Below, piece after piece: positions 1 to 64,000 of a stretch of DNA of 64,000 nt. Where the stretch lies: assembly GCF_000477435.1 (NCBI RefSeq), contig NC_022576.1, positions 372,001-436,000 on the forward strand, written 5' to 3'. The stretch comes from Candidatus Symbiobacter mobilis CR (GTDB lineage: Bacteria > Pseudomonadota > Gammaproteobacteria > Burkholderiales > Burkholderiaceae_C). The translations under genes and the position numbers were made by a program. The number at the start of each line of letters is the position of its first letter. The first letter of the stretch is position 1. The notes under the pieces are model-generated. The model saw only the letters and a list, made by a program, of their open reading frames with translations. It was not told the DNA's origin and searched no databases.

Positions 1-309
1 AACCCAGGCACGCGCCCCGGCAGATTGCCCTTCCCGCTTTTTGGCTTCGTCCGACTCGGTAGTCAGCATGATGACCGGGGTGAATTTGTACACCGGCATT
101 TGCTTGACCGCCTTGAGGAACGCAATCCCGTCCATGACGGGCATGTTGACATCGCTAATGATGAGGTGAATTTTCTGCCCTTTGAGCTTGGACAGTGCAT
201 CCCGACCGTCCACCGCATCCACCACATCGTAGCCCGCGCTTTTGAGGGCAATACCGACGACACGCCTCATGGAGGCAGAGTCATCGACGATCAGGATCGT
301 TTTTGCCAT
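1..309 (-). CDS. cheY: CheY-like single-domain response regulator (C-terminus cut by window edge)
   Basis: This encodes a chemotaxis-type receiver protein that would carry a phosphoryl group from CheA to the flagellar motor switch. The visible 103 residues show the receiver hallmarks: acidic pair D9/D10, phospho-acceptor D53 in a SDVNMPVMDG context, and the conserved Thr in VIMLTTES near 83-84. The conserved Lys expected near 109 lies outside the window. The ATG at 309 has a good AGGAG Shine-Dalgarno that overlaps the stop codon of the upstream methyl-accepting protein, so the two are probably co-transcribed and coupled. That partner supports a chemotaxis role over a generic receiver. The reading frame stays open to base 1. 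Confidence 0.85.
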   Translation of the reverse strand, partial: MAKTILIVDDSASMRRVVGIALKSAGYDVVDAVDGRDALSKLKGQKIHLIISDVNMPVMDGIAFLKAVKQMPVYKFTPVIMLTTESDEAKKREGQSAGARAWV

Positions 310-318
310 GGTACTCCT

Positions 319-1467
319 CTAAAAAAACCGAATGTCTGTGTTGCCGGTGGGAGCAGCCACTCCGCCGTCGTGAACGATGTGCTGATCGCTCATGACGTAG
401 CTGCTTTTCATATCCTCCAGGTATTGATGGACATCTACCGGTTGCAGCATGCCTTCGGCAGTGAACCGCTGCAATTGTTCGTGCAACACTGCCGGGTAGC
501 GATCCATATTGCGTTCCACCTGGGTCAGGATTTGGCTGAGACGATCCTGAAACTGCATCTGAACGAGTGCCTGATTGACTTCATCCTGGATGCCGACGCT
601 TTCCGTGCGCAACGAGTTGCTGGCTTTCGCAAAGGCATCAAGGATCGAACGAAATTCCGTCAGCACGGTGGAGATGGTCTGGTTTGCCACATCCATTGAT
701 CCCCCTTCCTGGCTGACCGATTCCTGCACTACGGCACAAGTGTTGGTGATCGCAGCGCTGATGACGTTGACTTTTTCCGCGATGCGCTTGCCAGTTTCTC
801 CGGATTGGTTGGAAAGCATCCGGAACTCTTTGGCGACGACTGCGAACCCTCTTCCCAAATCGCCCGCACGCGCAGCCTCAATGGCTGCATTCAGCGCGAG
901 CAGATTGGTTTGTTGGGCAATGCGTGCGACGTCAGCAGCCATCTCTTGCAATTCGCTCGTGAAGCGGTCCAGGCTTTGCACTTTGGTCAACATCGCTTGC
1001 AGGCTTTGCATGGCGGACTGTTGCACCTCGATCAGGGTTCGCAATTGCTCTTCACTGCGAGCGAAAAGAGCTGCCATGGCGTTGTCATGCTCCATGTTGC
1101 TCGTTTCCTGCGCAGCAGCGCGAACGCTGGCGTCGAGCTTGTCCACGATTTCTCCGAAGCGGCGTACGAGATCGTTGGTGGCGCTTTCCATTTGGTCTCT
1201 GGAGGAACCGATGTGGTTCTTCCAGACGGGAATGATTTTTTCCCCGAGGTGAGTTTGACCTTCGACGAAATGGTGAATGGCGAGTTGCACGGCGAGGGAA
1301 CGCGCCTGCATGGTAGCCCCCAGCCAAACGCCGCCTGCCAGCAGTAGCGAACCAACGATGCAGGGAACCCAGCCAAAGTCGGCAATGACAAGCAGGGCCA
1401 ATGCACCAGCACCACCCAAGGTCACGCAAGACCAAAATTCAAATTGCAACCGCTGAGGCACTTTCAT
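319..1467 (-). CDS. Methyl-accepting chemotaxis-type transducer without periplasmic sensor domain
   Basis: This 382-residue protein has two closely spaced N-terminal membrane segments (about residues 15-60) with almost no loop between them. A long cytoplasmic helical signalling region follows. The conserved hairpin tip that contacts CheA/CheW is clear: [20 protein letters not shown] followed by [12 protein letters not shown]. No ligand-binding domain is visible between the membrane segments, so it probably senses a cytoplasmic or membrane cue or a partner protein. The ATG at 1467 was chosen; a GTG 18 bases upstream is in frame and possible. The cheY-like gene follows directly, which suggests a small chemotaxis operon continuing past the left edge. 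Confidence 0.85.
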
Positions 1468-1932
1468 GTCAACCCGATGCAGCACTTCGGAGTGATGTCA
1501 GCACCCCGGGAAACAACCACTGCGTTTGCACACCCCAACGTGAAAACCGGTCGGACGAACCCTGCCGTGATGTCGGAGGAAATGCGCAATAGGCAATGTT
1601 GCTTGCCATGGCGATTTGCATTCCCCATACGCCCACTACACACCCTTACGGGCGTATCGAATGGTCGGCGTATGGTAAGAATCCGCCTCCAAATCGGGGC
1701 CCCAAAGCAGCAGGGCGGGCGCATTATGCATGAATGCCCTGGACTGTTCTCTGGGGTATACAGCGTGCTACGAATGGTGTGGCGACGCTGTTTTCTTTCG
1801 CTTTTTCTTAGTCATTACAACGCTTTTCCATGTGCGATTCGGGATAGTGTGCCTACGTAGAATGGATCGGCAGGCGCTGAGCATGCAAGTACGTCCCGGT
1901 GGCTGCCTATCCTTTTTTCTTCCTTCCATTCC
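1468..1932. other. Intergenic region between divergent MCP and sugar transferase genes
   Basis: This 465-base gap should hold divergent promoters, but I could not pick convincing -35/-10 pairs. It contains an 8-bp inverted repeat, ATACGCCC at 1627-1634 and GGGCGTAT at 1650-1657, followed by another GCGTAT at 1668. That arrangement could be an operator or a weak hairpin. The last 30 bases before the sugar transferase start are almost pure pyrimidine. Short open frames here have no recognisable protein signature. Confidence 0.4.
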
Positions 1933-3300
1933 ATGCACATTCCCGCTCGCATAGACGCGCCATGGGCTCACCATTGCGCCGCTGTCTTGGATGTTTTGGC
2001 GGTCTGGTTCTGCGCAGGTCTGGCATACCGTGTGCTCGTGTACCAAGCGCATGTTCCCAAGGTTTTGGGCCTGCTTCCCAACTATTACGCGGAGCTGAGC
2101 CTTTTGGGTACTCTGGTGTTGTTGTTGGTTTCCCTGGGTGGGATGGGGGGACAGCGATGGATGGCGATTGAGCAATCACTGCGAGCAGTTGTAGTTGCGT
2201 GGTTCGTAGCGGTGCTGGCTTTGGTGGTGTGGTTGTTTTTGACCAAGACTTCGATCGAGGTCTCCCGTTTGTGGTTCTTGGTATGGGCATGTATCACCCC
2301 AGTGATGCTGGTGTTGCAACGCATGGCCTTGCTCGCTGCGGTTGGCTGGTTGCAGGGGCGCGAAGGAAGCGCACAGTCGATCCTTGTCGTGGGAGACGAC
2401 AGTGCATGTGACAAGGTGCGGAAGGCCGTTGCCTCGAATCCGTGGTGCGGATACAGGGTGCGTGCTTCGATGGCTCCGGGAATCCTGCCTGCGGCATCTG
2501 CGTCCATGCAGGCATGTGATGAAGTGTGGCTGTGCCTGCCTTTGGGTGACGACCACGCCATCCAGTCCGCGTTGCATGCCTTGCGCCACAGTATGGCGAA
2601 TATTCGCATCGTGCCGGATGCGGCCGTCTCGCGCTATCTGCATGGTGGGGTGCAGGAACTGGCTGGGGTGACATTGCTCGACGTTTCCACGACACCCATG
2701 ACCGGGACGATGCGTCTGGCCAAAGCAGTGGAAGACTTCGTGGGAGCCTCGCTGATCCTATGTTTGATTGCCATTCCGATGTTGGCTATTGCCGTGGCTA
2801 TCAAGGTAACTTCCCGGGGGCCGGTGCTCTACAAGCAACTGCGCCATGGCTGGAACGGCAAACCGATCTGGGTCTACAAATTCCGCACGATGGTCGAGCA
2901 CCAGGAACCGGATTTCCAGGTCACGCAAGCCACCCGCAGCGATCCCCGCGTCACCCGGGTGGGGGCGTTTTTGCGCAAAACCAGCCTGGATGAATTGCCG
3001 CAGTTTCTCAACGTCTTGCAAGGCAGGATGTCGATTGTTGGCCCGCGGCCTCATGCCGTTGCGCACAACGAGTACTACAAGGAACTGGTTCCGGGGTATA
3101 TGCGCCGCCACACCGTCAAACCCGGCATTACAGGTTGGGCGCAGATCAATGGCTATCGCGGGGAGACGGATACGTTGGAGAAGATGCAGCGCCGGGTCGA
3201 TTACGACATGTACTACATCAACCATTTGTCGATCTGGTTCGACCTCAAGATCATCCTGATGACGGTCTTCAAAGGCTGGGTACACCACAACGCCTATTGA
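1933..3300 (+). CDS. Undecaprenyl-phosphate sugar phosphotransferase (WcaJ/EpsB type)
   Basis: This 455-residue membrane enzyme is of the polyprenyl-phosphate hexose-1-phosphate transferase family, which starts exopolysaccharide repeat units by loading the first sugar on undecaprenyl phosphate. The N-terminal half has four to five hydrophobic segments and a nucleotide-binding-like CoA/NAD fold region. A further hydrophobic segment at about 270-290 precedes the catalytic bacterial sugar transferase domain. That domain shows [28 protein letters not shown] and [17 protein letters not shown]. Length and architecture match full-length WcaJ-like enzymes. No other capsule or Wzx/Wzy gene is adjacent, so its pathway is elsewhere. 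The start lacks a clear Shine-Dalgarno and follows a pyrimidine-rich stretch. Confidence 0.88.
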
Positions 3301-3372
3301 TGGTAGTTCTGGTTCCGCCCTCCTCACAGCATCCCCCGCTGGAGGAAAGAGTGCCGTCCAGCCTGGAAATAG

Positions 3373-3390
3373 CCTACTGAAATAGGTTTT
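3373..3390. repeat. Dispersed CCTACTGNAATAGGTT motif, single copy
   Basis: The 18-base string CCTACTGAAATAGGTTTT lies between the convergent sugar transferase and murI genes. It matches, with small changes, both arms of the inverted repeat at 38678-38752. The CCTA...TAGG ends are self-complementary. It does not look like a standard terminator because neither strand follows it with a T run. Confidence 0.5.
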
Positions 3391-4198
3391 ACGCCTGCAA
3401 AGGGAGCACTGGGGCGTCGATGCCCAGCCAGCGTTGGGCAGCATTGCGCACAGCATGGGGGTTGCCGCTGGCCATGAGCCGCAATGTTGGCGCGGTCATG
3501 ACAGGACTACGGGGCGGTAGCAAGCGTGCGGTGTGGCGAGCCACGGGGATGCCGGTGTCGAGGAATCGCACCTCGGTTCCTGCAATGCGCTGCATGGTGT
3601 CCAGGGCAAAAGGGTAATGGGTACATCCGAGCACGATGGTGTCGATGCCCGCAACGCCGAAGGGGGCGAGGGCGCCAAGGTACCGGGTGCATAGACTTTT
3701 GATCTGCGGCTGGTCATCTGCCTCGATGGCAGCGGCCAGTCCGTCGCAGGGTTGGTAGACGAAGTGCGCGCAATCGGCAAGAGAAGTCGATAAGGCACAG
3801 AATTTCGGGCTTTGGAGCGTGCCCCGTGTTGCCAGTACACCGATCCGCCTACTGCGACTCAGCATGACTGCGGGCTTGAGCGCAGGTTCTACCCCCACGA
3901 TGAGTAGGCTGGGGTACTCGCTGCGCAGCACGTGAATAGCCGCTGCGGTGGCGGTGTTGCAAGCGACGACCAGCGCACGCAAGCCAGCGTGGGCGAGCTG
4001 CGCAGTGATCGTCCGCGAGCGTGCAACGACAAAAGCCGCATCGCGCTCCCCGTACGGGGCATGGGCGTTGTCCGCGACGTAGACAAAACTATCGTGGGGC
4101 AAGGCTGCGCGCAACTCGCGCAGAATGCTCAACCCACCGATGCCGCTGTCAAATACGCCGATGCAGCCATCGGCGTCGGGCTGTGCGTCAACAATCAC
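3389..4198 (-). CDS. murI: Glutamate racemase
   Basis: This 269-residue enzyme interconverts L- and D-glutamate to supply D-Glu for peptidoglycan. The N-terminal GVFDSGIGGLSIL motif and both catalytic cysteines are present, in VVACNTATAAA and VLGCTHYPF. They are spaced as in the cofactor-independent Asp/Glu racemase family. Length is normal. The start is a GTG at 4198 that overlaps the end of the upstream fumarase gene by 11 bases, which suggests translational coupling. Confidence 0.93.
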   Translation of the reverse strand: MIVDAQPDADGCIGVFDSGIGGLSILRELRAALPHDSFVYVADNAHAPYGERDAAFVVARSRTITAQLAHAGLRALVVACNTATAAAIHVLRSEYPSLLIVGVEPALKPAVMLSRSRRIGVLATRGTLQSPKFCALSTSLADCAHFVYQPCDGLAAAIEADDQPQIKSLCTRYLGALAPFGVAGIDTIVLGCTHYPFALDTMQRIAGTEVRFLDTGIPVARHTARLLPPRSPVMTAPTLRLMASGNPHAVRNAAQRWLGIDAPVLPLQA

Positions 4199-5759
4199 GC
4201 TGCCGGGTAAGGTCCGGACAGGCTATCGATGCATCGGTAACACCCAGGGTGATCCGTCGCTGCCATTCGATTGGGCCGGTGGTATGCACGCTGGTGCCCT
4301 GGCTGTCCACGGCAACGGTGACGGGCATGTCCTGCACTTCGAATTCGTAGATGGCTTCCATGCCCAGGTCGGCAAATGCAAGGACTTTGGCTGCGCGGAT
4401 GGCCTTGGAAACCAGATACGCCGCGCCGCCGACGGCCATGAGGTACGCGCAACCGTGCTTGCGTATCGATTCAATTGCGATGGGGCCGCGTTCTGCCTTG
4501 CCGATCATCACGAGCAACCCGGTTTGCGACAACATCATCTCGGTGAAGCCATCCATGCGCGTGGCCGTCGTGGGGCCGGCGGGGCCTACGGCTTCGTTAT
4601 CGACGGGATCGACGGGGCCTACGTAATAAATTGCTCGGTTGCGGAAATCGACGGGGAGGGGTTCACCACGTGCGAGCATGTCTTGGATTCGTTTGTGGGC
4701 TGCATCGCGCCCCGTCAGCATCTTGCCGTGCAGAAGCAGGGTTTCCCCGGGTTTCCAGCTCGCCACTTCCTCGCGGGTCAAGGTATCCAGGGATACGCGG
4801 CGGCACGCATCGTTGGGAGCCCAATCGACCTGTGGCCACGAGTCCAGGCTGGGGGGGGTGAGGTAGACCGGGCCATCGCCGCGCAAGGTGAAGTGGGCGT
4901 GGCGGGTGGCGGCGCAATTGGGAATCATCGCCACCGGTTTGCTGGCAGCGTGAGTGGGGAACATCTTGAGTTTGACGTCGAGCACTGTCGTCAACCCACC
5001 CAGGCCCTGTGCGCCGATGCCCAGCGCATTGATCTTCTCGTACAGCTCCAGCCGCAGCGCTTCCTCGGGAAGGAGTACGGCCCCCGTTGCTGCGCGCTCT
5101 TGCAATTCGTACATATTGACGGCGTCCATCAGGCTTTCCTTGGCCATGAGGACAGCTTTCTCTGCTGTGCCACCGATGCCGATCCCCAGGATGCCCGGAG
5201 GGCACCAGCCTGCACCCATCATCGGGAGCATTTTGAGCACCCAATCGACGACGGAGTCCCCGGGATTGAGCATCGCCAGCTTGCTTTTGTTCTCGCTGCC
5301 CCCGCCTTTGGCGGCAACAGTGACTTCGACGGTGTTGCCGGGAACGAGTCGGCAATGCACGACGGCGGGGGTGTTGTCCTTCGTGTTTTTGCGCAGGAAT
5401 TGCGGATCAGCGACGACGCTGGCGCGCAGGGTGTTTTCCGGGTGCAGGTACGCCTTGCGCACACCTTCGTTGATCGCGTCTTCGATGCTGCCGGAGAACC
5501 CCTCCCAGCGCACGTCCATCCCAACCTGGAGGAAGACGTTGACGATCCCCGTGTCTTGGCAAATCGGCCTGTGTGACGTGGCGCACATCTTGCTGTTGCT
5601 CAGGATTTGCGCAATGGCATCCTTGGCAGCGGGGCTGCGCTCACGTTCCCAGGCACGGGTCAGATGCTCGATGAAGTCTGCGGGATGGTAGTAGCTGATG
5701 AACTGCAGGGCAGCAGCGACGGACTCGATCAGATCGTCCTGGCGGATGGTGGTAGTCAT
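4188..5759 (-). CDS. fumA: Class I (iron-sulfur) fumarate hydratase
   Basis: This 523-residue homodimeric type of fumarase (alpha and beta regions fused) catalyses reversible hydration of fumarate to malate in the TCA cycle. The three cluster cysteines are visible in KMCATSHRPICQDTG, GWCPPGILG and IPNCAATRHAH contexts. The C-terminal beta region contains VGPVDPVDNEAVGPAGPTTATRMD. The ATG at 5759 is preferred over an in-frame TTG at 5768. No Shine-Dalgarno is seen, and the leader is strongly pyrimidine-rich on the coding strand. The gene overlaps murI at its 3' end. Symbol choice between fumA and fumB is conventional. Confidence 0.93.
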   Translation of the reverse strand: MTTTIRQDDLIESVAAALQFISYYHPADFIEHLTRAWERERSPAAKDAIAQILSNSKMCATSHRPICQDTGIVNVFLQVGMDVRWEGFSGSIEDAINEGVRKAYLHPENTLRASVVADPQFLRKNTKDNTPAVVHCRLVPGNTVEVTVAAKGGGSENKSKLAMLNPGDSVVDWVLKMLPMMGAGWCPPGILGIGIGGTAEKAVLMAKESLMDAVNMYELQERAATGAVLLPEEALRLELYEKINALGIGAQGLGGLTTVLDVKLKMFPTHAASKPVAMIPNCAATRHAHFTLRGDGPVYLTPPSLDSWPQVDWAPNDACRRVSLDTLTREEVASWKPGETLLLHGKMLTGRDAAHKRIQDMLARGEPLPVDFRNRAIYYVGPVDPVDNEAVGPAGPTTATRMDGFTEMMLSQTGLLVMIGKAERGPIAIESIRKHGCAYLMAVGGAAYLVSKAIRAAKVLAFADLGMEAIYEFEVQDMPVTVAVDSQGTSVHTTGPIEWQRRITLGVTDASIACPDLTRQRDC

Positions 5760-5874
5760 AGAACGCAAGCGGTACAGAAGGAAAGAGGATGGAATGGGAG
5801 AAGAAGAAGGAGATAGGAATAGGGAGGAATAGGGTGGGATCGAACGAGGCAGGCTCCCACGGAAATCGCAAAAG

Positions 5875-6492
5875 TCAATGTGAAGCCGATGCAGCAGCGT
5901 GTGAACTCATGATCTTGTCGGTATAGGCGATAGCCATGGCCGAAAACAAGAACGCGATATGGATCGCCGTTTGTGCGATGAGGACGCGGTTTTCGTAATT
6001 GGCCGCGTTGATGAAAGTCTTGAGCAGGTGGATGGAGCTGATGCCGATGATGGCCGTGGCCAGCTTGACTTTCAGCACCGAGGCGTTGACGTGGCTGAGC
6101 CATTCGGGTTGATCGGGGTGGCCTTCCAGCCCCAGGCGGCTGACGAAGGTTTCGTACCCTCCGACGATCACCATGATGAGCAGGTTGGAAATCATCACCA
6201 CGTCAATGAGCGCGAGCACGACGAGCATGATGATCGTCTCATTGAGGGTAGTGACCGTAGCGTCCGATTTGTAGCCAATCCCGGTAACAAGCGCTTGCAG
6301 CGCATGGGGATTTCCCCATGCGGCTTCGAGCAGGTGGACGAGTTCGACCCAAAAGTGGAAGACGTATACGCCTTGCGCGGCAATCAGCCCCAAGTACAAG
6401 GGGAGCTGTAGCCAACGGCTGGCGAAGATAAAACGCGATACCGGCTGCAGGGGACGCAGCACGGAGGTATGGAGGGGATGTTTGGTGGACAC
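5875..6492 (-). CDS. YqhA/UPF0114 family integral membrane protein
   Basis: This 205-residue protein has about four hydrophobic helices. It carries the family-typical stretch around IVGGYETFVSRLGLEGHPDQ and a later SSIHLLKTFINA segment. It matches the UPF0114/TIGR00645 family, whose biochemical role is not established. Some members resemble small channel-like or stress-related membrane proteins, which is only inference here. It is somewhat longer than the E. coli YqhA because of an N-terminal extension. It sits on the same strand as fumarase, with a 115-base pyrimidine-rich spacer. Confidence 0.8.
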   Translation of the reverse strand: MSTKHPLHTSVLRPLQPVSRFIFASRWLQLPLYLGLIAAQGVYVFHFWVELVHLLEAAWGNPHALQALVTGIGYKSDATVTTLNETIIMLVVLALIDVVMISNLLIMVIVGGYETFVSRLGLEGHPDQPEWLSHVNASVLKVKLATAIIGISSIHLLKTFINAANYENRVLIAQTAIHIAFLFSAMAIAYTDKIMSSHAAASASH

Positions 6493-6507
6493 AGCTTTAC
6501 CTGTCAG

Positions 6508-6819
6508 TCAACGTAGGCTCATGATCCACTTGACGAGGGCCTGTGCCTCGTCGGGGGTCAGTTGCGGATTGGGGGGCATGGAAATGGCGCCCCAGTTTCT
6601 AGAACTGCCGCGCATGATTTTGCTCGCCAATTTGCTGGAGGCATTTTGCTTGCCGTATTTTTCGGCGATGCTCTCGAAAGAGGGGCCGACGACCTTGTTA
6701 GATACAGCGTGGCAGGACATGCAGTTCTTCTGCTGTGCCAGCGTCAGATCCGCAAGCGACAGGGTAGGGAGGAGGGGAAGAACGACCCCGAGAGCGATGC
6801 CAAGCGGTATACGTACCAT
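6508..6819 (-). CDS. Small periplasmic class I c-type cytochrome
   Basis: This 103-residue precursor resembles cytochrome c551/c552. The ATG at 6819 gives a clean signal peptide ending near LSLA-D (residues 1-23), so I prefer it to upstream starts. The haem attachment motif CMSCH spans residues 33-37, and the distal axial ligand is probably M81 in the ISMPPNPQL segment. The mature size of about 80 residues is typical for electron carriers in respiratory chains. It lies 15 bases downstream of the yqhA-like gene's start region on the same strand. No redox partner gene is adjacent. Confidence 0.87.
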   Translation of the reverse strand: MVRIPLGIALGVVLPLLPTLSLADLTLAQQKNCMSCHAVSNKVVGPSFESIAEKYGKQNASSKLASKIMRGSSRNWGAISMPPNPQLTPDEAQALVKWIMSLR

Positions 6820-6979
6820 GATGCAATCCTGTGCCAACCCAGACGTCACACGCCTCCCAGGCTACGAACCATGCGACGATGTCGACGAGGTCATCATCCA
6901 CAAACCCTTGGGGAGGCGCAAGCCATTGTAGGAGGGCATCTGGCCGCTGTTTATCATCGGGAACACGTGGGAGCGAATC

Positions 6980-7222
6980 ATGTATCTGCTGGGACTGGGT
7001 TTGGCATTATTGGCCTTGAAAGTGCTGGAGGTAGACCCTGTGGCACAGTGGTCGTGGTGGCAGGTATTGCTTCCTTTCGTACTGGCAGCGGCGTGGTGGT
7101 CGTGGGCGGATGCCAGCGGGTATACCAAGCGCAAGGCGATGGAACGGGAAAGCAAGCGCAGTAGCGAACGGCGTGCGCGCATCCAAGACAATCTCCGTGG
7201 AATTCACCGCGATGGCCGGTGA
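6980..7222 (+). CDS. Small Trp-rich membrane protein (TIGR04438 type)
   Basis: This 80-residue protein has two short hydrophobic segments rich in Trp (QWSWWQVL and AAWWSWAD), then a highly charged tail rich in Arg and Lys. This layout is that of the small Trp-rich protein family of Burkholderiales, whose function is unknown. A GGGAG Shine-Dalgarno precedes the ATG by seven bases. It lies upstream of the response-regulator diguanylate cyclase with a 52-base gap and may share its transcript. Confidence 0.75.
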   Translation: MYLLGLGLALLALKVLEVDPVAQWSWWQVLLPFVLAAAWWSWADASGYTKRKAMERESKRSSERRARIQDNLRGIHRDGR

Positions 7223-7274
7223 TAGCCGGTATTTCGAATCGTGCCGTCAGGGTGGATTTTCCCAAGGAAAGTGC

Positions 7275-8216
7275 ATGAAGATATTGTTGGTGGATGACGC
7301 ACGGTCTGTCGTCATGGTGATGACTGCGCGTTTATCGAGTTATGGGTACGACGTCATTGCAGCCCCCAATGGTCAGGAAGGGGTGGAGGTGTATGCGAAA
7401 GAGGCCCCCGATCTGGTGTTGATGGACGTGGAAATGCCCATCATGAACGGCTTTGAGGCAGCCAACCGCATCCGTGCCATCGAAGCGACCCAGCAATGGG
7501 CGTGGACACCGATCATTTTTCTCACCTCTTCCGACACGGTGGAAAACCTGGTCACAGCCATCGAGGCTGGTGGGGACGACTTCATGTCGAAGTTTGTGCC
7601 CGAACCTGTGCTCAATGCCAAGATGAAGGCCATGAGCCGGATTGCGATGCTGCGGCAGAGCCTGGCTCGCGCCAACCAAAAGTTGCATGATTTGGCCAGC
7701 CAGGATGGGTTGACGGGGTTGTGCAACCGGCGCACGATGGATCTGCGTTCGGATCAGTATTGGTTCGAATCCACGGCGCGCGGTGATGCTTTTGGTTTGT
7801 TGATGCTCGACATCGACAACTTCAAAAAATATAACGACCACTATGGGCACCAGGCTGGTGATGACTGTTTGCGCATCGTGGCCCAAGCCATTGATCGGTG
7901 CGTGGGCGTGTTCCGGGAGCAGCATCCCGGTAGTACGGCGTTTGCGGCACGGTATGGTGGGGAAGAATTCGCAGTGATCGTCCCCGGGGTCGATGTTGCG
8001 GATTTCGAGGCGCTGGCGCAGTCGGTCGTGTATACCGTGCGCAATCAAAACATCCCCCACGAACGCAACGGTGACTGGGGTGTGGTCACGGTCTCCGTGG
8101 GCGGGGAGTGGGCGCCCCATGCCTCGGGTGCTTTGGTGGGGATGTTCCGGCAGGCCGATTCCCGCTTGTACCAGGCCAAGCAGCGGGGGCGGAACTGCGC
8201 GGTGACTGCAACGTAG
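7275..8216 (+). CDS. Receiver-GGDEF diguanylate cyclase (PleD/WspR-like architecture)
   Basis: This 313-residue cytoplasmic protein has an N-terminal receiver domain (about 1-120) with acidic D7/D8 and phospho-acceptor D51 in DLVLMDVEMPIMNG. A GGDEF domain follows (about 145-310) with the active-site variant GGEEF at about 228-232. Phosphorylation by an unknown histidine kinase would promote dimerisation and c-di-GMP synthesis. No RxxD inhibitory site is seen five residues before GGEEF, so product inhibition may be absent. The ATG at 7275 has an AAGGAAA ribosome site. It could supply c-di-GMP to the BcsE-type receptor encoded at 25908-27839, which is inference. Confidence 0.9.
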   Translation: MKILLVDDARSVVMVMTARLSSYGYDVIAAPNGQEGVEVYAKEAPDLVLMDVEMPIMNGFEAANRIRAIEATQQWAWTPIIFLTSSDTVENLVTAIEAGGDDFMSKFVPEPVLNAKMKAMSRIAMLRQSLARANQKLHDLASQDGLTGLCNRRTMDLRSDQYWFESTARGDAFGLLMLDIDNFKKYNDHYGHQAGDDCLRIVAQAIDRCVGVFREQHPGSTAFAARYGGEEFAVIVPGVDVADFEALAQSVVYTVRNQNIPHERNGDWGVVTVSVGGEWAPHASGALVGMFRQADSRLYQAKQRGRNCAVTAT

Positions 8217-8239
8217 TGTGTGGAGTAGTGTGCGCTGTG

Positions 8240-8287
8240 GTGTGTGATGTGGTGTGTGATGTGGTGTGTGATGTGGTGTGTGATGCA
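8240..8287. repeat. 12-bp tandem repeat, three perfect copies and one degenerate
   Basis: The unit GTGTGTGATGTG repeats at 8240, 8252 and 8264, with a partial fourth copy ending in ATGCA at 8287. It sits just after the diguanylate cyclase stop and before the next gene. It is a simple GT-rich tandem repeat of the kind that varies by slippage. It does not break either flanking gene. Confidence 0.85.
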
Positions 8288-8305
8288 GTAGCTGCTTTGC
8301 AGCCC

Positions 8306-8668
8306 ATGCTCCGCAAGGCTTCTACGTTTTTTGCGTCTGCGATCAGGTTTCCAGTGCTGCGTGCTGTTGTTGCACTGTGGTTGCTGGGGGGTGCAGGAGT
8401 CGCGCTCTGTGCCCACCATACGATTCCGCCCAGTGCGCCGGGCGGTGTGCTGGAAGTCACTGCGCCTCCCTGGATACGTATCGACGGCAAGGTGGAGCGG
8501 TTGTCCCCGGGGGCGAGAATTTGGGGAACCCACCGAATGCTCGTCATGTCCGCATCCTTGGTGGGCAGGCCGTGGAAGGTGCGATACATCCGCGACCCTC
8601 AAGCGCTGATCCACGAGGTGTGGATCATGGGTGAAGATTCGTCTGGCATCGGTGGCGCTGCTCTGTAA
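8306..8668 (+). CDS. Conserved hypothetical exported protein
   Basis: This 120-residue protein has a hydrophobic signal or anchor at about residues 18-36 ([20 protein letters not shown]). A small conserved-looking domain follows, containing [16 protein letters not shown] and a terminal VHEVWIM segment. I recall similar short proteins beside miaB in Comamonadaceae but cannot assign a function. The start at 8306 is the first ATG after the tandem repeat; no strong Shine-Dalgarno is seen. It is followed by miaB after 128 bases. Confidence 0.6.
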
Positions 8669-8796
8669 GCAGTCTCGTCTTTGTCGCTATCGCGGTCCTT
8701 TGCGCCGTCTATGCATTGCAGTCGGTGACACCCGGGTTGGGACAGGGATTGGAGAGGGATCGCGTACATGGTGAGCCCAAAAAGTGGGAGTACGAC

Positions 8797-10131
8797 ATGA
8801 GTGCCAAAGTCTTCGTCAAGACGTATGGCTGCCAGATGAACGAGTACGACTCGGACAAGATCCTCGATGTGCTGCGTTGCACTTGGGGCTATGCGCAGGC
8901 GCAAGACGTCGAAGACGCAGACCTGATCGTTTTCAACACCTGTTCCGTCCGGGAAAAAGCCCGGGAGAAACTGTATTCGGAGCTGGGGCGGGTTCGTCTG
9001 CGCAAAAAACCCAGCGCATTGATTGCCGTTGGAGGGTGCGTGGCCAGCATGGAAGGCACCGCAGTGATCGAGCGCATGCCTTGCGTGAACGTCGTTTTTG
9101 GGCCGCAGACGCTGCATCGGGTGGGGGCCATGGTGCAGGAGTACCTCCGCACCCGTAACCCGCAGGTCGATGTGGGTTTTCCGGGAATCGAGAAATTCAC
9201 ATACTTCCCTATGCCGCAGGTACATGGCGCCAGCGCTTTTGTCTCGATCATGGAAGGTTGCGGCAACCGGTGTAGCTACTGCGTGGTGCCCCTGACCCGT
9301 GGCGAAGAGCAGAGCCGCCCCATGCGCGAGGTACTGCGGGAAGTGACCTGCTTGGCGAGCCAGGGTGTTAAGGAACTGACCCTGTTGGGGCAGAACGTCA
9401 ATGCGTGGGCTTCTCCGCTGCCAGCAGAGTCCGGCCTGGGGCTGGATACCTTATTGGAGGAAGTCGCCAACGTCGCTGGGATCGAACGCCTTCGCTTTCT
9501 GACCAGTCACCCCAGGTTTTTTGTTCCTGGGCTGGTCGATGCGTTCGGGACGATCCCGAAGTTGGCCAGCCAATTGCACTTACCAGTGCAGCACGGTAGC
9601 GATCGCATCTTGGCTGCAATGGGGCGGGGCTACACCGTGGCGCAATACATCGACCTGGTGCAACGATTGCGAGCGGTCCGCCCAGGCATGTCGATTGGTA
9701 GCGATTTCATCGTTGGGTTCCCTGGCGAAACCGAGGAGGATTTTGCACAGCTCATCAAGTTGGTCGATCTCGTCGAATTCGACAACAGCTTCAGTTTTTT
9801 GTACAGCCCCCGCCCCAATACGCCTGCAGCGCTGCTGGAGGACGATACCCCGCGCATGGTCAAGCAGCGCAGGCTGCGTCAGTTGCAAGAAGCAATCACG
9901 CAGAACATCGAACGCATCAGTGCCAGGCTCGTCGGCACAGTGCAGACCGTGTTGGTGGAAGGGCCTTCCGCGCGTGACAGCGCAGAACTGGCGGGCCGCA
10001 CGGAATGCAACAGAGTGGTGAATTTCCCAGGCGTGCCTTCCCTGGTTGGGCAGATGGTTCCAGTGCGGATCACCGAGACCCGCACCTACAGCCTGCGTGG
10101 GGAGTGCCTACAGACGTTCCATCGTTGCTAG
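8797..10131 (+). CDS. miaB: tRNA-2-methylthio-N6-dimethylallyladenosine synthase
   Basis: This 444-residue radical SAM methylthiotransferase adds a methylthio group to i6A37 of tRNAs reading UNN codons. The N-terminal UPF0004 domain carries cluster cysteines in [23 protein letters not shown] and VGGCVA. The radical SAM CxxxCxxC triad is in [16 protein letters not shown]-terminal TRAM-like region ends the protein. The ATG at 8797 was chosen because it places the conserved [10 protein letters not shown] at the expected N-terminus. Confidence 0.95.
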
Positions 10132-10169
10132 GAAAGCGGTGATCAACAGGGCGATGGGCATTGCAGGGT

Positions 10170-13100
10170 TCAACACGTAGCCTGCATGACGGGATGAAGC
10201 AAGCGGGTGAGGTCGGCAATCGGCATCGGGCGACCATATAGATAGCCTTGGTAGTTGTGGCAACCCATGTCGTACAGAAAGTCGCGCTGGGCAACGGTCT
10301 CCACCCCTTCTGCAATGACCGATAGACCCATGCTCTGTGCAAGGGCGATCACCATCCTCGCGATGGCTGCGTCGTTCGGCTCTACGAGGATGTTGCGCAC
10401 GAAGCTCTGGTCAATTTTGAGCTGATCGAGTGGCAGCCGTTTGAGATACGCCAGGGACGAATAACCCGTTCCGAAGTCGTCCAGCGAGAAGCGCAGCCCG
10501 ATCGACTTGAGCGCATTCATCTTGCCGATGACCGTTTCAACCGTTGAAATCAACAGGCTTTCGGTCAATTCGAGCTTGAGATGGTTGGCACGGGCACCGG
10601 AATGGTGCAGGGTGTGCAATACCTGTTCGACGAATTCATCTTGGTGGAACTGTCTGGCGCTGACGTTCACTGCGATCGTCAAGTGTGCCGTGGCAGGGTC
10701 GTCAGCCCAGCTTGCAAGCTGTCTGCACGCTTCTTCCAATACCCACCGCCCTATGGAAACGATCAAGTGGCTTTCTTCCGCCATGGGGATGAATTCTCCC
10801 GGCGGCACCATACCCCGTTGCGGGTCTAGCCAACGGATCAATGCCTCGAAGCCCAGGATACGCCCGGATTCGTCGACTTGGGGCTGGTAGTACAAGCGGA
10901 ACTCGTTTTCCTGCAAAGCGCGGTGCAGGTTGTGTTCTATCGAGGCGCGGACGTTGACGATGGCCTGCATCTGTGGGTCGAAAAACCGCAGGGTGTTGCG
11001 TCCAGCTTCCTTGGCTTGGTACATCGCCAGCTCGGCCCACTTCAAAGGTTCTTCGATTCCGTCGATCTTGGCGCCATCAAGCAGGGTGATGCCAATGCTG
11101 CAACTGCGCCGGTGTTCGACTTCGTCGATGGTGTAGGGCTGGCATAGCGCTGCGAGGACCTTCACCCCCACCATCTTGGCCTGGTTGGCGGCGTCTTGCG
11201 GCTGGGCGCTGAGGTCCTCCATCAGGACGAGAAATTCGTCGCCGCCCAGGCGTGCCACCGTGTCTCCTTCACGCACGCACGCTGTCAGACGCTTGGCGAC
11301 CTGTTGCAAGAGCTGGTCGCCTTTTTCGTGCCCCAGCGCATCGTTGAAGGTGCGGAAATCATCCACATCGACCTGCAATAGCGCGCACTGATGTTGGTGG
11401 CGGGCACTGGAAGCCAGCGCCTGGTGCAGGCGGTCGGCAAGCAATTTCCGGTTGGGCAGTTTGGTCAGAGGGTCGTAGAACGCAAGCTGCATGAGGCTTT
11501 CTTCGGAAGCCTTGCGTTGGGTGATGTCACTAAAAATGGCGACGTAATGCGTCGTGACTCCGGCAGCCTCGCGTACGGCGCTGATGCTGAACCAGGCAGG
11601 GTACTCCTCTCCGTTTTTGCGGCGGTTCCACAACTCACCCTGCCACATCCCCGTGAACCGGATTCCGGCCCACATGGCATCGTAGTACGAGGATTCCTGG
11701 CGGGCGGTTTTCCACAAGCTGGGGGTTTGCCCCAACACTTCCCCTGCGGTGTAGCCCGTGATATCAGTGAACGCACGGTTGATTCGCAGGATGACCTGGT
11801 TTGCGTCGGTCACGATCATCCCTTCGTGCGATTCAAAGACCGTCGCTGCGATGCGGAGATTCGTCTCGGCTTGCTTGCGTTCGGTGATGTCGCGCAGAAA
11901 AACGAAGAACTGCCCCCCAGGTACATCCCGGTAGGTGGTGCTGACCTCGACGTTCCACAGCGAGCCATCCTTGCGTCGATGGATGGACTCGAACTGCGCA
12001 TTGCCTTCTTCGATGATTTCCTGGATGTGCTTGAGGGTTCTGGCTGCGTCTTCCTGGGTGGTGAGATGGTGGATACGCATTCCGAGCAATTCGTCACGGG
12101 TGTATTTGGACAGTCTGCAGTAGGTGGGGTTGGCGTCCCGAACTTGTCCGCGACCGTCGAGCGAGAGGTAGCCGTCCAGCGTGGTGGCAAGGATGCTTTG
12201 GTAAGCGTCGGTATGCTGCGCGAGCATGTCTTCCCTAGCCATGGCTTGCTGAAGCATGCGCAACATGATCCAGCCGAGTAGCATGGAAAGCAGCAAAAAG
12301 CCCGATGCCACCCCGAGCGTCATGGTGCGTTCTTGCTTCCAGTTCGAGAGGTGGTCTTCGGTCGCAAGGCCCACCAACACCGTCATGGGCGTGGAACCCA
12401 TGCGTTGGAAGGTGATGATCCGATCGATGCCGTCACTGTTGACCGTGGCATCGTAGGTGGCGGATTCGACGCCGGAAGCTGCCAACTTTTGCAATCGCTC
12501 GGACACTTTGTTGTCGCCGATGCGACCGCCTACGCGATCAGCAATGGAGGGGTAGCGTGCAATCAAACCCAAGTCAGCGTCGCGCAGGACGATGGCATCT
12601 TGCGGGCCTATCGAGAAACGGGAGAGCATTCGCGCAAAGTACTCCGGCGTCGTCATGGCATAGACAGTTCCTGCAAAGTGTCCGCCCACTGCGTCGTACC
12701 GCTTGCTCAGGACCATGGCGTATCGATCAGGAGCGCGTAGCAGAAAAGGCTTGGTGACGATCAAGCCCAGGTTGGGGCGTTCTTGGTGGCGAGAGAAGTG
12801 TTCCCGATGGGCGACGTGGACACGGGTGCGGGGGTCGGCAGTACGGTCAATCAGTATCCAGCCTTGCGCGTCGGTGACAGCAATGGCTTCGATGTGGGGC
12901 AGCCGCTGTTCATAACGGTTGACCAGGGCGCCCATGGCTGGAAGATCGATGCTGCCATGCGCAAGGAGTTGGTGTTCCAGTTCATCGCCAAGGGCACTGA
13001 GCGCCAGATCGACCATTTCCATGCCATCGGCCACCTCGCGGTTGACAGCCCGTGCGATGTTTTGGGATAGGGTGCGTGCATTGGCTTCGTGCTGCAACTT

Positions 13101-13199
13101 GCTGCGGTGCAGGGAGTACCAGGACAAGCCGAAAACCAGGATGTTGCTACATACCAGGCTGACGATCAGCAACGAGCGAATGGGCCATTTCGACTTCAT
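10170..13199 (-). CDS. Membrane sensor with PAS-PAS-GGDEF-EAL domains
   Basis: This 1009-residue inner-membrane c-di-GMP enzyme begins with a transmembrane helix (about 8-28). A Cache-like periplasmic sensor (about 35-285) and a second helix (about 295-318) follow. Two PAS domains lie at about 330-450 and 455-575. The GGDEF domain has an intact ARLGGDEF signature near residue 651, and the EAL domain has EALIRW near 784, LELTES, DDFGTGYSSL and EGVET. Both catalytic signatures are intact, so it may be bifunctional or have one domain regulatory. Its start overlaps the stop of the preceding GGDEF gene by four bases (ATGA), so the two are coupled. Confidence 0.92.
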   Translation of the reverse strand: MKSKWPIRSLLIVSLVCSNILVFGLSWYSLHRSKLQHEANARTLSQNIARAVNREVADGMEMVDLALSALGDELEHQLLAHGSIDLPAMGALVNRYEQRLPHIEAIAVTDAQGWILIDRTADPRTRVHVAHREHFSRHQERPNLGLIVTKPFLLRAPDRYAMVLSKRYDAVGGHFAGTVYAMTTPEYFARMLSRFSIGPQDAIVLRDADLGLIARYPSIADRVGGRIGDNKVSERLQKLAASGVESATYDATVNSDGIDRIITFQRMGSTPMTVLVGLATEDHLSNWKQERTMTLGVASGFLLLSMLLGWIMLRMLQQAMAREDMLAQHTDAYQSILATTLDGYLSLDGRGQVRDANPTYCRLSKYTRDELLGMRIHHLTTQEDAARTLKHIQEIIEEGNAQFESIHRRKDGSLWNVEVSTTYRDVPGGQFFVFLRDITERKQAETNLRIAATVFESHEGMIVTDANQVILRINRAFTDITGYTAGEVLGQTPSLWKTARQESSYYDAMWAGIRFTGMWQGELWNRRKNGEEYPAWFSISAVREAAGVTTHYVAIFSDITQRKASEESLMQLAFYDPLTKLPNRKLLADRLHQALASSARHQHQCALLQVDVDDFRTFNDALGHEKGDQLLQQVAKRLTACVREGDTVARLGGDEFLVLMEDLSAQPQDAANQAKMVGVKVLAALCQPYTIDEVEHRRSCSIGITLLDGAKIDGIEEPLKWAELAMYQAKEAGRNTLRFFDPQMQAIVNVRASIEHNLHRALQENEFRLYYQPQVDESGRILGFEALIRWLDPQRGMVPPGEFIPMAEESHLIVSIGRWVLEEACRQLASWADDPATAHLTIAVNVSARQFHQDEFVEQVLHTLHHSGARANHLKLELTESLLISTVETVIGKMNALKSIGLRFSLDDFGTGYSSLAYLKRLPLDQLKIDQSFVRNILVEPNDAAIARMVIALAQSMGLSVIAEGVETVAQRDFLYDMGCHNYQGYLYGRPMPIADLTRLLHPVMQATC

Positions 13200-15850
13200 G
13201 CTGTGTGCTCTGTATCCAAGGTTGGGGTATCGAACTGGACAGCATTGCGCCCGGAGGCCTTGGCGCGGTACATCGCGGTGTCGGCATTGCGCAGGATGTC
13301 GTCCTGGCGGAGCTGGCTACCCACGAAAAGGGTCACACCGATACTGACTGAGCTGAGGTGCTCGATGGTCTGGGATCGGGGAGTGTCCACCGTGAGGGTA
13401 TAGGGTACTGACAGGGCTGTACAAATTTTCTTGGCGATGTGCTGGGCTTGCGAGGCTGAGTACGCTCGTTCCTCGTCCAGCTCGGTCAGCAGTACGACGA
13501 ACTCGTCGCCCCCCAGACGGGACACCGTATCCGCAGCACGCACACATGCCGAGATTCGCCGACCCGCTTCGATCAACAGCGCATCGCCTACCAGGTGCCC
13601 GTAGTTGTCGTTGAGCGGTTTGAAATTGTCCAGGTCGAGCAGCAGCACCGCGCAATGGCGCCCGCTACGCTGGCTTGATGTCATCGCTTGCGCCAGGGCG
13701 TCTCCCAGCATTCGTCGGTTGGGGAGTTGGGTAAGGGGGTCGTAGAACGCCATCCGATGTACCTGGTTTTCGCGTTCCTTGCGGTCATGGATGTCTTGCA
13801 TCGAACCAAATAAGCGTTCGACGTTGCCATCCGCACCGGTATGGACGTAGCCTCGCCCCAGGCAGATGCGGGTTTGCCCATCTGCACGAAGAATTTCCAG
13901 TTCCAGCTCGAAGGGTTCTTTGTCGTGTAGTGCCTTGTCGATGACTTCCCGCAACCGTTGCATGGATGTCGTGGAGAAGCACTGGTCATGTTCGGCAAAG
14001 GGCGGGGCACCCTCGGCAGGGTCACGCTGAAAAAGGCGGAACATCTCTTGCGACCAGGTGACGGTATCTGTGCCGATATGCCATTCCCAGCTTCCCACGT
14101 GGGCAATGCCTTCCGTGCGGGAAAGCATGGCTTCGTGCTTGGCCAACCGCGCCTGGATCTGGGTGCGTTCGGTGACATCGCGCAAGAAAACGAATAGGTG
14201 CATGGCATCGCTGCGATGAACGATGGTGCTGATTTCGACGTTCCAGACAGAACCATCCTTACGGCGGTGGCAAGTTTCAAAAAGATCGCGGCCTTCCCGC
14301 ATCAGCTTCTCGAGGTGCTGTGCGGTGGATGCTGCGTTTTCCACGGCTTCCAGATCGGGGATGCGCATACGCAGCAATTCCTCGCGGGAATACCCAGACA
14401 TTTGGCAGTAGGCGTAGTTCACGTCCAGCAGCCGACCTTCTGCGTCGGTTTTCCAGAAACCATCAAGGCTAGTGTTGATGATGGTCTGCATCGCTGCTGT
14501 ACTCTCCTGCGAAGCATGTTGGGCTGCCTTGAGCGCAGAGATATCGACATGGGTGATCGTCACCCCCGTTTGCGCGTGCATGTGCCATGGCAGGACACAG
14601 CAGTGGAACCAGCGCACAGGCTCGTCGGGACAACGACAAGGGTACTCTGCCTGAAAGAGGGGAGATTCCCCATGGAGTACGGCTTCGATGCCGGCAGATA
14701 GATTCGGAAAATCGTGGCAGGGAGGGCAACTGGAGCGGTAGTCCTGACCAGATGGGGCTATTCTGCAGCTACGGCATGCCGTGTGGGCTGGGTGATCGGC
14801 AAAAGCACGCCAGCGTTCGTTGACACGGATCAACGCACCCTGGGCATCGAGGACGGCGACTTCTGCAGCCACGGAATTCAGAATTTGCACCTGAAAAGCG
14901 AGGCTGTCATGCAATGCCGCCTCTACCGACCTGCGATGCGACATCAGCAGAAGGACGCAGACTCCAACGCCAACGAGAGTGAGAGCGAGCGCCCAAAAGA
15001 ACAGCCCATGGTGATACGAGGGCGAATGAGCCAAGGCAACATGGGCAAGGTGCGCGCTCATGAGGGTTTGGATAACGGCGAAAGTGGTGATCAGTAACGC
15101 ACTCACCCGTTCGAAACGGATAGCAGCCCATAGCACGATCAGCAATGTCAGGCAATAGGACACCAGCCCATACGTTGTTTCGACCTTGTCATTCCAGAAC
15201 GGCAGGCTTCCTACCGTAGCAAGCAATACCAAGCATCCAAGAAAGGCCCGGATGTCGGAGGAAGAAGGAAAGGTGCGATGCGCCCACCACGTCCACAGTG
15301 CAAGAAGAAGAGGAGTGAATAGCAACACGCCCAAAACATTACCCTGCCACCAATGGATGGCAAGCGGGAGCGGGTCATCGACGATGTCCGCCAATTGCTG
15401 GGACAAAAACCAAACCATCGCATGGAGTGCTGCCCCCAGTGATGCGGACATTGCCAGCACAAAAAAATCCCGAGGGTGCCCAAACCCAGGGTCGAAGCGT
15501 TCATCATGGGCAAGCACCCTGCAAGAGAGCGCGGCAGCAGCGGTGCATCCCATCGCGATCAGCGCTGCATTCCACCATGGGTATCCCTGTTGAAGTTGGA
15601 GTAGCCATGCGCCAAGAAAGACAACGGGGATGTACCCACGTCCTCCCAGGATCAACGCAACCAGGGCAATGCCGGCTGGAGGCCAGAGCAGATGGCCACC
15701 ACAAATCGGTATGGTGAAAGCGTGCTGCGCAAATGCCCCTGCCAGAACGTAGGCTGCAAGCCAAGCCAATCGCGCAGCAAGGGACTGCGGCAGCGTAGCC
15801 AACCCGGCAAGGGAAGAGCGGGAAGTCATGTGGGGCAGGAGGTCAAGCAC
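13196..15850 (-). CDS. MASE1-PAS-PAS-PAS-GGDEF diguanylate cyclase
   Basis: This 884-residue protein starts with a multi-helix MASE1-type membrane sensor (about 20-305). Three PAS-like domains follow at about 320-435, 445-565 and 570-690. The C-terminal GGDEF domain has an intact SRLGGDEF motif near residue 779. The first PAS is unusual in holding many cysteines, including CRSC, CPPC, PCRC and a CC pair, which could bind metal or respond to redox state. No EAL domain is present, so it should make c-di-GMP. It is the first gene of a coupled pair with the EAL-containing protein. Confidence 0.9.
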   Translation of the reverse strand: MLDLLPHMTSRSSLAGLATLPQSLAARLAWLAAYVLAGAFAQHAFTIPICGGHLLWPPAGIALVALILGGRGYIPVVFLGAWLLQLQQGYPWWNAALIAMGCTAAAALSCRVLAHDERFDPGFGHPRDFFVLAMSASLGAALHAMVWFLSQQLADIVDDPLPLAIHWWQGNVLGVLLFTPLLLALWTWWAHRTFPSSSDIRAFLGCLVLLATVGSLPFWNDKVETTYGLVSYCLTLLIVLWAAIRFERVSALLITTFAVIQTLMSAHLAHVALAHSPSYHHGLFFWALALTLVGVGVCVLLLMSHRRSVEAALHDSLAFQVQILNSVAAEVAVLDAQGALIRVNERWRAFADHPAHTACRSCRIAPSGQDYRSSCPPCHDFPNLSAGIEAVLHGESPLFQAEYPCRCPDEPVRWFHCCVLPWHMHAQTGVTITHVDISALKAAQHASQESTAAMQTIINTSLDGFWKTDAEGRLLDVNYAYCQMSGYSREELLRMRIPDLEAVENAASTAQHLEKLMREGRDLFETCHRRKDGSVWNVEISTIVHRSDAMHLFVFLRDVTERTQIQARLAKHEAMLSRTEGIAHVGSWEWHIGTDTVTWSQEMFRLFQRDPAEGAPPFAEHDQCFSTTSMQRLREVIDKALHDKEPFELELEILRADGQTRICLGRGYVHTGADGNVERLFGSMQDIHDRKERENQVHRMAFYDPLTQLPNRRMLGDALAQAMTSSQRSGRHCAVLLLDLDNFKPLNDNYGHLVGDALLIEAGRRISACVRAADTVSRLGGDEFVVLLTELDEERAYSASQAQHIAKKICTALSVPYTLTVDTPRSQTIEHLSSVSIGVTLFVGSQLRQDDILRNADTAMYRAKASGRNAVQFDTPTLDTEHTA

Positions 15851-15904
15851 GCGCCGCCCCAGGAGGAAACGGCAGAACGACAGGGAAGTACAAAAAGGAG
15901 AGAT

Positions 15905-17071
15905 TCAAGGGCGCACGAGCGTGGCTTCGAGCTGGAGTGCGCGAATCCTGGTTATGACATGCGTGGCCTGCACACGGGAGGAAAAAGGACCTACGCGAAC
16001 CCGGGTCAGCTCTTTGCCACGGGCGCGTACCTCTTGCAAAGTCACTGGGAAACCATGGCCTATCAGCCTTGCTTGTACTGCGTGGGCGTTGGCTGGATTG
16101 GCAAAAAGACCTGCGTTGACGAAATACGGACGAGCCACTGCGGGCACGGCTGGGGCAGTATGTGGTGGGATATGTGGCACGGGAGGCACAGCCTGCACTG
16201 CTGCGGAAACGGCCGGCGCGGGAAGTGGCTGCAAGATCGGTGCGTCTACCGCTGGCGCGGGGGCAGGGGGTTCCCCAGAGGAAGAAGCTGGGGATGGGAC
16301 GGCAGTCGCCTGAGGCTCTGAAGAAGGCGAAGATACCGGGGCTACTGCACTAGATGCAGTCTCGGAGGCAGGCAGTGCCATAGGAACGGCAGGAACCGCC
16401 GGACAAGTGACTGGTGGGCAGGAAGCTGGAGTGAGCGCCGCAGAAGCAGCCGGGACGACGGGGCCGGAAGCGCTGGCGGCAGACACCGCCCCAGGGGCAA
16501 GGGGAAGCGCGGGCTTGGCGGGGAATAGGACAAACACCAAAAGCCCGAGTATCCAAACGAAGAAGTTGGCCATGAGGATGCGGATCAGACGCCGACGCGT
16601 ACTGGCGATCTGTTCCAGTGCCGTGCATGCATCCTGCAAGGTGGGATGTGCAGCCAGCGCACGGTAGACCAGAGTACGGCACCGTGCGTGGAAGAGAAGG
16701 TCGCCGACGGCTCCGGGAATCAGGAAAGCCAGTACCAAGAGCGAGGCCATGATACCAAGCTCAATGGGCTGCGGCCAGCGCAAAACCAGGCGCCCCAAGC
16801 CCAGTACCAGCAAGGGAATGGCCGTGACGAGGGCCAGGTACGCAAGCAGCGCCCCCCACATCTTGCGGAACACCATCCAATTGATGGTGTTCAGGCTGGC
16901 GGCCCAGTTCCAGGAAGGAACGTACCAGCTCGTGCGGTTGCTGGCTTCGAGTTTGGCGAATACGCCGAGGTAGTGGTCGGGATGGAGTTCGCCGACGATG
17001 GCACGGTACAGGGAGGATACGGCAGGGTAAGGAAAGCGATCCAGCGATAGGGGAGGTTCGGTCTCGGCCAT
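15905..17071 (-). CDS. Membrane protein with C-terminal SPOR domain
   Basis: This 388-residue protein has an N-terminal cytoplasmic region containing HPDHYLGVFAKLEA. Membrane segments at about 70-125 resemble the DUF2628-type hydrophobic block, and one more anchor sits near 168-185. A long Ala/Pro/Ser/Val-rich linker (about 190-310) leads to a SPOR domain at the C-terminus (PYFVNAGLFANPANAHAVQARL through RVRVGPF). SPOR domains bind denuded peptidoglycan glycan strands, often at the septum, so a cell-envelope or division role is likely but unproven. It is divergent from dusA. Confidence 0.75.
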   Translation of the reverse strand: MAETEPPLSLDRFPYPAVSSLYRAIVGELHPDHYLGVFAKLEASNRTSWYVPSWNWAASLNTINWMVFRKMWGALLAYLALVTAIPLLVLGLGRLVLRWPQPIELGIMASLLVLAFLIPGAVGDLLFHARCRTLVYRALAAHPTLQDACTALEQIASTRRRLIRILMANFFVWILGLLVFVLFPAKPALPLAPGAVSAASASGPVVPAASAALTPASCPPVTCPAVPAVPMALPASETASSAVAPVSSPSSEPQATAVPSPASSSGEPPAPAPAVDAPILQPLPAPAVSAAVQAVPPVPHIPPHTAPAVPAVARPYFVNAGLFANPANAHAVQARLIGHGFPVTLQEVRARGKELTRVRVGPFSSRVQATHVITRIRALQLEATLVRP

Positions 17072-17127
17072 GCACTATTCTTGCACGCACCCTTTCCGAT
17101 GGTTCGACGCGCTTACGCCTGCTTGCA

Positions 17128-18165
17128 ATGCCTACACCCTCCGTTTGCGCTACCCACCACACTGTTTGTGTTGCGCCGATGCTCGACCTTACGGATCGGC
17201 ATTGCCGACATTTCCACAGGCTCTTGACCAAGCGTGCGTTGCTCTATACCGAAATGGTCACTACGGGGGCTTTGTTGCATGGCGACGTTCCACGCCATTT
17301 GCGCCATGACGAAGACGAAGCCCCCGTAGCCTTGCAGCTCGGGGGTAGCGACCCAGCAGAACTTGCGCAGTGCGCCAGGCTGGGGGAGCAGTGGGGCTAC
17401 ACGGAAATCAACCTCAATTGCGGCTGCCCCAGCGAGCGGGTGCAACGGGGTGCATTCGGGGCCAGCCTGATGCAGGCGCCGCACCGTGTGGCAGAGTGCG
17501 TGGCGGCGATGTGCGACGCAGTCTCCGTGCCGGTGACCGTCAAACACCGCATCGGTATCGACAAGATCGAAAGCTACGACTTTGTGCGAGATTTCGTCGG
17601 TACTGTCCACGAGGCCGGGTGCCACACTTTCATCGTGCATGCCCGCAACGCCTGGTTACAGGGGCTGTGCCCGGCGCAAAACCGTAGCATTCCCCCTTTG
17701 CGGCCACAGTGGGTGTACCAGCTCAAGCGCGAATTTCCCCAACTTTGCATCGTCCTCAACGGTGGGGTGACGACGAACGAAGAAGTACGGATGCACTTGG
17801 ATCCAGTGGACGGCGTGATGCTTGGCAGGGCGGCCTACAGATACCCGTGGCTGTTGCACGAGTGGGATGGCGCATTTTTCGGCACACAGCCCAGGACGTT
17901 GGATCGGGATGCCATCGAACGGCAGATGGTCGAGTACATGCACCGCCAAGCCCGGGAAAACGGCACCCCATGGCCATCGATTGCCCGGCACATGCTGGGG
18001 CTGCGGCATGGCTTGCCTGCTGCACGGCGCTGGCGGCAAGTGTGGGGCGATGCCTCCTTGCGCCAGGAAGCACCGGAACGGGTGATGGAGTGGGCACGCA
18101 TAGGCGTGCTGCCGGTCAGGCAAACAGCTTTGGCCAAGATGCCTCCCGCCGCGCAGCAGTTGTAG
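17128..18165 (+). CDS. dusA: tRNA-dihydrouridine(20/20a) synthase
   Basis: This 345-residue FMN enzyme reduces U20/U20a in the tRNA D-loop. It shows the Dus TIM-barrel landmarks: VAPMLDLTDRHCR at the N-terminus, the INLNCGCPSERVQ active-site segment near residues 94-106 with the catalytic Cys, VKHRIGID, HARNAWLQG and DGVMLGRAAY. The ENLNCGCPS-like motif and length favour DusA over DusB or DusC. Confidence 0.92.
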   Translation: MPTPSVCATHHTVCVAPMLDLTDRHCRHFHRLLTKRALLYTEMVTTGALLHGDVPRHLRHDEDEAPVALQLGGSDPAELAQCARLGEQWGYTEINLNCGCPSERVQRGAFGASLMQAPHRVAECVAAMCDAVSVPVTVKHRIGIDKIESYDFVRDFVGTVHEAGCHTFIVHARNAWLQGLCPAQNRSIPPLRPQWVYQLKREFPQLCIVLNGGVTTNEEVRMHLDPVDGVMLGRAAYRYPWLLHEWDGAFFGTQPRTLDRDAIERQMVEYMHRQARENGTPWPSIARHMLGLRHGLPAARRWRQVWGDASLRQEAPERVMEWARIGVLPVRQTALAKMPPAAQQL

Positions 18166-18205
18166 GAGCGGCGGCAGCCGTAGAGGCAGGTGTTGCGGGA
18201 AGTCT

Positions 18206-19120
18206 CTACGCCCCCTTGTTGACCTGCGTCATCTTCATGGCCGAAGTCAGCAGTGCGCTGAGTTCGGTCATATTGCTCGGAACGATGAGTGTGGTCGTGG
18301 CATCGGCGGCGACACGCGAATAGGCTTCGATAGACTTTTCTGCCACTTTGAGCTGCACGGCTTGTTCCCCCCCGGGCTGGCGGATCGCAGCAGCGATGCG
18401 CTCAATGGCTCGTGCGTTGGCTTCGGCAACGGCCAGCGTGGCCTGGGCTTCGCCTTGGGCGCGGTTGATTTCGGCCTGTTTTTCCCCTTCGGAACGGGCA
18501 ATAAAGGCTTCGCGCTCGCCAGCCGCGATGTTGATGTTTTCCTGCCTGCGGCCTTCGGAAGCGGCGATAAGCGCACGCTTTTCGCGCTCGGCTGTGATTT
18601 GCTGCTGCATCGCGTGCAAAATTTCCTTGGGCGGGGTCAAGTCCTTGATTTCATAGCGCAAGACCTTCACCCCCCAGTTCGTTGCGGCTTCATCAATGGC
18701 TTGTACTATCTGGGCGTTGATGATTTCTCGTTCCTCGAACGTCTTGTCGAGTTCGAGCTTGCCGATGACGGAACGCAGCGTCGTTTGCGCCAACTGCGAA
18801 ATAGCAGCGATGTAGTTGCTGGCTCCATAGCTTGCGCGCATCGGGTCGGTGACCTGGAAATACAGGATTCCATCGACCTGTAACTGCGTGTTGTCGCGGG
18901 TGATGCATACCTGGCTGGGAATATCCAGGGGAATTTCCTTGAGCACGTGCTTGTACGCGACCCTGTCGATGAAAGGCATGAGCAGGTTCAACCCTGGGGT
19001 GAGCGTACCGTTGTACTTGCCCAGCCGCTCGACGACCCAGGCATGTTGTTGGGGAACGACCTTGACTGACTGGGTGACGAAGACCACAGCAATGATGAAG
19101 AGGATGACGGCGACTTCCAT
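18206..19120 (-). CDS. qmcA: SPFH/stomatin-family membrane protein (QmcA-like)
   Basis: This 304-residue protein has one N-terminal membrane helix (VAVILFIIAVVFV). The SPFH band-7 domain follows (VPQQHAWVVERLGKYNGTL, NTQLQVDGILYFQV), then an Ala/Glu/Arg-rich coiled coil with AEREKRALIAASEGRRQ and repeated GE(R/K)QA units. QmcA-like proteins oligomerise in membrane microdomains and pair with NfeD proteins. The nfeD gene lies directly upstream with a 40-base gap. The ATG at 19120 is used because upstream in-frame sequence is not conserved-looking and overlaps nfeD. Confidence 0.9.
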   Translation of the reverse strand: MEVAVILFIIAVVFVTQSVKVVPQQHAWVVERLGKYNGTLTPGLNLLMPFIDRVAYKHVLKEIPLDIPSQVCITRDNTQLQVDGILYFQVTDPMRASYGASNYIAAISQLAQTTLRSVIGKLELDKTFEEREIINAQIVQAIDEAATNWGVKVLRYEIKDLTPPKEILHAMQQQITAEREKRALIAASEGRRQENINIAAGEREAFIARSEGEKQAEINRAQGEAQATLAVAEANARAIERIAAAIRQPGGEQAVQLKVAEKSIEAYSRVAADATTTLIVPSNMTELSALLTSAMKMTQVNKGA

Positions 19121-19160
19121 GGCAACTCCTTGTAACAACGGGGACAGGGGAATCAAAAGT

Positions 19161-19619
19161 CTACGTATTGGAAACGGGGGGTGTAGGCTCCAGGAGCAGA
19201 CGAGTCCCTTCGATAGCTGCGATGTAGTACCGGCCTGGGCTGGGGAGTATGCCGCCGGTGGATGTGCGCAAAGCGCCCTCCCATTGCGCGCCACGGTATT
19301 TGAGCTTGCAACTGCCGTCGTCATTCCACCGTTCCACGTGGACGGCAGTGCCAATGTCTAAGTTGACATCTCCGCTGGCTTGCGCCGGAAGTTTGGGGGG
19401 TTGGCTGGACTTGTATGAGCGCCAGGCCAGTACCGTAGCACCGCCGACAAGGGCTGCTGCAGACCACTGCATCGATTCGGGAAGACCAGCATGGGCGCTG
19501 AGTGCGCCCGCGCAAAGCCCAACGGCGATGAGCAGTAGATAGAACGTGCCCGTCGCCAACTCGGCTGCGACGAGGATTCCCGCAGCCACCCACCACCATG
19601 TTGCCTCGGTTGGTTCCAT
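19161..19619 (-). CDS. NfeD-like membrane protein
   Basis: This 152-residue short NfeD-type protein has two or three hydrophobic segments (about 8-65) and a C-terminal OB-fold-like domain. The domain ends in LKYRGAQWEGAL and PGRYYIAAIEGTRLLL. Partnership with SPFH proteins such as the downstream qmcA-like gene is well known for this family; the pair is thought to organise membrane domains or protein quality control. The ATG at 19619 is chosen. An in-frame start 30 bases upstream exists but runs into the poly-A inverted repeat. Confidence 0.85.
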   Translation of the reverse strand: MEPTEATWWWVAAGILVAAELATGTFYLLLIAVGLCAGALSAHAGLPESMQWSAAALVGGATVLAWRSYKSSQPPKLPAQASGDVNLDIGTAVHVERWNDDGSCKLKYRGAQWEGALRTSTGGILPSPGRYYIAAIEGTRLLLEPTPPVSNT

Positions 19620-19643
19620 TGCATGTACCTTCTTTGCATTACT

Positions 19644-19674
19644 CCCCAAAAAAAAACAACTGCTTTTTTTGGGG
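19644..19674. repeat. A/T-tract inverted repeat
   Basis: CCCC followed by nine A faces seven T followed by six G, giving an 11-bp perfect stem around a nine-base loop. It lies in the gap between exonuclease III and nfeD, both on the minus strand. The homopolymer arms are unusual for this GC-rich context. No free T tract follows on either side, so terminator function is uncertain. It could instead insulate nfeD from xth transcription. Confidence 0.6.
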
Positions 19675-19769
19675 GGCTATCGTCCATTGCGAAAGCGCGG
19701 CGTATCTATTGCTCCACCCAATGGGCAGGGAGGCATTGTGCTGTAGAAATGCGTTCTGCGGCGCTAATC

Positions 19770-20555
19770 CTACAAAGACGATATGACGCCATACCGCACC
19801 CATAGCGGCGCGTGGTCGCTGTATTTGCGGTCTTTGATCACCCCGCCTTCCACGGCTTTCGCAGCCATCGAAGGAGTGGCGACGTGGAGATCAATGCGCC
19901 ATCCCACATTGTTGGCATAGGCTTGTCCACGGTTCGACCACCAGGTGTAGCCTTCCCCTGCGGCGTCAGGGTACAGCGAACGGTATACGTCGACCCAACC
20001 GCTCGCGTAGAGTGCATCAAGCCAGGCACGCTCTTCGGGCAGAAAACCGCTGTTTTTGCGGTTGCCTTGCCAATTCTTGAGGTCGATTTCGCGGTGGGCG
20101 ATGTTCCAGTCTCCGCAGACGACGATGGGCCGTCCTTCCCGCAGCAAGGCATCCATCACCGGGCGGAACATCGCCAGAAAAGCGAATTTGGATTCTTGTC
20201 GTTCGGCGCTGGCCGATCCCGAGGGAACGTACACCGATACCACGCTCCAACCTTCGAAATCGGCCCGCAAAAACCGCCCTTGCTCGTCGCATTGCGGGTC
20301 GCCCACGCCTTCGATGACCCGCAAGGGCTGTGTGCGACAGTACATCCCGACCCCGGCGTAGCCCTTGCGTTGCGCAAGGTAGAAATACCCCTTGTACCCC
20401 TCAGGGTTGCACAGGGTCTCATGGAGGTCGCAGTACTGCGCACGAACCTCCTGCACGCAAACGACGTCGGCGCCGCAGTCACGCATCCAATCGAAAAATC
20501 CTTTGGATGCCGCGCTGCGGATTCCATTGAGGTTGGCGGTGATGATCGTCGGCAT
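19770..20555 (-). CDS. xth: Exodeoxyribonuclease III (AP endonuclease family)
   Basis: This 261-residue Mg-dependent enzyme is of the exonuclease III / ExoA group, acting on abasic sites and 3' ends in base-excision repair. Motifs visible are ITANLNGIRSA, VCVQEVRAQ (metal-binding Glu), VCGDWNIAH (Asp-x-Asn) and YSDHAPLWVRYG (catalytic Asp-His at the end). The ATG at 20555 gives the standard N-terminus MPTIITANLNG. A longer in-frame extension upstream runs into a dispersed repeat. Confidence 0.93.
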   Translation of the reverse strand: MPTIITANLNGIRSAASKGFFDWMRDCGADVVCVQEVRAQYCDLHETLCNPEGYKGYFYLAQRKGYAGVGMYCRTQPLRVIEGVGDPQCDEQGRFLRADFEGWSVVSVYVPSGSASAERQESKFAFLAMFRPVMDALLREGRPIVVCGDWNIAHREIDLKNWQGNRKNSGFLPEERAWLDALYASGWVDVYRSLYPDAAGEGYTWWSNRGQAYANNVGWRIDLHVATPSMAAKAVEGGVIKDRKYSDHAPLWVRYGVISSL

Positions 20556-20592
20556 GGAATCCCCGGACATGGGAATGGACCGGCACAGGTTA

Positions 20593-20651
20593 CTGTGCAA
20601 GTCGCGAAGCGGCTTCTCGAAGCTCCCTTCGCCCAGCGGGAGAGGGGTTGG
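20593..20651. repeat. 58-bp dispersed REP-like repeat, copy 1
   Basis: This segment matches 38813-38871 almost base for base, with about four differences. It starts with CTGTGCAAGTCGCGAAGC and ends in a GC-rich partial palindrome (CTCCCTTCGCCCAGCGGGAG). It sits in the gap upstream of exonuclease III. REP-like palindromes of this sort are common extragenic elements of proteobacteria. Confidence 0.8.
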
Positions 20652-20727
20652 TTGGGAGGGAAACTGCCATGACTTTCATGATGGAGGGAGTCTGTGCAAT
20701 GCTATGCAATGTCATGGCAATGGGCAG

Positions 20728-22596
20728 TTATTCGGCAAAAGTCGCCCGGAAAGCATAGTTCCCGGGGGCCAATTGATCGAAAACGAGGGCTGCGCGATAC
20801 GGGTCGATGCTGCGCACGGTAGGCAAGCGGGTACCCACTTTGGTTCCGACGATGGTGGGCATCTTGCCTTTTTCTGGGGTGAACAGCGTCAACGATAGTC
20901 CGTATACCGGTTCGGCGCCCCGCACTGTCACGTCGAATTCCAGACGCCTACCCGCGTACACGGAAGACAGTTTCACCCGCTCCCGATCCTGCCACCAATG
21001 CGCCACTTCGCCCGCAGACGCCAGCCATAGCCTATCCCGGTAGCGCTGCACGTGTGCAAGGAACGGGGGCATGGCCGAACGCAACACGCTGCCCGGGCCG
21101 AAATTCTGGCTATGGACGCTGAGCAGGCCCAATGCTCCCATCGACTGCGCCAAATCGAAGTCGTCGATTAGCGCTTGCAGCGTGCGCTGCGAGTTTTGTT
21201 CCGCCAGCCCGAGGTTGATGTCGTCACGCTGTGTACGGGCCAGCACCACCAGCGATTGATCGGGCTTGATGCCTTCCAACTTCGCGATGAATGGCAGGCG
21301 TCCTTCTTGCCGGTTGGGGTCTGCGGCATGGTGGCGGATTCCGTGTTTTTGTAGCAAGATTTCTGTCGTGGGGTCGTAGCCTTCCGTGGGAGCACGGAAC
21401 CCGCGTATGTGCGACGTATCCCCCAGCACCGATTGCAACTGGGAAATCATGCGAACGATGCGTTGTTCCTGTTCCGTAGCCGGCTGGCCCCGAAAGGAGA
21501 CATGCTCGTCGCCGTGGTACCCGACTTCGAATTCGGCGGCCAACGCTTGCACGACTTGCGGATACTGCACGGCCAGGGAAGTCAGCAAATAAAAAGTCGC
21601 TTTTCCACGAATGTCCCGCAGCATGGCAGCGAAGTCGATCGCATGGGGGAACCCCTCTTCGGTATCCATCTCCAGAATATGCGCAGCTTGTACCCCGTTG
21701 GGCCATGCGGCGCGAACGATCACAGGCTCCCGACGTAGCCACCGCAGGGTGTCGTCGATGATCTGGTGGGCATGAAGGGGGCGTGCCTCCCAGCTCGTTT
21801 CCGCAAAGGCATACACCACAGCCCTGCCCACGCTGGGAGACGTCTCGGAATACAGTACCGCACCCTCTGCCTTGCGTTCTTCTTCCAGGATACGGGGCCA
21901 ATTCATGAACCGTCCTGCGATGGATTCCCCGCTAAGCCGCAACAGGGCTTCCGTTGTCTTGCCCATCCAGAGTCGGCTGCCTGCTTCCATTTGGGAGGAG
22001 ACAGGCATTTCCCCGTTCATCGTCAAGTGGCGGGATTCGGACTCGGCTGGGAGTTCCCCCACCCATTTCGCTCCCAGCCCTTCGAGGAACTTCCATCCAG
22101 CCCAATCTCCGGTGTCCGAACGGGTTCCCGTTGCCCAAGTGGCCAGCACCCCGCCTCCACGACTACGGAACCCCTCGATGGCCTCGCGTTCTTGCAGGCT
22201 CAGCGCCAGGGCGGAAGGCAGTACCAGCACCCCGGCGGGCAATGCTTGAAGGAGCGCAGGGTCATCAATCTCGTCGAAGGGGAGATTGCGCCCCTCGAAA
22301 TACTTTCTCCAGGGGTCGAGCAAGTTGGTGTAATTGCCGCCAATGCGCTGGAAGTACCGGGTTGTGTTGGGAGATGCGTAGAGAACGACCTGTTGCCCGG
22401 GCTGGGCAAAGTGGGCCATGGCGCCGGAAACGCCGATGACAGGAACCCGCCAGCCTATTTGCTGCATCGTCATGACGAAGATGAGCACGGCCCCGGCAAC
22501 GACCATGATGGCCAGCAGAGGCAGGTATAAGCCGATGCGCAAAAATGGCGATCGCCGACTGCGGCGGTCTTGGGAAGAGGAATCGTCGATGTCCAT
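20728..22596 (-). CDS. Membrane-anchored periplasmic NodB-like polysaccharide deacetylase
   Basis: This 622-residue protein has one N-terminal membrane anchor (about 20-45). An amidotransferase-like alpha/beta domain follows (about 50-300, with VLVLPSALALSLQEREAI and GGGVLATWATGTRSD). The NodB-homology region (about 305-490) has candidate metal residues in MDTEEG (D311) and the HxxxH pair H361/H365 in YHGDEH, with the third motif GFRAPTEGY. A C-terminal beta-sandwich ends the protein. It probably removes acetyl groups from an exported polymer at the outer face of the inner membrane, like PgaB but with a different anchor. It is the last gene of the bcsE-like operon and a full-length homologue of the lipoprotein at 28079. 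The start at 22596 was chosen over an upstream one. Confidence 0.75.
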   Translation of the reverse strand: MDIDDSSSQDRRSRRSPFLRIGLYLPLLAIMVVAGAVLIFVMTMQQIGWRVPVIGVSGAMAHFAQPGQQVVLYASPNTTRYFQRIGGNYTNLLDPWRKYFEGRNLPFDEIDDPALLQALPAGVLVLPSALALSLQEREAIEGFRSRGGGVLATWATGTRSDTGDWAGWKFLEGLGAKWVGELPAESESRHLTMNGEMPVSSQMEAGSRLWMGKTTEALLRLSGESIAGRFMNWPRILEEERKAEGAVLYSETSPSVGRAVVYAFAETSWEARPLHAHQIIDDTLRWLRREPVIVRAAWPNGVQAAHILEMDTEEGFPHAIDFAAMLRDIRGKATFYLLTSLAVQYPQVVQALAAEFEVGYHGDEHVSFRGQPATEQEQRIVRMISQLQSVLGDTSHIRGFRAPTEGYDPTTEILLQKHGIRHHAADPNRQEGRLPFIAKLEGIKPDQSLVVLARTQRDDINLGLAEQNSQRTLQALIDDFDLAQSMGALGLLSVHSQNFGPGSVLRSAMPPFLAHVQRYRDRLWLASAGEVAHWWQDRERVKLSSVYAGRRLEFDVTVRGAEPVYGLSLTLFTPEKGKMPTIVGTKVGTRLPTVRSIDPYRAALVFDQLAPGNYAFRATFAE

Positions 22597-22648
22597 GGCT
22601 GGGGTGCTCCGTGGGTAGCCTGTAATGCGCCAACGCACTGGCCTTGCT

Positions 22649-22873
22649 TCACACTGGTGGGGACTGGGCTACGTCCTGGGGGGCGGACGGGGTGTAGGGG
22701 GTCAGGAAAATTGGGTCCTGTACACCGCTGACGTTGGCGGTCGGGTCGAGCTTTGATCGACTGGGTTTGCGTTTGTCTCGCAATTTGAAGGCAAAAAAAG
22801 CGCCGACGCCGACAATCATCGTTCCGATCGTCGTCACGAGGATGACCGTTGCGAGGATGGAAATCAGATCCAT
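22649..22873 (-). CDS. Small single-pass membrane protein in exopolysaccharide operon (PgaD-like position)
   Basis: This 74-residue protein has one N-terminal transmembrane helix (about 4-30), then a basic stretch (LRDKRKPSRSK) and a Pro-rich tail. It is too short and divergent to assign by sequence. Its place directly after the GT2 synthase gene is where pgaD lies in PNAG operons, where PgaD is a small partner that stabilises PgaC and helps bind c-di-GMP. That role here is inference from position and size only. Confidence 0.6.
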   Translation of the reverse strand: MDLISILATVILVTTIGTMIVGVGAFFAFKLRDKRKPSRSKLDPTANVSGVQDPIFLTPYTPSAPQDVAQSPPV

Positions 22874-22930
22874 GTCAGCACTTCCTTATCGATGTCTTGT
22901 TGATTCTTGGAAGCTTGCGCCCAGGCTGCC

Positions 22931-24271
22931 TCATAGCTTCCCTTCGCGATCAAGCTTGCCCCACGTCATGGATTTTCCCCGCCATTCCTCGATCGTCGCG
23001 AATACCTTGGAAATGTCGGTGATATTGATGTAGAACAAGCGGAACATTACTGCGTACAGGATCATCGCAGGGTCTTCTTCTTCAACGATGACACAGTATG
23101 CAGCGGCCACGACGTCAAGCATGGTCAGTTGCAGCCACCAGAAAAACAAAAGGCTTGCTAGCCCCATCGACAGACTGACGTAGACGAAAAACAGATTGCC
23201 CAACAGGGTGGAGAAGGGCCACATGATCCCTTCAAACAGCATGTACCACAGGATAAAGCAGTTGATTCCGGACTTGCGTGGACTCCATAGCGCGTGGCTG
23301 TGCTTGGAAATCGCTTGCAGGATGCCACGGGTCCAGCGGTAACGCTGTTTGATGAGGTCGAGCAGACGACTTGGCGATTCGACCCATGCGATGGCGTTGG
23401 GTTCGTAGGCGATATGCCACCCCCGCATGAGCATTTTGAGCGTGAGGTCGCAATCTTCCGCAAAGGTGTCGTGGTCGTAGCCGCCCACTTGCTGTAACAC
23501 CGACTTGCGGAACAGACCAATAGGCCCTGGGATGATGTTGACGGAACGAATGAAGCTCTGCGCCTTGCGGGCCATCGCCAGCCCCTCAATGTATTCGAGG
23601 GATTGAATATTGGTCCAGACATTTTCCCTATTGAGCACCTTGACGTTGCCCGCTACTGCACCGATTGCAGGATTTTCGAAATGCCGCACGCAGACGCGCA
23701 GCGTGTTGCGGGACAACTTGGTATCGCCATCCATGTTGAGGACAAATTCCCCACGTGCGAGCGTCATGCCGGTATTGAGGGCCTCGGCTTTGCCTCCATT
23801 GCGCTTGGTGACAACCCGAACCCGCACGGTGCGGCTTTCGCGTGCGACGGCCATCGCTTTTTCGTAGGTGTCGTCCGTCGATCCATCGTCGACGACGATG
23901 ATTTCGTAGTTGGGATAGTCCAGTACCAGCAAGGCCCGCAAGGCAGGCTGGATCACGACCCCCTCGTTGTACGCAGGAACCACGACGCTCACCATGGGGA
24001 GCGATTCTTCTTCGCGGTACAAGGGGCCGGTGGATGCCCGTACCTTGTACAGGGACTCGATGTGGTCGAGGAACGAGTAAAAAATTAGCACTGCGTAGCG
24101 CAAAACCAGCAGCGACAGGAAGACGAGCAGGTATAGGGAAACCAGCGATAGCACATAGCCTTCGAACAACGCAGCAAGCGAACTTTCCTCATCGCTGACT
24201 GTCTGGTAGCTGGCAACGAGCAGCCAGCCCAAGCCAAACACGACCAGGAACGCCACGGCGTACCGCAGCAT
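22931..24271 (-). CDS. Processive family 2 glycosyltransferase, PgaC/NodC-like polysaccharide synthase
   Basis: This 446-residue inner-membrane synthase has two N-terminal helices (about 3-22 and 40-66), a GT2 catalytic core and three or more C-terminal helices. All processive GT2 motifs are present: VDDGS (D128/D129), DGD (181-183), AEDCD (272-275) and QRYRW (309-313). The size and lack of a C-terminal PilZ domain separate it from BcsA and fit PgaC or HasA-type enzymes that polymerise and export a beta-linked hexosamine chain. The ATG at 24271 has a GAGG ribosome site. The sugar donor is not determinable by eye. Confidence 0.85.
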   Translation of the reverse strand: MLRYAVAFLVVFGLGWLLVASYQTVSDEESSLAALFEGYVLSLVSLYLLVFLSLLVLRYAVLIFYSFLDHIESLYKVRASTGPLYREEESLPMVSVVVPAYNEGVVIQPALRALLVLDYPNYEIIVVDDGSTDDTYEKAMAVARESRTVRVRVVTKRNGGKAEALNTGMTLARGEFVLNMDGDTKLSRNTLRVCVRHFENPAIGAVAGNVKVLNRENVWTNIQSLEYIEGLAMARKAQSFIRSVNIIPGPIGLFRKSVLQQVGGYDHDTFAEDCDLTLKMLMRGWHIAYEPNAIAWVESPSRLLDLIKQRYRWTRGILQAISKHSHALWSPRKSGINCFILWYMLFEGIMWPFSTLLGNLFFVYVSLSMGLASLLFFWWLQLTMLDVVAAAYCVIVEEEDPAMILYAVMFRLFYINITDISKVFATIEEWRGKSMTWGKLDREGKL

Positions 24272-24332
24272 TTGCCTCACTGGCAAGAACTCCGTATCGT
24301 GAATCGATGAGACTGATCGAAAAACCGCTGCT

Positions 24333-25898
24333 TCAGCGCCATAGCGTTTCCCACTGCACGGTAGCCGATTGGGCGCGGTAGGTAGCGCCATCTCGCCAAC
24401 TGGCCATCGACCACAGCCCTGCCTGGATCGTGGTGTCCTTGGTCAAGGGGTATCGCCCCCCAAGGCTGAAGCTCCAGCTATTGCCGGCGTCGCCGTACAT
24501 CCGTGTTCCGACCTGCCCAGAGCCGTAGAGCAACCAATCCTGGATGAGCCACTCTCCAGTCAGGCCTGCAAAGGCCGTCCCCGAACCTTGCGATGGAGAC
24601 CAGTAATTGGGGGTGTTGAACGCTGCGTGGCGGGTCTCCAAGCCGAATATGGGCTTGACTTTGCCACCCCACACCGGCCATCCAGGCAGGAAGCTGGGGG
24701 AATAGCTCCAACTTGAGGTGGCAAGCTCGTTGCCGTCGGATATCTCGTAGTACTGGATGCGCCCGAACACGCTGCCCATCGTGAAGGAGAAGTTCGCATC
24801 GGCAGTCACAAAGCTTGCAGTCAGTTCCTTTTGCAAGGCATGTGGGCTACCGGCCATCTTGCCCCAGTACATCGTCCCGGTGGCAACGTGGAGCGCATCG
24901 TTGAAGAATTGCATGCGCCCTACGAGGAACAGCTTGGCTTGATCCCCGATCGGGGTGGACACTTCCACGCCTGGTTTGAATGGGAGGGTGGGATCGCGGT
25001 AGCGGAAAGTCAGCGACTCGACGTGTTCATTGGGCCACGGCATCGGCAACCAGTTGTGGTATTGGTCGACTTCGACTTCGAATATCCGCGATCCGCTGTC
25101 GTCCCGCCACTGGTGGCGAACGAAGGCCGATTGCGCTTGAATGTCCCCCGAATCGGAAGACGTACCCAGCCCGTATGTGGTGCGCGGGCGCAAGGCCGTA
25201 TTCGCTAACTCTAGCCCCTCCTTGGCTGTTTCATTGTCTGGATCCTTGGATAGGACGCTGCGGTACATGGGGCGTGCCAAATCATCACGCCCGCTCCACC
25301 GCTGCAGGTTTGCCAGACCCAAGGTGGCATCGATGGCATAGGGGCCACGCAGCAAAGGCTGGTACAGCGGAACGGCTTCGCGCATCTTGCCCGTCCACGC
25401 CAGGCTATTGGCCACTGCCAGTTGCAGTTCGTCGTCCATCGGCTCCGTGGCATGGAGTGTCGACCCCAGCTTTGCAACTTCGCGGTATTGCCCAGCAGTG
25501 AAGAGATCCATCACTTTTTTCTGGCTGGCCGTTCGGGTCACGGGTCGATCCACCTTCGGGCGGTACGGCGTCGGTGTGGGGACATACGTGAAAGAGGGCA
25601 GGAATGCAGCAACCGTCGCGGCAGTGGCTGCAGAAACCTGGACAGGCACTGTAGTCTCGGCGGCGTTCTGAGGGTTGGTCGCGTTCCCACCTTGGTTGGC
25701 ATGGGCTTTGTGGGTTGGGTCGACCTTTTGGCTTGGACCCTCTTGGTGCGGATTGGTCTGATCCGGAACATTGGTTGCCTGTGCTGCCTGTACTGCCCAG
25801 GCAGCCGGGAAAGAAGGCAAGCGTACCTGCGGCCCGGCAGCCCATAAGGGTGCGCAGCAGCACACTCCTCCTATCCACAGCCCATACAACCAACGCAT
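24333..25898 (-). CDS. Outer-membrane TPR plus beta-barrel protein (YaiO/PgaA-like exporter candidate)
   Basis: This 521-residue protein has a signal peptide ending near PLWA-A (about residue 20). A low-complexity Thr/Pro/Ala/Asn-rich segment (about 40-120) and two to three TPR-like helical repeats (about 125-235) follow. The last 280 residues alternate aromatic and polar positions as in a beta-barrel. The layout is a shortened version of PgaA or BcsC, which pass polymer through the outer membrane. It also resembles YaiO-type barrels. It starts nine bases after the bcsE-like stop, so it is operonic. The C-terminus ends in WETLWR, not the usual terminal Phe. Confidence 0.7.
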   Translation of the reverse strand: MRWLYGLWIGGVCCCAPLWAAGPQVRLPSFPAAWAVQAAQATNVPDQTNPHQEGPSQKVDPTHKAHANQGGNATNPQNAAETTVPVQVSAATAATVAAFLPSFTYVPTPTPYRPKVDRPVTRTASQKKVMDLFTAGQYREVAKLGSTLHATEPMDDELQLAVANSLAWTGKMREAVPLYQPLLRGPYAIDATLGLANLQRWSGRDDLARPMYRSVLSKDPDNETAKEGLELANTALRPRTTYGLGTSSDSGDIQAQSAFVRHQWRDDSGSRIFEVEVDQYHNWLPMPWPNEHVESLTFRYRDPTLPFKPGVEVSTPIGDQAKLFLVGRMQFFNDALHVATGTMYWGKMAGSPHALQKELTASFVTADANFSFTMGSVFGRIQYYEISDGNELATSSWSYSPSFLPGWPVWGGKVKPIFGLETRHAAFNTPNYWSPSQGSGTAFAGLTGEWLIQDWLLYGSGQVGTRMYGDAGNSWSFSLGGRYPLTKDTTIQAGLWSMASWRDGATYRAQSATVQWETLWR

Positions 25899-25907
25899 CG
25901 CAGCCCC

Positions 25908-27839
25908 TCAACCAGGTGAACCAGAGGACATCCGCGCCGACCTGCGGGCACGGGGAATGTTTTCTTTGGCGACGACGACCACTTCGCCGTCTCCTGCGTA
26001 TTTGTAGAGTACTGGCTCAGGATCGGGGTCAGGCCGCGCTACCTTGGCGGCTACTTTGACTGCTACGTTGGCAGCCACGGCTTCGGCGCGTGGTGACACA
26101 ACGGGGGGTGTAGGTTGCACGGGGGCCGTAGCAAGCTCGACAGTGCGATGGGTCGGCATTGTGCGCGTCATCGGCGGTGTCGCAGGCTGTGTGCTTTGCG
26201 CAGTGAGCGCCTCGACTTGCTCCGCACTGAGTGCAGCCAGCGCACTGTAATCGGGCAAGGTGCTACGCTGCGCCAAATGGGCCAGCGCTTCCAGTTCGAG
26301 CTGGATTTCTTCGGGCTGAACGATGAAGCGCAAGTGCGTCAAGATCGCATCCACTCCCGATGCGCTACTCCCCTCCGCACCCGTGGCATCGTGCCGCACT
26401 TTGAATAGACGTTCCAGAGTTTCCGGCAATACCGTTTGTGGACAGGCGTTGAGAAAGAGATAGCAACAGTGTTCGTCTGCCGTAATCAAGTCCCCAGGGC
26501 GGGAAATGCCGACGTTCGCAATGATGTCTGCCATCGGGATTCCCGTGCATGGCTGGCCGATGACCAGCGAGCAGGGGATGTTCAAGGTCGACGCACGATC
26601 AAGGATTTGCTGCGCCTCCTGCGCAAACCGCTGGGGCAGCAGATAGCCGTGCAAGCGCGTAGGCAGCACGCTGGAGAGGGCAGCCTCGAAGTTGATGTCG
26701 ACGTCACGGCTGAAAATTTGCCCTTTAAGCGAATCCAGCAACAGGGGATATCGCGCCAGGGGTACGTCGCGGTGAATGACCAGGTTCAGCCCCAGCCGTA
26801 GTAGCAGCGCTTCGTTCTGGTACCGCAGCGAGGCCGCTTTTTCCTGGACGATGATCCGGGCATAGCGTCCCATGCCCATGCGCAAGGTATGCACGGCTTC
26901 GGCGAGCTGTCGCAGGACGGTGTTGCGTTCGTAAATCAGGATGCATATTGCAGATCGCAGATTGCGCGTGGCATGCATCATCCCCACGAGGGTATCGACG
27001 CGCTGCCACACCCCGGGTGTTTGCTGTACCAAGGCATCCACGTCTGGGTCCATATAAAAGTACCGCGTTTCCCCCGTATCCGGCGGTGGTGCATCCCTGT
27101 CTGCTCTGGCTTCGGAAGCCGTTCCGTCATCTGTGTTGCCCATGCGTGCAGCGCTGGCGTGGTACAGACCCGCATCGGCGGTGGTCAACTGAAAGCTGCG
27201 CCCTGCGACGGTGCCATCGCGCGATTGCCAGTAGTCGAAGGACAGTTCCAGCCCATTGCGGGACGCAGCGAGGCGTGCGACTCCGTTGAGCTGATCCATC
27301 AGGGCATTGATCGTGTTGTCGTGGGTATCCGAGGTGCGTGTCAATACCAGCAGGATGGTGATGCGGCGTGCAGATGCCCAGCGATGCAGCACGGCCACTT
27401 GATCGAGAGCCAGGATCACATCGTGCAACGATAGGAGGTCATCGGCCTGATCGAAGAGCAGGTATCCCCCATCCTGCACGGAAAAATGGTCGAGTTCGGC
27501 GACGAAAGCATCAGCGCCGAAGCGGAAAATCTTCTTGGCAAACTCGTCTTGCAGCAGAAATACCTGCAACTGGTGCATGGAGATGGCGTGACCAACCTGC
27601 AAGGTGCGGTAGGACTCGATGCGCTGCAAGAACACTTCTGGCGGTGCGGGGAGCAAGAGCACGCAGGGAATTCCGCTGGCCAAGGCATCGCCCAGATTGC
27701 TCGCGAGCATGGGAAAGCGAGCAGCAGCCGTTTCGGCGACGAGGATGTATACGCCCCCCGCAGCCAGCCCATCCGTCAAATTGGGAAGCCCGGGGATGGC
27801 AAGCCGGACAGTTTGTGTGTCCGCAGGAAAGGTGTCCAT
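25908..27839 (-). CDS. bcsE: BcsE-family c-di-GMP-binding regulator
   Basis: This 643-residue protein matches BcsE. The N-terminal RecA-like pseudo-ATPase region (AGGVYILVAETAAARFPM) lacks a Walker A loop. A middle domain (about 285-400) contains VHTLRMGMGRYARIIVQEKA and SLKGQIFSRDV. The GIL domain carries the c-di-GMP motif RPGD at 447-450. In enterobacteria BcsE binds c-di-GMP and boosts cellulose synthase secretion. Here no bcsA, bcsB, bcsC or bcsZ lies in the window, and BcsE leads an operon with a PgaC-like synthase. A Pro/Ala/Thr-rich tail of about 110 residues ends in a basic stretch. Function as the c-di-GMP input of this operon is inference. Confidence 0.85.
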   Translation of the reverse strand: MDTFPADTQTVRLAIPGLPNLTDGLAAGGVYILVAETAAARFPMLASNLGDALASGIPCVLLLPAPPEVFLQRIESYRTLQVGHAISMHQLQVFLLQDEFAKKIFRFGADAFVAELDHFSVQDGGYLLFDQADDLLSLHDVILALDQVAVLHRWASARRITILLVLTRTSDTHDNTINALMDQLNGVARLAASRNGLELSFDYWQSRDGTVAGRSFQLTTADAGLYHASAARMGNTDDGTASEARADRDAPPPDTGETRYFYMDPDVDALVQQTPGVWQRVDTLVGMMHATRNLRSAICILIYERNTVLRQLAEAVHTLRMGMGRYARIIVQEKAASLRYQNEALLLRLGLNLVIHRDVPLARYPLLLDSLKGQIFSRDVDINFEAALSSVLPTRLHGYLLPQRFAQEAQQILDRASTLNIPCSLVIGQPCTGIPMADIIANVGISRPGDLITADEHCCYLFLNACPQTVLPETLERLFKVRHDATGAEGSSASGVDAILTHLRFIVQPEEIQLELEALAHLAQRSTLPDYSALAALSAEQVEALTAQSTQPATPPMTRTMPTHRTVELATAPVQPTPPVVSPRAEAVAANVAVKVAAKVARPDPDPEPVLYKYAGDGEVVVVAKENIPRARRSARMSSGSPG

Positions 27840-28078
27840 TGGTTTAGCGTGGCAATCGGTTCGCAGTCGATGATAGAGGAAACGCTTTCACGCAAACGAG
27901 GGCTTAGGGATTTATGGGTTTATGGATTTTTCAAATCCGATTCCGGTTGGCGAATACGTCGCCTGCTGCCTTGTAGACTCTGCCGTGCTTACGTAGTACT
28001 GCCGTGCTGGATTCCGTAGGCTTTCGGCGAATCTGCCATTCACAATTCCGCCAGAGATTTCTTGCCGGATTTCTTTCC
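27840..28078. promoter_or_regulatory. Divergent control region between the two exopolysaccharide gene sets
   Basis: This 239-base gap must carry the promoters of both the bcsE-led operon and the lipoprotein-algF-algJ set. At 27872-27886 it contains GATAGAGGAAACGCT, whose ATAGAGGAAACGCT core is identical to the unit of the repeat array upstream of cheW (34538-34646). A GCAAACG follows shortly after. The stretch 27905-27935 is AT-rich and could hold a -10 element. No transcription-factor site could be named. Confidence 0.45.
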
Positions 28079-30082
28079 ATGAAAAACCGTTTTCTGCTTC
28101 TTCTGACCCTGTGGTGGATTGTCGTATCCACGGCGGGTTGTTCTCTCCTCCCTGCTTCCCGCAGTGCCCCAACGGCTGCCGCCGCTGCCGCGCAACGAGC
28201 GGCGTCGGCACCCAAGTCTGCGCAGCACAACGCGGAGGACTTGTTTTTGCCTGCCTCGGCGCTGGAGGAACCCGTGCCTACAGCAACGCTGCCGCGTTCC
28301 CCAGCCTTCGATCCAGACCGCTTGCTACCCCGCTTCGGCGCTGCACGGATGGATCAGGTGCTGCTGTACACCTCTGCCGCCAACGCGGTATGGATGCGTG
28401 CCGCAGGGCTCGACCCTGCGCAGGCGCCCAAGCTTTGGGAAGGGTTCCTGCGCAAATACAAGATTCCGTATCGCAAGCTCTCTGTGGTCTCGCAGCTTGC
28501 CCAGGCGCCGGTGGGGACGCTGGTGCTTCCGTCCCAGGTCGCTCTCGACGCGCAGGAGCGCGACGCAATCCTGGCGTACCGGCAACGTGGGGGCAGCGTA
28601 TTCGCCACATGGCTGGCCGGTACCCGTTCGCCGGATGGGAAATGGCTGGGGCTGGGTTTTTTGCGCGATACCTTGGGCGTAACCTTGCTTGGCGATACCC
28701 GGGATGACGACACCATGTTTTTTCTGACCCTGTATGGTGATTCCCCCGTCACCCACCATCTCTCTGCGGGAGCGCGCGTGTGGCTGCCACGCACTCCGGG
28801 GTGGTACCCGCTACGGTTAGCGGGCGCACCCGCTGCGGCGCACATGATGGATTGGGGACGATCCTTCGAGGCACACACCCCGGGAGGTCCTATTCTGTAT
28901 GACGAAAAGCGCTACGAATCCGGGCACCTATCTCGTTCCGTGGTGTGGGGTGTTCCAGAAGCAGTTTGGGGCGGAGCCGATGCGCGTTTCCTCGAAGCCA
29001 TCCTCCACAATGGCTTGTTGTGGACGTTGCGCCAGCCCGATGCCTACTTGGCAACGTGGCCCTATCCCTATCGCAGTGCTTTTGTCGTCGCGATCGAAGG
29101 GCACGATGGTGTGACCGATGTGGACATCGACTTTGCGCGCATGTTGCGGAAATCGGGTCTGCGTGCCACGTACTACCTGCCCAGCGAAGAATTGGATGCT
29201 CCGGAAGTTGTCGAGACGATGCAATCGATTCTTGCCGACGGGTTCCATGAGTTTGCCTACTATGGCGATCACCTCAAGGGCTTTGCGCGGCAGACCCCCG
29301 AAGTGCAGGCCGAGCGGTTGGAAGCGATGCGCGATGCTGTTCGCAAAGCTGGGTTGCCCGTGGAAAAGGATGCGGGGTTTCGTGTGCCGTTCGAGTCTTA
29401 CGATGTACATACCAGCGCGCTGCTGGCCCAAATGGGGTTTGGCCACCAACTTGCTTTTATGGATGTGACCGATGCCTGCGTTCCGAAAATCGCTCCCACT
29501 AACCTCATGGGGCCTAAGCCTGCTATCCCGCTGGTGTTTCTGCCCAGAACCCTGATGGGGCTGGAAGATTGGCTGCTTGACAACCCAGATACCGGCGTGG
29601 ATGATTTCTTCACGATGCTCGACCGCAATGACCGCATGGGTGGGCTGTCGATCGTGACCCTGCCTACCGCATCCATGGTACCGGCTGAACAGCTTCGGCT
29701 GTTTTTCTCGACGGCCCAAGCCATGCCTCCCGAGGTATGGCGTGCGCAGGCAGGGCAAGTTGCGAGATGGTGGACGCAGCGGGAGCAAACCTCGGTGCGT
29801 ATCGAACCTATCGTCTCTGCTGCAAGCAGGCTTCAATCAAGCATGCTCCAACTCATTGTGACGGTACCCGAAGGGGCGACATACAGTCCTGCCGTGTATC
29901 TTCATCTTCCCAGCCCGGATGTGACTGCAAGACTGTCCCCGGTGGCATCTTCCACGCCTACTCCAGCGATCCACACTGTCGATCCGTGGCGGGTGGCGGT
30001 ATCGCTGGAAGGCATTCCGCCCGGTACGCACCGCTGGAACCTGGACTTTCCCCTCCATCGCGAGGTTTTTTCCATCCACTGA
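28079..30082 (+). CDS. Lipoprotein paralogue of the NodB-like deacetylase, active-site residues degenerate
   Basis: This 667-residue protein has a lipoprotein signal ending in STAGC (C21) followed by Ser, predicting outer-membrane attachment. An Ala/Ser-rich linker, an amidotransferase-like domain (with TLVLPSQVALDAQERDAILA and GGSVFATWLAGTRS), a NodB-like domain and a beta-sandwich tail follow in the same order as the protein at 20728. The HxxxH pair of that paralogue is replaced: YHGDEH becomes YYGDHL near residue 395. The first motif reads EGHDG instead of DTEEG. It may bind polymer or assist its paralogue without deacetylating. The ATG at 28079 gives the clean lipoprotein signal. Confidence 0.72.
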   Translation: MKNRFLLLLTLWWIVVSTAGCSLLPASRSAPTAAAAAAQRAASAPKSAQHNAEDLFLPASALEEPVPTATLPRSPAFDPDRLLPRFGAARMDQVLLYTSAANAVWMRAAGLDPAQAPKLWEGFLRKYKIPYRKLSVVSQLAQAPVGTLVLPSQVALDAQERDAILAYRQRGGSVFATWLAGTRSPDGKWLGLGFLRDTLGVTLLGDTRDDDTMFFLTLYGDSPVTHHLSAGARVWLPRTPGWYPLRLAGAPAAAHMMDWGRSFEAHTPGGPILYDEKRYESGHLSRSVVWGVPEAVWGGADARFLEAILHNGLLWTLRQPDAYLATWPYPYRSAFVVAIEGHDGVTDVDIDFARMLRKSGLRATYYLPSEELDAPEVVETMQSILADGFHEFAYYGDHLKGFARQTPEVQAERLEAMRDAVRKAGLPVEKDAGFRVPFESYDVHTSALLAQMGFGHQLAFMDVTDACVPKIAPTNLMGPKPAIPLVFLPRTLMGLEDWLLDNPDTGVDDFFTMLDRNDRMGGLSIVTLPTASMVPAEQLRLFFSTAQAMPPEVWRAQAGQVARWWTQREQTSVRIEPIVSAASRLQSSMLQLIVTVPEGATYSPAVYLHLPSPDVTARLSPVASSTPTPAIHTVDPWRVAVSLEGIPPGTHRWNLDFPLHREVFSIH

Positions 30083-30096
30083 TCCCCCCTATTCCC

Positions 30097-30792
30097 ATGC
30101 TGCACCTCTCTCATCCTCAACGTATCGTTTCGTGGATCTGCTGCGCGCTGCTTGGCAGCACCGGTGCCCAGGCCCAGCCTGCGGGCCAGCTCTACGACCC
30201 CGTACCCCCAGCAGACTCTGCCTACCTGCGCTATGTGTTGTCTGCGGTGCAAGGCTCGCTGGAAGTCAGCCTGGGCGATGCCGTGCATGGGGTCGATGCC
30301 CAAAAGGTCAGCGCATACCGCATCGTCCGGGCTGGTAGTCACCGCGTGGGGGTACGTGCTGCGGGTTCACGTAGCCCCTACCGGTATATCGATGTGGAAC
30401 TCACTCCCTCTGGCGCGACGACGCTGGTATTTCCGGATGCTGCAGGGAGTCAACCTCCCTTGCGTTTTCAGGATCAGGCCAATACCAACAGGCTCAAGGC
30501 ACGTATCACGCTATACCACTTGGCCGATAAGGCAGGCCCTGTGCATCTGCAAGCAGGTACCCGAACGGTGTTTTCCAACGTTGCATTCGGCAAGACGGCC
30601 AGCATGCAGGTCAACCCGGTTTCGGTCACTTTCGACGCCATGGATGCCGGGAACCCGACCAACAAACTTGCTACGGCATCCGTTTCCTTGCAGCAGGGGG
30701 GCACCTACAGCTTATTCCTGCTGCCCGGTACGCTACACCCCACTTTGTTGACTTTGCAAAACCAGACAGAACGCTATACCCCCAAGCCCTGA
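30097..30792 (+). CDS. algF: AlgF-like periplasmic protein of polysaccharide O-acetylation
   Basis: This 231-residue precursor has a signal peptide ending near AQAQ (about 28). The mature part begins QLYDPVPPADSAYLRYVLS, matching the start of AlgF (LYGPSAPKGSSFVRVYNA pattern). It later has a NPVSVTFDA block with a C-terminal strand-rich region. AlgF is needed for O-acetylation of alginate, and WssG in acetylated-cellulose clusters is similar. It starts 14 bases after the lipoprotein gene and 36 bases before the AlgJ-like gene, so the three form an operon. The symbol is by family, not proven function. Confidence 0.72.
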   Translation: MLHLSHPQRIVSWICCALLGSTGAQAQPAGQLYDPVPPADSAYLRYVLSAVQGSLEVSLGDAVHGVDAQKVSAYRIVRAGSHRVGVRAAGSRSPYRYIDVELTPSGATTLVFPDAAGSQPPLRFQDQANTNRLKARITLYHLADKAGPVHLQAGTRTVFSNVAFGKTASMQVNPVSVTFDAMDAGNPTNKLATASVSLQQGGTYSLFLLPGTLHPTLLTLQNQTERYTPKP

Positions 30793-30828
30793 TTTCCCCT
30801 GTGTTTATTCCTGACGATGAGGTTGACT

Positions 30829-31896
30829 ATGCACACTTTTTCCTTTCGTTCCATCCTCCGTACTGACCTTGCTGCGCTTGCGTTCTGTGGAGTTGTCTTG
30901 GTGCTGTGCGCACTCATGCTGCCTGGTGCGCAGGCTGCCCCTGCCCACGCCAGTCCCGTTGTGATAGGCAAGGACGGTTGGCTCTTCACTCCCTATGAAT
31001 TCGCTACCGAAGCCGACAAGGTCGATACCGAAGCCAGCCTTTCCATGCTGCAGAAAGCCCATGCGTTGTTTGCGCAGCGGGGCATCGCGATGGTGCTGGT
31101 GCTCATTCCACACAAGATTCGTGTGTACGCGCACCATCTGCCCGATGACAAACCCTTGGACGCATACACCGCGCAGAAATATGACTACGCTGTGCAGACG
31201 CTGCGTGCAGGGGGGGTGCCCGTCGTGGACCTGCACAAGCCCTTCTTGACGAGCCCCTTGCGTGACAGCGATACCCTCCTGTTTTTCAAGACGGATACGC
31301 ACTGGACTCCAACAGGGGCGATGCTGGCTGCCGAGAGAGTCCGAGCGACTTTCGACGCCGACCCCGCCTTGCGCGCAGCCTTGGCGGCGACTCCGCCTGC
31401 CCCATTCCTTCTCCACCGGGATGCCAAACCGCGAGCCAGCCGCACGCGGGATCTGGCGCGTTTGCTTCCTGCTGGAACCACTGCACCGCCTATCGAAAGA
31501 ATCCTGTACTACCGCGTAGAGCGGGAAGGGGGGGCGGGAACAGCCAATGCAGACCCCTTGGCAGCGGCATCTACTGTCGCCATCACGGCCATTGGAAGCA
31601 GCTTCACCTTTTCAGGCACGGGGTACCCGGACGCCTTGCGCTATACCCTGCAGCGCGATGTGCTCGACATCTCGCTCCCTACTGACCAAGGCCCTTGGTA
31701 TGGGATGGATCAATACCTGCGTGACGCTTCTTTTCGGGAAACGCCGCCCAAGATCATCTTGTGGGAAATCCCGGAGCGAGAGTTGCGTTCTCCGCCCAAC
31801 TATCCTTTCCGTGATCCGCGCTATATCGTGGACAACGCCAAATGGCTGGAATCGCTCACGGAACTATTGCGCCCCCAAGGCGCTGCGGTTCGCTGA
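30829..31896 (+). CDS. algJ: AlgJ-like SGNH O-acetyltransferase component
   Basis: This 355-residue exported protein has a signal peptide ending near AQA-AP. The SGNH-like fold shows IGKDGWLF, the catalytic pair D156-x-H158 in KTDTHWTPTG and the likely nucleophile S258 in IGSSFTF. The C-terminus has YGMDQYLRD and LWEIPERELRSPPNY. AlgJ and AlgX move acetyl groups to polymer in the periplasm after an MBOAT protein (AlgI) exports them. No AlgI is in the window. The ATG at 30829 is preferred over one at 30817 because GAGG lies six bases upstream. It is homologous to the gene at 61877 but lacks that protein's extra C-terminal domain. Confidence 0.78.
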   Translation: MHTFSFRSILRTDLAALAFCGVVLVLCALMLPGAQAAPAHASPVVIGKDGWLFTPYEFATEADKVDTEASLSMLQKAHALFAQRGIAMVLVLIPHKIRVYAHHLPDDKPLDAYTAQKYDYAVQTLRAGGVPVVDLHKPFLTSPLRDSDTLLFFKTDTHWTPTGAMLAAERVRATFDADPALRAALAATPPAPFLLHRDAKPRASRTRDLARLLPAGTTAPPIERILYYRVEREGGAGTANADPLAAASTVAITAIGSSFTFSGTGYPDALRYTLQRDVLDISLPTDQGPWYGMDQYLRDASFRETPPKIILWEIPERELRSPPNYPFRDPRYIVDNAKWLESLTELLRPQGAAVR

Positions 31897-31953
31897 ACAG
31901 CGTTGTGGTGTGTAGGGAGTGCGGGAGTAGGTGAGTACCCGCAATCTCTGCAC

Positions 31954-34030
<2,077 letters not shown>

Positions 34031-34031
<1 letters not shown>

Positions 34032-34522
34032 CAATGGTTCATCCCCAGTTCGGAAGGATCGAGCAAGGCTTGGATGTTCATGACGATGAGGGTGCGTTCC
34101 CCTTGGGTGACCAACCCGGTGATGAACCGGCTATCGACCATAGTCTGGAACTGGGGAGCGGGTTTGATCGTATCCGCACGCACGCTCACGACGTCAGAGA
34201 CGGCATCGACGACTACGCCGATGACTGTTCCATGCACGCGCAGGACGATTACGACTGTGAAGTCGTTGTATTCGGCATCCGGCAGCCCCAGTTTCAAGCG
34301 CATATCGACGATCGGGACGATCACCCCCCGCAGGTTGATGACTCCCTTGACGAACATCGGGGCATTGACCATGCGGGTAGGCTCTTCATACGAACGAATC
34401 TCCTGCACTTGCAGGATGCCAATGATGTATTCCTCCGTGCCAAGGCGCAGGCTGAGGTACTCGCTTTCGCCAATCCCAGCGGTAGAAGAGGGGGAAATCT
34501 TGGATGGTTCTGGAGAGTTCAT
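34031..34522 (-). CDS. cheW: Chemotaxis coupling protein
   Basis: This 163-residue CheW links methyl-accepting proteins to CheA at the inner face of the membrane. It shows the family pattern: EEYIIGILQVQEIRS, the MVNAPMFVKGVINLRGVIVPIVDMRLKLGL segment in two beta barrels, and FITGLVTQGERTLIVMNI at the end. The N-terminus is a short Pro/Ser-rich extension. It lies far from the cheY-like gene at the left edge. An array of GGAAACGC repeats begins 16 bases upstream of its start, where its promoter would be expected. Confidence 0.93.
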
Positions 34523-34537
34523 GCAACGATCCTTGGA

Positions 34538-34646
34538 GGAAACGCTCTGTAAAGGAAACGCAAAGGAAACGCTATGCGTTATGAAAAGGAAACGCTATGC
34601 GTTATAGAGGAAACGCTATGCGTTATAGAGGAAACGCAGAGCGTTA
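34538..34646. repeat. GGAAACGC-type repeat array with internal dyads, upstream of cheW
   Basis: Six GGAAACGC units occur here. Four are full units of GGAAACGCTATGCGTTA or a close variant, starting at 34565, 34588, 34609 and 34630 (spacing 23, 21 and 21). They are preceded by shorter copies at 34538 and 34554. Each full unit contains the dyad AACGC-TAT-GCGTT, so single units could form small hairpins or bind a dimeric protein. It lies between cheW and the decarboxylase gene, both on the minus strand. Confidence 0.85.
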
Positions 34647-34754
34647 GTGCGGAAAATGTCCGCAACCCTTGACTGCCCGTGCGTCGCACCGGCCACTGCG
34701 CAGGAGACGAATCCGAGTGTAGCTTTGCGTTATGTCGGCGAGCGTGGAGCCTAT

Positions 34755-37040
34755 TTACTGCACGCAATCCGCAAAGTACCCCACGCTGCCATCGGGCTGG
34801 ACTTCCTCGACCAAGCCGTGGATATCGGTTTCAAAACCCGGGCACTGCGTGTTGAACTCGCGAGAGAAACGCAAGTAGTCGACGATCCTGCGGTTGAAGA
34901 CTTCGCCCGGGATGAGTAAAGGAATCCCAGGGGGGTATGGGGTCACCAACCCCACTGTCACCTTGCCTTCCAGCTCGTTGATGGGAACGCGGACGGTCTT
35001 GCGCAGCGCGATGTGCGCATGCGCTTCGCTGGGCTTCATGGCCGGCGCCAACTCGCTAAGGTACATCTCGGTAGTCAGGCGGGCAACGTCATACCTGGCG
35101 TAGAGTTGGTGGATGCGCTGGCATAGGTCGGCCAAGCCCATTTCTTCGTACTGTGGGAACTTTTGGCAGAACTCGGGCATCGACTTCCACATCGGCTGGT
35201 TTTTGGCGTAGTCGTCCTTGAATTGCTGTAGCGCAGTGACCATGCTATTCCACCGCCCTTTGGTGATGCCGATGGTGAACATGATGAAGAAGCTGTACAG
35301 CCCGGTCTTTTCCACCACCACCCCGTGTTCGGCCAAGAATTTGGTGACCACGCTTGCGGGAATGCCGGTGGGTGCGAATCGTCCGTCCAAGTCGAGCCCA
35401 GGGGTAACCACGGTGGATTTGATCGGATCGAGCATGTTGAAGCCATCAACGATTTCGCCGAATCCATGCCAGTCCGTGCCAATGCGTTGAGACCGTGATT
35501 CCCCACGCAACACCCAGTCGTTGGGTTGACCGATGCCTTCTTCGGCCAGCGAATTCGGGCCCCAGACGCTGAACCACCAGTCATTGCCATATTCCTGCGC
35601 AATCTTGCGCATCGCACGCCGAAAGTCGAGCGCCTCGGCAATGCTTTCCTCGACCAGTGCCGTGCCCCCAGGCGGTTCCATCATCGCGGCAGCCACGTCG
35701 CAGCTTGCGATGATGCTGTACTGCGGGCTGGTGCTGGTGTGCATGAGATATGCCTCTTTGAACAGGTGCCTATCGAGTGTGATCGACTGGGCATCCTGCA
35801 CGAGCACATGGCTGGCCTGGCTGATCCCGGCGAGCAGTTTGTGGATCGACTGCGTCGAATACACCATCGTGTTTTTGGGGCGGATGCGTTCTTTGCCCAT
35901 GGCGTGGTAAGTGCCATAGAACGGATGGAACGCTGCGTGGGGCAACCAGGCTTCGTCGAAGTGGATGTTCTCGACGAAGCCGTCGAGCATCGACTTGATC
36001 GTTTCGGTGTTGTAGAGCACCCCGTCATAGGTTGACTGTGTCAACGTCAGGATCCGCGGTCGGATCGTCGTCGCTTGCAGTGTGGGCAGGTGCTTGCGAA
36101 TGAGCGGGTTGCTCGCAATCTTGGCGCGGATGCTCGCAGGCTCGAATTCGCTGCTGGGGATCGGCCCGATGATTCCAAAGTGGTTGCGCGTGGGTTTGAG
36201 AAATACGGGAATCGCGCCGGTCATGACGATCGCATGCAGGATCGATTTATGGCAGTTGCGGTCGACGACAACCACATCGTTGGGCGCCACGGTGTGGTGC
36301 CACACCATCTTGTTGCTTGTGCTTGTCCCGTTAGTCACGAAAAAGCAGTGGTCGGCATTGAAGATGCGTGCGGCATTGCGTTCGCTTTTGCCGATCGCGC
36401 CATCGTGGTCGAGCAGTTGGCCCAGTTCTTCGACGGCGTTGCATACATCTGCGCGAAGCATGTTTTCCCCGTAGAACTGGTGGTACATCTGCCCCACCGG
36501 GCTTTTGAGGAAGGCCACGCCGCCGGAATGTCCGGGGCAGTGCCACGAGTACGAACCGTCCTCGGCGTAGTCCAGGAGGGCCTTGAAGAATGGAGGCTGC
36601 ACGCCTTCGAGGTAGCTTTTGGCCTCCCGAATCAAATGGCGTGCAACGAATTCGGGCGTGTCCTCGAACATGTGGATGAATCCGTGCAGCTCGCGCAGGA
36701 TGTCATTAGGCAGGTGCCTGGACGTCTTGGTTTCCCCGTAGACATAAATAGGTACGTCAGCATTTTTGCGGCGTACTTCTTCAATGAAGTGGCGCAGGTT
36801 CAAGACGACGGGGTCGAGACCTGGCCCGGCTGAGAACTCCTCGTCGTCGATGGACAGAATGAAGGCACTGGCACGACTTTGCTGTTGGGCAAATTGGCTC
36901 AAGTCTCCATAACTAGTGACCCCCAGTATCTCGAAGCCTTCCGATTCGATGGCCTGCGCCAAGGCACGGATGCCCAGCCCCGAGGTGTTTTCGGACCGAA
37001 AGTCTTCGTCGATGATGACGATGGGGAAACGAAACTTCAT
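34755..37040 (-). CDS. Fold-type I basic amino acid decarboxylase (Orn/Lys/Arg family)
   Basis: This 761-residue PLP enzyme is of the inducible/biodegradative Orn/Lys/Arg decarboxylase group. The N-terminal receiver-like wing domain (about 1-130) precedes the PLP core, which has SWHCPGHSGGVAF, the His/Thr-rich cofactor region and the Schiff-base lysine K401 in YSTQSIHKLLAG. The C-terminal domain ends with VTPYPPGIPLLIPGE. These enzymes make cadaverine, agmatine or putrescine and help with acid stress or polyamine supply. Substrate cannot be decided by eye; similar genes in Burkholderiales are annotated as arginine/lysine/ornithine decarboxylases. Length is full. Confidence 0.9.
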   Translation of the reverse strand: MKFRFPIVIIDEDFRSENTSGLGIRALAQAIESEGFEILGVTSYGDLSQFAQQQSRASAFILSIDDEEFSAGPGLDPVVLNLRHFIEEVRRKNADVPIYVYGETKTSRHLPNDILRELHGFIHMFEDTPEFVARHLIREAKSYLEGVQPPFFKALLDYAEDGSYSWHCPGHSGGVAFLKSPVGQMYHQFYGENMLRADVCNAVEELGQLLDHDGAIGKSERNAARIFNADHCFFVTNGTSTSNKMVWHHTVAPNDVVVVDRNCHKSILHAIVMTGAIPVFLKPTRNHFGIIGPIPSSEFEPASIRAKIASNPLIRKHLPTLQATTIRPRILTLTQSTYDGVLYNTETIKSMLDGFVENIHFDEAWLPHAAFHPFYGTYHAMGKERIRPKNTMVYSTQSIHKLLAGISQASHVLVQDAQSITLDRHLFKEAYLMHTSTSPQYSIIASCDVAAAMMEPPGGTALVEESIAEALDFRRAMRKIAQEYGNDWWFSVWGPNSLAEEGIGQPNDWVLRGESRSQRIGTDWHGFGEIVDGFNMLDPIKSTVVTPGLDLDGRFAPTGIPASVVTKFLAEHGVVVEKTGLYSFFIMFTIGITKGRWNSMVTALQQFKDDYAKNQPMWKSMPEFCQKFPQYEEMGLADLCQRIHQLYARYDVARLTTEMYLSELAPAMKPSEAHAHIALRKTVRVPINELEGKVTVGLVTPYPPGIPLLIPGEVFNRRIVDYLRFSREFNTQCPGFETDIHGLVEEVQPDGSVGYFADCVQ

Positions 37041-37142
37041 GGATCACTCGCTCGCACTGGCCTGATGAGGCAAAAAAGGCAGAAAGTGTACGGGGCAGGG
37101 GGGTTTTGATTCCTCTTTCTCTGGCTACTCCGTATAGTCGAT

Positions 37143-37162
37143 GGCGGGCGAAAGTGCCCGCC
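37143..37162. promoter_or_regulatory. GC-rich stem-loop in decarboxylase/pyrE divergent region
   Basis: GGCGGGC and GCCCGCC form a perfect 7-bp stem around GAAAGT. It is followed at once by TACAAT (37163-37168), a fair -10 box reading toward pyrE. No matching -35 could be identified. It may act as an operator over the promoter or a 5' structure of the decarboxylase transcript. Confidence 0.35.
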
Positions 37163-37247
37163 TACAATGCTTTGGAGCCGTTGGGGCATCTTCGATTTGT
37201 GTCTGTGCCCCTGTACTTTTTCGTGTTGTATTCCCTGTTTTGTCCGG

Positions 37248-37928
37248 ATGAACGACGCTACCCCTCCCGCTGTACCTGATGAACTGGCCCAGGAGTTCGT
37301 CCGCTTTGCGTTGGAGTGCGGGGTGCTGCGTTTTGGTGAATTCCGAACCAAGGCAGGCCGTTTGAGTCCGTATTTCTTTCATGCCGCCTTGTTTTGTGAC
37401 GGTGCCAGGCTCGACCGTCTGGCGCAGTTTTATGCGCGTCGCCTGTTGGAAGAGGGTGTCGAATTCGATGTGCTCTTCGGGTCTGCGTACAAGGGGATAC
37501 CCCTTGCAGCGGCCTTGAGCGTAGAGCTGGCCCGGCGCGGGCACAACAAGCCCTTTGCCTACCATCGCAAGGAAGCCAAGGATCACGGGGAAGGTGGTTT
37601 GCTCATTGGCGCTCCGCTGCAGGGGCGGGTACTCATCGTTGACGACGTGATTTCTGCGGGGTCTAGCGTGCGCGAGTGTGTTTCCCTCATCCGCCAAGCT
37701 GGGGCTATACCCAGTGCCCTGCTGATTGCGCTCGACCGCCAGGAAAGGGCTACGGAGGACGGGGTACAAGAAAGTGCCGTCCGTTTTGTCGAGCGTAGTT
37801 TCGGAATGCAGGTGGTATCGATCGCTCGGCTGGACGATCTGCTGGACCATCTGCGCTACAGCCATGATGAGGTGTTCGCCGGGGTGTACGACCGGGTTTT
37901 GGCGTACCGCCAAAGGTACGGCGCATAA
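37248..37928 (+). CDS. pyrE: Orotate phosphoribosyltransferase
   Basis: This 226-residue enzyme joins orotate to PRPP to give OMP in pyrimidine synthesis. It has the FRTKAGRLSPYFF segment, KGIPLA, YHRKEAKDHGEGG flexible loop and the PRPP-binding signature VLIVDDVISAGSSVRE. Length is as usual for proteobacterial PyrE. The ATG at 37248 gives the expected N-terminus; its ribosome site is weak. It is divergent from the decarboxylase and followed by a DUF4124 gene after three bases. Confidence 0.94.
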   Translation: MNDATPPAVPDELAQEFVRFALECGVLRFGEFRTKAGRLSPYFFHAALFCDGARLDRLAQFYARRLLEEGVEFDVLFGSAYKGIPLAAALSVELARRGHNKPFAYHRKEAKDHGEGGLLIGAPLQGRVLIVDDVISAGSSVRECVSLIRQAGAIPSALLIALDRQERATEDGVQESAVRFVERSFGMQVVSIARLDDLLDHLRYSHDEVFAGVYDRVLAYRQRYGA

Positions 37929-37931
37929 GCT

Positions 37932-38678
37932 GTGAACCGGTACATGAATCTGAGGAATTGGAAACAGGCAATGGGGCACAGTGCCGTGCAAGGGGCGCTG
38001 GCTCGCGGATTGCGGTGGCTCCTGCCTGTGGGTATGGCGGTGGGGTATGCCTCTGGTGTGATGGCCGGAGAGATTTACACATGCATCGATGGGCAAGGAC
38101 GCAAGCTGACTTCGGATCGTCCGATCAAGGAATGCCGGGATCGTGAGCAACTCATGCTCAATCCCAGCGGCACGGTCAAAGCTCGGATCGGCCCGGTATT
38201 GACCGAACGGGAGCTGGGGTTGCTGGAAGCGCAACGTCGCAGGGAAAAGGCGGAACAGGATCGGCTGTTGGAGGAAAAGAAGCGTGATCGGGCATTGTTG
38301 GCGCGCTATCCCACTCCGGAATTGCACAGCAAAGATCGTGCAGCAGCCTTGGCCAATATCGACCGGATCAAGCAAATTGCTGCACGACGTATTGCGGAAC
38401 TGAAGAAAGATCGGCAGAAACTGCTCGCTGAGGCAGATTTCTACAAGCAGGACCGCAGCAAGATGCCGGCCAAGCTATCCCATCAGATCGATGAAGTGGG
38501 GCAGGCCTTGGCGGCACAAGATCGCTTCCTCGCAGAACAAAATGCAGAGGCTGAACGGATCAACAAGCGTTTCGACGAGGAGTTCGCTCGCCTGACCCCG
38601 CTATGGCGCATGGCAGCAGAGGCCTACATTCCTTCAGACGCACCGGCAGAAGATCTCCCGCCCCCCATTACGGAGTGA
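37932..38678 (+). CDS. Exported DUF4124-domain protein with coiled coil
   Basis: This 248-residue precursor has a signal peptide ending VMA-G (about residue 45 from the GTG start). A DUF4124-type motif follows (EIYTCIDGQGRKLTSDRPI, with the Cys). A long charged helical coiled coil (about 95-215) and a Pro-rich end (DLPPPITE) complete it. DUF4124 proteins are periplasmic and poorly understood. The start is either GTG at 37932 or ATG at 37944. It lies three bases after pyrE, so the two are co-transcribed. Confidence 0.8.
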   Translation: MNRYMNLRNWKQAMGHSAVQGALARGLRWLLPVGMAVGYASGVMAGEIYTCIDGQGRKLTSDRPIKECRDREQLMLNPSGTVKARIGPVLTERELGLLEAQRRREKAEQDRLLEEKKRDRALLARYPTPELHSKDRAAALANIDRIKQIAARRIAELKKDRQKLLAEADFYKQDRSKMPAKLSHQIDEVGQALAAQDRFLAEQNAEAERINKRFDEEFARLTPLWRMAAEAYIPSDAPAEDLPPPITE

Positions 38679-38752
38679 GAACCTATTGCAGTAGGCAGGC
38701 GAGCCGCCGCCGCGTGCAATGCGATGGCGCAGCCCCTACTGGAATAGGTTCT
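38678..38752. repeat. 18-bp inverted repeat of the CCTACTGNAATAGGTT motif
   Basis: The arms AGAACCTATTGCAGTAGG (38678-38695) and CCTACTGGAATAGGTTCT (38735-38752) are complementary with one mismatch and enclose a 39-base loop. The first arm begins at the last base of the DUF4124 gene. It is followed 60 bases later by a REP-like repeat. It could act as a terminator-like barrier or be a small mobile-type element. Confidence 0.7.
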
Positions 38753-38812
38753 GAGAGCAGCGCTTTGTTCGTGGAATAGGAAGCCATCCGATGGAGTGGG
38801 GCGGTAGCGCTC

Positions 38813-38871
38813 CTGTGCAAGTCGCGAAGCGGCTTCTCGAAGCTCCCCTCGCACAGCGGAAGAGGGGCTGG
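38813..38871. repeat. 58-bp dispersed REP-like repeat, copy 2
   Basis: This matches 20593-20651 with about four substitutions. The inner part forms CCCCTC/GAGGGG dyad symmetry around CGCACAGCGGAA. It lies in the gap between the convergent DUF4124 and gatB genes, 12 bases from the gatB stop. Confidence 0.8.
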
Positions 38872-38883
38872 TCATTCACCCGT

Positions 38884-40386
38884 TCACCCCAACAATTTTT
38901 GGCGCAGTAGCTCGTTGACCTGCTGCGGATTGGCGCGGCCCCGGCTGGCTTTCATGACTTGACCGACGAGCGCATGGAACGCTTTGGCGTTGCCACTGCG
39001 CACTTCGGCCACGTTTTTGGGGTGGGTCTCGATCACGGTATCGACGATGCCATCCAACTCCCCGGTGTCGTTAAGCTGTTGCAGCCCCAGGTCGGCGATG
39101 AGGGCATCGATATACGTTGCTGCGTGGGTTTTTCCGTGCGTTTTTCCGTGCGTTGGCACGGTGTCGTCGGTGGGGGTAGGCTGGGTTTTCCAGAGGTGGT
39201 CGAACCCGGTCTTGGCACCGCTGATCGACAGGATGCCCTCTTCCACACGCTGGATCAGGCACGCCAACATGGCGGGGGTGACTGGCGATACAGCAATGGA
39301 TTGGCCTTCGAGGCGGCGCGCCATTTCGCCGGTGATCCAGTTGCAAACAGCCTTGGGTCGGCCACACGCGGCTACTGCAGCCTCGAAATAGGCTGCGACG
39401 TCACGATCCTGCGTGAGTAGGGCAGCGTCGATAGCAGACAGCCCATGCCCATGCACTATGCGGTCGGCAACGACTTGTGGCAGCTCGGGCATTTCCGCTC
39501 GTACCTCGTCGATCCATGCCGGGGCAATGTGCAAGGGTGGCAGGTCGGGGTCGGGGAAATAGCGGTAGTCGGCGGCGTCTTCCTTGGATCGCATGGCCCG
39601 CGTTGCTCCGGTATCGGGAGCAAAGAGCACGGTGGACTGGATGATGGCCCGTCCTTCTTCGAGTTCCCGGATTTGCCACGCCACTTCGTAGTCAATGGCC
39701 TGTTGCATGAACCGGAAACTGTTGAGGTTCTTGATCTCCCGCCGCGTTCCGAGGGGGGCACCGGGTTTGCGCACGGAAACATTGGCATCGCAGCGGAAAC
39801 TGCCTTCTTGCATATTGCCGTCGCAAATGCCGATCCAGGTCACCAGCTTGTGCAGCGTTCGGGCGTATGCAACGGCCTGGGCACTGGAGCGCAAGTCTGG
39901 TTCGGTGACGATTTCGAGCAAAGGCGTTCCCGCACGGTTAAGGTCGATGCCGGTGTGCCCCGTCCAATCTTCATGCAAGGATTTGCCCGCGTCTTCTTCG
40001 AGGTGGGCGCGCACCAAGCGAACGATCAAGGATGCACCCTCGAATTCGACCTTGACCAGCCCGCCTTGTACGACGGGGATGTCAAACTGGCTGATTTGGT
40101 ACCCCTTGGGCAGATCAGGGTAAAAGTAATTCTTGCGGGCGAAGACACTGCGCGGGGCGATCTTTGCATCCACCGCCAGCCCGAAACGAATCGCACAGTG
40201 GACGGCCTGTGCATTGATGACGGGCAACGTGCCTGGGAGTGCCATATCGATAGCGCAGGCTTGCGTGTTGGGTGGGGCGCCAAATGCCGTCGATGCCCGC
40301 GAAAACATTTTGGAATGGGTAGACAACTGCACGTGGGTCTCGAAACCGATGACGACCTCGTAGCCATGGATCAACGGTGCAGTCAT
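38884..40386 (-). CDS. gatB: Asp-tRNA(Asn)/Glu-tRNA(Gln) amidotransferase subunit B
   Basis: This 500-residue tRNA-binding and kinase-like subunit of GatCAB activates the Glu or Asp on the mischarged tRNA and accepts ammonia from GatA. The N-terminus has [15 protein letters not shown], then [19 protein letters not shown] and [17 protein letters not shown]. The YqeY-like tail ends with [17 protein letters not shown] linker between core and tail holds a tandem [11 protein letters not shown]. Start at 40386 overlaps the gatA stop by four bases. Confidence 0.95.
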
Positions 40387-41912
40387 GCGGATGGCCCTCC
40401 TGCCTGGTTGGGCGTGGCGCAAACCACGGGGGAGGGGGAATCCAGTCGTGGGCGCTGTCTATGCCAGTCCGTGTGTTGCTGAAAACGGTGCGCAATGTTG
40501 AGCAGGCGCGATTCCGAGAGGTGCTGACCGATCCATTGGATTCCGATCGGCAGTCCCGACTTCCCAAACCCGGCAGGGACGCTCATGCAAGGCAGGCCAG
40601 CGAGCGAAGCAGGCAGGGTGAAGATGTCGGACAGGTAATCCGCGAGTGGATCGTTATCGTGGCTGCCCAGCAAGCGTGCGACTGTCGGCGATACCGGGCC
40701 GGCAATCACATCACACTGCAGAAATGCCTGGCGAAAGTCATCGGCAAGCATTCTGCGAATCCGTTGGGCTTGCAGATAGTAGGCGTCGTAGTACCCATGC
40801 GAGAGGACGTAGGTGCCAATCATGATCCGGCGCTGGACTTCCATGCCGAAGCCCTCGGTGCGCGTGCGAACGTACATATCGTCGAGATCGACGGGGTTCG
40901 CGGCACGGAAGCCATAGCGAACCCCGTCGTACCTGCCGAGATTGCTGGAAGCCTCTGCCGGGGCAATGATGTAGTAAACGGGAATCGAGAGGGCGGTACG
41001 GGGCAAGGCAATGCGCACCCGGCGCGCACCAAGCTTTTCCATTTCGACGAGGGCGGCCTCGACGGCGCAGCGCACGTCTTCATCGAGGGTGTGGGCGAAG
41101 AATTCGTCAGGAATGCCGATGCGCAGCCCCGTGAGATCGTCGGCCAATTGCGCAGTGAAGTCCTCAGGGGGAATATCCAGCGAGGTGGAATCGTGTTCCA
41201 GGTCGGGGCCGCATAGCGTGCGCAACAGCAGGGCGCAGTCTTCTGCCGTGTGGGCCAGCACCCCAGCCTGATCCAGACTCGACGCATAGGCAACCATTCC
41301 ATACCGCGATGCGCGTCCATACGTGGGTTTGATGCCAGTGACGCCACAGTACGAGGCAGGCTGGCGTATCGATCCTCCCGTATCGGTACCCGTAGCGGCG
41401 GCGGCCAGTCCGGCGGCTACGGCTGCTGCGCTGCCGCCCGAAGACCCCCCTGCGATGCGGGTGCGATCCCAGGGATTGCGCACTGGGCCGTAGGCCGAGT
41501 TCTCATTGGCAGAACCCATGGCGAATTCGTCGCAATTGAGCTTGCCCAGGGTGATGGCACCAGCCTCGTGGAGCTTGCGAACGACCGTGGCGTCGAAGGG
41601 GGATTGGTACCCCTGGAGCATTCGGGAACCAGCAGTGGTACAAAAATCCTTGGTGACAAAGATGTCTTTGTGCCCTAGCGGAACCCCTTCCAGCGGGCCA
41701 GCAGTCCCGTGGCCAAGGCGTTCGTCGCAAGCGCGTGCCTGGGCCAGGGTGATCTCTTCGCGCATGTCGAGCCAGGCACCGAGGTCGGCGTGGGCACGGG
41801 CACGTTGCAGATAGTGCGTGGCGACTTCGACGGCAGAGAGCGTGCGCTGGCGCAATTGCGCGGCAAGGCTGGCCACAGTCCATGTGGCGGGGTCACTGGG
41901 GAAGGGGGTCAT
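40383..41912 (-). CDS. gatA: Asp-tRNA(Asn)/Glu-tRNA(Gln) amidotransferase subunit A
   Basis: This 509-residue amidase-signature subunit releases ammonia from glutamine. The Ser-cisSer-Lys triad region is visible: [12 protein letters not shown] (Lys), then [14 protein letters not shown] and [18 protein letters not shown] (Ser residues). The length is normal. The gene follows gatC by 90 bases and is coupled to gatB. The presence of the full gatCAB set shows indirect charging of at least one amide tRNA. Confidence 0.95.
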
Positions 41913-42002
41913 GACGGGGGAATAGATGAAATCGATAGCGCTTGGCGGCGCAGCATTGGTGGCCGTTGCATGACGGCGCAGAGGAGATGGCGCAAAGTGG
42001 GA

Positions 42003-42311
42003 TCAATCCAGCACTTTGGGAACCAGGAACAGCCCTTCTTCGACAGAAGGGGCGTTGCGCTGCAAGAGCGCACGCATGTCCAAGGATGGGGGTTCTCCGA
42101 CGCGGTCTTCGTGCAGACGCAAAGGAACTTCCAAGCCAACGTCCATGGGGTGCGCCAGCGGTGTGACCCCCGTCGTATCGACGGACTGGATGGTTTCGAC
42201 GAGGCCGAAAAAAGCATCAAGTTGCTTGTGCAAACATTCCCGCTCTGTGGGGGCGGGGTGGAGCCGGGCAAGCCTGGCGATGCGGTCGATGTCAGCGAGG
42301 GAAAGGGGCAT
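42003..42311 (-). CDS. gatC: Asp-tRNA(Asn)/Glu-tRNA(Gln) amidotransferase subunit C
   Basis: This 102-residue helical subunit wraps around GatA and stabilises the GatCAB complex. It carries IDRIARLARLHPAPTE at the start and ends with NAPSVEEGLFLVPKVLD, both typical. The ATG at 42311 sets the usual N-terminus. It is divergent from mreB across a 541-base gap, as seen in other Burkholderiales. Confidence 0.93.
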   Translation of the reverse strand: MPLSLADIDRIARLARLHPAPTERECLHKQLDAFFGLVETIQSVDTTGVTPLAHPMDVGLEVPLRLHEDRVGEPPSLDMRALLQRNAPSVEEGLFLVPKVLD

Positions 42312-43896
<1,585 letters not shown>

Positions 43897-43992
43897 ATCG
43901 GCGAACTGGCATCGAGCCAGCAACCATCAAGCTCCACAGGCTGCAAGTTTGGGCTGTCGTGTGGTTATCGTTTTTCCTCCTTGTTGCGTCTG

Positions 43993-44898
43993 ATGCAGGC
44001 TGGCACGCTGGGAAGTGCTCCATCCCCATTCTTCAAGCAGGGCCCTCCGGCGCTGTTGAGGCTATTGTTTTTTGGCGCCTTGTCGTTGTTGTTCATGGTG
44101 GGTGACGCCCGTTTGGGTGTCATGCAACCGATCCGCACTGCCATTGCGGTGGTTCTCTATCCCGTGCAGATGCTGCTGCTGCGTCCAGTGGCATGGATGC
44201 ATGGTGCGGCACAGTACTTTCATACCATTGAAGATGCGCGCGCCAAAGAGGCTGCTGCGCGGCACCGCTCGAATCTGCTTTCGCAGCGTGCGCAGCAAGT
44301 AGAGCAACTCATTCTCGAAAACGCACGATTGCGGTCCCAGCTCGGGCTTCGGGAACGTCTGCCTGTTTCGGCACAAGCGGCGCAGGTGTTGTACGACGTC
44401 CCCGACCCCTATGCCCGCAAGCTCGTCATCGACAAAGGGGGGCTTGTCGGCGTGGTGCAGGGTTCGCCTGTGCTGGATGAAAACGGTGTGTTAGGCCAAG
44501 TCACCCGTGTGTATCCCATGTCCAGCGAAGTCACCTTGCTGATTGACAAGAATCAAGCGATTCCTGTATTGAATGTCCGCTCCGGCGTGCGTGGACTGGC
44601 TTTCGGGGACGGCATTCCGGGACGGGGTACGCTGGAATTGCGATTCCTCCAAACCAATGTCGATATGGCCCCAGGGGATTTGCTGACGACTAGCGGCATT
44701 GATGGGGTCTATCCACCGGGGTTGTCGGTAGCGCGGGTATTGGCCGTCGATCGCGTCAGCGATTCGGCCTTTGCCCGGATTTCTTGTTTGCCTGTGGCAC
44801 GCATGGCGTCCACAGTCCATGTACTTGTGCTGCAACCCTTGCTTGCCCAGGCATCGACTGCCGAGGCCGTGGCGCCGCCGCAAGCTGCTTCGCACTGA
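43993..44898 (+). CDS. mreC: Rod-shape protein MreC
   Basis: This 301-residue inner-membrane protein has one helix (about 22-42), a coiled coil (about 75-105, AKEAAARHRSNLLSQRAQQVEQLI) and a periplasmic beta-rich domain. The domain contains DPYARKLVIDKGG, GQVTRVYPMSSEVTLLID and PGDLLTTSGIDGVYPPGL. It links MreB to PBP2. The ATG at 43993 is preferred over TTG at 43981. Confidence 0.93.
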   Translation: MQAGTLGSAPSPFFKQGPPALLRLLFFGALSLLFMVGDARLGVMQPIRTAIAVVLYPVQMLLLRPVAWMHGAAQYFHTIEDARAKEAAARHRSNLLSQRAQQVEQLILENARLRSQLGLRERLPVSAQAAQVLYDVPDPYARKLVIDKGGLVGVVQGSPVLDENGVLGQVTRVYPMSSEVTLLIDKNQAIPVLNVRSGVRGLAFGDGIPGRGTLELRFLQTNVDMAPGDLLTTSGIDGVYPPGLSVARVLAVDRVSDSAFARISCLPVARMASTVHVLVLQPLLAQASTAEAVAPPQAASH

Positions 44899-45243
44899 AG
44901 GCCTTATGTTGGTAGGTTATTGCACTGGCTGCGCTCCCATGCAAGCTCCCATGCAAGGCATTCCGCACCCGCCCCTTGGGCGGTACCTTGTCCCGATGGT
45001 GATGGGGAATCTTTTTTCGCTGGATGCACGCCATGTTCTCCTACTGGGTGCATTCCCCATACTTCCGCTGGTTGTATTTCACATTCTCCTTGGGGGAGAG
45101 GGCAACAAACGCCCCTCTCCCAGCGGGAGAGGGGCGGGGGTGAGGGCGATCACGTACTCTTACCGAAATAGGCCCCAAGCAATCTGGACGGACGTTGACG
45201 TATTCGCAGCAATTTTGGTATGCGGTAAGAAGGGTGCAGGGTC
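44899..45243. repeat. mreC-mreD gap containing REP-like palindrome
   Basis: This 345-base gap breaks the usually tight mreC-mreD junction. It contains a perfect palindrome at 45111-45135: GCCCCTCTCCC, AGC, GGGAGAGGGGC, followed by GGGGGTGAGGGCG. This is the common proteobacterial CCCTCTCCC/GGGAGAGGG extragenic palindrome. ACCGAAATAGG at 45163 resembles the motif at 38735. I see no coding sequence here. Confidence 0.75.
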
Positions 45244-45768
45244 ATGGTGATGCGCCGTGGAAAGCCGTTGCTGCTTCCCGCGCAACCCCGGTTCATTTGG
45301 AGTAGCCTGGTGGTGGCGTTAATCTTGGGCATTCTGCTGCCGACGCTGGTGCCGAATCGTGCAGTGTGGGTTCCGGACGTGCTCTCGGTCGTGCTCGTGT
45401 TTTGGATGCTGCACCAGCCAGACCGGGTTGGACTGGGTATGGCTTTCGCGTTGGGACTCATCCGGGATGTGCATTGCGGTAGCGTGCTTGGCGAGCAAGC
45501 GTTGGCGTATACGTTGCTCGGTTTTTTTGCATTGCAAATGCGGCGCAGACTCGAATGGTTCGGTTTGTGGGAGCAAGCAGTGCAGGTTTTCCCCTTGTTC
45601 CTGTTGGGACATGGGGTCGTGCTGATTTTGGAAATGGCGATCTCGGAAAAGATCCCCAACGGGTCGATGTTGCTGGCGCCCGTGCTGGAAGCCATGCTCT
45701 GGCCTGTGGTCACGTTGTTGTTGCTATTCCCCCAGACGCAGTCCGCAGATCCGGATGGGACGTTGTGA
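45244..45768 (+). CDS. mreD: Rod-shape protein MreD
   Basis: This 174-residue protein has about five transmembrane helices and the family-type LIRDVHCGSVLGEQALAYTLLGF segment. It partners MreC and PBP2 in the elongasome. Its length is normal. It begins after the REP-containing gap and is followed by mrdA after 31 bases. Confidence 0.9.
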   Translation: MVMRRGKPLLLPAQPRFIWSSLVVALILGILLPTLVPNRAVWVPDVLSVVLVFWMLHQPDRVGLGMAFALGLIRDVHCGSVLGEQALAYTLLGFFALQMRRRLEWFGLWEQAVQVFPLFLLGHGVVLILEMAISEKIPNGSMLLAPVLEAMLWPVVTLLLLFPQTQSADPDGTL

Positions 45769-45799
45769 GTAGCATGGGGTTGGACGATCCGTTGCGTGC

Positions 45800-47782
45800 A
45801 TGACCGTTTTTCGCAACATTCAGCAAGAAATCGCCCAGTTCCGATTGCGGGTGTTGGTCGCAGCGGTATTGGTGTTGTTGTGCTTTGCCTTGGTGCTGGG
45901 GCGGCTCGTTTTTCTACAGGTGATTCGCCATGCAGAATTGCGTGAGCAGGCCGAAAGCAATCGCACTGCCATCGTCCCCATCGTTCCCAATAGGGGGCTG
46001 ATCCTGGATCGCAATGGCCTGGTGCTGGCCAACAATTATTCGGCCTACATGCTTGAAATTACCCCGTCGAAAGTCCAGGACCTCGACAGCACCATTGATG
46101 GGCTTGCGAAGGTTCTGGAAGTGACACCCTGGGATCGTCGGCGTTTCAAAAAACTCTGTGAAGAAGCCAGAAATTTTGGTTCGATCCCGTTGCGCAGCAG
46201 ATTGAGTGACGCCGAAGTGGCACGTTTCGCAGTGGAGCGGTACCGATTCCCTGGAGTGGATATCAAAGCACGTCTCTTTCGGCACTATCCCCAGGGCACG
46301 TTGGCAAGCCACGTCGTGGGGTACATCGGCAGGATCAATGTGGAAGAGCAGGAGAAGATCGAAGAATCCGAAGATCCTGCCAATTACCGGGGAACGCAGT
46401 ACATCGGGAAGCTGGGCATCGAGCAAAGCTACGAAGCTTTGCTACACGGTACGACGGGGATCGATGCCATGGAAACCTCAGCCGCTGGGCGGGCCGTGCG
46501 TCGATTGGCCAGCCAGAGCGCCAAGCCGGGTGATACGGTTCGGTTATCTATCGATATCACCTTGCAAAAGCTCGTAGAAGACTTGTACGGTGACCGCAGG
46601 GGCGCGCTCGTTGCCATCGATCCTCGCAATGGGGAGGTATTGGCATTCGTGAGCAAACCAACCTTCGATCCCAACCTGTTTGTGGAGGGCATCGATCAGG
46701 ACAATTGGCAACTGCTCAATGGATCTCCGGACAAGCCCTTGCTCAATCGGGCGTTGCGGGGAACGTATCCACCGGGGTCTACGTACAAGCCGTTCATGGC
46801 TTTGGCTGCGTTATCGACGGGAGCCCGTTCTGCATCGACCGTGATTCATGATCCTGGGTACTACGTTTTTGGTGGCCACCGTTTTGGCAGCCCGGAAAAC
46901 GAGCGTGGAGGCATGATGAACATGCATCGTGCCATCGTCGAGTCCAGCAACGCCTACTTTTATTCCTTGGCCAATGAGATGGGTGTCGATGCCATCCATG
47001 ATTTCATGCAGTCGTTGGGGTTGGGGCAGATCACGGGAATCGACCTTCCGGGGGAGGTGCGGGGCATCTTGCCAAGCCAAGCTTGGAAGCGCAGTTACTA
47101 CCGCCGCGCACCATTGCAAAAGTGGTATGCGGGAGAGACGATTTCTTTGGGGATCGGGCAGGGATACAACAGCTTCACGATGCTGCAGCTCGCGCTGGCA
47201 ACGGCCACCATTGCGAATCATGGTCTTCGCAATACGCCACGACTGGTTCTTTCCGTCCAGGATACAAGTACGGATGCCGAAGTCCCGTTGACAAAACAGC
47301 CTCCTGTCAATCTGGGATTGCGCCGGGAACATCTGGAAGTCGTCCGCAATGCGATGGTGGGCGTGACGACCGAAGGTACTTCGGCGCGGGTTTTTGCTGG
47401 CGCGGGCTATGTGAGTGGCGGCAAAACGGGTACGGCGCAAGCCGTTTCCTTGGGCAAGAACGAGCGCTACAACGCTGCGCGCATGGCAGAACGACAACGA
47501 GACCATTCGCTCTATATCGCTTTTGCACCGGCGCACGCACCAACGATTGCCTTGGCTGCCATCGTCGAAAACGCTGGCTTTGGCGCAGCGGCGGCTGCAC
47601 CCATTGCGCGCCGGGTTTTCGACTACTGGCTCTTGCACCAGTTACCCAATGAAGAAGATATGGCTGCCGTGCGAAAAGGGCAGGCATTGGCTCCGCTACA
47701 GGCACCGCGCATGGCGATTCCTGACCCATCGTCTCCTCCGTCGCTGCCCGCCAGTGCCACCACGGTAGCCTTGCAACCATGA
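45800..47782 (+). CDS. mrdA: Penicillin-binding protein 2 (peptidoglycan transpeptidase)
   Basis: This 660-residue elongation-specific transpeptidase has one N-terminal membrane helix (about 17-38), a dimerisation region and the transpeptidase domain. The active site is S327-x-x-K330 in PPGSTYKPF, followed by SSN in ESSNAYFYS and KTG in SGGKTGTAQ. It works with RodA and MreBCD in side-wall growth. No rodA gene follows. Its stop overlaps the start of a creatininase-family gene by four bases. Confidence 0.95.
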   Translation: MTVFRNIQQEIAQFRLRVLVAAVLVLLCFALVLGRLVFLQVIRHAELREQAESNRTAIVPIVPNRGLILDRNGLVLANNYSAYMLEITPSKVQDLDSTIDGLAKVLEVTPWDRRRFKKLCEEARNFGSIPLRSRLSDAEVARFAVERYRFPGVDIKARLFRHYPQGTLASHVVGYIGRINVEEQEKIEESEDPANYRGTQYIGKLGIEQSYEALLHGTTGIDAMETSAAGRAVRRLASQSAKPGDTVRLSIDITLQKLVEDLYGDRRGALVAIDPRNGEVLAFVSKPTFDPNLFVEGIDQDNWQLLNGSPDKPLLNRALRGTYPPGSTYKPFMALAALSTGARSASTVIHDPGYYVFGGHRFGSPENERGGMMNMHRAIVESSNAYFYSLANEMGVDAIHDFMQSLGLGQITGIDLPGEVRGILPSQAWKRSYYRRAPLQKWYAGETISLGIGQGYNSFTMLQLALATATIANHGLRNTPRLVLSVQDTSTDAEVPLTKQPPVNLGLRREHLEVVRNAMVGVTTEGTSARVFAGAGYVSGGKTGTAQAVSLGKNERYNAARMAERQRDHSLYIAFAPAHAPTIALAAIVENAGFGAAAAAPIARRVFDYWLLHQLPNEEDMAAVRKGQALAPLQAPRMAIPDPSSPPSLPASATTVALQP

Positions 47783-48618
47783 CCACTGCTTCGCGCTATT
47801 GGGCAGACTGGAGCACCCGGGACTTTGCGGAGCTGGGTCGATCGGGCCATGCCGCCAGCACCATTGCGGTGCTTCCGATCGCAGCGGTAGAGCAGCACGG
47901 GCCACATCTGCCATTGCAAGTCGATGCACGTATCGTGGAGGGAATCATCGCGCAGGCCGTGCCCTTGTTGCCTGCCTCGCTTAGGGTGCTGTTCCTTCCG
48001 GTACAAGCGATTGGGCTGAGTACCGAGCACGCATGTTTCCCCGGGACGTTGCGCTTGCGGGCCGAAACAGTGTTGCGTCTGTGGACCGAATTGGGGGAAT
48101 CGGTTGCAGCATGTGGGATACGCAAATTGCTGTTTTTCAATGGACACGGGGGCAACGTGGGGCCGATGGATGTCGTCGCCCGTGACTTGCGGTTGCGTTG
48201 CGGGTTGTGCGTGTACAGAGCAAACTGGTTCGACTTGCCATGGCTGGATGCAACGGGCGAAGAAGTACGCTCGCGTTGCACGAGCCGGGAGTTGCGCTAT
48301 GGCGTCCATGCCGGAGAAATCGAAACTTCCCTGATGCTGGCCTTGGCCCCGGAGTGGGTGGCGATGGAGTGGGCACAGGATTTCCATTCCTCTGCCGAAG
48401 AACGCAATGAACGGTTCCCGATCCTTGGGGGATGTGGGGCCAAACGCACATGGCTTGCGCAAGATTTGCATTCGAGTGGTGCGGTGGGCAATGCCGCTGC
48501 TGCGACTGCCGAGCTCGGACACACCATCTTGCAAGCTGCCGCGCATTCCTTGGTGCGGTTGCTGGCCGAGTGGGATCGACTCGACGCTGTTGACATTGCA
48601 GCGCAATCAGCCCCGTGA
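47779..48618 (+). CDS. Creatininase-family amidohydrolase
   Basis: This 279-residue protein is of the creatininase fold, whose members hydrolyse small amides or formamides with two metal ions (creatinine amidohydrolase, MftE, ArfB). Metal-binding motifs are present: AVEQHGPHLPLQVD (Glu, His, Asp), FNGHGGN and HAGEIETSLML (Glu). The substrate cannot be assigned. It overlaps mrdA by four bases, so it is translationally coupled to PBP2, and it occupies the place where rodA often lies. Its 3' end overlaps convergent greB by 12 bases. Confidence 0.85.
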   Translation: MTTASRYWADWSTRDFAELGRSGHAASTIAVLPIAAVEQHGPHLPLQVDARIVEGIIAQAVPLLPASLRVLFLPVQAIGLSTEHACFPGTLRLRAETVLRLWTELGESVAACGIRKLLFFNGHGGNVGPMDVVARDLRLRCGLCVYRANWFDLPWLDATGEEVRSRCTSRELRYGVHAGEIETSLMLALAPEWVAMEWAQDFHSSAEERNERFPILGGCGAKRTWLAQDLHSSGAVGNAAAATAELGHTILQAAAHSLVRLLAEWDRLDAVDIAAQSAP

Positions 48619-49197
48619 GTTGTGTGCCATGGCTCCTTCTTGGGGCGCAGGGTAGCGTACGGTGATCACCTCGATTTCTTCGATACCCGCAGGCGTGGAT
48701 AGCCGCAGTCTGTCGCCCTCATCAGCCTTGATCAAGGTGCGTGCGATCGGGGAAATCCAGCTCACATCCCCACGAGAACTATCCGCTTCGTCGATGCCTA
48801 CGATCCGTACAGTGCGGGGCACCCCGTTGGCGCTGGCATAGGTGACAGTGGCCCCAAAAAAAATCTGCGTCTTGCCGTGGTGTAGCGCGGGGTCACAGAC
48901 GGCGGCGTTTTCCAGTCTTTTGACGAGAAAACGAATGCGGCGGTCGATTTCCCGCAGTCGTTTTTTGCCATACAGGTAATCCCCGTTTTCAGAGCGGTCA
49001 CCATTGCTTGCCGCCCAATGGACGGTCTCTACCACGCTCGGACGTTCGATATCGACCAGGTTGTGCAACTCATTTTGCAGAGCAGCAAAGCCTGCGGGGG
49101 TGATGTAGTTCTTGGTTCCCGCCGGCAGCGCAGGCGTGGAACTGTCATCGTCTGCGTGGTCAGTGTCGGTTTGCTCTTTGGTGAAAGCCTTGCTCAT
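48607..49197 (-). CDS. greB: Transcription elongation factor GreB
   Basis: This 196-residue factor inserts a coiled coil into the RNA polymerase secondary channel and stimulates cleavage of backtracked RNA. The N-terminal coiled coil includes the acidic tip in NGDRSENGDYLYGKKRLREIDRRI, and the C-terminal FKBP-like domain has VRIVGIDEAD and SWISPIARTLIKADEGD. The GDYLYGKKR segment marks GreB over GreA. A 20-residue acidic N-terminal extension precedes the Gre domain. The ATG at 49197 was chosen. Confidence 0.92.
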   Translation of the reverse strand: MSKAFTKEQTDTDHADDDSSTPALPAGTKNYITPAGFAALQNELHNLVDIERPSVVETVHWAASNGDRSENGDYLYGKKRLREIDRRIRFLVKRLENAAVCDPALHHGKTQIFFGATVTYASANGVPRTVRIVGIDEADSSRGDVSWISPIARTLIKADEGDRLRLSTPAGIEEIEVITVRYPAPQEGAMAHNSRG

Positions 49198-49272
49198 GGG
49201 GTGGGGTTCAATTTGTAGGCCCGCTTTGGGTGGAATAGCGCGGGGGAAAACGGCCACAGGTAAGATACCACC

Positions 49273-50622
49273 ATGGGGTGGAGAGCTGTGAGATCTGCTT
49301 GGAGAATTGGCTTGGCAGAGGCCAGGGTTGCGCCTATGGGTGTGGTTGCCGCTGCATTTCTTGCTGTGCTCGTCGGCCTAGGGTTCCCTTCCTCTGCGCA
49401 CTCTGCACGGGTGGACGTGAGTGTTTTTGGAACGATCGAACATGCACGTTCCGATAGTCCATACCGGTACAGGCGCTTCGTCGATGACCAGGGCACATGG
49501 AACCGGGGGAGCGTCTTCGGGTTGCAGCTTGATGCAGAGTTGCAACCGGGTTGGCGCGCCACGGTGCAGTCGAGACTAGCCCCGTCCATCCAAAGCGATG
49601 ATCGTTGGGAACACACTTTCCCATGGGCTTTCCTTTCTTGGCGGCCTGAAGACGATTGGAGGGTTCGGGTCGGCAAGGTTCGTGCACCAGGATATTTGCA
49701 CGCGGAGAACATGGATGTTGGCAGTACGTTCGCGTACGCCCAGTTGCCGATAGAGATGTACTCCCTCTCTCCTTCGATGGACATTACTGGCGTGCTGCTC
49801 AACAAAGAGTGGGCGTGGGGCGTTGGAGATATCGGCCTTGATGCGTACTGGGGCAAAAGCAACATCCATTGGCGCATGTTCTTCCGGGAAGGACTGCCCG
49901 GTGTGCTGGAACCTGGAACCAAGTTCATGCCGTTGTCGCTGGATCTGCGCGGTGCATTGCTGGCGTACAGAATGCGTGATGATGTGTACCAGATTGGTTT
50001 GCATCACATCCATAGCGAGAATGACGAAGGGAATTTTTGGCCCCGGCCGATGTTGGTCGAGCCGATCCCCGGTGTGCAGTTCTACGATGTATTTCCTAGC
50101 GCGGAACGGCATGGATACAAGCGCCTGGCGCTGTGGATTCTGAACGCTGGCGTCGACGTTGGACTGGGGGATCGGTACCGTATGAGCGCGGAGGTCGCAG
50201 TACGTAGGTCTGACCGGAAGTTCGAGGGGCTGAATGCGACGGGCGGATATGTTGCAGTACGCCGTGACTGGGGGGCATGGACTCCGTACGTTTCCGTAGC
50301 GCATCTCCGGTCACAACGCGGAGTGCTCCAGACTTACCACGCCATGGATCAAACGACAGTACCCAGCGCAGTGCCTGGCGCAGATTTGATACGGGCTTCG
50401 CAAATCATTGGCGCAGATTCCTTGCAACCCTTTGACCAAGGATCGTGGGCCATCGGAACCTCGTATTCGATGACTACCAATCAGAAGCTCAAGATTGAGT
50501 GGGTGCGCACCCGGATTGGATCGGTACCAAGCATGGTGGACATGGTGGATATTCCCAGTGGTGTGGCCGGGTGGGACAGATCAATCCACTCTGTTGGCGT
50601 GTCGTATAGCTTTGTCTTTTAG
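49273..50622 (+). CDS. Outer-membrane porin-like beta-barrel protein
   Basis: This 449-residue precursor has a hydrophobic signal ending near SSAHS-A. About 400 residues of alternating strands follow, with many Tyr/Trp and a C-terminal VSYSFVF ending in Phe, as recognised by the BAM machinery. No porin family motif could be named, so the substrate is unknown. A start at 49336 would give a shorter, more usual signal peptide than the one at 49273. It is divergent from greB. Confidence 0.72.
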   Translation: MGWRAVRSAWRIGLAEARVAPMGVVAAAFLAVLVGLGFPSSAHSARVDVSVFGTIEHARSDSPYRYRRFVDDQGTWNRGSVFGLQLDAELQPGWRATVQSRLAPSIQSDDRWEHTFPWAFLSWRPEDDWRVRVGKVRAPGYLHAENMDVGSTFAYAQLPIEMYSLSPSMDITGVLLNKEWAWGVGDIGLDAYWGKSNIHWRMFFREGLPGVLEPGTKFMPLSLDLRGALLAYRMRDDVYQIGLHHIHSENDEGNFWPRPMLVEPIPGVQFYDVFPSAERHGYKRLALWILNAGVDVGLGDRYRMSAEVAVRRSDRKFEGLNATGGYVAVRRDWGAWTPYVSVAHLRSQRGVLQTYHAMDQTTVPSAVPGADLIRASQIIGADSLQPFDQGSWAIGTSYSMTTNQKLKIEWVRTRIGSVPSMVDMVDIPSGVAGWDRSIHSVGVSYSFVF

Positions 50623-50750
50623 CGGGTGTTGGCGGCTGGCGCTGTCCGGCCGTCTAGTCGTTGCTCTGTCGTTGTCGTATCTTGGGTACGTCGTTGCCCT
50701 GTTTTCGTAGACGTTGGCGTGGATAACCGTCGGCGTGTTTGCCGAGATGG

Positions 50751-50758
50751 TATAGAAT
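50751..50758 (+). promoter_or_regulatory. Candidate -10 box for tRNA-Gly
   Basis: TATAGAAT lies 15 bases before the tRNA-Gly 5' end, followed by a T-rich stretch. The same TAGAAT followed by a C/T-rich stretch occurs before rpsL and rplC. No good -35 was seen. Confidence 0.45.
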
Positions 50759-50772
50759 TTTGGTTTTCCGGC

Positions 50773-50848
50773 GCGGGAATAGCTCAGTTGGTAGAGCGCA
50801 ACCTTGCCAAGGTTGAGGTCGAGAGTTCGAGACTCTTTTCCCGCTCCA
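50773..50848 (+). tRNA. tRNA-Gly, anticodon GCC
   Basis: The 76-base sequence folds as a cloverleaf. The acceptor arms GCGGGAA and TTCCCGC pair, the D-loop has AGTTGGTAGAGC, the anticodon loop TTGCCAA carries GCC between CAACC and GGTTG, the T-arm has GTTCGAGAC, and CCA is encoded. The discriminator is T. It is upstream of tRNA-Cys with a 59-base gap. Confidence 0.95.
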
Positions 50849-50907
50849 CACTTCACCAACGTTCGCAATAGCTTGGTGAAAGCATGGGGCACATGCAGTT
50901 TCCGTGA

Positions 50908-50981
50908 GGCGCGATAGCAAATCGGTTATGCAACGGACTGCAAATCCGGAGAGCCCAGTTCGACTCTGGGTCGCGCCTCCA
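50908..50981 (+). tRNA. tRNA-Cys, anticodon GCA
   Basis: The 74-base cloverleaf has acceptor arms GGCGCGA and TCGCGCC. The anticodon loop ACTGCAAAT carries GCA, the T-arm has AGTTCGACTCTGGG, the discriminator is T (a key identity base for tRNA-Cys, U73) and CCA is encoded. It probably shares a transcript with tRNA-Gly. Confidence 0.95.
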
Positions 50982-51168
50982 CCAATTTTTCCCTGATTCA
51001 TTTGCCTGTGCCTGTTTTCTCTGCCTCTGTGCGTCTGCCTGCATATTGCTGCTCTGTTGCGGCAAGGACGAAGTGGGTTTCGACACCACAGTAGTGGTAC
51101 CGGGGCTGCCTTGTCGTGGTGTTCTGTTGCTGTGCGCGGGTGCATGCAGTGCATCTGGGCTTGCTGGA

Positions 51169-51174
51169 TAGAAT
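51169..51174 (+). promoter_or_regulatory. Candidate -10 box for rpsL
   Basis: TAGAAT lies 76 bases before the rpsL start, followed by CGCGGCCTTTTCC. It resembles the boxes before tRNA-Gly and rplC. No consensus -35 was found at the proper distance. Confidence 0.35.
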
Positions 51175-51250
51175 CGCGGCCTTTTCCGAATCTGGGTGCG
51201 GTATTTTTCCCAAGGTTCTTCCAAGACAATCATTTTTTCAGGAGCCATCG

Positions 51251-51628
51251 GTGCCAACCATCAATCAGCTAATTCGTCATGGGCGTACGGTAGAGCGGGT
51301 GAAGTCCAAAAGCCCCGCGATGGAAGAGTCTCCGCAGCGACGTGGTGTATGCACTCGCGTCTATACCACCACTCCCAAGAAGCCCAATTCGGCTTTGCGC
51401 AAGGTAGCCAAGGTGCGTCTCACCAACGGGTTCGAGGTCATTTCCTATATCGGAGGCGAAGGGCATAACCTGCAGGAACACAGCGTGGTCCTCGTGCGTG
51501 GTGGTCGGGTGAAGGATCTGCCCGGTGTGCGTTATCACATCGTGCGGGGGTCTTTGGATCTGCAAGGGGTCAAAGATCGCAAACAGGCCCGCTCCAAATA
51601 CGGTTCCAAGCGGCCCAAAGCCAAGTAA
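51251..51628 (+). CDS. rpsL: 30S ribosomal protein S12
   Basis: This 125-residue protein of the decoding centre is complete, with [11 protein letters not shown] (K43/K44) and [12 protein letters not shown] regions intact. These residues match the streptomycin-sensitive type. The start is a GTG at 51251 with a GGAG ribosome site. It heads the str operon (rpsL, rpsG, fusA, tuf). A strong intrinsic terminator lies right after it. Confidence 0.97.
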
Positions 51629-51642
51629 GTGGGTATGGATAC

Positions 51643-51687
51643 CCAGGCCATGCACGCATTCAGTGTGTGTGCATGGCCTGGTTTTTT
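51643..51687 (+). terminator. Intrinsic terminator or attenuator between rpsL and rpsG
   Basis: CCAGGCCATGCAC (51643-51655) and GTGCATGGCCTGG (51669-51681) form a perfect 13-bp stem, immediately followed by six T. It starts 14 bases after the rpsL stop. Full termination would separate rpsL from rpsG, so it is likely partial, regulated or backed by a second promoter. Confidence 0.85.
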
Positions 51688-51911
51688 GGGGAATTGTTTC
51701 CCGGTGCATGCAGTGCCGGGTTTCGTCCTCGGTGAGCCAACAATGCAGCGAACGTATCAAGCGAACGATGCAGGCTTGGCAGGTGGCCCTGCGAAGGGTC
51801 GAGTAAGTGGGGAGAAATTTGCTCCCCTGGGTGTTTGGGACGCAAGCTACTGCACAGTGACGTGGCTCAACGTCGTCCGGCGCCAACTGAAGCAAGAAAG
51901 GAAATAGTGAT

Positions 51912-52385
51912 ATGCCTCGTCGTCGTGAAGTTCCCAAGCGGGAAATTCTTCCTGATCCCAAGTTTGGTAGTGTCGAGCTTTCCAAGTTCATGAATGTCAT
52001 CATGGAAGGTGGCAAGAAAGCTGTAGCGGAAAGGATCATCTATGGCGCGCTCGATCAAATCGAAAAAAAGCAGCCTGGCAAAGATCCTTTGGAAGCGTTC
52101 ATGCTGGCGATTAACAATGTCAAGCCTTTGGTGGAAGTCAAATCCCGCCGCGTAGGGGGAGCCAATTACCAGGTACCCGTCGAAGTTCGCCCAGTACGCA
52201 GGCTGGCTTTGTCGATGCGCTGGCTGAAAGATGCAGCGCGCAAACGCAGTGAAAAGTCGATGGCTTTGCGCTTGGCCAATGAGTTGTTGGAAGCTGCGGA
52301 AGGGCGCGGTGGTGCGATGAAAAAGCGCGATGAAGTACATCGCATGGCGGAAGCCAACAAAGCCTTTTCGCACTTCAGGTTCTAG
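51912..52385 (+). CDS. rpsG: 30S ribosomal protein S7
   Basis: This 157-residue primary 16S rRNA-binding protein nucleates the 30S head. It starts [15 protein letters not shown], has [16 protein letters not shown] and ends NKAFSHFRF, all standard. In E. coli S7 also represses its own operon through the rpsL-rpsG gap; here that gap is 283 bases and contains a terminator-like hairpin. Codon use is similar to fusA. Confidence 0.97.
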
Positions 52386-52410
52386 CTTTTTCTTGTTCTC
52401 GTATTCATGC

Positions 52411-52443
52411 AGGGGCTGTGCGCGCAGCCCCTTGCGTTTTTTT
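52411..52443 (+). terminator. Terminator-like hairpin between rpsG and fusA
   Basis: AGGGGCTG and CAGCCCCT form an 8-bp stem around TGCGCG. After a four-base spacer seven T follow. It lies 26 bases after the rpsG stop and 24 before fusA. Together with the element at 51643 it suggests stepwise attenuation within the str operon. Confidence 0.7.
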
Positions 52444-52466
52444 GTTTGCGTATCCAAGGATTCATC

Positions 52467-54572
52467 ATGCCTCGTCATACTCCTATCGAGCGCTACCGCA
52501 ATATCGGTATTTCTGCGCATATTGATGCCGGCAAAACCACCACGACCGAGCGCATCCTTTTTTATACCGGCGTCAACCACAAGATCGGTGAAGTGCATGA
52601 CGGCGCAGCCACCATGGATTGGATGGAGCAAGAGCAGGAGCGCGGTATCACCATTACCTCTGCCGCGACGACTTGCTTTTGGAAGGGCATGGATGCGACG
52701 TACCAAGAGCATCGCATCAACATCATCGATACCCCTGGTCACGTCGATTTCACCATCGAGGTAGAGCGTTCGATGCGTGTACTCGATGGTGCTTGCATGG
52801 TCTATTGCGCCGTGGGTGGGGTGCAGCCGCAGTCTGAAACCGTTTGGCGCCAAGCCACCAAGTACAAGGTTCCCCGTTTGGCATTTGTCAACAAAATGGA
52901 TCGAACGGGTGCCAACTTTTTCAAGGTCTACGAGCAGATGCGCCTGCGCTTGAAGGCGAATCCCGTGCCTATCGTGGTGCCGATCGGGGCGGAAGAGCAC
53001 TTTGCCGGTGTGGTCGATCTCATCAAGATGCGTGCTATTTATTGGGATGAAGCATCCCAGGGGATGCGTTTCGAGTACCGCGATATTCCTGCGGATCTTA
53101 TGGACCTGGCCAAGGAATGGCGCGAAAAAATGGTGGAAGCTGCTGCGGAAGCTTCGGAAGATCTCATGAACAAGTACCTGGAAGAGGGGAGCTTGACCGA
53201 AGCGGATGTCAAGCAGGGCTTGCGTTTGCGCACGATTGCAACGGAAATTCAGCCCATGCTGTGTGGTACGGCTTTCAAAAACAAGGGTGTGCAGCTCATG
53301 CTTGATGCCGTCATCGACCTGCTGCCTTCCCCGGTAGATATTCCGCCGGTGCGAGGGATCGACGACGATGGTGCCGAAGCCTTCCGCAAAGCCGACGACA
53401 ACGAGAAGTTCTCTGCGTTGGCGTTCAAGCTGATGACTGATCCTTTCGTGGGGCAATTGACGTTTGTGCGTGTGTACTCTGGCGTACTGACCAAAGGGGA
53501 CACGGTATTCAACCCCGTGCGTGGCAAAAAGGAACGGATTGGCCGTATCGTGCAAATGCACGCCAACAAGAGGGAAGAGGTCGGGGAAATTCGTGCTGGA
53601 GATATCGCCGCGTGCGTGGGACTGAAAGATGTCACGACTGGCGAAACCTTGTGTGACCCTCTTGCGCCGATCACCTTGGAGCGGATGGTTTTCCCTGAAC
53701 CAGTCATTACCCAGGCAGTGGAGCCCAAAACCAAGACCGACCAGGAAAAAATGGGGATTGCCTTGCAACGCTTGGCGCAGGAGGATCCGTCATTCCGTGT
53801 CAAAACCGACGAAGAATCCGGGCAGACCCTGATTGCAGGAATGGGGGAATTGCATCTGGAAATCATCGTAGATCGCATGAAACGCGAGTTTGGCGTCGAT
53901 GCCAACGTTGGCAAGCCTCAGGTGGCGTACCGGGAAACGGTGCGCAAGACTGTGGAAGATGCAGAGGGCAAATTTGTTCGCCAGTCTGGTGGTAAGGGCC
54001 AGTATGGCCACGTTGTTTTCAAGATCGAGCCCAACGAGCCGGGCAAGGGGATTGAATTCATTGATGCCATCAAGGGCGGGGTCGTCCCCCGTGAGTACAT
54101 CCCGGCGGTAGAGAAGGGTGTGAATGAAGCGGTCATGCAAGGGGTTCTTGCTGGCTACCCGGTAGTCGATGTCAAGGTGACGTTGCACTTTGGTTCGTAC
54201 CACGAAGTCGATTCCAGCGAACTCGCCTTCAAGATGGCGGCCATCTTCGGTTTCAAGGAAGGCTGCCGCAAGGCCAATCCGGTCATTCTGGAGCCGATGA
54301 TGGCTGTGGAGGTCGAGACTCCGGAAGACTACGCCGGCAATGTCATGGGTGACTTGTCGTCACGCCGTGGCATGGTGCAGGGGATGGAAGATATGGCTGG
54401 TGGTGGCAAAGCGATCCGTGCTGAAGTGCCCCTGTCGGAAATGTTCGGGTATTCAACGACATTGCGGTCGATGTCGCAAGGGCGTGCGTCGTACACGATG
54501 GAATTCAAGCACTACCTCGAAGCGCCACGCAATGTCTCCGAGGCGATCGTTGCAGCACGATCCTCCAAGTAG
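52467..54572 (+). CDS. fusA: Elongation factor G
   Basis: This 701-residue translocation GTPase has complete G motifs: [15 protein letters not shown] (G1), [16 protein letters not shown] (G2 region), DTPGHVDFT (G3) and [10 protein letters not shown] (G4). The remaining EF-G domains follow to the end. The ATG at 52467 gives the normal N-terminus [18 protein letters not shown]. The length is typical for betaproteobacteria. Confidence 0.97.
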
Positions 54573-54620
54573 TAGCAGAGAAACAGTATCGGCATCGTTG
54601 CCGCAAACGTCTGCGATTGC

Positions 54621-54634
54621 GCACCCCGGGGTGC
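54621..54634. repeat. Perfect 14-bp palindrome in fusA-tuf gap
   Basis: GCACCCCGGGGTGC reads the same on both strands. It lies 75 bases before the tuf ribosome site in a 137-base spacer. It could be an operator or small hairpin controlling tuf; no T run follows. Confidence 0.6.
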
Positions 54635-54709
54635 CCGTGCCCTGGGAGTTCGTGACGGAATGCAGACGCAAAACCACGACACGGGAAAGCTCATTGAAGA
54701 AAGCAAAAC

Positions 54710-55900
54710 ATGGCCAAGGAAAAATTTGCACGCACCAAGCCCCACGTGAATGTGGGAACGATCGGACACGTGGATCATGGGAAGACGACGCTGACGGCGG
54801 CGATTACGTCTGTGCTGGCGGCGAAGTACGGTGGTTTGGCGAAGGCATACGACCAGATCGATGCCGCGCCGGAAGAAAAGGCGCGGGGGATCACGATCAA
54901 CACGGCGCACGTGGAATACGAGACGGCTGGACGGCACTACGCGCACGTGGATTGCCCCGGGCACGCGGACTACGTGAAGAACATGATCACGGGTGCTGCG
55001 CAGATGGACGGAGCGATTCTGGTGTGTTCCGCAGCAGACGGCCCGATGCCGCAGACACGCGAGCACATTTTGTTGGCGCGTCAGGTGGGAGTGCCGTACA
55101 TCGTGGTGTACCTGAACAAGTGCGACATGGTCGACGATCCCGAGTTGCTCGAACTGGTCGAGATGGAGTTGCGGGAACTGCTGGACAAATACGACTTTCC
55201 TGGCGACAAGACGCCGATCATCCATGGTTCGGCGAAGATGGCGATGGAAGGAGACAAGAGCGAGCTGGGTGAAGGGTCGATCATGAAGCTGGCTGAGGCT
55301 CTCGACAGCTACATCCCGACGCCGGAGCGTGCGATAGATGGGACGTTCCTGATGCCGGTGGAAGATGTATTTTCGATTTCCGGACGTGGAACGGTGGTGA
55401 CGGGTCGCGTGGAGCGCGGGATCATCAAGGTGGGGGAAGAAATCGAGATCGTGGGGATTCACGACACGCAGAAGACGACATGCACCGGGGTGGAAATGTT
55501 CCGCAAGCTGCTCGACCAGGGGCAGGCCGGGGACAACGTGGGCGTGCTATTGCGTGGGACGAAGCGGGAAGATGTGCAGCGTGGACAAGTGCTGTGCAAG
55601 CCCGGGAGCATCAAGCCCCATACGCATTTTGTGGGAGAGGTGTACGTGCTGTCGAAGGACGAAGGCGGGCGGCACACGCCGTTTTTCAGCAACTACCGTC
55701 CGCAGTTTTATTTCCGGACGACGGACGTGACGGGCGCGATTGAATTGCCGGAAGGCAAGGAGATGGTGATGCCTGGGGACAACGTGACGATCACGGTGAA
55801 GCTGATTGCGCCGATTGCGATGGAAGAGGGGTTGCGGTTTGCCATTCGTGAAGGGGGCAAGACCGTGGGTGCTGGGGTGGTAACGAAGATCATTGCGTAA
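54710..55900 (+). CDS. tuf: Elongation factor Tu
   Basis: This 396-residue GTPase delivers aminoacyl-tRNA. G motifs [25 protein letters not shown] and NKCDMVDD are intact, and the C-terminal domains are complete. Its codon use differs from fusA and rpsG: Thr is mostly ACG, Ala mostly GCG, Val mostly GTG. That pattern is unusual next to its neighbours and may reflect gene conversion with another tuf copy or a different origin. It is the last gene of the str operon and is followed by rpsJ after 13 bases. Confidence 0.97.
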
Positions 55901-55913
55901 GCAGGAGACGGAT

Positions 55914-56228
55914 GTGGCAAACAAACAGAGAATTCGTATCCGCCTCAAGGCCTTCGATTACAAGCTGATCGATCAATCAGCGCAGGAAATCGTCGAAACG
56001 GCGAAAAGAACTGGCGCTATCGTTCGAGGGCCTGTGCCCTTGCCTACCAGAATGCGACGGTTCGATATCTTGCGCTCCCCCCACGTCAACAAGACCAGTC
56101 GGGATCAGTTCGAGATTCGCACGCACCAGCGGCTCATGGATATCGTCGATCCGACGGATAAGACCGTGGATGCGCTGATGAAGCTGGATCTGGCTGCTGG
56201 GGTGGACGTGGAGATCAAGCTTCAGTAA
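55914..56228 (+). CDS. rpsJ: 30S ribosomal protein S10
   Basis: This 104-residue protein (NusE) joins the 30S head and NusB antitermination complexes. It has [39 protein letters not shown] and DVEIKLQ. The start is GTG at 55914 preceded by AGGAG. It follows tuf closely but is separated from rplC by 376 bases, so the classical S10 operon is split here. Confidence 0.96.
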
Positions 56229-56604
56229 TTTTTCAGGCATTTCTGTAGATGCGATGCGACAGACTGGATCGCAATTCCGGTCTGGGGCGGTCACAAGGGC
56301 GTATCGCCCTTGCTGCTGCATGTACAGCGAGCGCCTCGCAACTCCACGAAGATTTGCATCCCAGTGGTTCGAACCTAGCCTATGCCATGGCATGTTTGCC
56401 ATGGTGGGCTGGGTTCACTAGTGCTGGGTTCACCAGTTTTTCGCTGCAAAAAAGTGTGCTGCGGAATGCATTAGAATAGTAGGCTTTTCGCGGATTGGAC
56501 GCTCTTTTACCGTATGCGAAAGTAGTACGTGTAGTGCATGCATCCAGGAAAAGTCGGCATGGCCAATTGCAGTCATGCTGATCAACGATAACGGAGAAAA
56601 TACC
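56229..56604. promoter_or_regulatory. Long rpsJ-rplC spacer with hairpins and a candidate promoter
   Basis: This 376-base spacer contains CAAGGGCG-TAT-CGCCCTTG (about 56295-56313), CCATGGCA-TGTT-TGCCATGG (about 56384-56403) and a direct repeat GCTGGGTTCAC (about 56408 and 56423). TAGAAT at 56472-56477 is followed by AGTAGGCTTTTCG and resembles the boxes before rpsL and tRNA-Gly. It may be an internal promoter with a leader that regulates rplC and downstream genes, by analogy to the L4-controlled S10 leader. That role is inference. Confidence 0.5.
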
Positions 56605-57294
56605 ATGGTTCAAAGCAATCAAATGGGGTTGCTGGGCCGTAAGGTTGGAATGATGCGCATCTTCACAGACGATGGGCTGGCAGTGCCAGTCACCGTGGTG
56701 GAAGTCGCCGACAACCGCGTCACCCAGGTCAAAACCCCCGAGAAAGACGGCTACGCTGCTGTCCAACTCACATTCGGAACACGGAAAAGATCCCGTGTAA
56801 ATCGTCCACTCACTGGGCATCTTGCCAAGGCGTGCGTGGAACCTGGCGAATTACTCAGGGAATTCCGCCTTGATCCCGATCTCATTAGTCAGTACAAGCC
56901 AGGTAGCGTCGTACCTGTCAATGCACTGTTCCAGCCTGGGCTAAAGGTTGATGTGCAAGGCACATCAATCGGGAAAGGGTATGCCGGTACGATCAAGCGA
57001 CACAACATGTCTTCGCAGCGTGCATCGCACGGCAACAGCCGCTCCCATCGTGTTCCCGGTTCTATCGGGATGGCGCAGGATCCGGGGAGGGTTTTTCCAG
57101 GGAAGCGCATGACTGGGCATCTAGGTGATGAAACGGTCACGGTGCAAAATCTCGAAATCGTCCGTATCGACCAGGAACGTCAGCTTTTGTTGATCAAAGG
57201 GGCGGTTCCGGGTGCCAGTGGTGGTTTTCTTATGGTTCGCCCTGCAGCAAAAGCCAAGGTTGCATCCGTGATCCAGGCAGGGGGGCAGGGATGA
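56605..57294 (+). CDS. rplC: 50S ribosomal protein L3
   Basis: This 229-residue protein near the peptidyl transferase centre has [17 protein letters not shown] at the start and [28 protein letters not shown]. The loop with the methylated Gln region is present. The ATG at 56605 follows CGGAGAAAATACC. It overlaps rplD by four bases. Confidence 0.96.
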
Positions 57295-57911
57295 AAATCG
57301 ATATTCTTAACGAGCAAGGACAGCCGGTTTCTACCATAGAGGTAGCGGACGCAGTGTTTGCACGGGAATACAACCAAAGTCTGGTTCATCAGCTTGTGGT
57401 GTCTTTTCAGGCCAATGCACGTCAGGGTACCCGGGCACAAAAAGATCGGGCCCAAGTGCATCACTCGACCAAAAAGCCTTTCAAGCAAAAAGGTACTGGG
57501 CGTGCACGTGCAGGGATGACTTCATCACCACTGTGGCGTGGAGGCGGGCGAATTTTCCCCAATATGCCTGACGAGAACTTTCAGCAAAAATTGAACAAAA
57601 AAATGTATCGCGCTGGGATGTCGTGCATCCTGTCTCAATTGCTGCGTGAAGGTCGTCTTGCTGCTGTGGAATCTGTTGCAGTCGATACGCCAAAAACCAA
57701 GGTGCTTGCAGCCAAATTTCGGGCGATGCAACTTGATTCGGTACTGGTCATTGCACCAGAAATCGATGAGAACTTGTATCTTGCATCCAGGAATTTACCG
57801 CACGTAGGAGTTGTGGAGCCTAAGCACGCGGATCCTGTTTCCCTGCTTCGATTCCGCAAAGTATTGGTGGCATGCCCAGCACTCGCTACCCTCCAGGAGA
57901 TGTTTGCATGA
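57291..57911 (+). CDS. rplD: 50S ribosomal protein L4
   Basis: This 206-residue protein lines the exit tunnel with its extended loop ([32 protein letters not shown]). In many bacteria it represses the S10 operon at the leader. It overlaps rplC at the start and rplW at the end, each by four bases. Confidence 0.96.
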
Positions 57912-58234
57912 ATCCCCGAAACATACATCGAAGCTCTTCGCAGGATCGGTTGATGCAAGTGCTGATAGAGCCTTGGGTTACCGAAAAAGCGACGAACTGT
58001 GCCACGCAACAAAATACCTATATCTTCCGTGTTCTTCGGGATGCAACAAAGTTGGAAGTCAAGGCGGCGGTAGAGTTATTGCTTTCCGTACAGGTAACCA
58101 GGGTGACGGTAGCCAATGTGCGCGGCAAACTCAAGCGCCGTGGAAACCAGATTGGTCGCCGGGCCAAGACGAGAAAAGCATTTGTAACTTTGGCCCCAGG
58201 TAACGTATTGCACCACGTTGAGGGAGTAAGCTGA
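57908..58234 (+). CDS. rplW: 50S ribosomal protein L23
   Basis: This 108-residue exit-tunnel protein (SRP and trigger factor dock) has [38 protein letters not shown] and [15 protein letters not shown]. An N-terminal extension of about 20 residues precedes the usual start, since the ATG at 57908 overlaps the rplD stop; a later ATG at 57953 gives a normal-sized protein. It is followed by rplB two bases later. Confidence 0.93.
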
Positions 58235-58236
58235 TC

Positions 58237-59061
58237 ATGGCAGTCGTTAAGATGAAACCCACGTCACCTGGACGGCGTGGTGTGGTCAAGGTACTCCGCG
58301 ACCATTTGCACAAAGGGGCGCCGTATTTCTCGCTGGTGGAGCATACGCACCAAAAGGCCGGACGCAATAATAATGGTCATATTACGGTACGGCACCACGG
58401 TGGGGGGCATAAGCACCACTACCGCATGGTGGATTTTTGTCGCAACCGCGATGGAATACCCGCAAAAGTAGAGCGTATCGAATACGACCCCAATCGTTCT
58501 GCGCACATTGCGCTGGTCTGTTATGCAGATGGATGTAGGTCATATATCCTTGCTGCGCGTGGGATGGAGGTCGGTTCCACTGTCGTCAGTGGCCCCCATG
58601 CTCCCATTCGCGTTGGAAACACGCTTCCATTGCGCAACATCCCTTTGGGTTCCGTAGTGCATTGTGTGGAACTCAAACCTGGAAAAGGTGGTCAACTTGC
58701 GCGCTCTGCTGGGGCGTCTGCGGTGCTACTTGCTCGGGAAGGAAGCTATGCGCAGCTACGACTGCGTTCCGGGGAAATGCGGCTTGCGCACATCGACTGC
58801 CGTGCCACGCTTGGCCAGGTTTCCAATGAAGAGCACAGCTTGCGCCAACTCGGCAAAGCTGGCGTAAAGCGATGGATGGGGATTCGTCCCACTGTTCGTG
58901 GTGTCGTGATGAATCCCATCGACCACCCCCATGGTGGTGGTGAAGGACGTACCGGAGAGGGGCGTCACCCGGTTGACCCATGGGGCAACTTGACCAAAGG
59001 TTATCGGACGCGGAACAATAAGCGCACGCAGTCGATGATCATCTCACGCCGCAAGAAATAA
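58237..59061 (+). CDS. rplB: 50S ribosomal protein L2
   Basis: This 274-residue rRNA-binding protein is needed for subunit joining and peptide bond formation. It has [25 protein letters not shown] and the C-terminal [18 protein letters not shown] with the conserved His. Length is standard. Confidence 0.97.
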
Positions 59062-59073
59062 CGGAGAGCCCTG

Positions 59074-59352
59074 ATGACACGTTCTCTCAAAAAAGGCCCA
59101 TTCGCTGACCACCACCTCGTAGCAAAAGTCGAAAAGGTCATTGCTACCAAAGATAAAAGGCCGATCAAAACTTGGTCTCGTCGTTCGATGATCCTACCCG
59201 AGTTCATCGGTGTGACGATTGCCGTGCATAACGGACGGCAACACGTTCCCGTGTATATTACTGATCAAATGGTTGGTCATAAGCTCGGAGAATTCGCACT
59301 GACTAGGATGTTTAAAGGGCATCCTGCAGATAAAAAGGTTCAGAAGAAGTGA
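59074..59352 (+). CDS. rpsS: 30S ribosomal protein S19
   Basis: This 92-residue head protein has [36 protein letters not shown] and [11 protein letters not shown]. It is complete and has a GGAG ribosome site. It follows rplB by 12 bases. Confidence 0.96.
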
Positions 59353-59362
59353 GGATCTGCGC

Positions 59363-59746
59363 ATGAATGCCTCCAGTGTTGATAAAGATCTCGTGCGGGC
59401 TAGCCTGCGCGGTGTGCGGCTATCTGCCCAAAAAGGCAGGCTTGTAGCCGATATGATCCGTGGTAAACCCATTGCGCAAGCTATGGATATTCTCCGGTTT
59501 ACGCCCAAGAAAGCTGCCCAGATTATTCGTAAGGTTCTGGAGTCGGCGATAGCCAATGCCGAATTCGGAGAAGGCTGGGATATCGACACCTTGTGTGTAC
59601 ATACTATCCACGTCGAACAGGGAACGAGTTTGCGACGTTTTACAGCCCGTGCCAAGGGTAGGGGTAACCAAATCAGGAAGCCCACGTGCCATGTGTACCT
59701 GGCTTTGGCTATGCAAAAAGCTGGCACACAAACCGTCACGAAATAG
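59363..59746 (+). CDS. rplV: 50S ribosomal protein L22
   Basis: This 127-residue protein lines the peptide tunnel. It has [35 protein letters not shown] and the beta-hairpin end [18 protein letters not shown]. It extends about ten residues more at both ends than E. coli L22, as in other betaproteobacteria. Confidence 0.95.
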
Positions 59747-59764
59747 CTGGAAACGGATTGAGAT

Positions 59765-60658
59765 ATGGGACAAAAAATTCATCCTACGGGATTTCGGCTT
59801 TCCGTCAGTCGCAACTGGTCTTCTCGTTGGTATGCGCATGATAGAGATTTTGCAGGCATGCTCGCTGAAGATATCAAAGTGCGTGATTACCTGCGTGTCA
59901 AGCTTAAGAACGCATCGGTATCCAAGGTGTTGATCGAGCGACCTGCGCGCAATGCCCGAATCACGATTTTTTCGGCTCGGCCTGGTGTCGTCATCGGTAA
60001 AAAAGGAGAAGACATCGAAAATCTCAAGCGTGACCTGAGTCGTCAGCTCGGGGTTCCTGTGGCCATCAATATCGATGAGGTACGCAAACCAGAACTGGAT
60101 GCAAAACTGATTGCTGATTCCATCACGCAGCAGTTGGAAAAACGTATCATGTTCCGCCGTGCGATGAAACGTGCCATGCAAAACGCAATGCGGTCTGGTG
60201 CTCAGGGTATCAAGATCATGTCATCAGGGCGCCTCAATGGCATCGAGATTGCACGCACGGAGTGGTATCGCGAAGGTCGTGTGCCGCTACACACGTTGCG
60301 TGCTGACGTTGATTACGGTACTTCTGTTGCCAAGACGACGTATGGTGTGATTGGAGTGAAGGTTTGGGTATATAAAGGTGATACTCTGGGTCGTACAGAT
60401 GGTGTTGCCATTGATCCGAAGGCCGAAGAAGATCGCAAGGCGCGCTTTCCCCGCAAAGAGGAACGTGCGGCTCGGCCAGGAGTAGATCGCCCGGGAGCAG
60501 ATCGTGTTCGTCAGCCACGGCGTGTCGTTGGTGTCGCCACAGAACCCGTGGAAAAGAAAGAAGAACGTCCCTCTGCTGAAGAGGGCGCTACCCCCAAAAC
60601 GACTTTGCGTCGCGTTCCCAAGGTGGAACAAGTTGACGCCAAAGGAGAATCAGCATGA
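59765..60658 (+). CDS. rpsC: 30S ribosomal protein S3
   Basis: This 297-residue protein at the mRNA entry site has a KH domain ([18 protein letters not shown]) and the C-terminal S3 domain ([35 protein letters not shown]). A charged C-terminal extension of about 70 residues, rich in Arg, Glu and Pro, exceeds the E. coli length; similar tails occur in Burkholderiales. Its end overlaps rplP by four bases. Confidence 0.96.
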
Positions 60659-61071
60659 TGCAACCTGCGCGAAGGAAATACCGCAAAGAGCAAAAAGGCA
60701 GGAATACAGGCGTTGCCACGCGTGGTGCCACAGTAGCTTTTGGTGATTATGGGTTGAAGTGTGTGGATCGCGGTCGTCTGACTGCTCGTCAAATCGAGGC
60801 CGCGCGCCGCGCCATCACCCGCCATGTCAAGCGTGGCGGGCGGTTGTGGATTCGTGTTTTTCCTGACAAGCCTATTTCGCAGAAGCCGGCAGAAGTCCGC
60901 ATGGGAAATGGAAAAGGCAATCCGGAGTTCTATGTAGCGGAAATTCAACCAGGCAAAATAGTTTTTGAAATTGTTGGCGTTGCGGAACAGCTCGCGCGAG
61001 AAGCTTTTCAGTTGGCTGCGGCCAAGCTACCTTTGCGTACGACGTTTGTTGCACGCATGGTTGGACAGTAA
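60655..61071 (+). CDS. rplP: 50S ribosomal protein L16
   Basis: This 138-residue protein is next to the A-site tRNA elbow. It has [32 protein letters not shown] and [16 protein letters not shown]. Two ATG codons in a row open it, the first overlapping the rpsC stop. Residue two is Met where Leu is usual. Confidence 0.96.
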
Positions 61072-61085
61072 ATGCTGGAGTCATC

Positions 61086-61304
61086 ATGGAAATAAAAACG
61101 AATCAGTTGACTACATTGCGCGCCATGGACATCGAAGGATTGCGCAAAGAAATCCGAGAGCGTCAAAAGGCGTATTTCTCTCTGCGAATGACACGCAAGA
61201 CCGATGTTCAGTTTTCTGTACATCAATTGCGTATGGCGCGACGGGGTATTGCCGTAGCGAAGACGATTCTTGTGGAAAAGTTGCGGTCTTCCTTGACTGC
61301 CTGA
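61086..61304 (+). CDS. rpmC: 50S ribosomal protein L29
   Basis: This 72-residue helical protein lies at the tunnel exit near L23. The core LRKEIRERQKAYFSLRMTRKT and VHQLRMARRGIAVAKTIL are recognisable. It has a short N-terminal extension. It lies 14 bases after rplP. Confidence 0.92.
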   Translation: MEIKTNQLTTLRAMDIEGLRKEIRERQKAYFSLRMTRKTDVQFSVHQLRMARRGIAVAKTILVEKLRSSLTA

Positions 61305-61320
61305 AAACAAAGGGTGAAGC

Positions 61321-61659
61321 ATGTCTAGTGAAAATTTGGCAGCCGAAGTGACTCCTGGGTTAGTGTCTGCGGATGATGTGCAAAATAGTGCAAGCGCACC
61401 TAGAAAGTCTTTGCGTAGAACTTTGGTAGGCAAGGTGGTCAGTGATCAACGCGCCAAGACTGTAACTGTTTTGGTTGAGCGCCGTGTTCGGGATAAGTTG
61501 TATGGCAAAGTTGTTGCCCGTAGCAACAAATTTCACGCCCACGACGAGGACAATCAGTACAAGATTGGCGACATGGTGGAAATTGTGGAATGTAGGCCGA
61601 TTTCCAAAACAAAGTGCTGGGTAGTGTCGCGTTTGGTGCGGGAAGCGTCGTTGGTGTAA
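61321..61659 (+). CDS. rpsQ: 30S ribosomal protein S17
   Basis: This 112-residue OB-fold protein binds 16S rRNA early in assembly. The core runs from [23 protein letters not shown] through [18 protein letters not shown]. An N-terminal acidic extension of about 28 residues is longer than in E. coli. It is the last ribosomal gene here; rplN and the spc operon do not follow. Confidence 0.94.
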
Positions 61660-61680
61660 AGTGTGAACATGCGATGACGG

Positions 61681-61710
61681 CAACGTAAAATGTGCCAACG
61701 TAAAATGTGC
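61681..61710. repeat. 15-bp perfect tandem duplication
   Basis: CAACGTAAAATGTGC occurs twice head to tail right after rpsQ and before its terminator. It may be a local slippage product or a target-site-like scar. Confidence 0.85.
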
Positions 61711-61731
61711 ATAAGCCAGTACTATAGTTAG

Positions 61732-61766
61732 AAAAAAAGGGGACTTTGTTGGTTCCCTTTTTTTTT
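61732..61766. terminator. Intrinsic terminator at the end of the S10 operon
   Basis: AAAAAAAGGGGAC pairs with GTTCCCTTTTTTT across a TTTGTTG loop, followed by more T on the plus strand. Its A and T flanks would also let it work in the other direction. It closes the ribosomal transcript 73 bases after rpsQ. Confidence 0.85.
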
Positions 61767-61876
61767 GCGTGTGCATACCAATTTTTTTCTATAAGTATAG
61801 TCTACTGGTTTAATATATTACTTCTTATGTTGTCGTGTGCTGTATTAAATGAAAATTAACGATCTGCAATGAAGTT

Positions 61877-63262
61877 ATGTTTAGTTTCATTTCATTAAGT
61901 AAAATTTTCTGTTTTTTAGCGGTAGTTAATCTATTTTTCTTTTCTAGTAGTGTATCCGCAGAAGAAAAAGCCATCCTTGGTAAAGAGCCGTGGTTATTTT
62001 ATGAGTACGATCTGATCAATGAGAGTTTTTCCCCAGGCATTCAGGATTCTATAGATGTAATTTGGAAATTTGACAAGATACTCAAATCTAATGGGATCCA
62101 GTTAGTTTTTGTTCTGGTTCCTGTGAAGATGAGGATTTATGAAAAGTATTTACCGAACGATCTGATCATGAAACCTTTCATGGCAGAGAATTATGATCGT
62201 ATCCTCAAGAAACTGGGCGAACAAAATGTAGCTGTTGTTGATCTGAATACAGCGATGTTGAAGAGTTCAGATCGTGACTCTGATATGCCATTTTTCTTCA
62301 GAATGGATACCCATTGGTCGCCAACAGGGGTCATATTTTCTGCAAAAACTATCAAAGAATATCTGGCAAACAAAAAAGAATTTCAAGATATTTTGAATTC
62401 GATTCCAAGTACGAATTACATTCTCACGCAGAGTAAGCGTAAGGTGCATTCCAAAATTCGTGATTTATTAATGATGTTACCGCAAGATTCTCCTGCTCAT
62501 CGTTATCCATTAGATAGGTATTATCAAGTAAGTGTCAGCAAATCTGCGGTGAAAGAAGACGTTATGGGTGCAACCTCGCTAGGTAGCATTGCATTGGTGG
62601 GAACCAGTTATTCTCAAGACTGGACTGGTTTTTCTGACGCATTGCGGTATGTATTGCAACGTGAGGTATTGACTGTTGCAGTCAATGCAGATCAAGGACC
62701 GTGGGTGGGAATGTTGAAGTATTTGAGAAATGATGCCTTCCATAGTGTTCCGGCCAAAATTTTGCTTTGGGAGATACCGGAGCGAGCGATGATCGCTCCA
62801 CCGAATTTTTTGTATCGTGCAGAACGCAACAGATTCGACAATGCTGAATGGCTCTCCCGCGCTGGTGCTTGGGTTCAGCAAACATGCACACCGTCTACCA
62901 TCACGACCAGTATTTCTCCACTAAGTTTGGGTATATCGGCCAAAGTTGCTGAGGGGATTTCCGCATCCAATACCAAAGATGCGGATTTTGTCGAGTTTTC
63001 TTTCCATCCAGCCTTACAGGCCAAAGACTACATTAACGTGATGCTATCGACTACTGGTGGAAATATCACTGTGGAAGCATTTGAAAAATCCAAGCCTGCG
63101 CGGCGTGTTTCTTTGGAAGTGGCCAACGATGGTGCAGAACACGTGTTGAAAACGCCCGTCGCTTTTGGTCAGCAATCGGTAGATCGTGTACGCATTTATC
63201 CCGGTGCAAGTGGGTCTTTTGCACTGCGTCAGTGGAAAGTGTGTCAGCAGAGCCTTCCCTAG
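61877..63262 (+). CDS. AlgX/AlgJ-like SGNH O-acetyltransferase, AT-rich
   Basis: This 461-residue exported protein has a signal peptide ending near SVSA-E (about 28). The SGNH domain has LGKEPWLFYEYD, catalytic D144-x-H146 in RMDTHWSPTG and the likely nucleophile S244 in GTSYS. YLRNDAFHSVPAKILLWEIPER is shared with the gene at 30829. The last 120 residues form an extra beta-rich domain, so the layout is that of AlgX (SGNH plus carbohydrate-binding module). Base composition is clearly AT-rich, especially in the first half, unlike its neighbours. It stands alone between the S10 operon terminator and hrpA, which suggests acquisition by transfer. Confidence 0.78.
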   Translation: MFSFISLSKIFCFLAVVNLFFFSSSVSAEEKAILGKEPWLFYEYDLINESFSPGIQDSIDVIWKFDKILKSNGIQLVFVLVPVKMRIYEKYLPNDLIMKPFMAENYDRILKKLGEQNVAVVDLNTAMLKSSDRDSDMPFFFRMDTHWSPTGVIFSAKTIKEYLANKKEFQDILNSIPSTNYILTQSKRKVHSKIRDLLMMLPQDSPAHRYPLDRYYQVSVSKSAVKEDVMGATSLGSIALVGTSYSQDWTGFSDALRYVLQREVLTVAVNADQGPWVGMLKYLRNDAFHSVPAKILLWEIPERAMIAPPNFLYRAERNRFDNAEWLSRAGAWVQQTCTPSTITTSISPLSLGISAKVAEGISASNTKDADFVEFSFHPALQAKDYINVMLSTTGGNITVEAFEKSKPARRVSLEVANDGAEHVLKTPVAFGQQSVDRVRIYPGASGSFALRQWKVCQQSLP

Positions 63263-63348
63263 GTTCTCCTAGTCTGGGTCTGCAAGAAGGTGCAAAACTT
63301 CTGTATCTTGCAAGACTGGTGCATTTTCTGCAGTGTGATAGCCCCGAT

Positions 63349-64000
63349 TCAGCGTATTTGAACCCAGGTTTTTTCCAGTCTTTTCACGCTGACGGGGTAC
63401 GCGGTTCGTAGCTCTTGTGCAAACAAACCGATGCGCAATTCTTCCAGCATCCAACGGTAGTCTAGTAGTCGCCCTTCTGTTGGGCCGCCACGTTCCTGCA
63501 CTGTCTTCCAGTATCGCGATTCGACTGCCCAAATTTCCTTGGTTCGTTCCTGGTCACGCGCAGGGTCGTCCTTGCATTTGTCCAGCCGCAGTGCCATGCC
63601 GCGCAGATACCGTGGGAAGTGTTGCAAGGCTTCCCACTGTGTTTCTACAAGAAAATGCTTGTGCAGCAAGTGCCCCAGTTGCCTCCGTATATCCTGCAAG
63701 GTATCTGTGGGATAAGCGCCATCACGCACCTTGCGTAGCACGATTGTGCATTCCTCCAGTATCACCAGGCACTGTTTGCAGACTTCTTGGTGTACTAGTG
63801 CAAGCCTCCCTTTGCCTTGCTCCAGCACTACCTGAAATTCTTCTGGATTGGTTGGTTGCGGTCCTTGTAAAAAAGCCCTATCGATAGCCACAGCCATGAT
63901 TTGCGGGCGCAACTCTTCGACCGATTTGGTAAGGCCCCATTCCGCCGCCAGCTTGTGCTGAAGCAGCGTGAACAAAGACCGATCCATCGATGGTGGCAGG
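63349..64000 (-). CDS. hrpA: ATP-dependent RNA helicase HrpA, C-terminal part
   Basis: The frame is open at the right edge, and at least 217 codons are visible. They match the DUF3418 C-terminal domain of HrpA-type DEAH helicases: IWAVESRYWKTVQERG, YRWMLEELRIGLFAQELRTAYPVSVKRLEKTW at the end. HrpA acts on stalled or collided ribosomes in E. coli. The helicase core lies outside the window. It converges on the AlgX-like gene with an 86-base gap in which I see no terminator. Confidence 0.78.
   Translation of the reverse strand, partial: LPPSMDRSLFTLLQHKLAAEWGLTKSVEELRPQIMAVAIDRAFLQGPQPTNPEEFQVVLEQGKGRLALVHQEVCKQCLVILEECTIVLRKVRDGAYPTDTLQDIRRQLGHLLHKHFLVETQWEALQHFPRYLRGMALRLDKCKDDPARDQERTKEIWAVESRYWKTVQERGGPTEGRLLDYRWMLEELRIGLFAQELRTAYPVSVKRLEKTWVQIR

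Follow-up and report, generated by a model that had tools for sequence, protein, structure and literature searches.

An exopolysaccharide locus of Candidatus Symbiobacter mobilis appears to belong to a scattered machine with a BcsA that lacks catalytic motifs

In the genome of Candidatus Symbiobacter mobilis CR, we describe an exopolysaccharide locus (hereafter the module) that seems to be a component of a larger machine with scattered genes, another component being a BcsA protein without catalytic motifs. Our preferred reading, to which we give a probability of about 0.5, is that a cellulose secretion machine has been refitted for another polymer: the module would be the half for synthesis, export, and trimming, joined with a bcs scaffold built around the dead BcsA. 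The product is probably a GlcNAc-type polymer, partly de-N-acetylated and O-acetylated, and the bacteria that carry the module probably make a slime polymer that has not been described before. The module lies in a window of 64,000 nucleotides, and every part that a preliminary description had named on the two divergent strands is present, as Pfam matches or open reading frames (Table 1). A sigma-70 scan returned one site, against a mean of 3.8 in shuffled sequences.

Table 1. Genes of the module (positions in the window) and related genes elsewhere in the same genome (contig or locus coordinates)
Feature	Position	Strand	Evidence or remark
D1, membrane-anchored NodB/CE4-type deacetylase with N-terminal alpha/beta domain	20728-22638	minus	PF01522, 42.4 bits (cut-off 23.1)
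74-aa single-helix membrane protein, candidate partner of the GT2	22649-22873	minus	ORF
GT2 polymer synthase	22931-24391 (start codon uncertain)	minus	motifs D, DxD, ED, QRYRW
TPR and 16-strand barrel protein, candidate outer-membrane exporter	24333-25898	minus	AlphaFold2 model
BcsE, module-type; KaiC/RecA-like N-domain that has lost Walker A; C-part of REC*/GGDEF* type, carrying the RxGD motif	25908-27839	minus	PF10995, 225.9 bits (cut-off 25)
D2, lipoprotein homologue of D1	about 28079-30082	plus	PF01522, 26.7 bits
AlgF-like periplasmic protein	about 30097-30792	plus	PF11182, 44.5 bits (cut-off 34.4); also DUF4397
AlgJ/AlgX-like SGNH O-acetyltransferase	30817-31896	plus	PF16822, 177.2 bits; DxHW and GSS motifs
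BcsA without catalytic motifs	L092:7178-9175		
BcsB	C1:1745406-1747226		
MBOAT	C1:2256790-2257374		

The locus is real, and a chance assembly is excluded. Among 28 Burkholderiales loci, several of which end at contig ends, tblastn matched the GT2 in 28 (by design, since the GT2 was the query behind this set), the TPR/barrel protein in 28, the 74-aa protein in 28, D1 in 26, and BcsE in 24. The 74-aa protein was matched in 27 of 30 other loci as well, and its helix is strongly conserved. AlgJ was matched in only 14 of the 28 loci and AlgF in 13, and D1 is missing from L030 and L059; these gaps count against the refit, as does the fact that many genomes are metagenome assemblies, in which absences are weak evidence. 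The preliminary description had taken a GT2 that groups with PgaC, together with neighbours that are not conserved, as the mark of a chance assembly; the GT2 falls outside PgaC and the neighbours are conserved together. It had also seen in the locus a hybrid of cellulose, PNAG, and alginate parts. The combination holds, but such parts were not recently brought together to give the core, because Ignavibacteria-type genomes, which belong to other phyla, carry a similar module in which a KaiC-like protein occupies the BcsE position, and BcsB is missing from all 28 of these genomes. In the open-access literature covered by our search, no description of this system was found.

The motif QRYRW(T/S)RG is present in 56/56 aligned module GT2s, and the D, DxD, and ED motifs are likewise kept. 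The best NCBIfam match of the GT2 is PgaC_IcaA, and one operon holds a deacetylase and a TPR porin, as in pga, which would speak for an ordinary PNAG system with swapped accessories. We consider this very improbable: the GT2 scores 225.8 bits against the equivalog cut-off of 422.3, the candidate porin scores 16.5 bits against 366.65 for PgaA, and hhalign of the small-protein profile gave a probability of 0.1 with E. coli PgaD (and 0.5 with BcsF), no support for homology in either case. The base of a first GT2 tree of 69 rows was without resolution. In a tree rebuilt with fewer rows (8/28 Burkholderiales and 10/29 other module rows; BcsA, NodC, Acinetobacter, Chromatiaceae, Burkholderiaceae, Chitinophagaceae, and Prevotella rows omitted), the GT2s of the module group together in a single clade that excludes PgaC, the module and PgaC sides are split with support of 98/96 and 100/100, and a topology joining PgaC with the Burkholderiales GT2s is rejected (p-AU 0.025). 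Membership in the Pga system was rejected on the PgaC_IcaA score and this tree position. The module resembles E. coli pgaABCD in its PgaC-related GT2, small membrane partner, deacetylase, and TPR porin, and differs from it in the GT2 clade, in the lack of PgaA and PgaD matches, and in the added BcsE and O-acetylation genes. Closest to the module GT2s in the tree are fusion proteins, both NodB-GT2 proteins and larger GT2 fusions (Kocuria, Deinococcus, Sulfitobacter), the larger of which we take to be GH18-NodB-GT2 proteins; the Kocuria fusion is annotated as a deacetylase/GT2 and adjoins a chitinase. Unlike the module, these are single fused proteins without BcsE.

The only BcsE of this genome is the one in the module. 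It belongs to the Pfam BcsE family, misses the cut-off of the NCBIfam equivalog TIGR03369 (186.7 against 244.65 bits), and aligns to the E. coli BcsE structures 6tj0/6ybb/9fnn. Module BcsEs form a clade of their own (support 100/100); this clade and the 24/28 loci rule out BcsE as a chance neighbour. The RxGD c-di-GMP motif (RxxD) is found in 18/18 module BcsEs and in 9/9 other BcsEs, which suggests that the module may be under c-di-GMP control through BcsE. The N-domains of BcsE and the KaiC-like proteins match moderately (probability 72.8, E 3.2e-5). The comparison of the C-terminal parts gave a probability of 0.2, no support, and that of the whole length 0.04; a Foldseek search with the KaiC-like model returned KaiC and similar proteins, and no BcsE, among the best 50 matches listed.

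Two deacetylases had been proposed for the locus, and only the first retains the look of an enzyme. D1 carries the NodB/CE4 metal and catalytic residues, with all five active-site residues complete in 21/22 rows (the exception is L023), and its profile finds CE4 deacetylase structures. In D2, none of 15 rows has all five residues, and the second His of HxxxH and the last His are lost in 15/15. Judged by these residues, the lipoprotein is a pseudo-deacetylase. D1 also appears to have an alpha/beta domain ahead of its metal-dependent deacetylase domain, an arrangement shared with the anchored three-domain deacetylases PelADA of B. cereus and Agd3 (PMC13254593), although the D1 profile matches CE4-type structures and neither of these two.

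On the plus strand, the AlgF-like and AlgJ-like proteins of the preliminary description were borne out by PF11182, PF16822, and the AlgJ motifs: DxHW and GSS are kept in 24/24 aligned AlgJ/AlgX-like rows, and phmmer against the AlgJ structure 4o8v gives E 2e-26. The catalytic motifs and AlgF are those of alginate-type O-acetylation. No MBOAT (AlgI-type) gene was found within the locus; the sole MBOAT match of the genome lies beside an AlgJ-like stretch, and an MBOAT gene adjoins the AlgF/AlgJ/D2 genes in L031, L088, and L113-L116. The SGNH AlgJ/AlgX family, AlgF, and an MBOAT somewhere in the genome are as in the AlgI/AlgJ/AlgF system of alginate, but here they accompany a module of GT2 and BcsE, and the MBOAT lies elsewhere.

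The candidate exporter was modelled with AlphaFold2 as seven TPR-type helices and 16 strands (mean pLDDT 75.8, under 50 for residues 1-110). The best solved matches of the model are E. coli BcsC and PelBC, and its match to 9b8a has E 5.5e-14 but a TM of about 0.46. A search of the genome for the BcsC C-terminal barrel (PF05420, BCSC_C) gave no match; this barrel was found in 11/27 other module genomes.

Most module genomes also hold a bcs set with a BcsA that we call dead, a full-length frame without TED and QxxRW. Such a frame is present in 19/23 module genomes judged, our own included, and in 0/17 control genomes without the module (p 7e-8). Among the relatives only, 18/22 carry it, and six of these have an intact BcsA too. 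The BcsA of our genome lacks DxD, TED, QxxRW, and the PilZ RxxxR. In four genomes tested, dN/dS of the dead BcsA was 0.15-0.26, indicating purifying selection. DxD survives in 5/19 dead BcsAs and RxxxR in 5/19, which counts against the refit. In a BcsA tree, the dead rows all fall on one side of a branch from the intact ones; the tree is unrooted and its rows are long, and it does not establish a single origin. Thirteen module genomes, including ours, show only dead BcsA. The BcsC barrel is found in 1/13 of these and in 10/10 genomes with intact BcsA (p 1e-5).

BcsB is present in 23/26 relatives and in our genome, against 37/300 in the order, and intact bcs genes adjoin the module in L016, L023, L024, L028, and G251. 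Wss systems use AlgF and AlgJ to acetylate cellulose. The module might, then, modify or accompany cellulose, with BcsE serving an active synthase, AlgF/AlgJ acetylating cellulose, and the GT2 adding a minor co-polymer. We think this improbable, given the 13 genomes with only a TED- and QxxRW-less BcsA, 12 of them without the BcsC barrel.

The scaffold set (BcsD, BcsQ, BcsB, and dead BcsA) lies about 1.35 Mb from the module in our genome, a scatter that counts against the refit, and adjoins it in several relatives. In G302, G304, and G307, the dead set, GH18, MBOAT, and a second AlgJ (AlgJ2) are continuous with the AlgJ/AlgF/D2 and BcsE genes, and G323 also shows direct linkage. In four relatives with the module, only intact BcsA was found (G251, G321, G322, and G324), and four have the module beside an intact cellulose set with the dead set elsewhere (G308, G315, G316, and G320); both observations count against the refit. 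Those scaffold sets that were inspected hold a GH18 gene and gave no match for BcsZ. The full DxxDxDxE motif was not found in the GH18s, which also counts against the refit, and D-x-E is kept in 13/13 aligned. It is possible, though less likely than the refit, that there are two independent systems, the module making a GlcNAc-type polymer under its own BcsE while the dead-BcsA set belongs to, for example, another envelope structure and merely travels along: the similar module does without BcsB in the Ignavibacteria-type genomes, and the dead set is far off or on another contig in several genomes. Against this stand the 17 control genomes without dead BcsA, the direct linkage in the four genomes named, and the Bcs-type nature of BcsE itself.

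We infer that the module and the bcs scaffold act as one machine because they are linked in several relatives and co-occur, and because the loss of BcsA catalysis is paired with that of BcsC. The refit also draws on the conserved module, the GT2 clade apart from PgaC, the BcsE clade with RxGD, the single BcsE, the dN/dS values, the D1 and AlgJ residues, and the BcsC-like barrel. In the refitted machine, the GT2, with its processive-GT2 motifs, and its one-helix partner would synthesise the polymer at the inner membrane, most likely from UDP-GlcNAc. D1, anchored in that membrane, would strip N-acetyl groups; D2 would probably bind or guide the chain; AlgJ and AlgF, with the distant MBOAT and second AlgJ, would O-acetylate it. 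The modelled TPR/16-strand barrel would export the polymer in place of BcsC, and BcsE would sense c-di-GMP and couple the GT2 to the scaffold of BcsD, BcsQ, BcsB, and dead BcsA.

Two other known systems come close. The E. coli-type Bcs system (BcsE, BcsRQ, BcsAB, and BcsC; PMC7439463, PMC8461298) shares the BcsE RxGD, BcsB, BcsQ, and a TPR/16-strand barrel, and differs in that our genome has a BcsA lacking the four motifs given above, a BcsE of a distinct clade, no match to BCSC_C, and separate genes for a GT2, a deacetylase, and O-acetylation. The Nfr system of E. coli, as described, resembles the module in its GT2, TPR barrel, and c-di-GMP control (presumed for the module), and a rare relative of it carries alginate-type acetylation genes; unlike the module, its synthase has its own MshEN domain and a proposed UDP-ManNAc substrate (PMC8669469).

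We speculate, at somewhat less than even odds, that a synthase swap occurred: a GT2 of another subfamily took over the cellulose apparatus, BcsA became a selected pseudo-synthase scaffold, export passed from BcsC to the new TPR barrel, the hydrolase was perhaps replaced by GH18, and BcsE, a relative of the KaiC-like ATPases that occupy its position in GT2 modules of other phyla, was the regulator here earlier than, or in parallel with, its role in cellulose. If the refit is true, a polymer machine has been caught with its catalytic core replaced, which would separate the scaffold parts of Bcs from the parts for chemistry, offer a selected pseudo-synthase for study, and hint at the source of the KaiC-like domain of BcsE. 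It would also predict a c-di-GMP-controlled polymer, not described so far, in Rhodoferax-, Polaromonas-, and Comamonadaceae-type bacteria, and a cultured carrier of the module, Noviherbaspirillum malthae CC-AFH3, in which the module and a dead BcsA share one contig and an intact BcsA lies elsewhere, makes this reading accessible to experiment.

The genome of Candidatus Symbiobacter mobilis CR is a single contig (C1) of 2.99 Mb. A preliminary description had proposed a hybrid exopolysaccharide locus in the window, with BcsE-, Pga- and Alg-like parts in two divergent gene sets; the two sets were borne out, and all the named parts lie on the strands described. On the minus strand, 9 bases separate the BcsE and barrel genes, 57 bases the GT2 and small genes, and 10 bases the small gene and the gene for D1, a membrane-anchored NodB/CE4-type deacetylase; the barrel gene and GT2 overlap, given the frame as called.

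Coordinates of the module, the bcs set and further genes (L, genome stretches; C1, contig of the own genome)
Feature	Stretch	Own genome	Strand
BcsE, TPR/barrel, GT2, 74-aa one-helix protein, deacetylase D1 (gene order)		within C1:372001-436000	-
Lipoprotein D2 (D1 homologue), AlgF-like, AlgJ-like (gene order)		within C1:372001-436000	+
bcs set: BcsD match (PF03500, 61.5 bits), two MinD-like BcsQ genes, dead BcsA, BcsB, GH18	L092:4607-13479	C1:1740607-1749479
Third D1-type paralogue, HxxxH lost	L087:8610-10526	C1:498610-500526	-
Extra D1-like copy in a relative	L113:15497-17290		+
Extra D1-like copy in a relative	L019:973-2730		-
Extra D1-like copy in a relative	L017:4822-6588		+
Second TPR/barrel copy, downstream of D1, Noviherbaspirillum malthae	L031:13881-15149		-
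GH9 gene upstream of KaiC-like gene (example)	L034:1819-3501
PAS/histidine-kinase/receiver hybrid and fn3 lipoprotein after D1 (example)	L034:15144-18293

This gene module is conserved, and we found no description of it in the open-access literature searched. A GT2 scan of named genome contigs gave the best 80 loci of 204 candidates, and from these we used 26 Burkholderiales-type loci with GT2 identities of 68-80%. Most of them come from metagenome assemblies under labels such as Rhodoferax, Polaromonas and Comamonadaceae; one is a named strain (N. malthae). In these loci, the genome G251 and the window (n=28), tblastn found the TPR protein, GT2 and the small protein in 28/28, D1 in 26, BcsE in 24, AlgJ in 14 and AlgF in 13; the D2 count of 25 was discarded as inflated by D1, and 15 separate D2 genes were identified. 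Within the order the module is rare: of 300 genomes sampled, two gave a D1 match, one of these being the own genome. Two loci (L030 and L059) keep BcsE, barrel, GT2 and the small gene, lack D1, have a GH18 gene adjoining the small gene, and have intact BcsAs. The gene content of L013, L045 and L046 is at odds with their record titles (Moraxellaceae, Tenericutes), which suggests that bins were mixed or wrongly labelled; gene order is identical in L045 and L046, two contigs from one bin.

Beyond these, a GT2 of 47-52% identity is present in 29 loci whose labels include Melioribacter, Ignavibacteria, KSB1, Chlorobiota and Calditrichaeota. Together with L102 (genome G408, from a different order of the same class), 30 non-Burkholderiales loci, many truncated at contig ends, gave by tblastn GT2 in 30, D1 and the small protein in 27 each, TPR in 26, a KaiC-like protein in 20 and GH9 in 18, and neither BcsE nor BcsB in any (0/30 each); a genome-wide search found no BcsB in 28/28 Ignavibacteria-type genomes. 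L102 reads KaiC-like (weak, E 0.058), TPR, GT2, small frame, D1. Because 18/30 have a GH9 gene upstream of the one for the KaiC-like protein, the polymer hydrolase seems to differ among lineages. Many Ignavibacteria-type loci also have a sensor hybrid and a lipoprotein after D1 (see table).

Against the PgaC/IcaA model the GT2 scored 225.8 bits (cut-off 422.3). The module GT2s are a distinct synthase clade: in a 37-row tree, 18 of them form one side of a branch (support 98/96) and 14 PgaC-side rows a separate side (100/100). Nearest to the module are five GT2 domains from larger proteins, one of them from Kocuria, annotated deacetylase/GT2, with a chitinase alongside. This kinship points to an N-acetylhexosamine polymer as the probable product.

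Likewise, 18 module BcsEs form a clade distinct (100/100) from the nine compared with them (one of E. coli and the other eight taken from cellulose-bearing Burkholderiales genomes; two sequences cut to 700 residues), and RxGD is retained in 18/18 and 9/9. At BcsE's position the Ignavibacteria-type loci have a KaiC-family protein (PF06745 in 18/18 aligned), to which L049 adds a REC match (2.6e-5) and a weak GGDEF match (0.003). The domain outline in PMC7439463 gives E. coli BcsE a predicted RecA/KaiC-like domain, then REC* and GGDEF*. PF06745 matches 4/17 module BcsEs weakly (best E 0.046), and hhalign matched the N-domains of BcsE and the KaiC-like family (72.8%, E 3.2e-5), with no match between their C-terminal parts. 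A common origin is plausible; RxGD was not seen in the KaiC-like alignment, and c-di-GMP binding is therefore not suggested for those proteins.

In the model of the barrel protein, seven helices are followed by a count of 16 strands, at a mean pLDDT of 75.8 (below 50 for residues 1-110). Among solved structures it matches E. coli BcsC best (E 5.5e-14), and since TM is about 0.46 the likeness is one of fold, not of close superposition. The residues D, HxxxH, R and H are all retained in 21/22 D1 rows vs 0/15 D2 rows, which makes D2 a pseudo-deacetylase; only 1/29 Ignavibacteria-type D1-family rows (a Calditrichaeota copy) has the full set, and catalysis is therefore not a role shared by the whole family. 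All 24 rows over 300 residues retain the AlgJ-type motifs. The third D1-type paralogue has no polysaccharide genes near it within the stretch read; the extra copies in relatives adjoin a bcsD end or AlgJ genes, those of L017 and L019 keeping active-site motifs.

A second component accompanies the module. BcsB is present in the own genome and in 23/26 relatives searched (BcsE in 25/26), and exceeds the cut-off in 37/300 genomes of the order sample (24/27 module genomes vs 35/298, p 3e-17). In the own genome and 18/22 relatives judged (leaving aside G310, three relatives that gave no match to BcsB, and a few other bcsB fragments), the bcs set carries a BcsA lacking TED and QxxRW, here called dead. 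It is one open frame of 665-735 aa (533 aa in G314, ended by the contig edge), and in sequence remains a BcsA (L113 copy vs E. coli, E 7.2e-76). DxD is left in 5/19 and PilZ RxxxR in 5/19; the own copy has lost both. Because dN/dS is 0.15-0.26 (six pairs, four genomes) vs 0.07-0.13 for intact BcsA, selection persists, relaxed. The controls were 20 stretches around bcsB, picked from the 38 order-sample genomes with a BcsB match and belonging to 19 genomes in which D1 had no match; no BcsA was seen in three, and DDG, DxD, TED and QxxRW are kept in 17/17 others, the first PilZ Arg being absent from the alignment in 3/17. Dead BcsA thus occurs in 19/23 module vs 0/17 control genomes (p 7e-8), or 17/21 (p 2e-7) minus the own genome and G314, p values that overstate independence among related genomes. 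The BcsC barrel was found in 11/27 relatives (G408 counted) because many bcs sets carry dead BcsA: in 10/10 genomes with intact BcsA vs 1/13 with dead BcsA only (G302, a partial 105-bit match on a different contig). None was found in the own genome.

In G302, G304 and G307 the dead set, GH18, MBOAT and AlgJ2 are continuous with AlgJ-AlgJ-AlgF-D2 and BcsE; G311 and G309 are arranged alike, with differences, and in G323 the module adjoins the dead set. The main doubts are four carriers with intact BcsA only (G251, G321, G322, G324); four (G308, G315, G316, G320) where the module adjoins the intact set and the dead set lies elsewhere, these together with G317 and G323 having both BcsAs; and the scatter of pieces in the own genome over three sites, near 0.39, 1.74 and 2.26 Mb. 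We infer that the module and the dead-BcsA bcs set would act as one machine, with an N-acetylhexosamine polymer as the probable product and c-di-GMP as the probable control.
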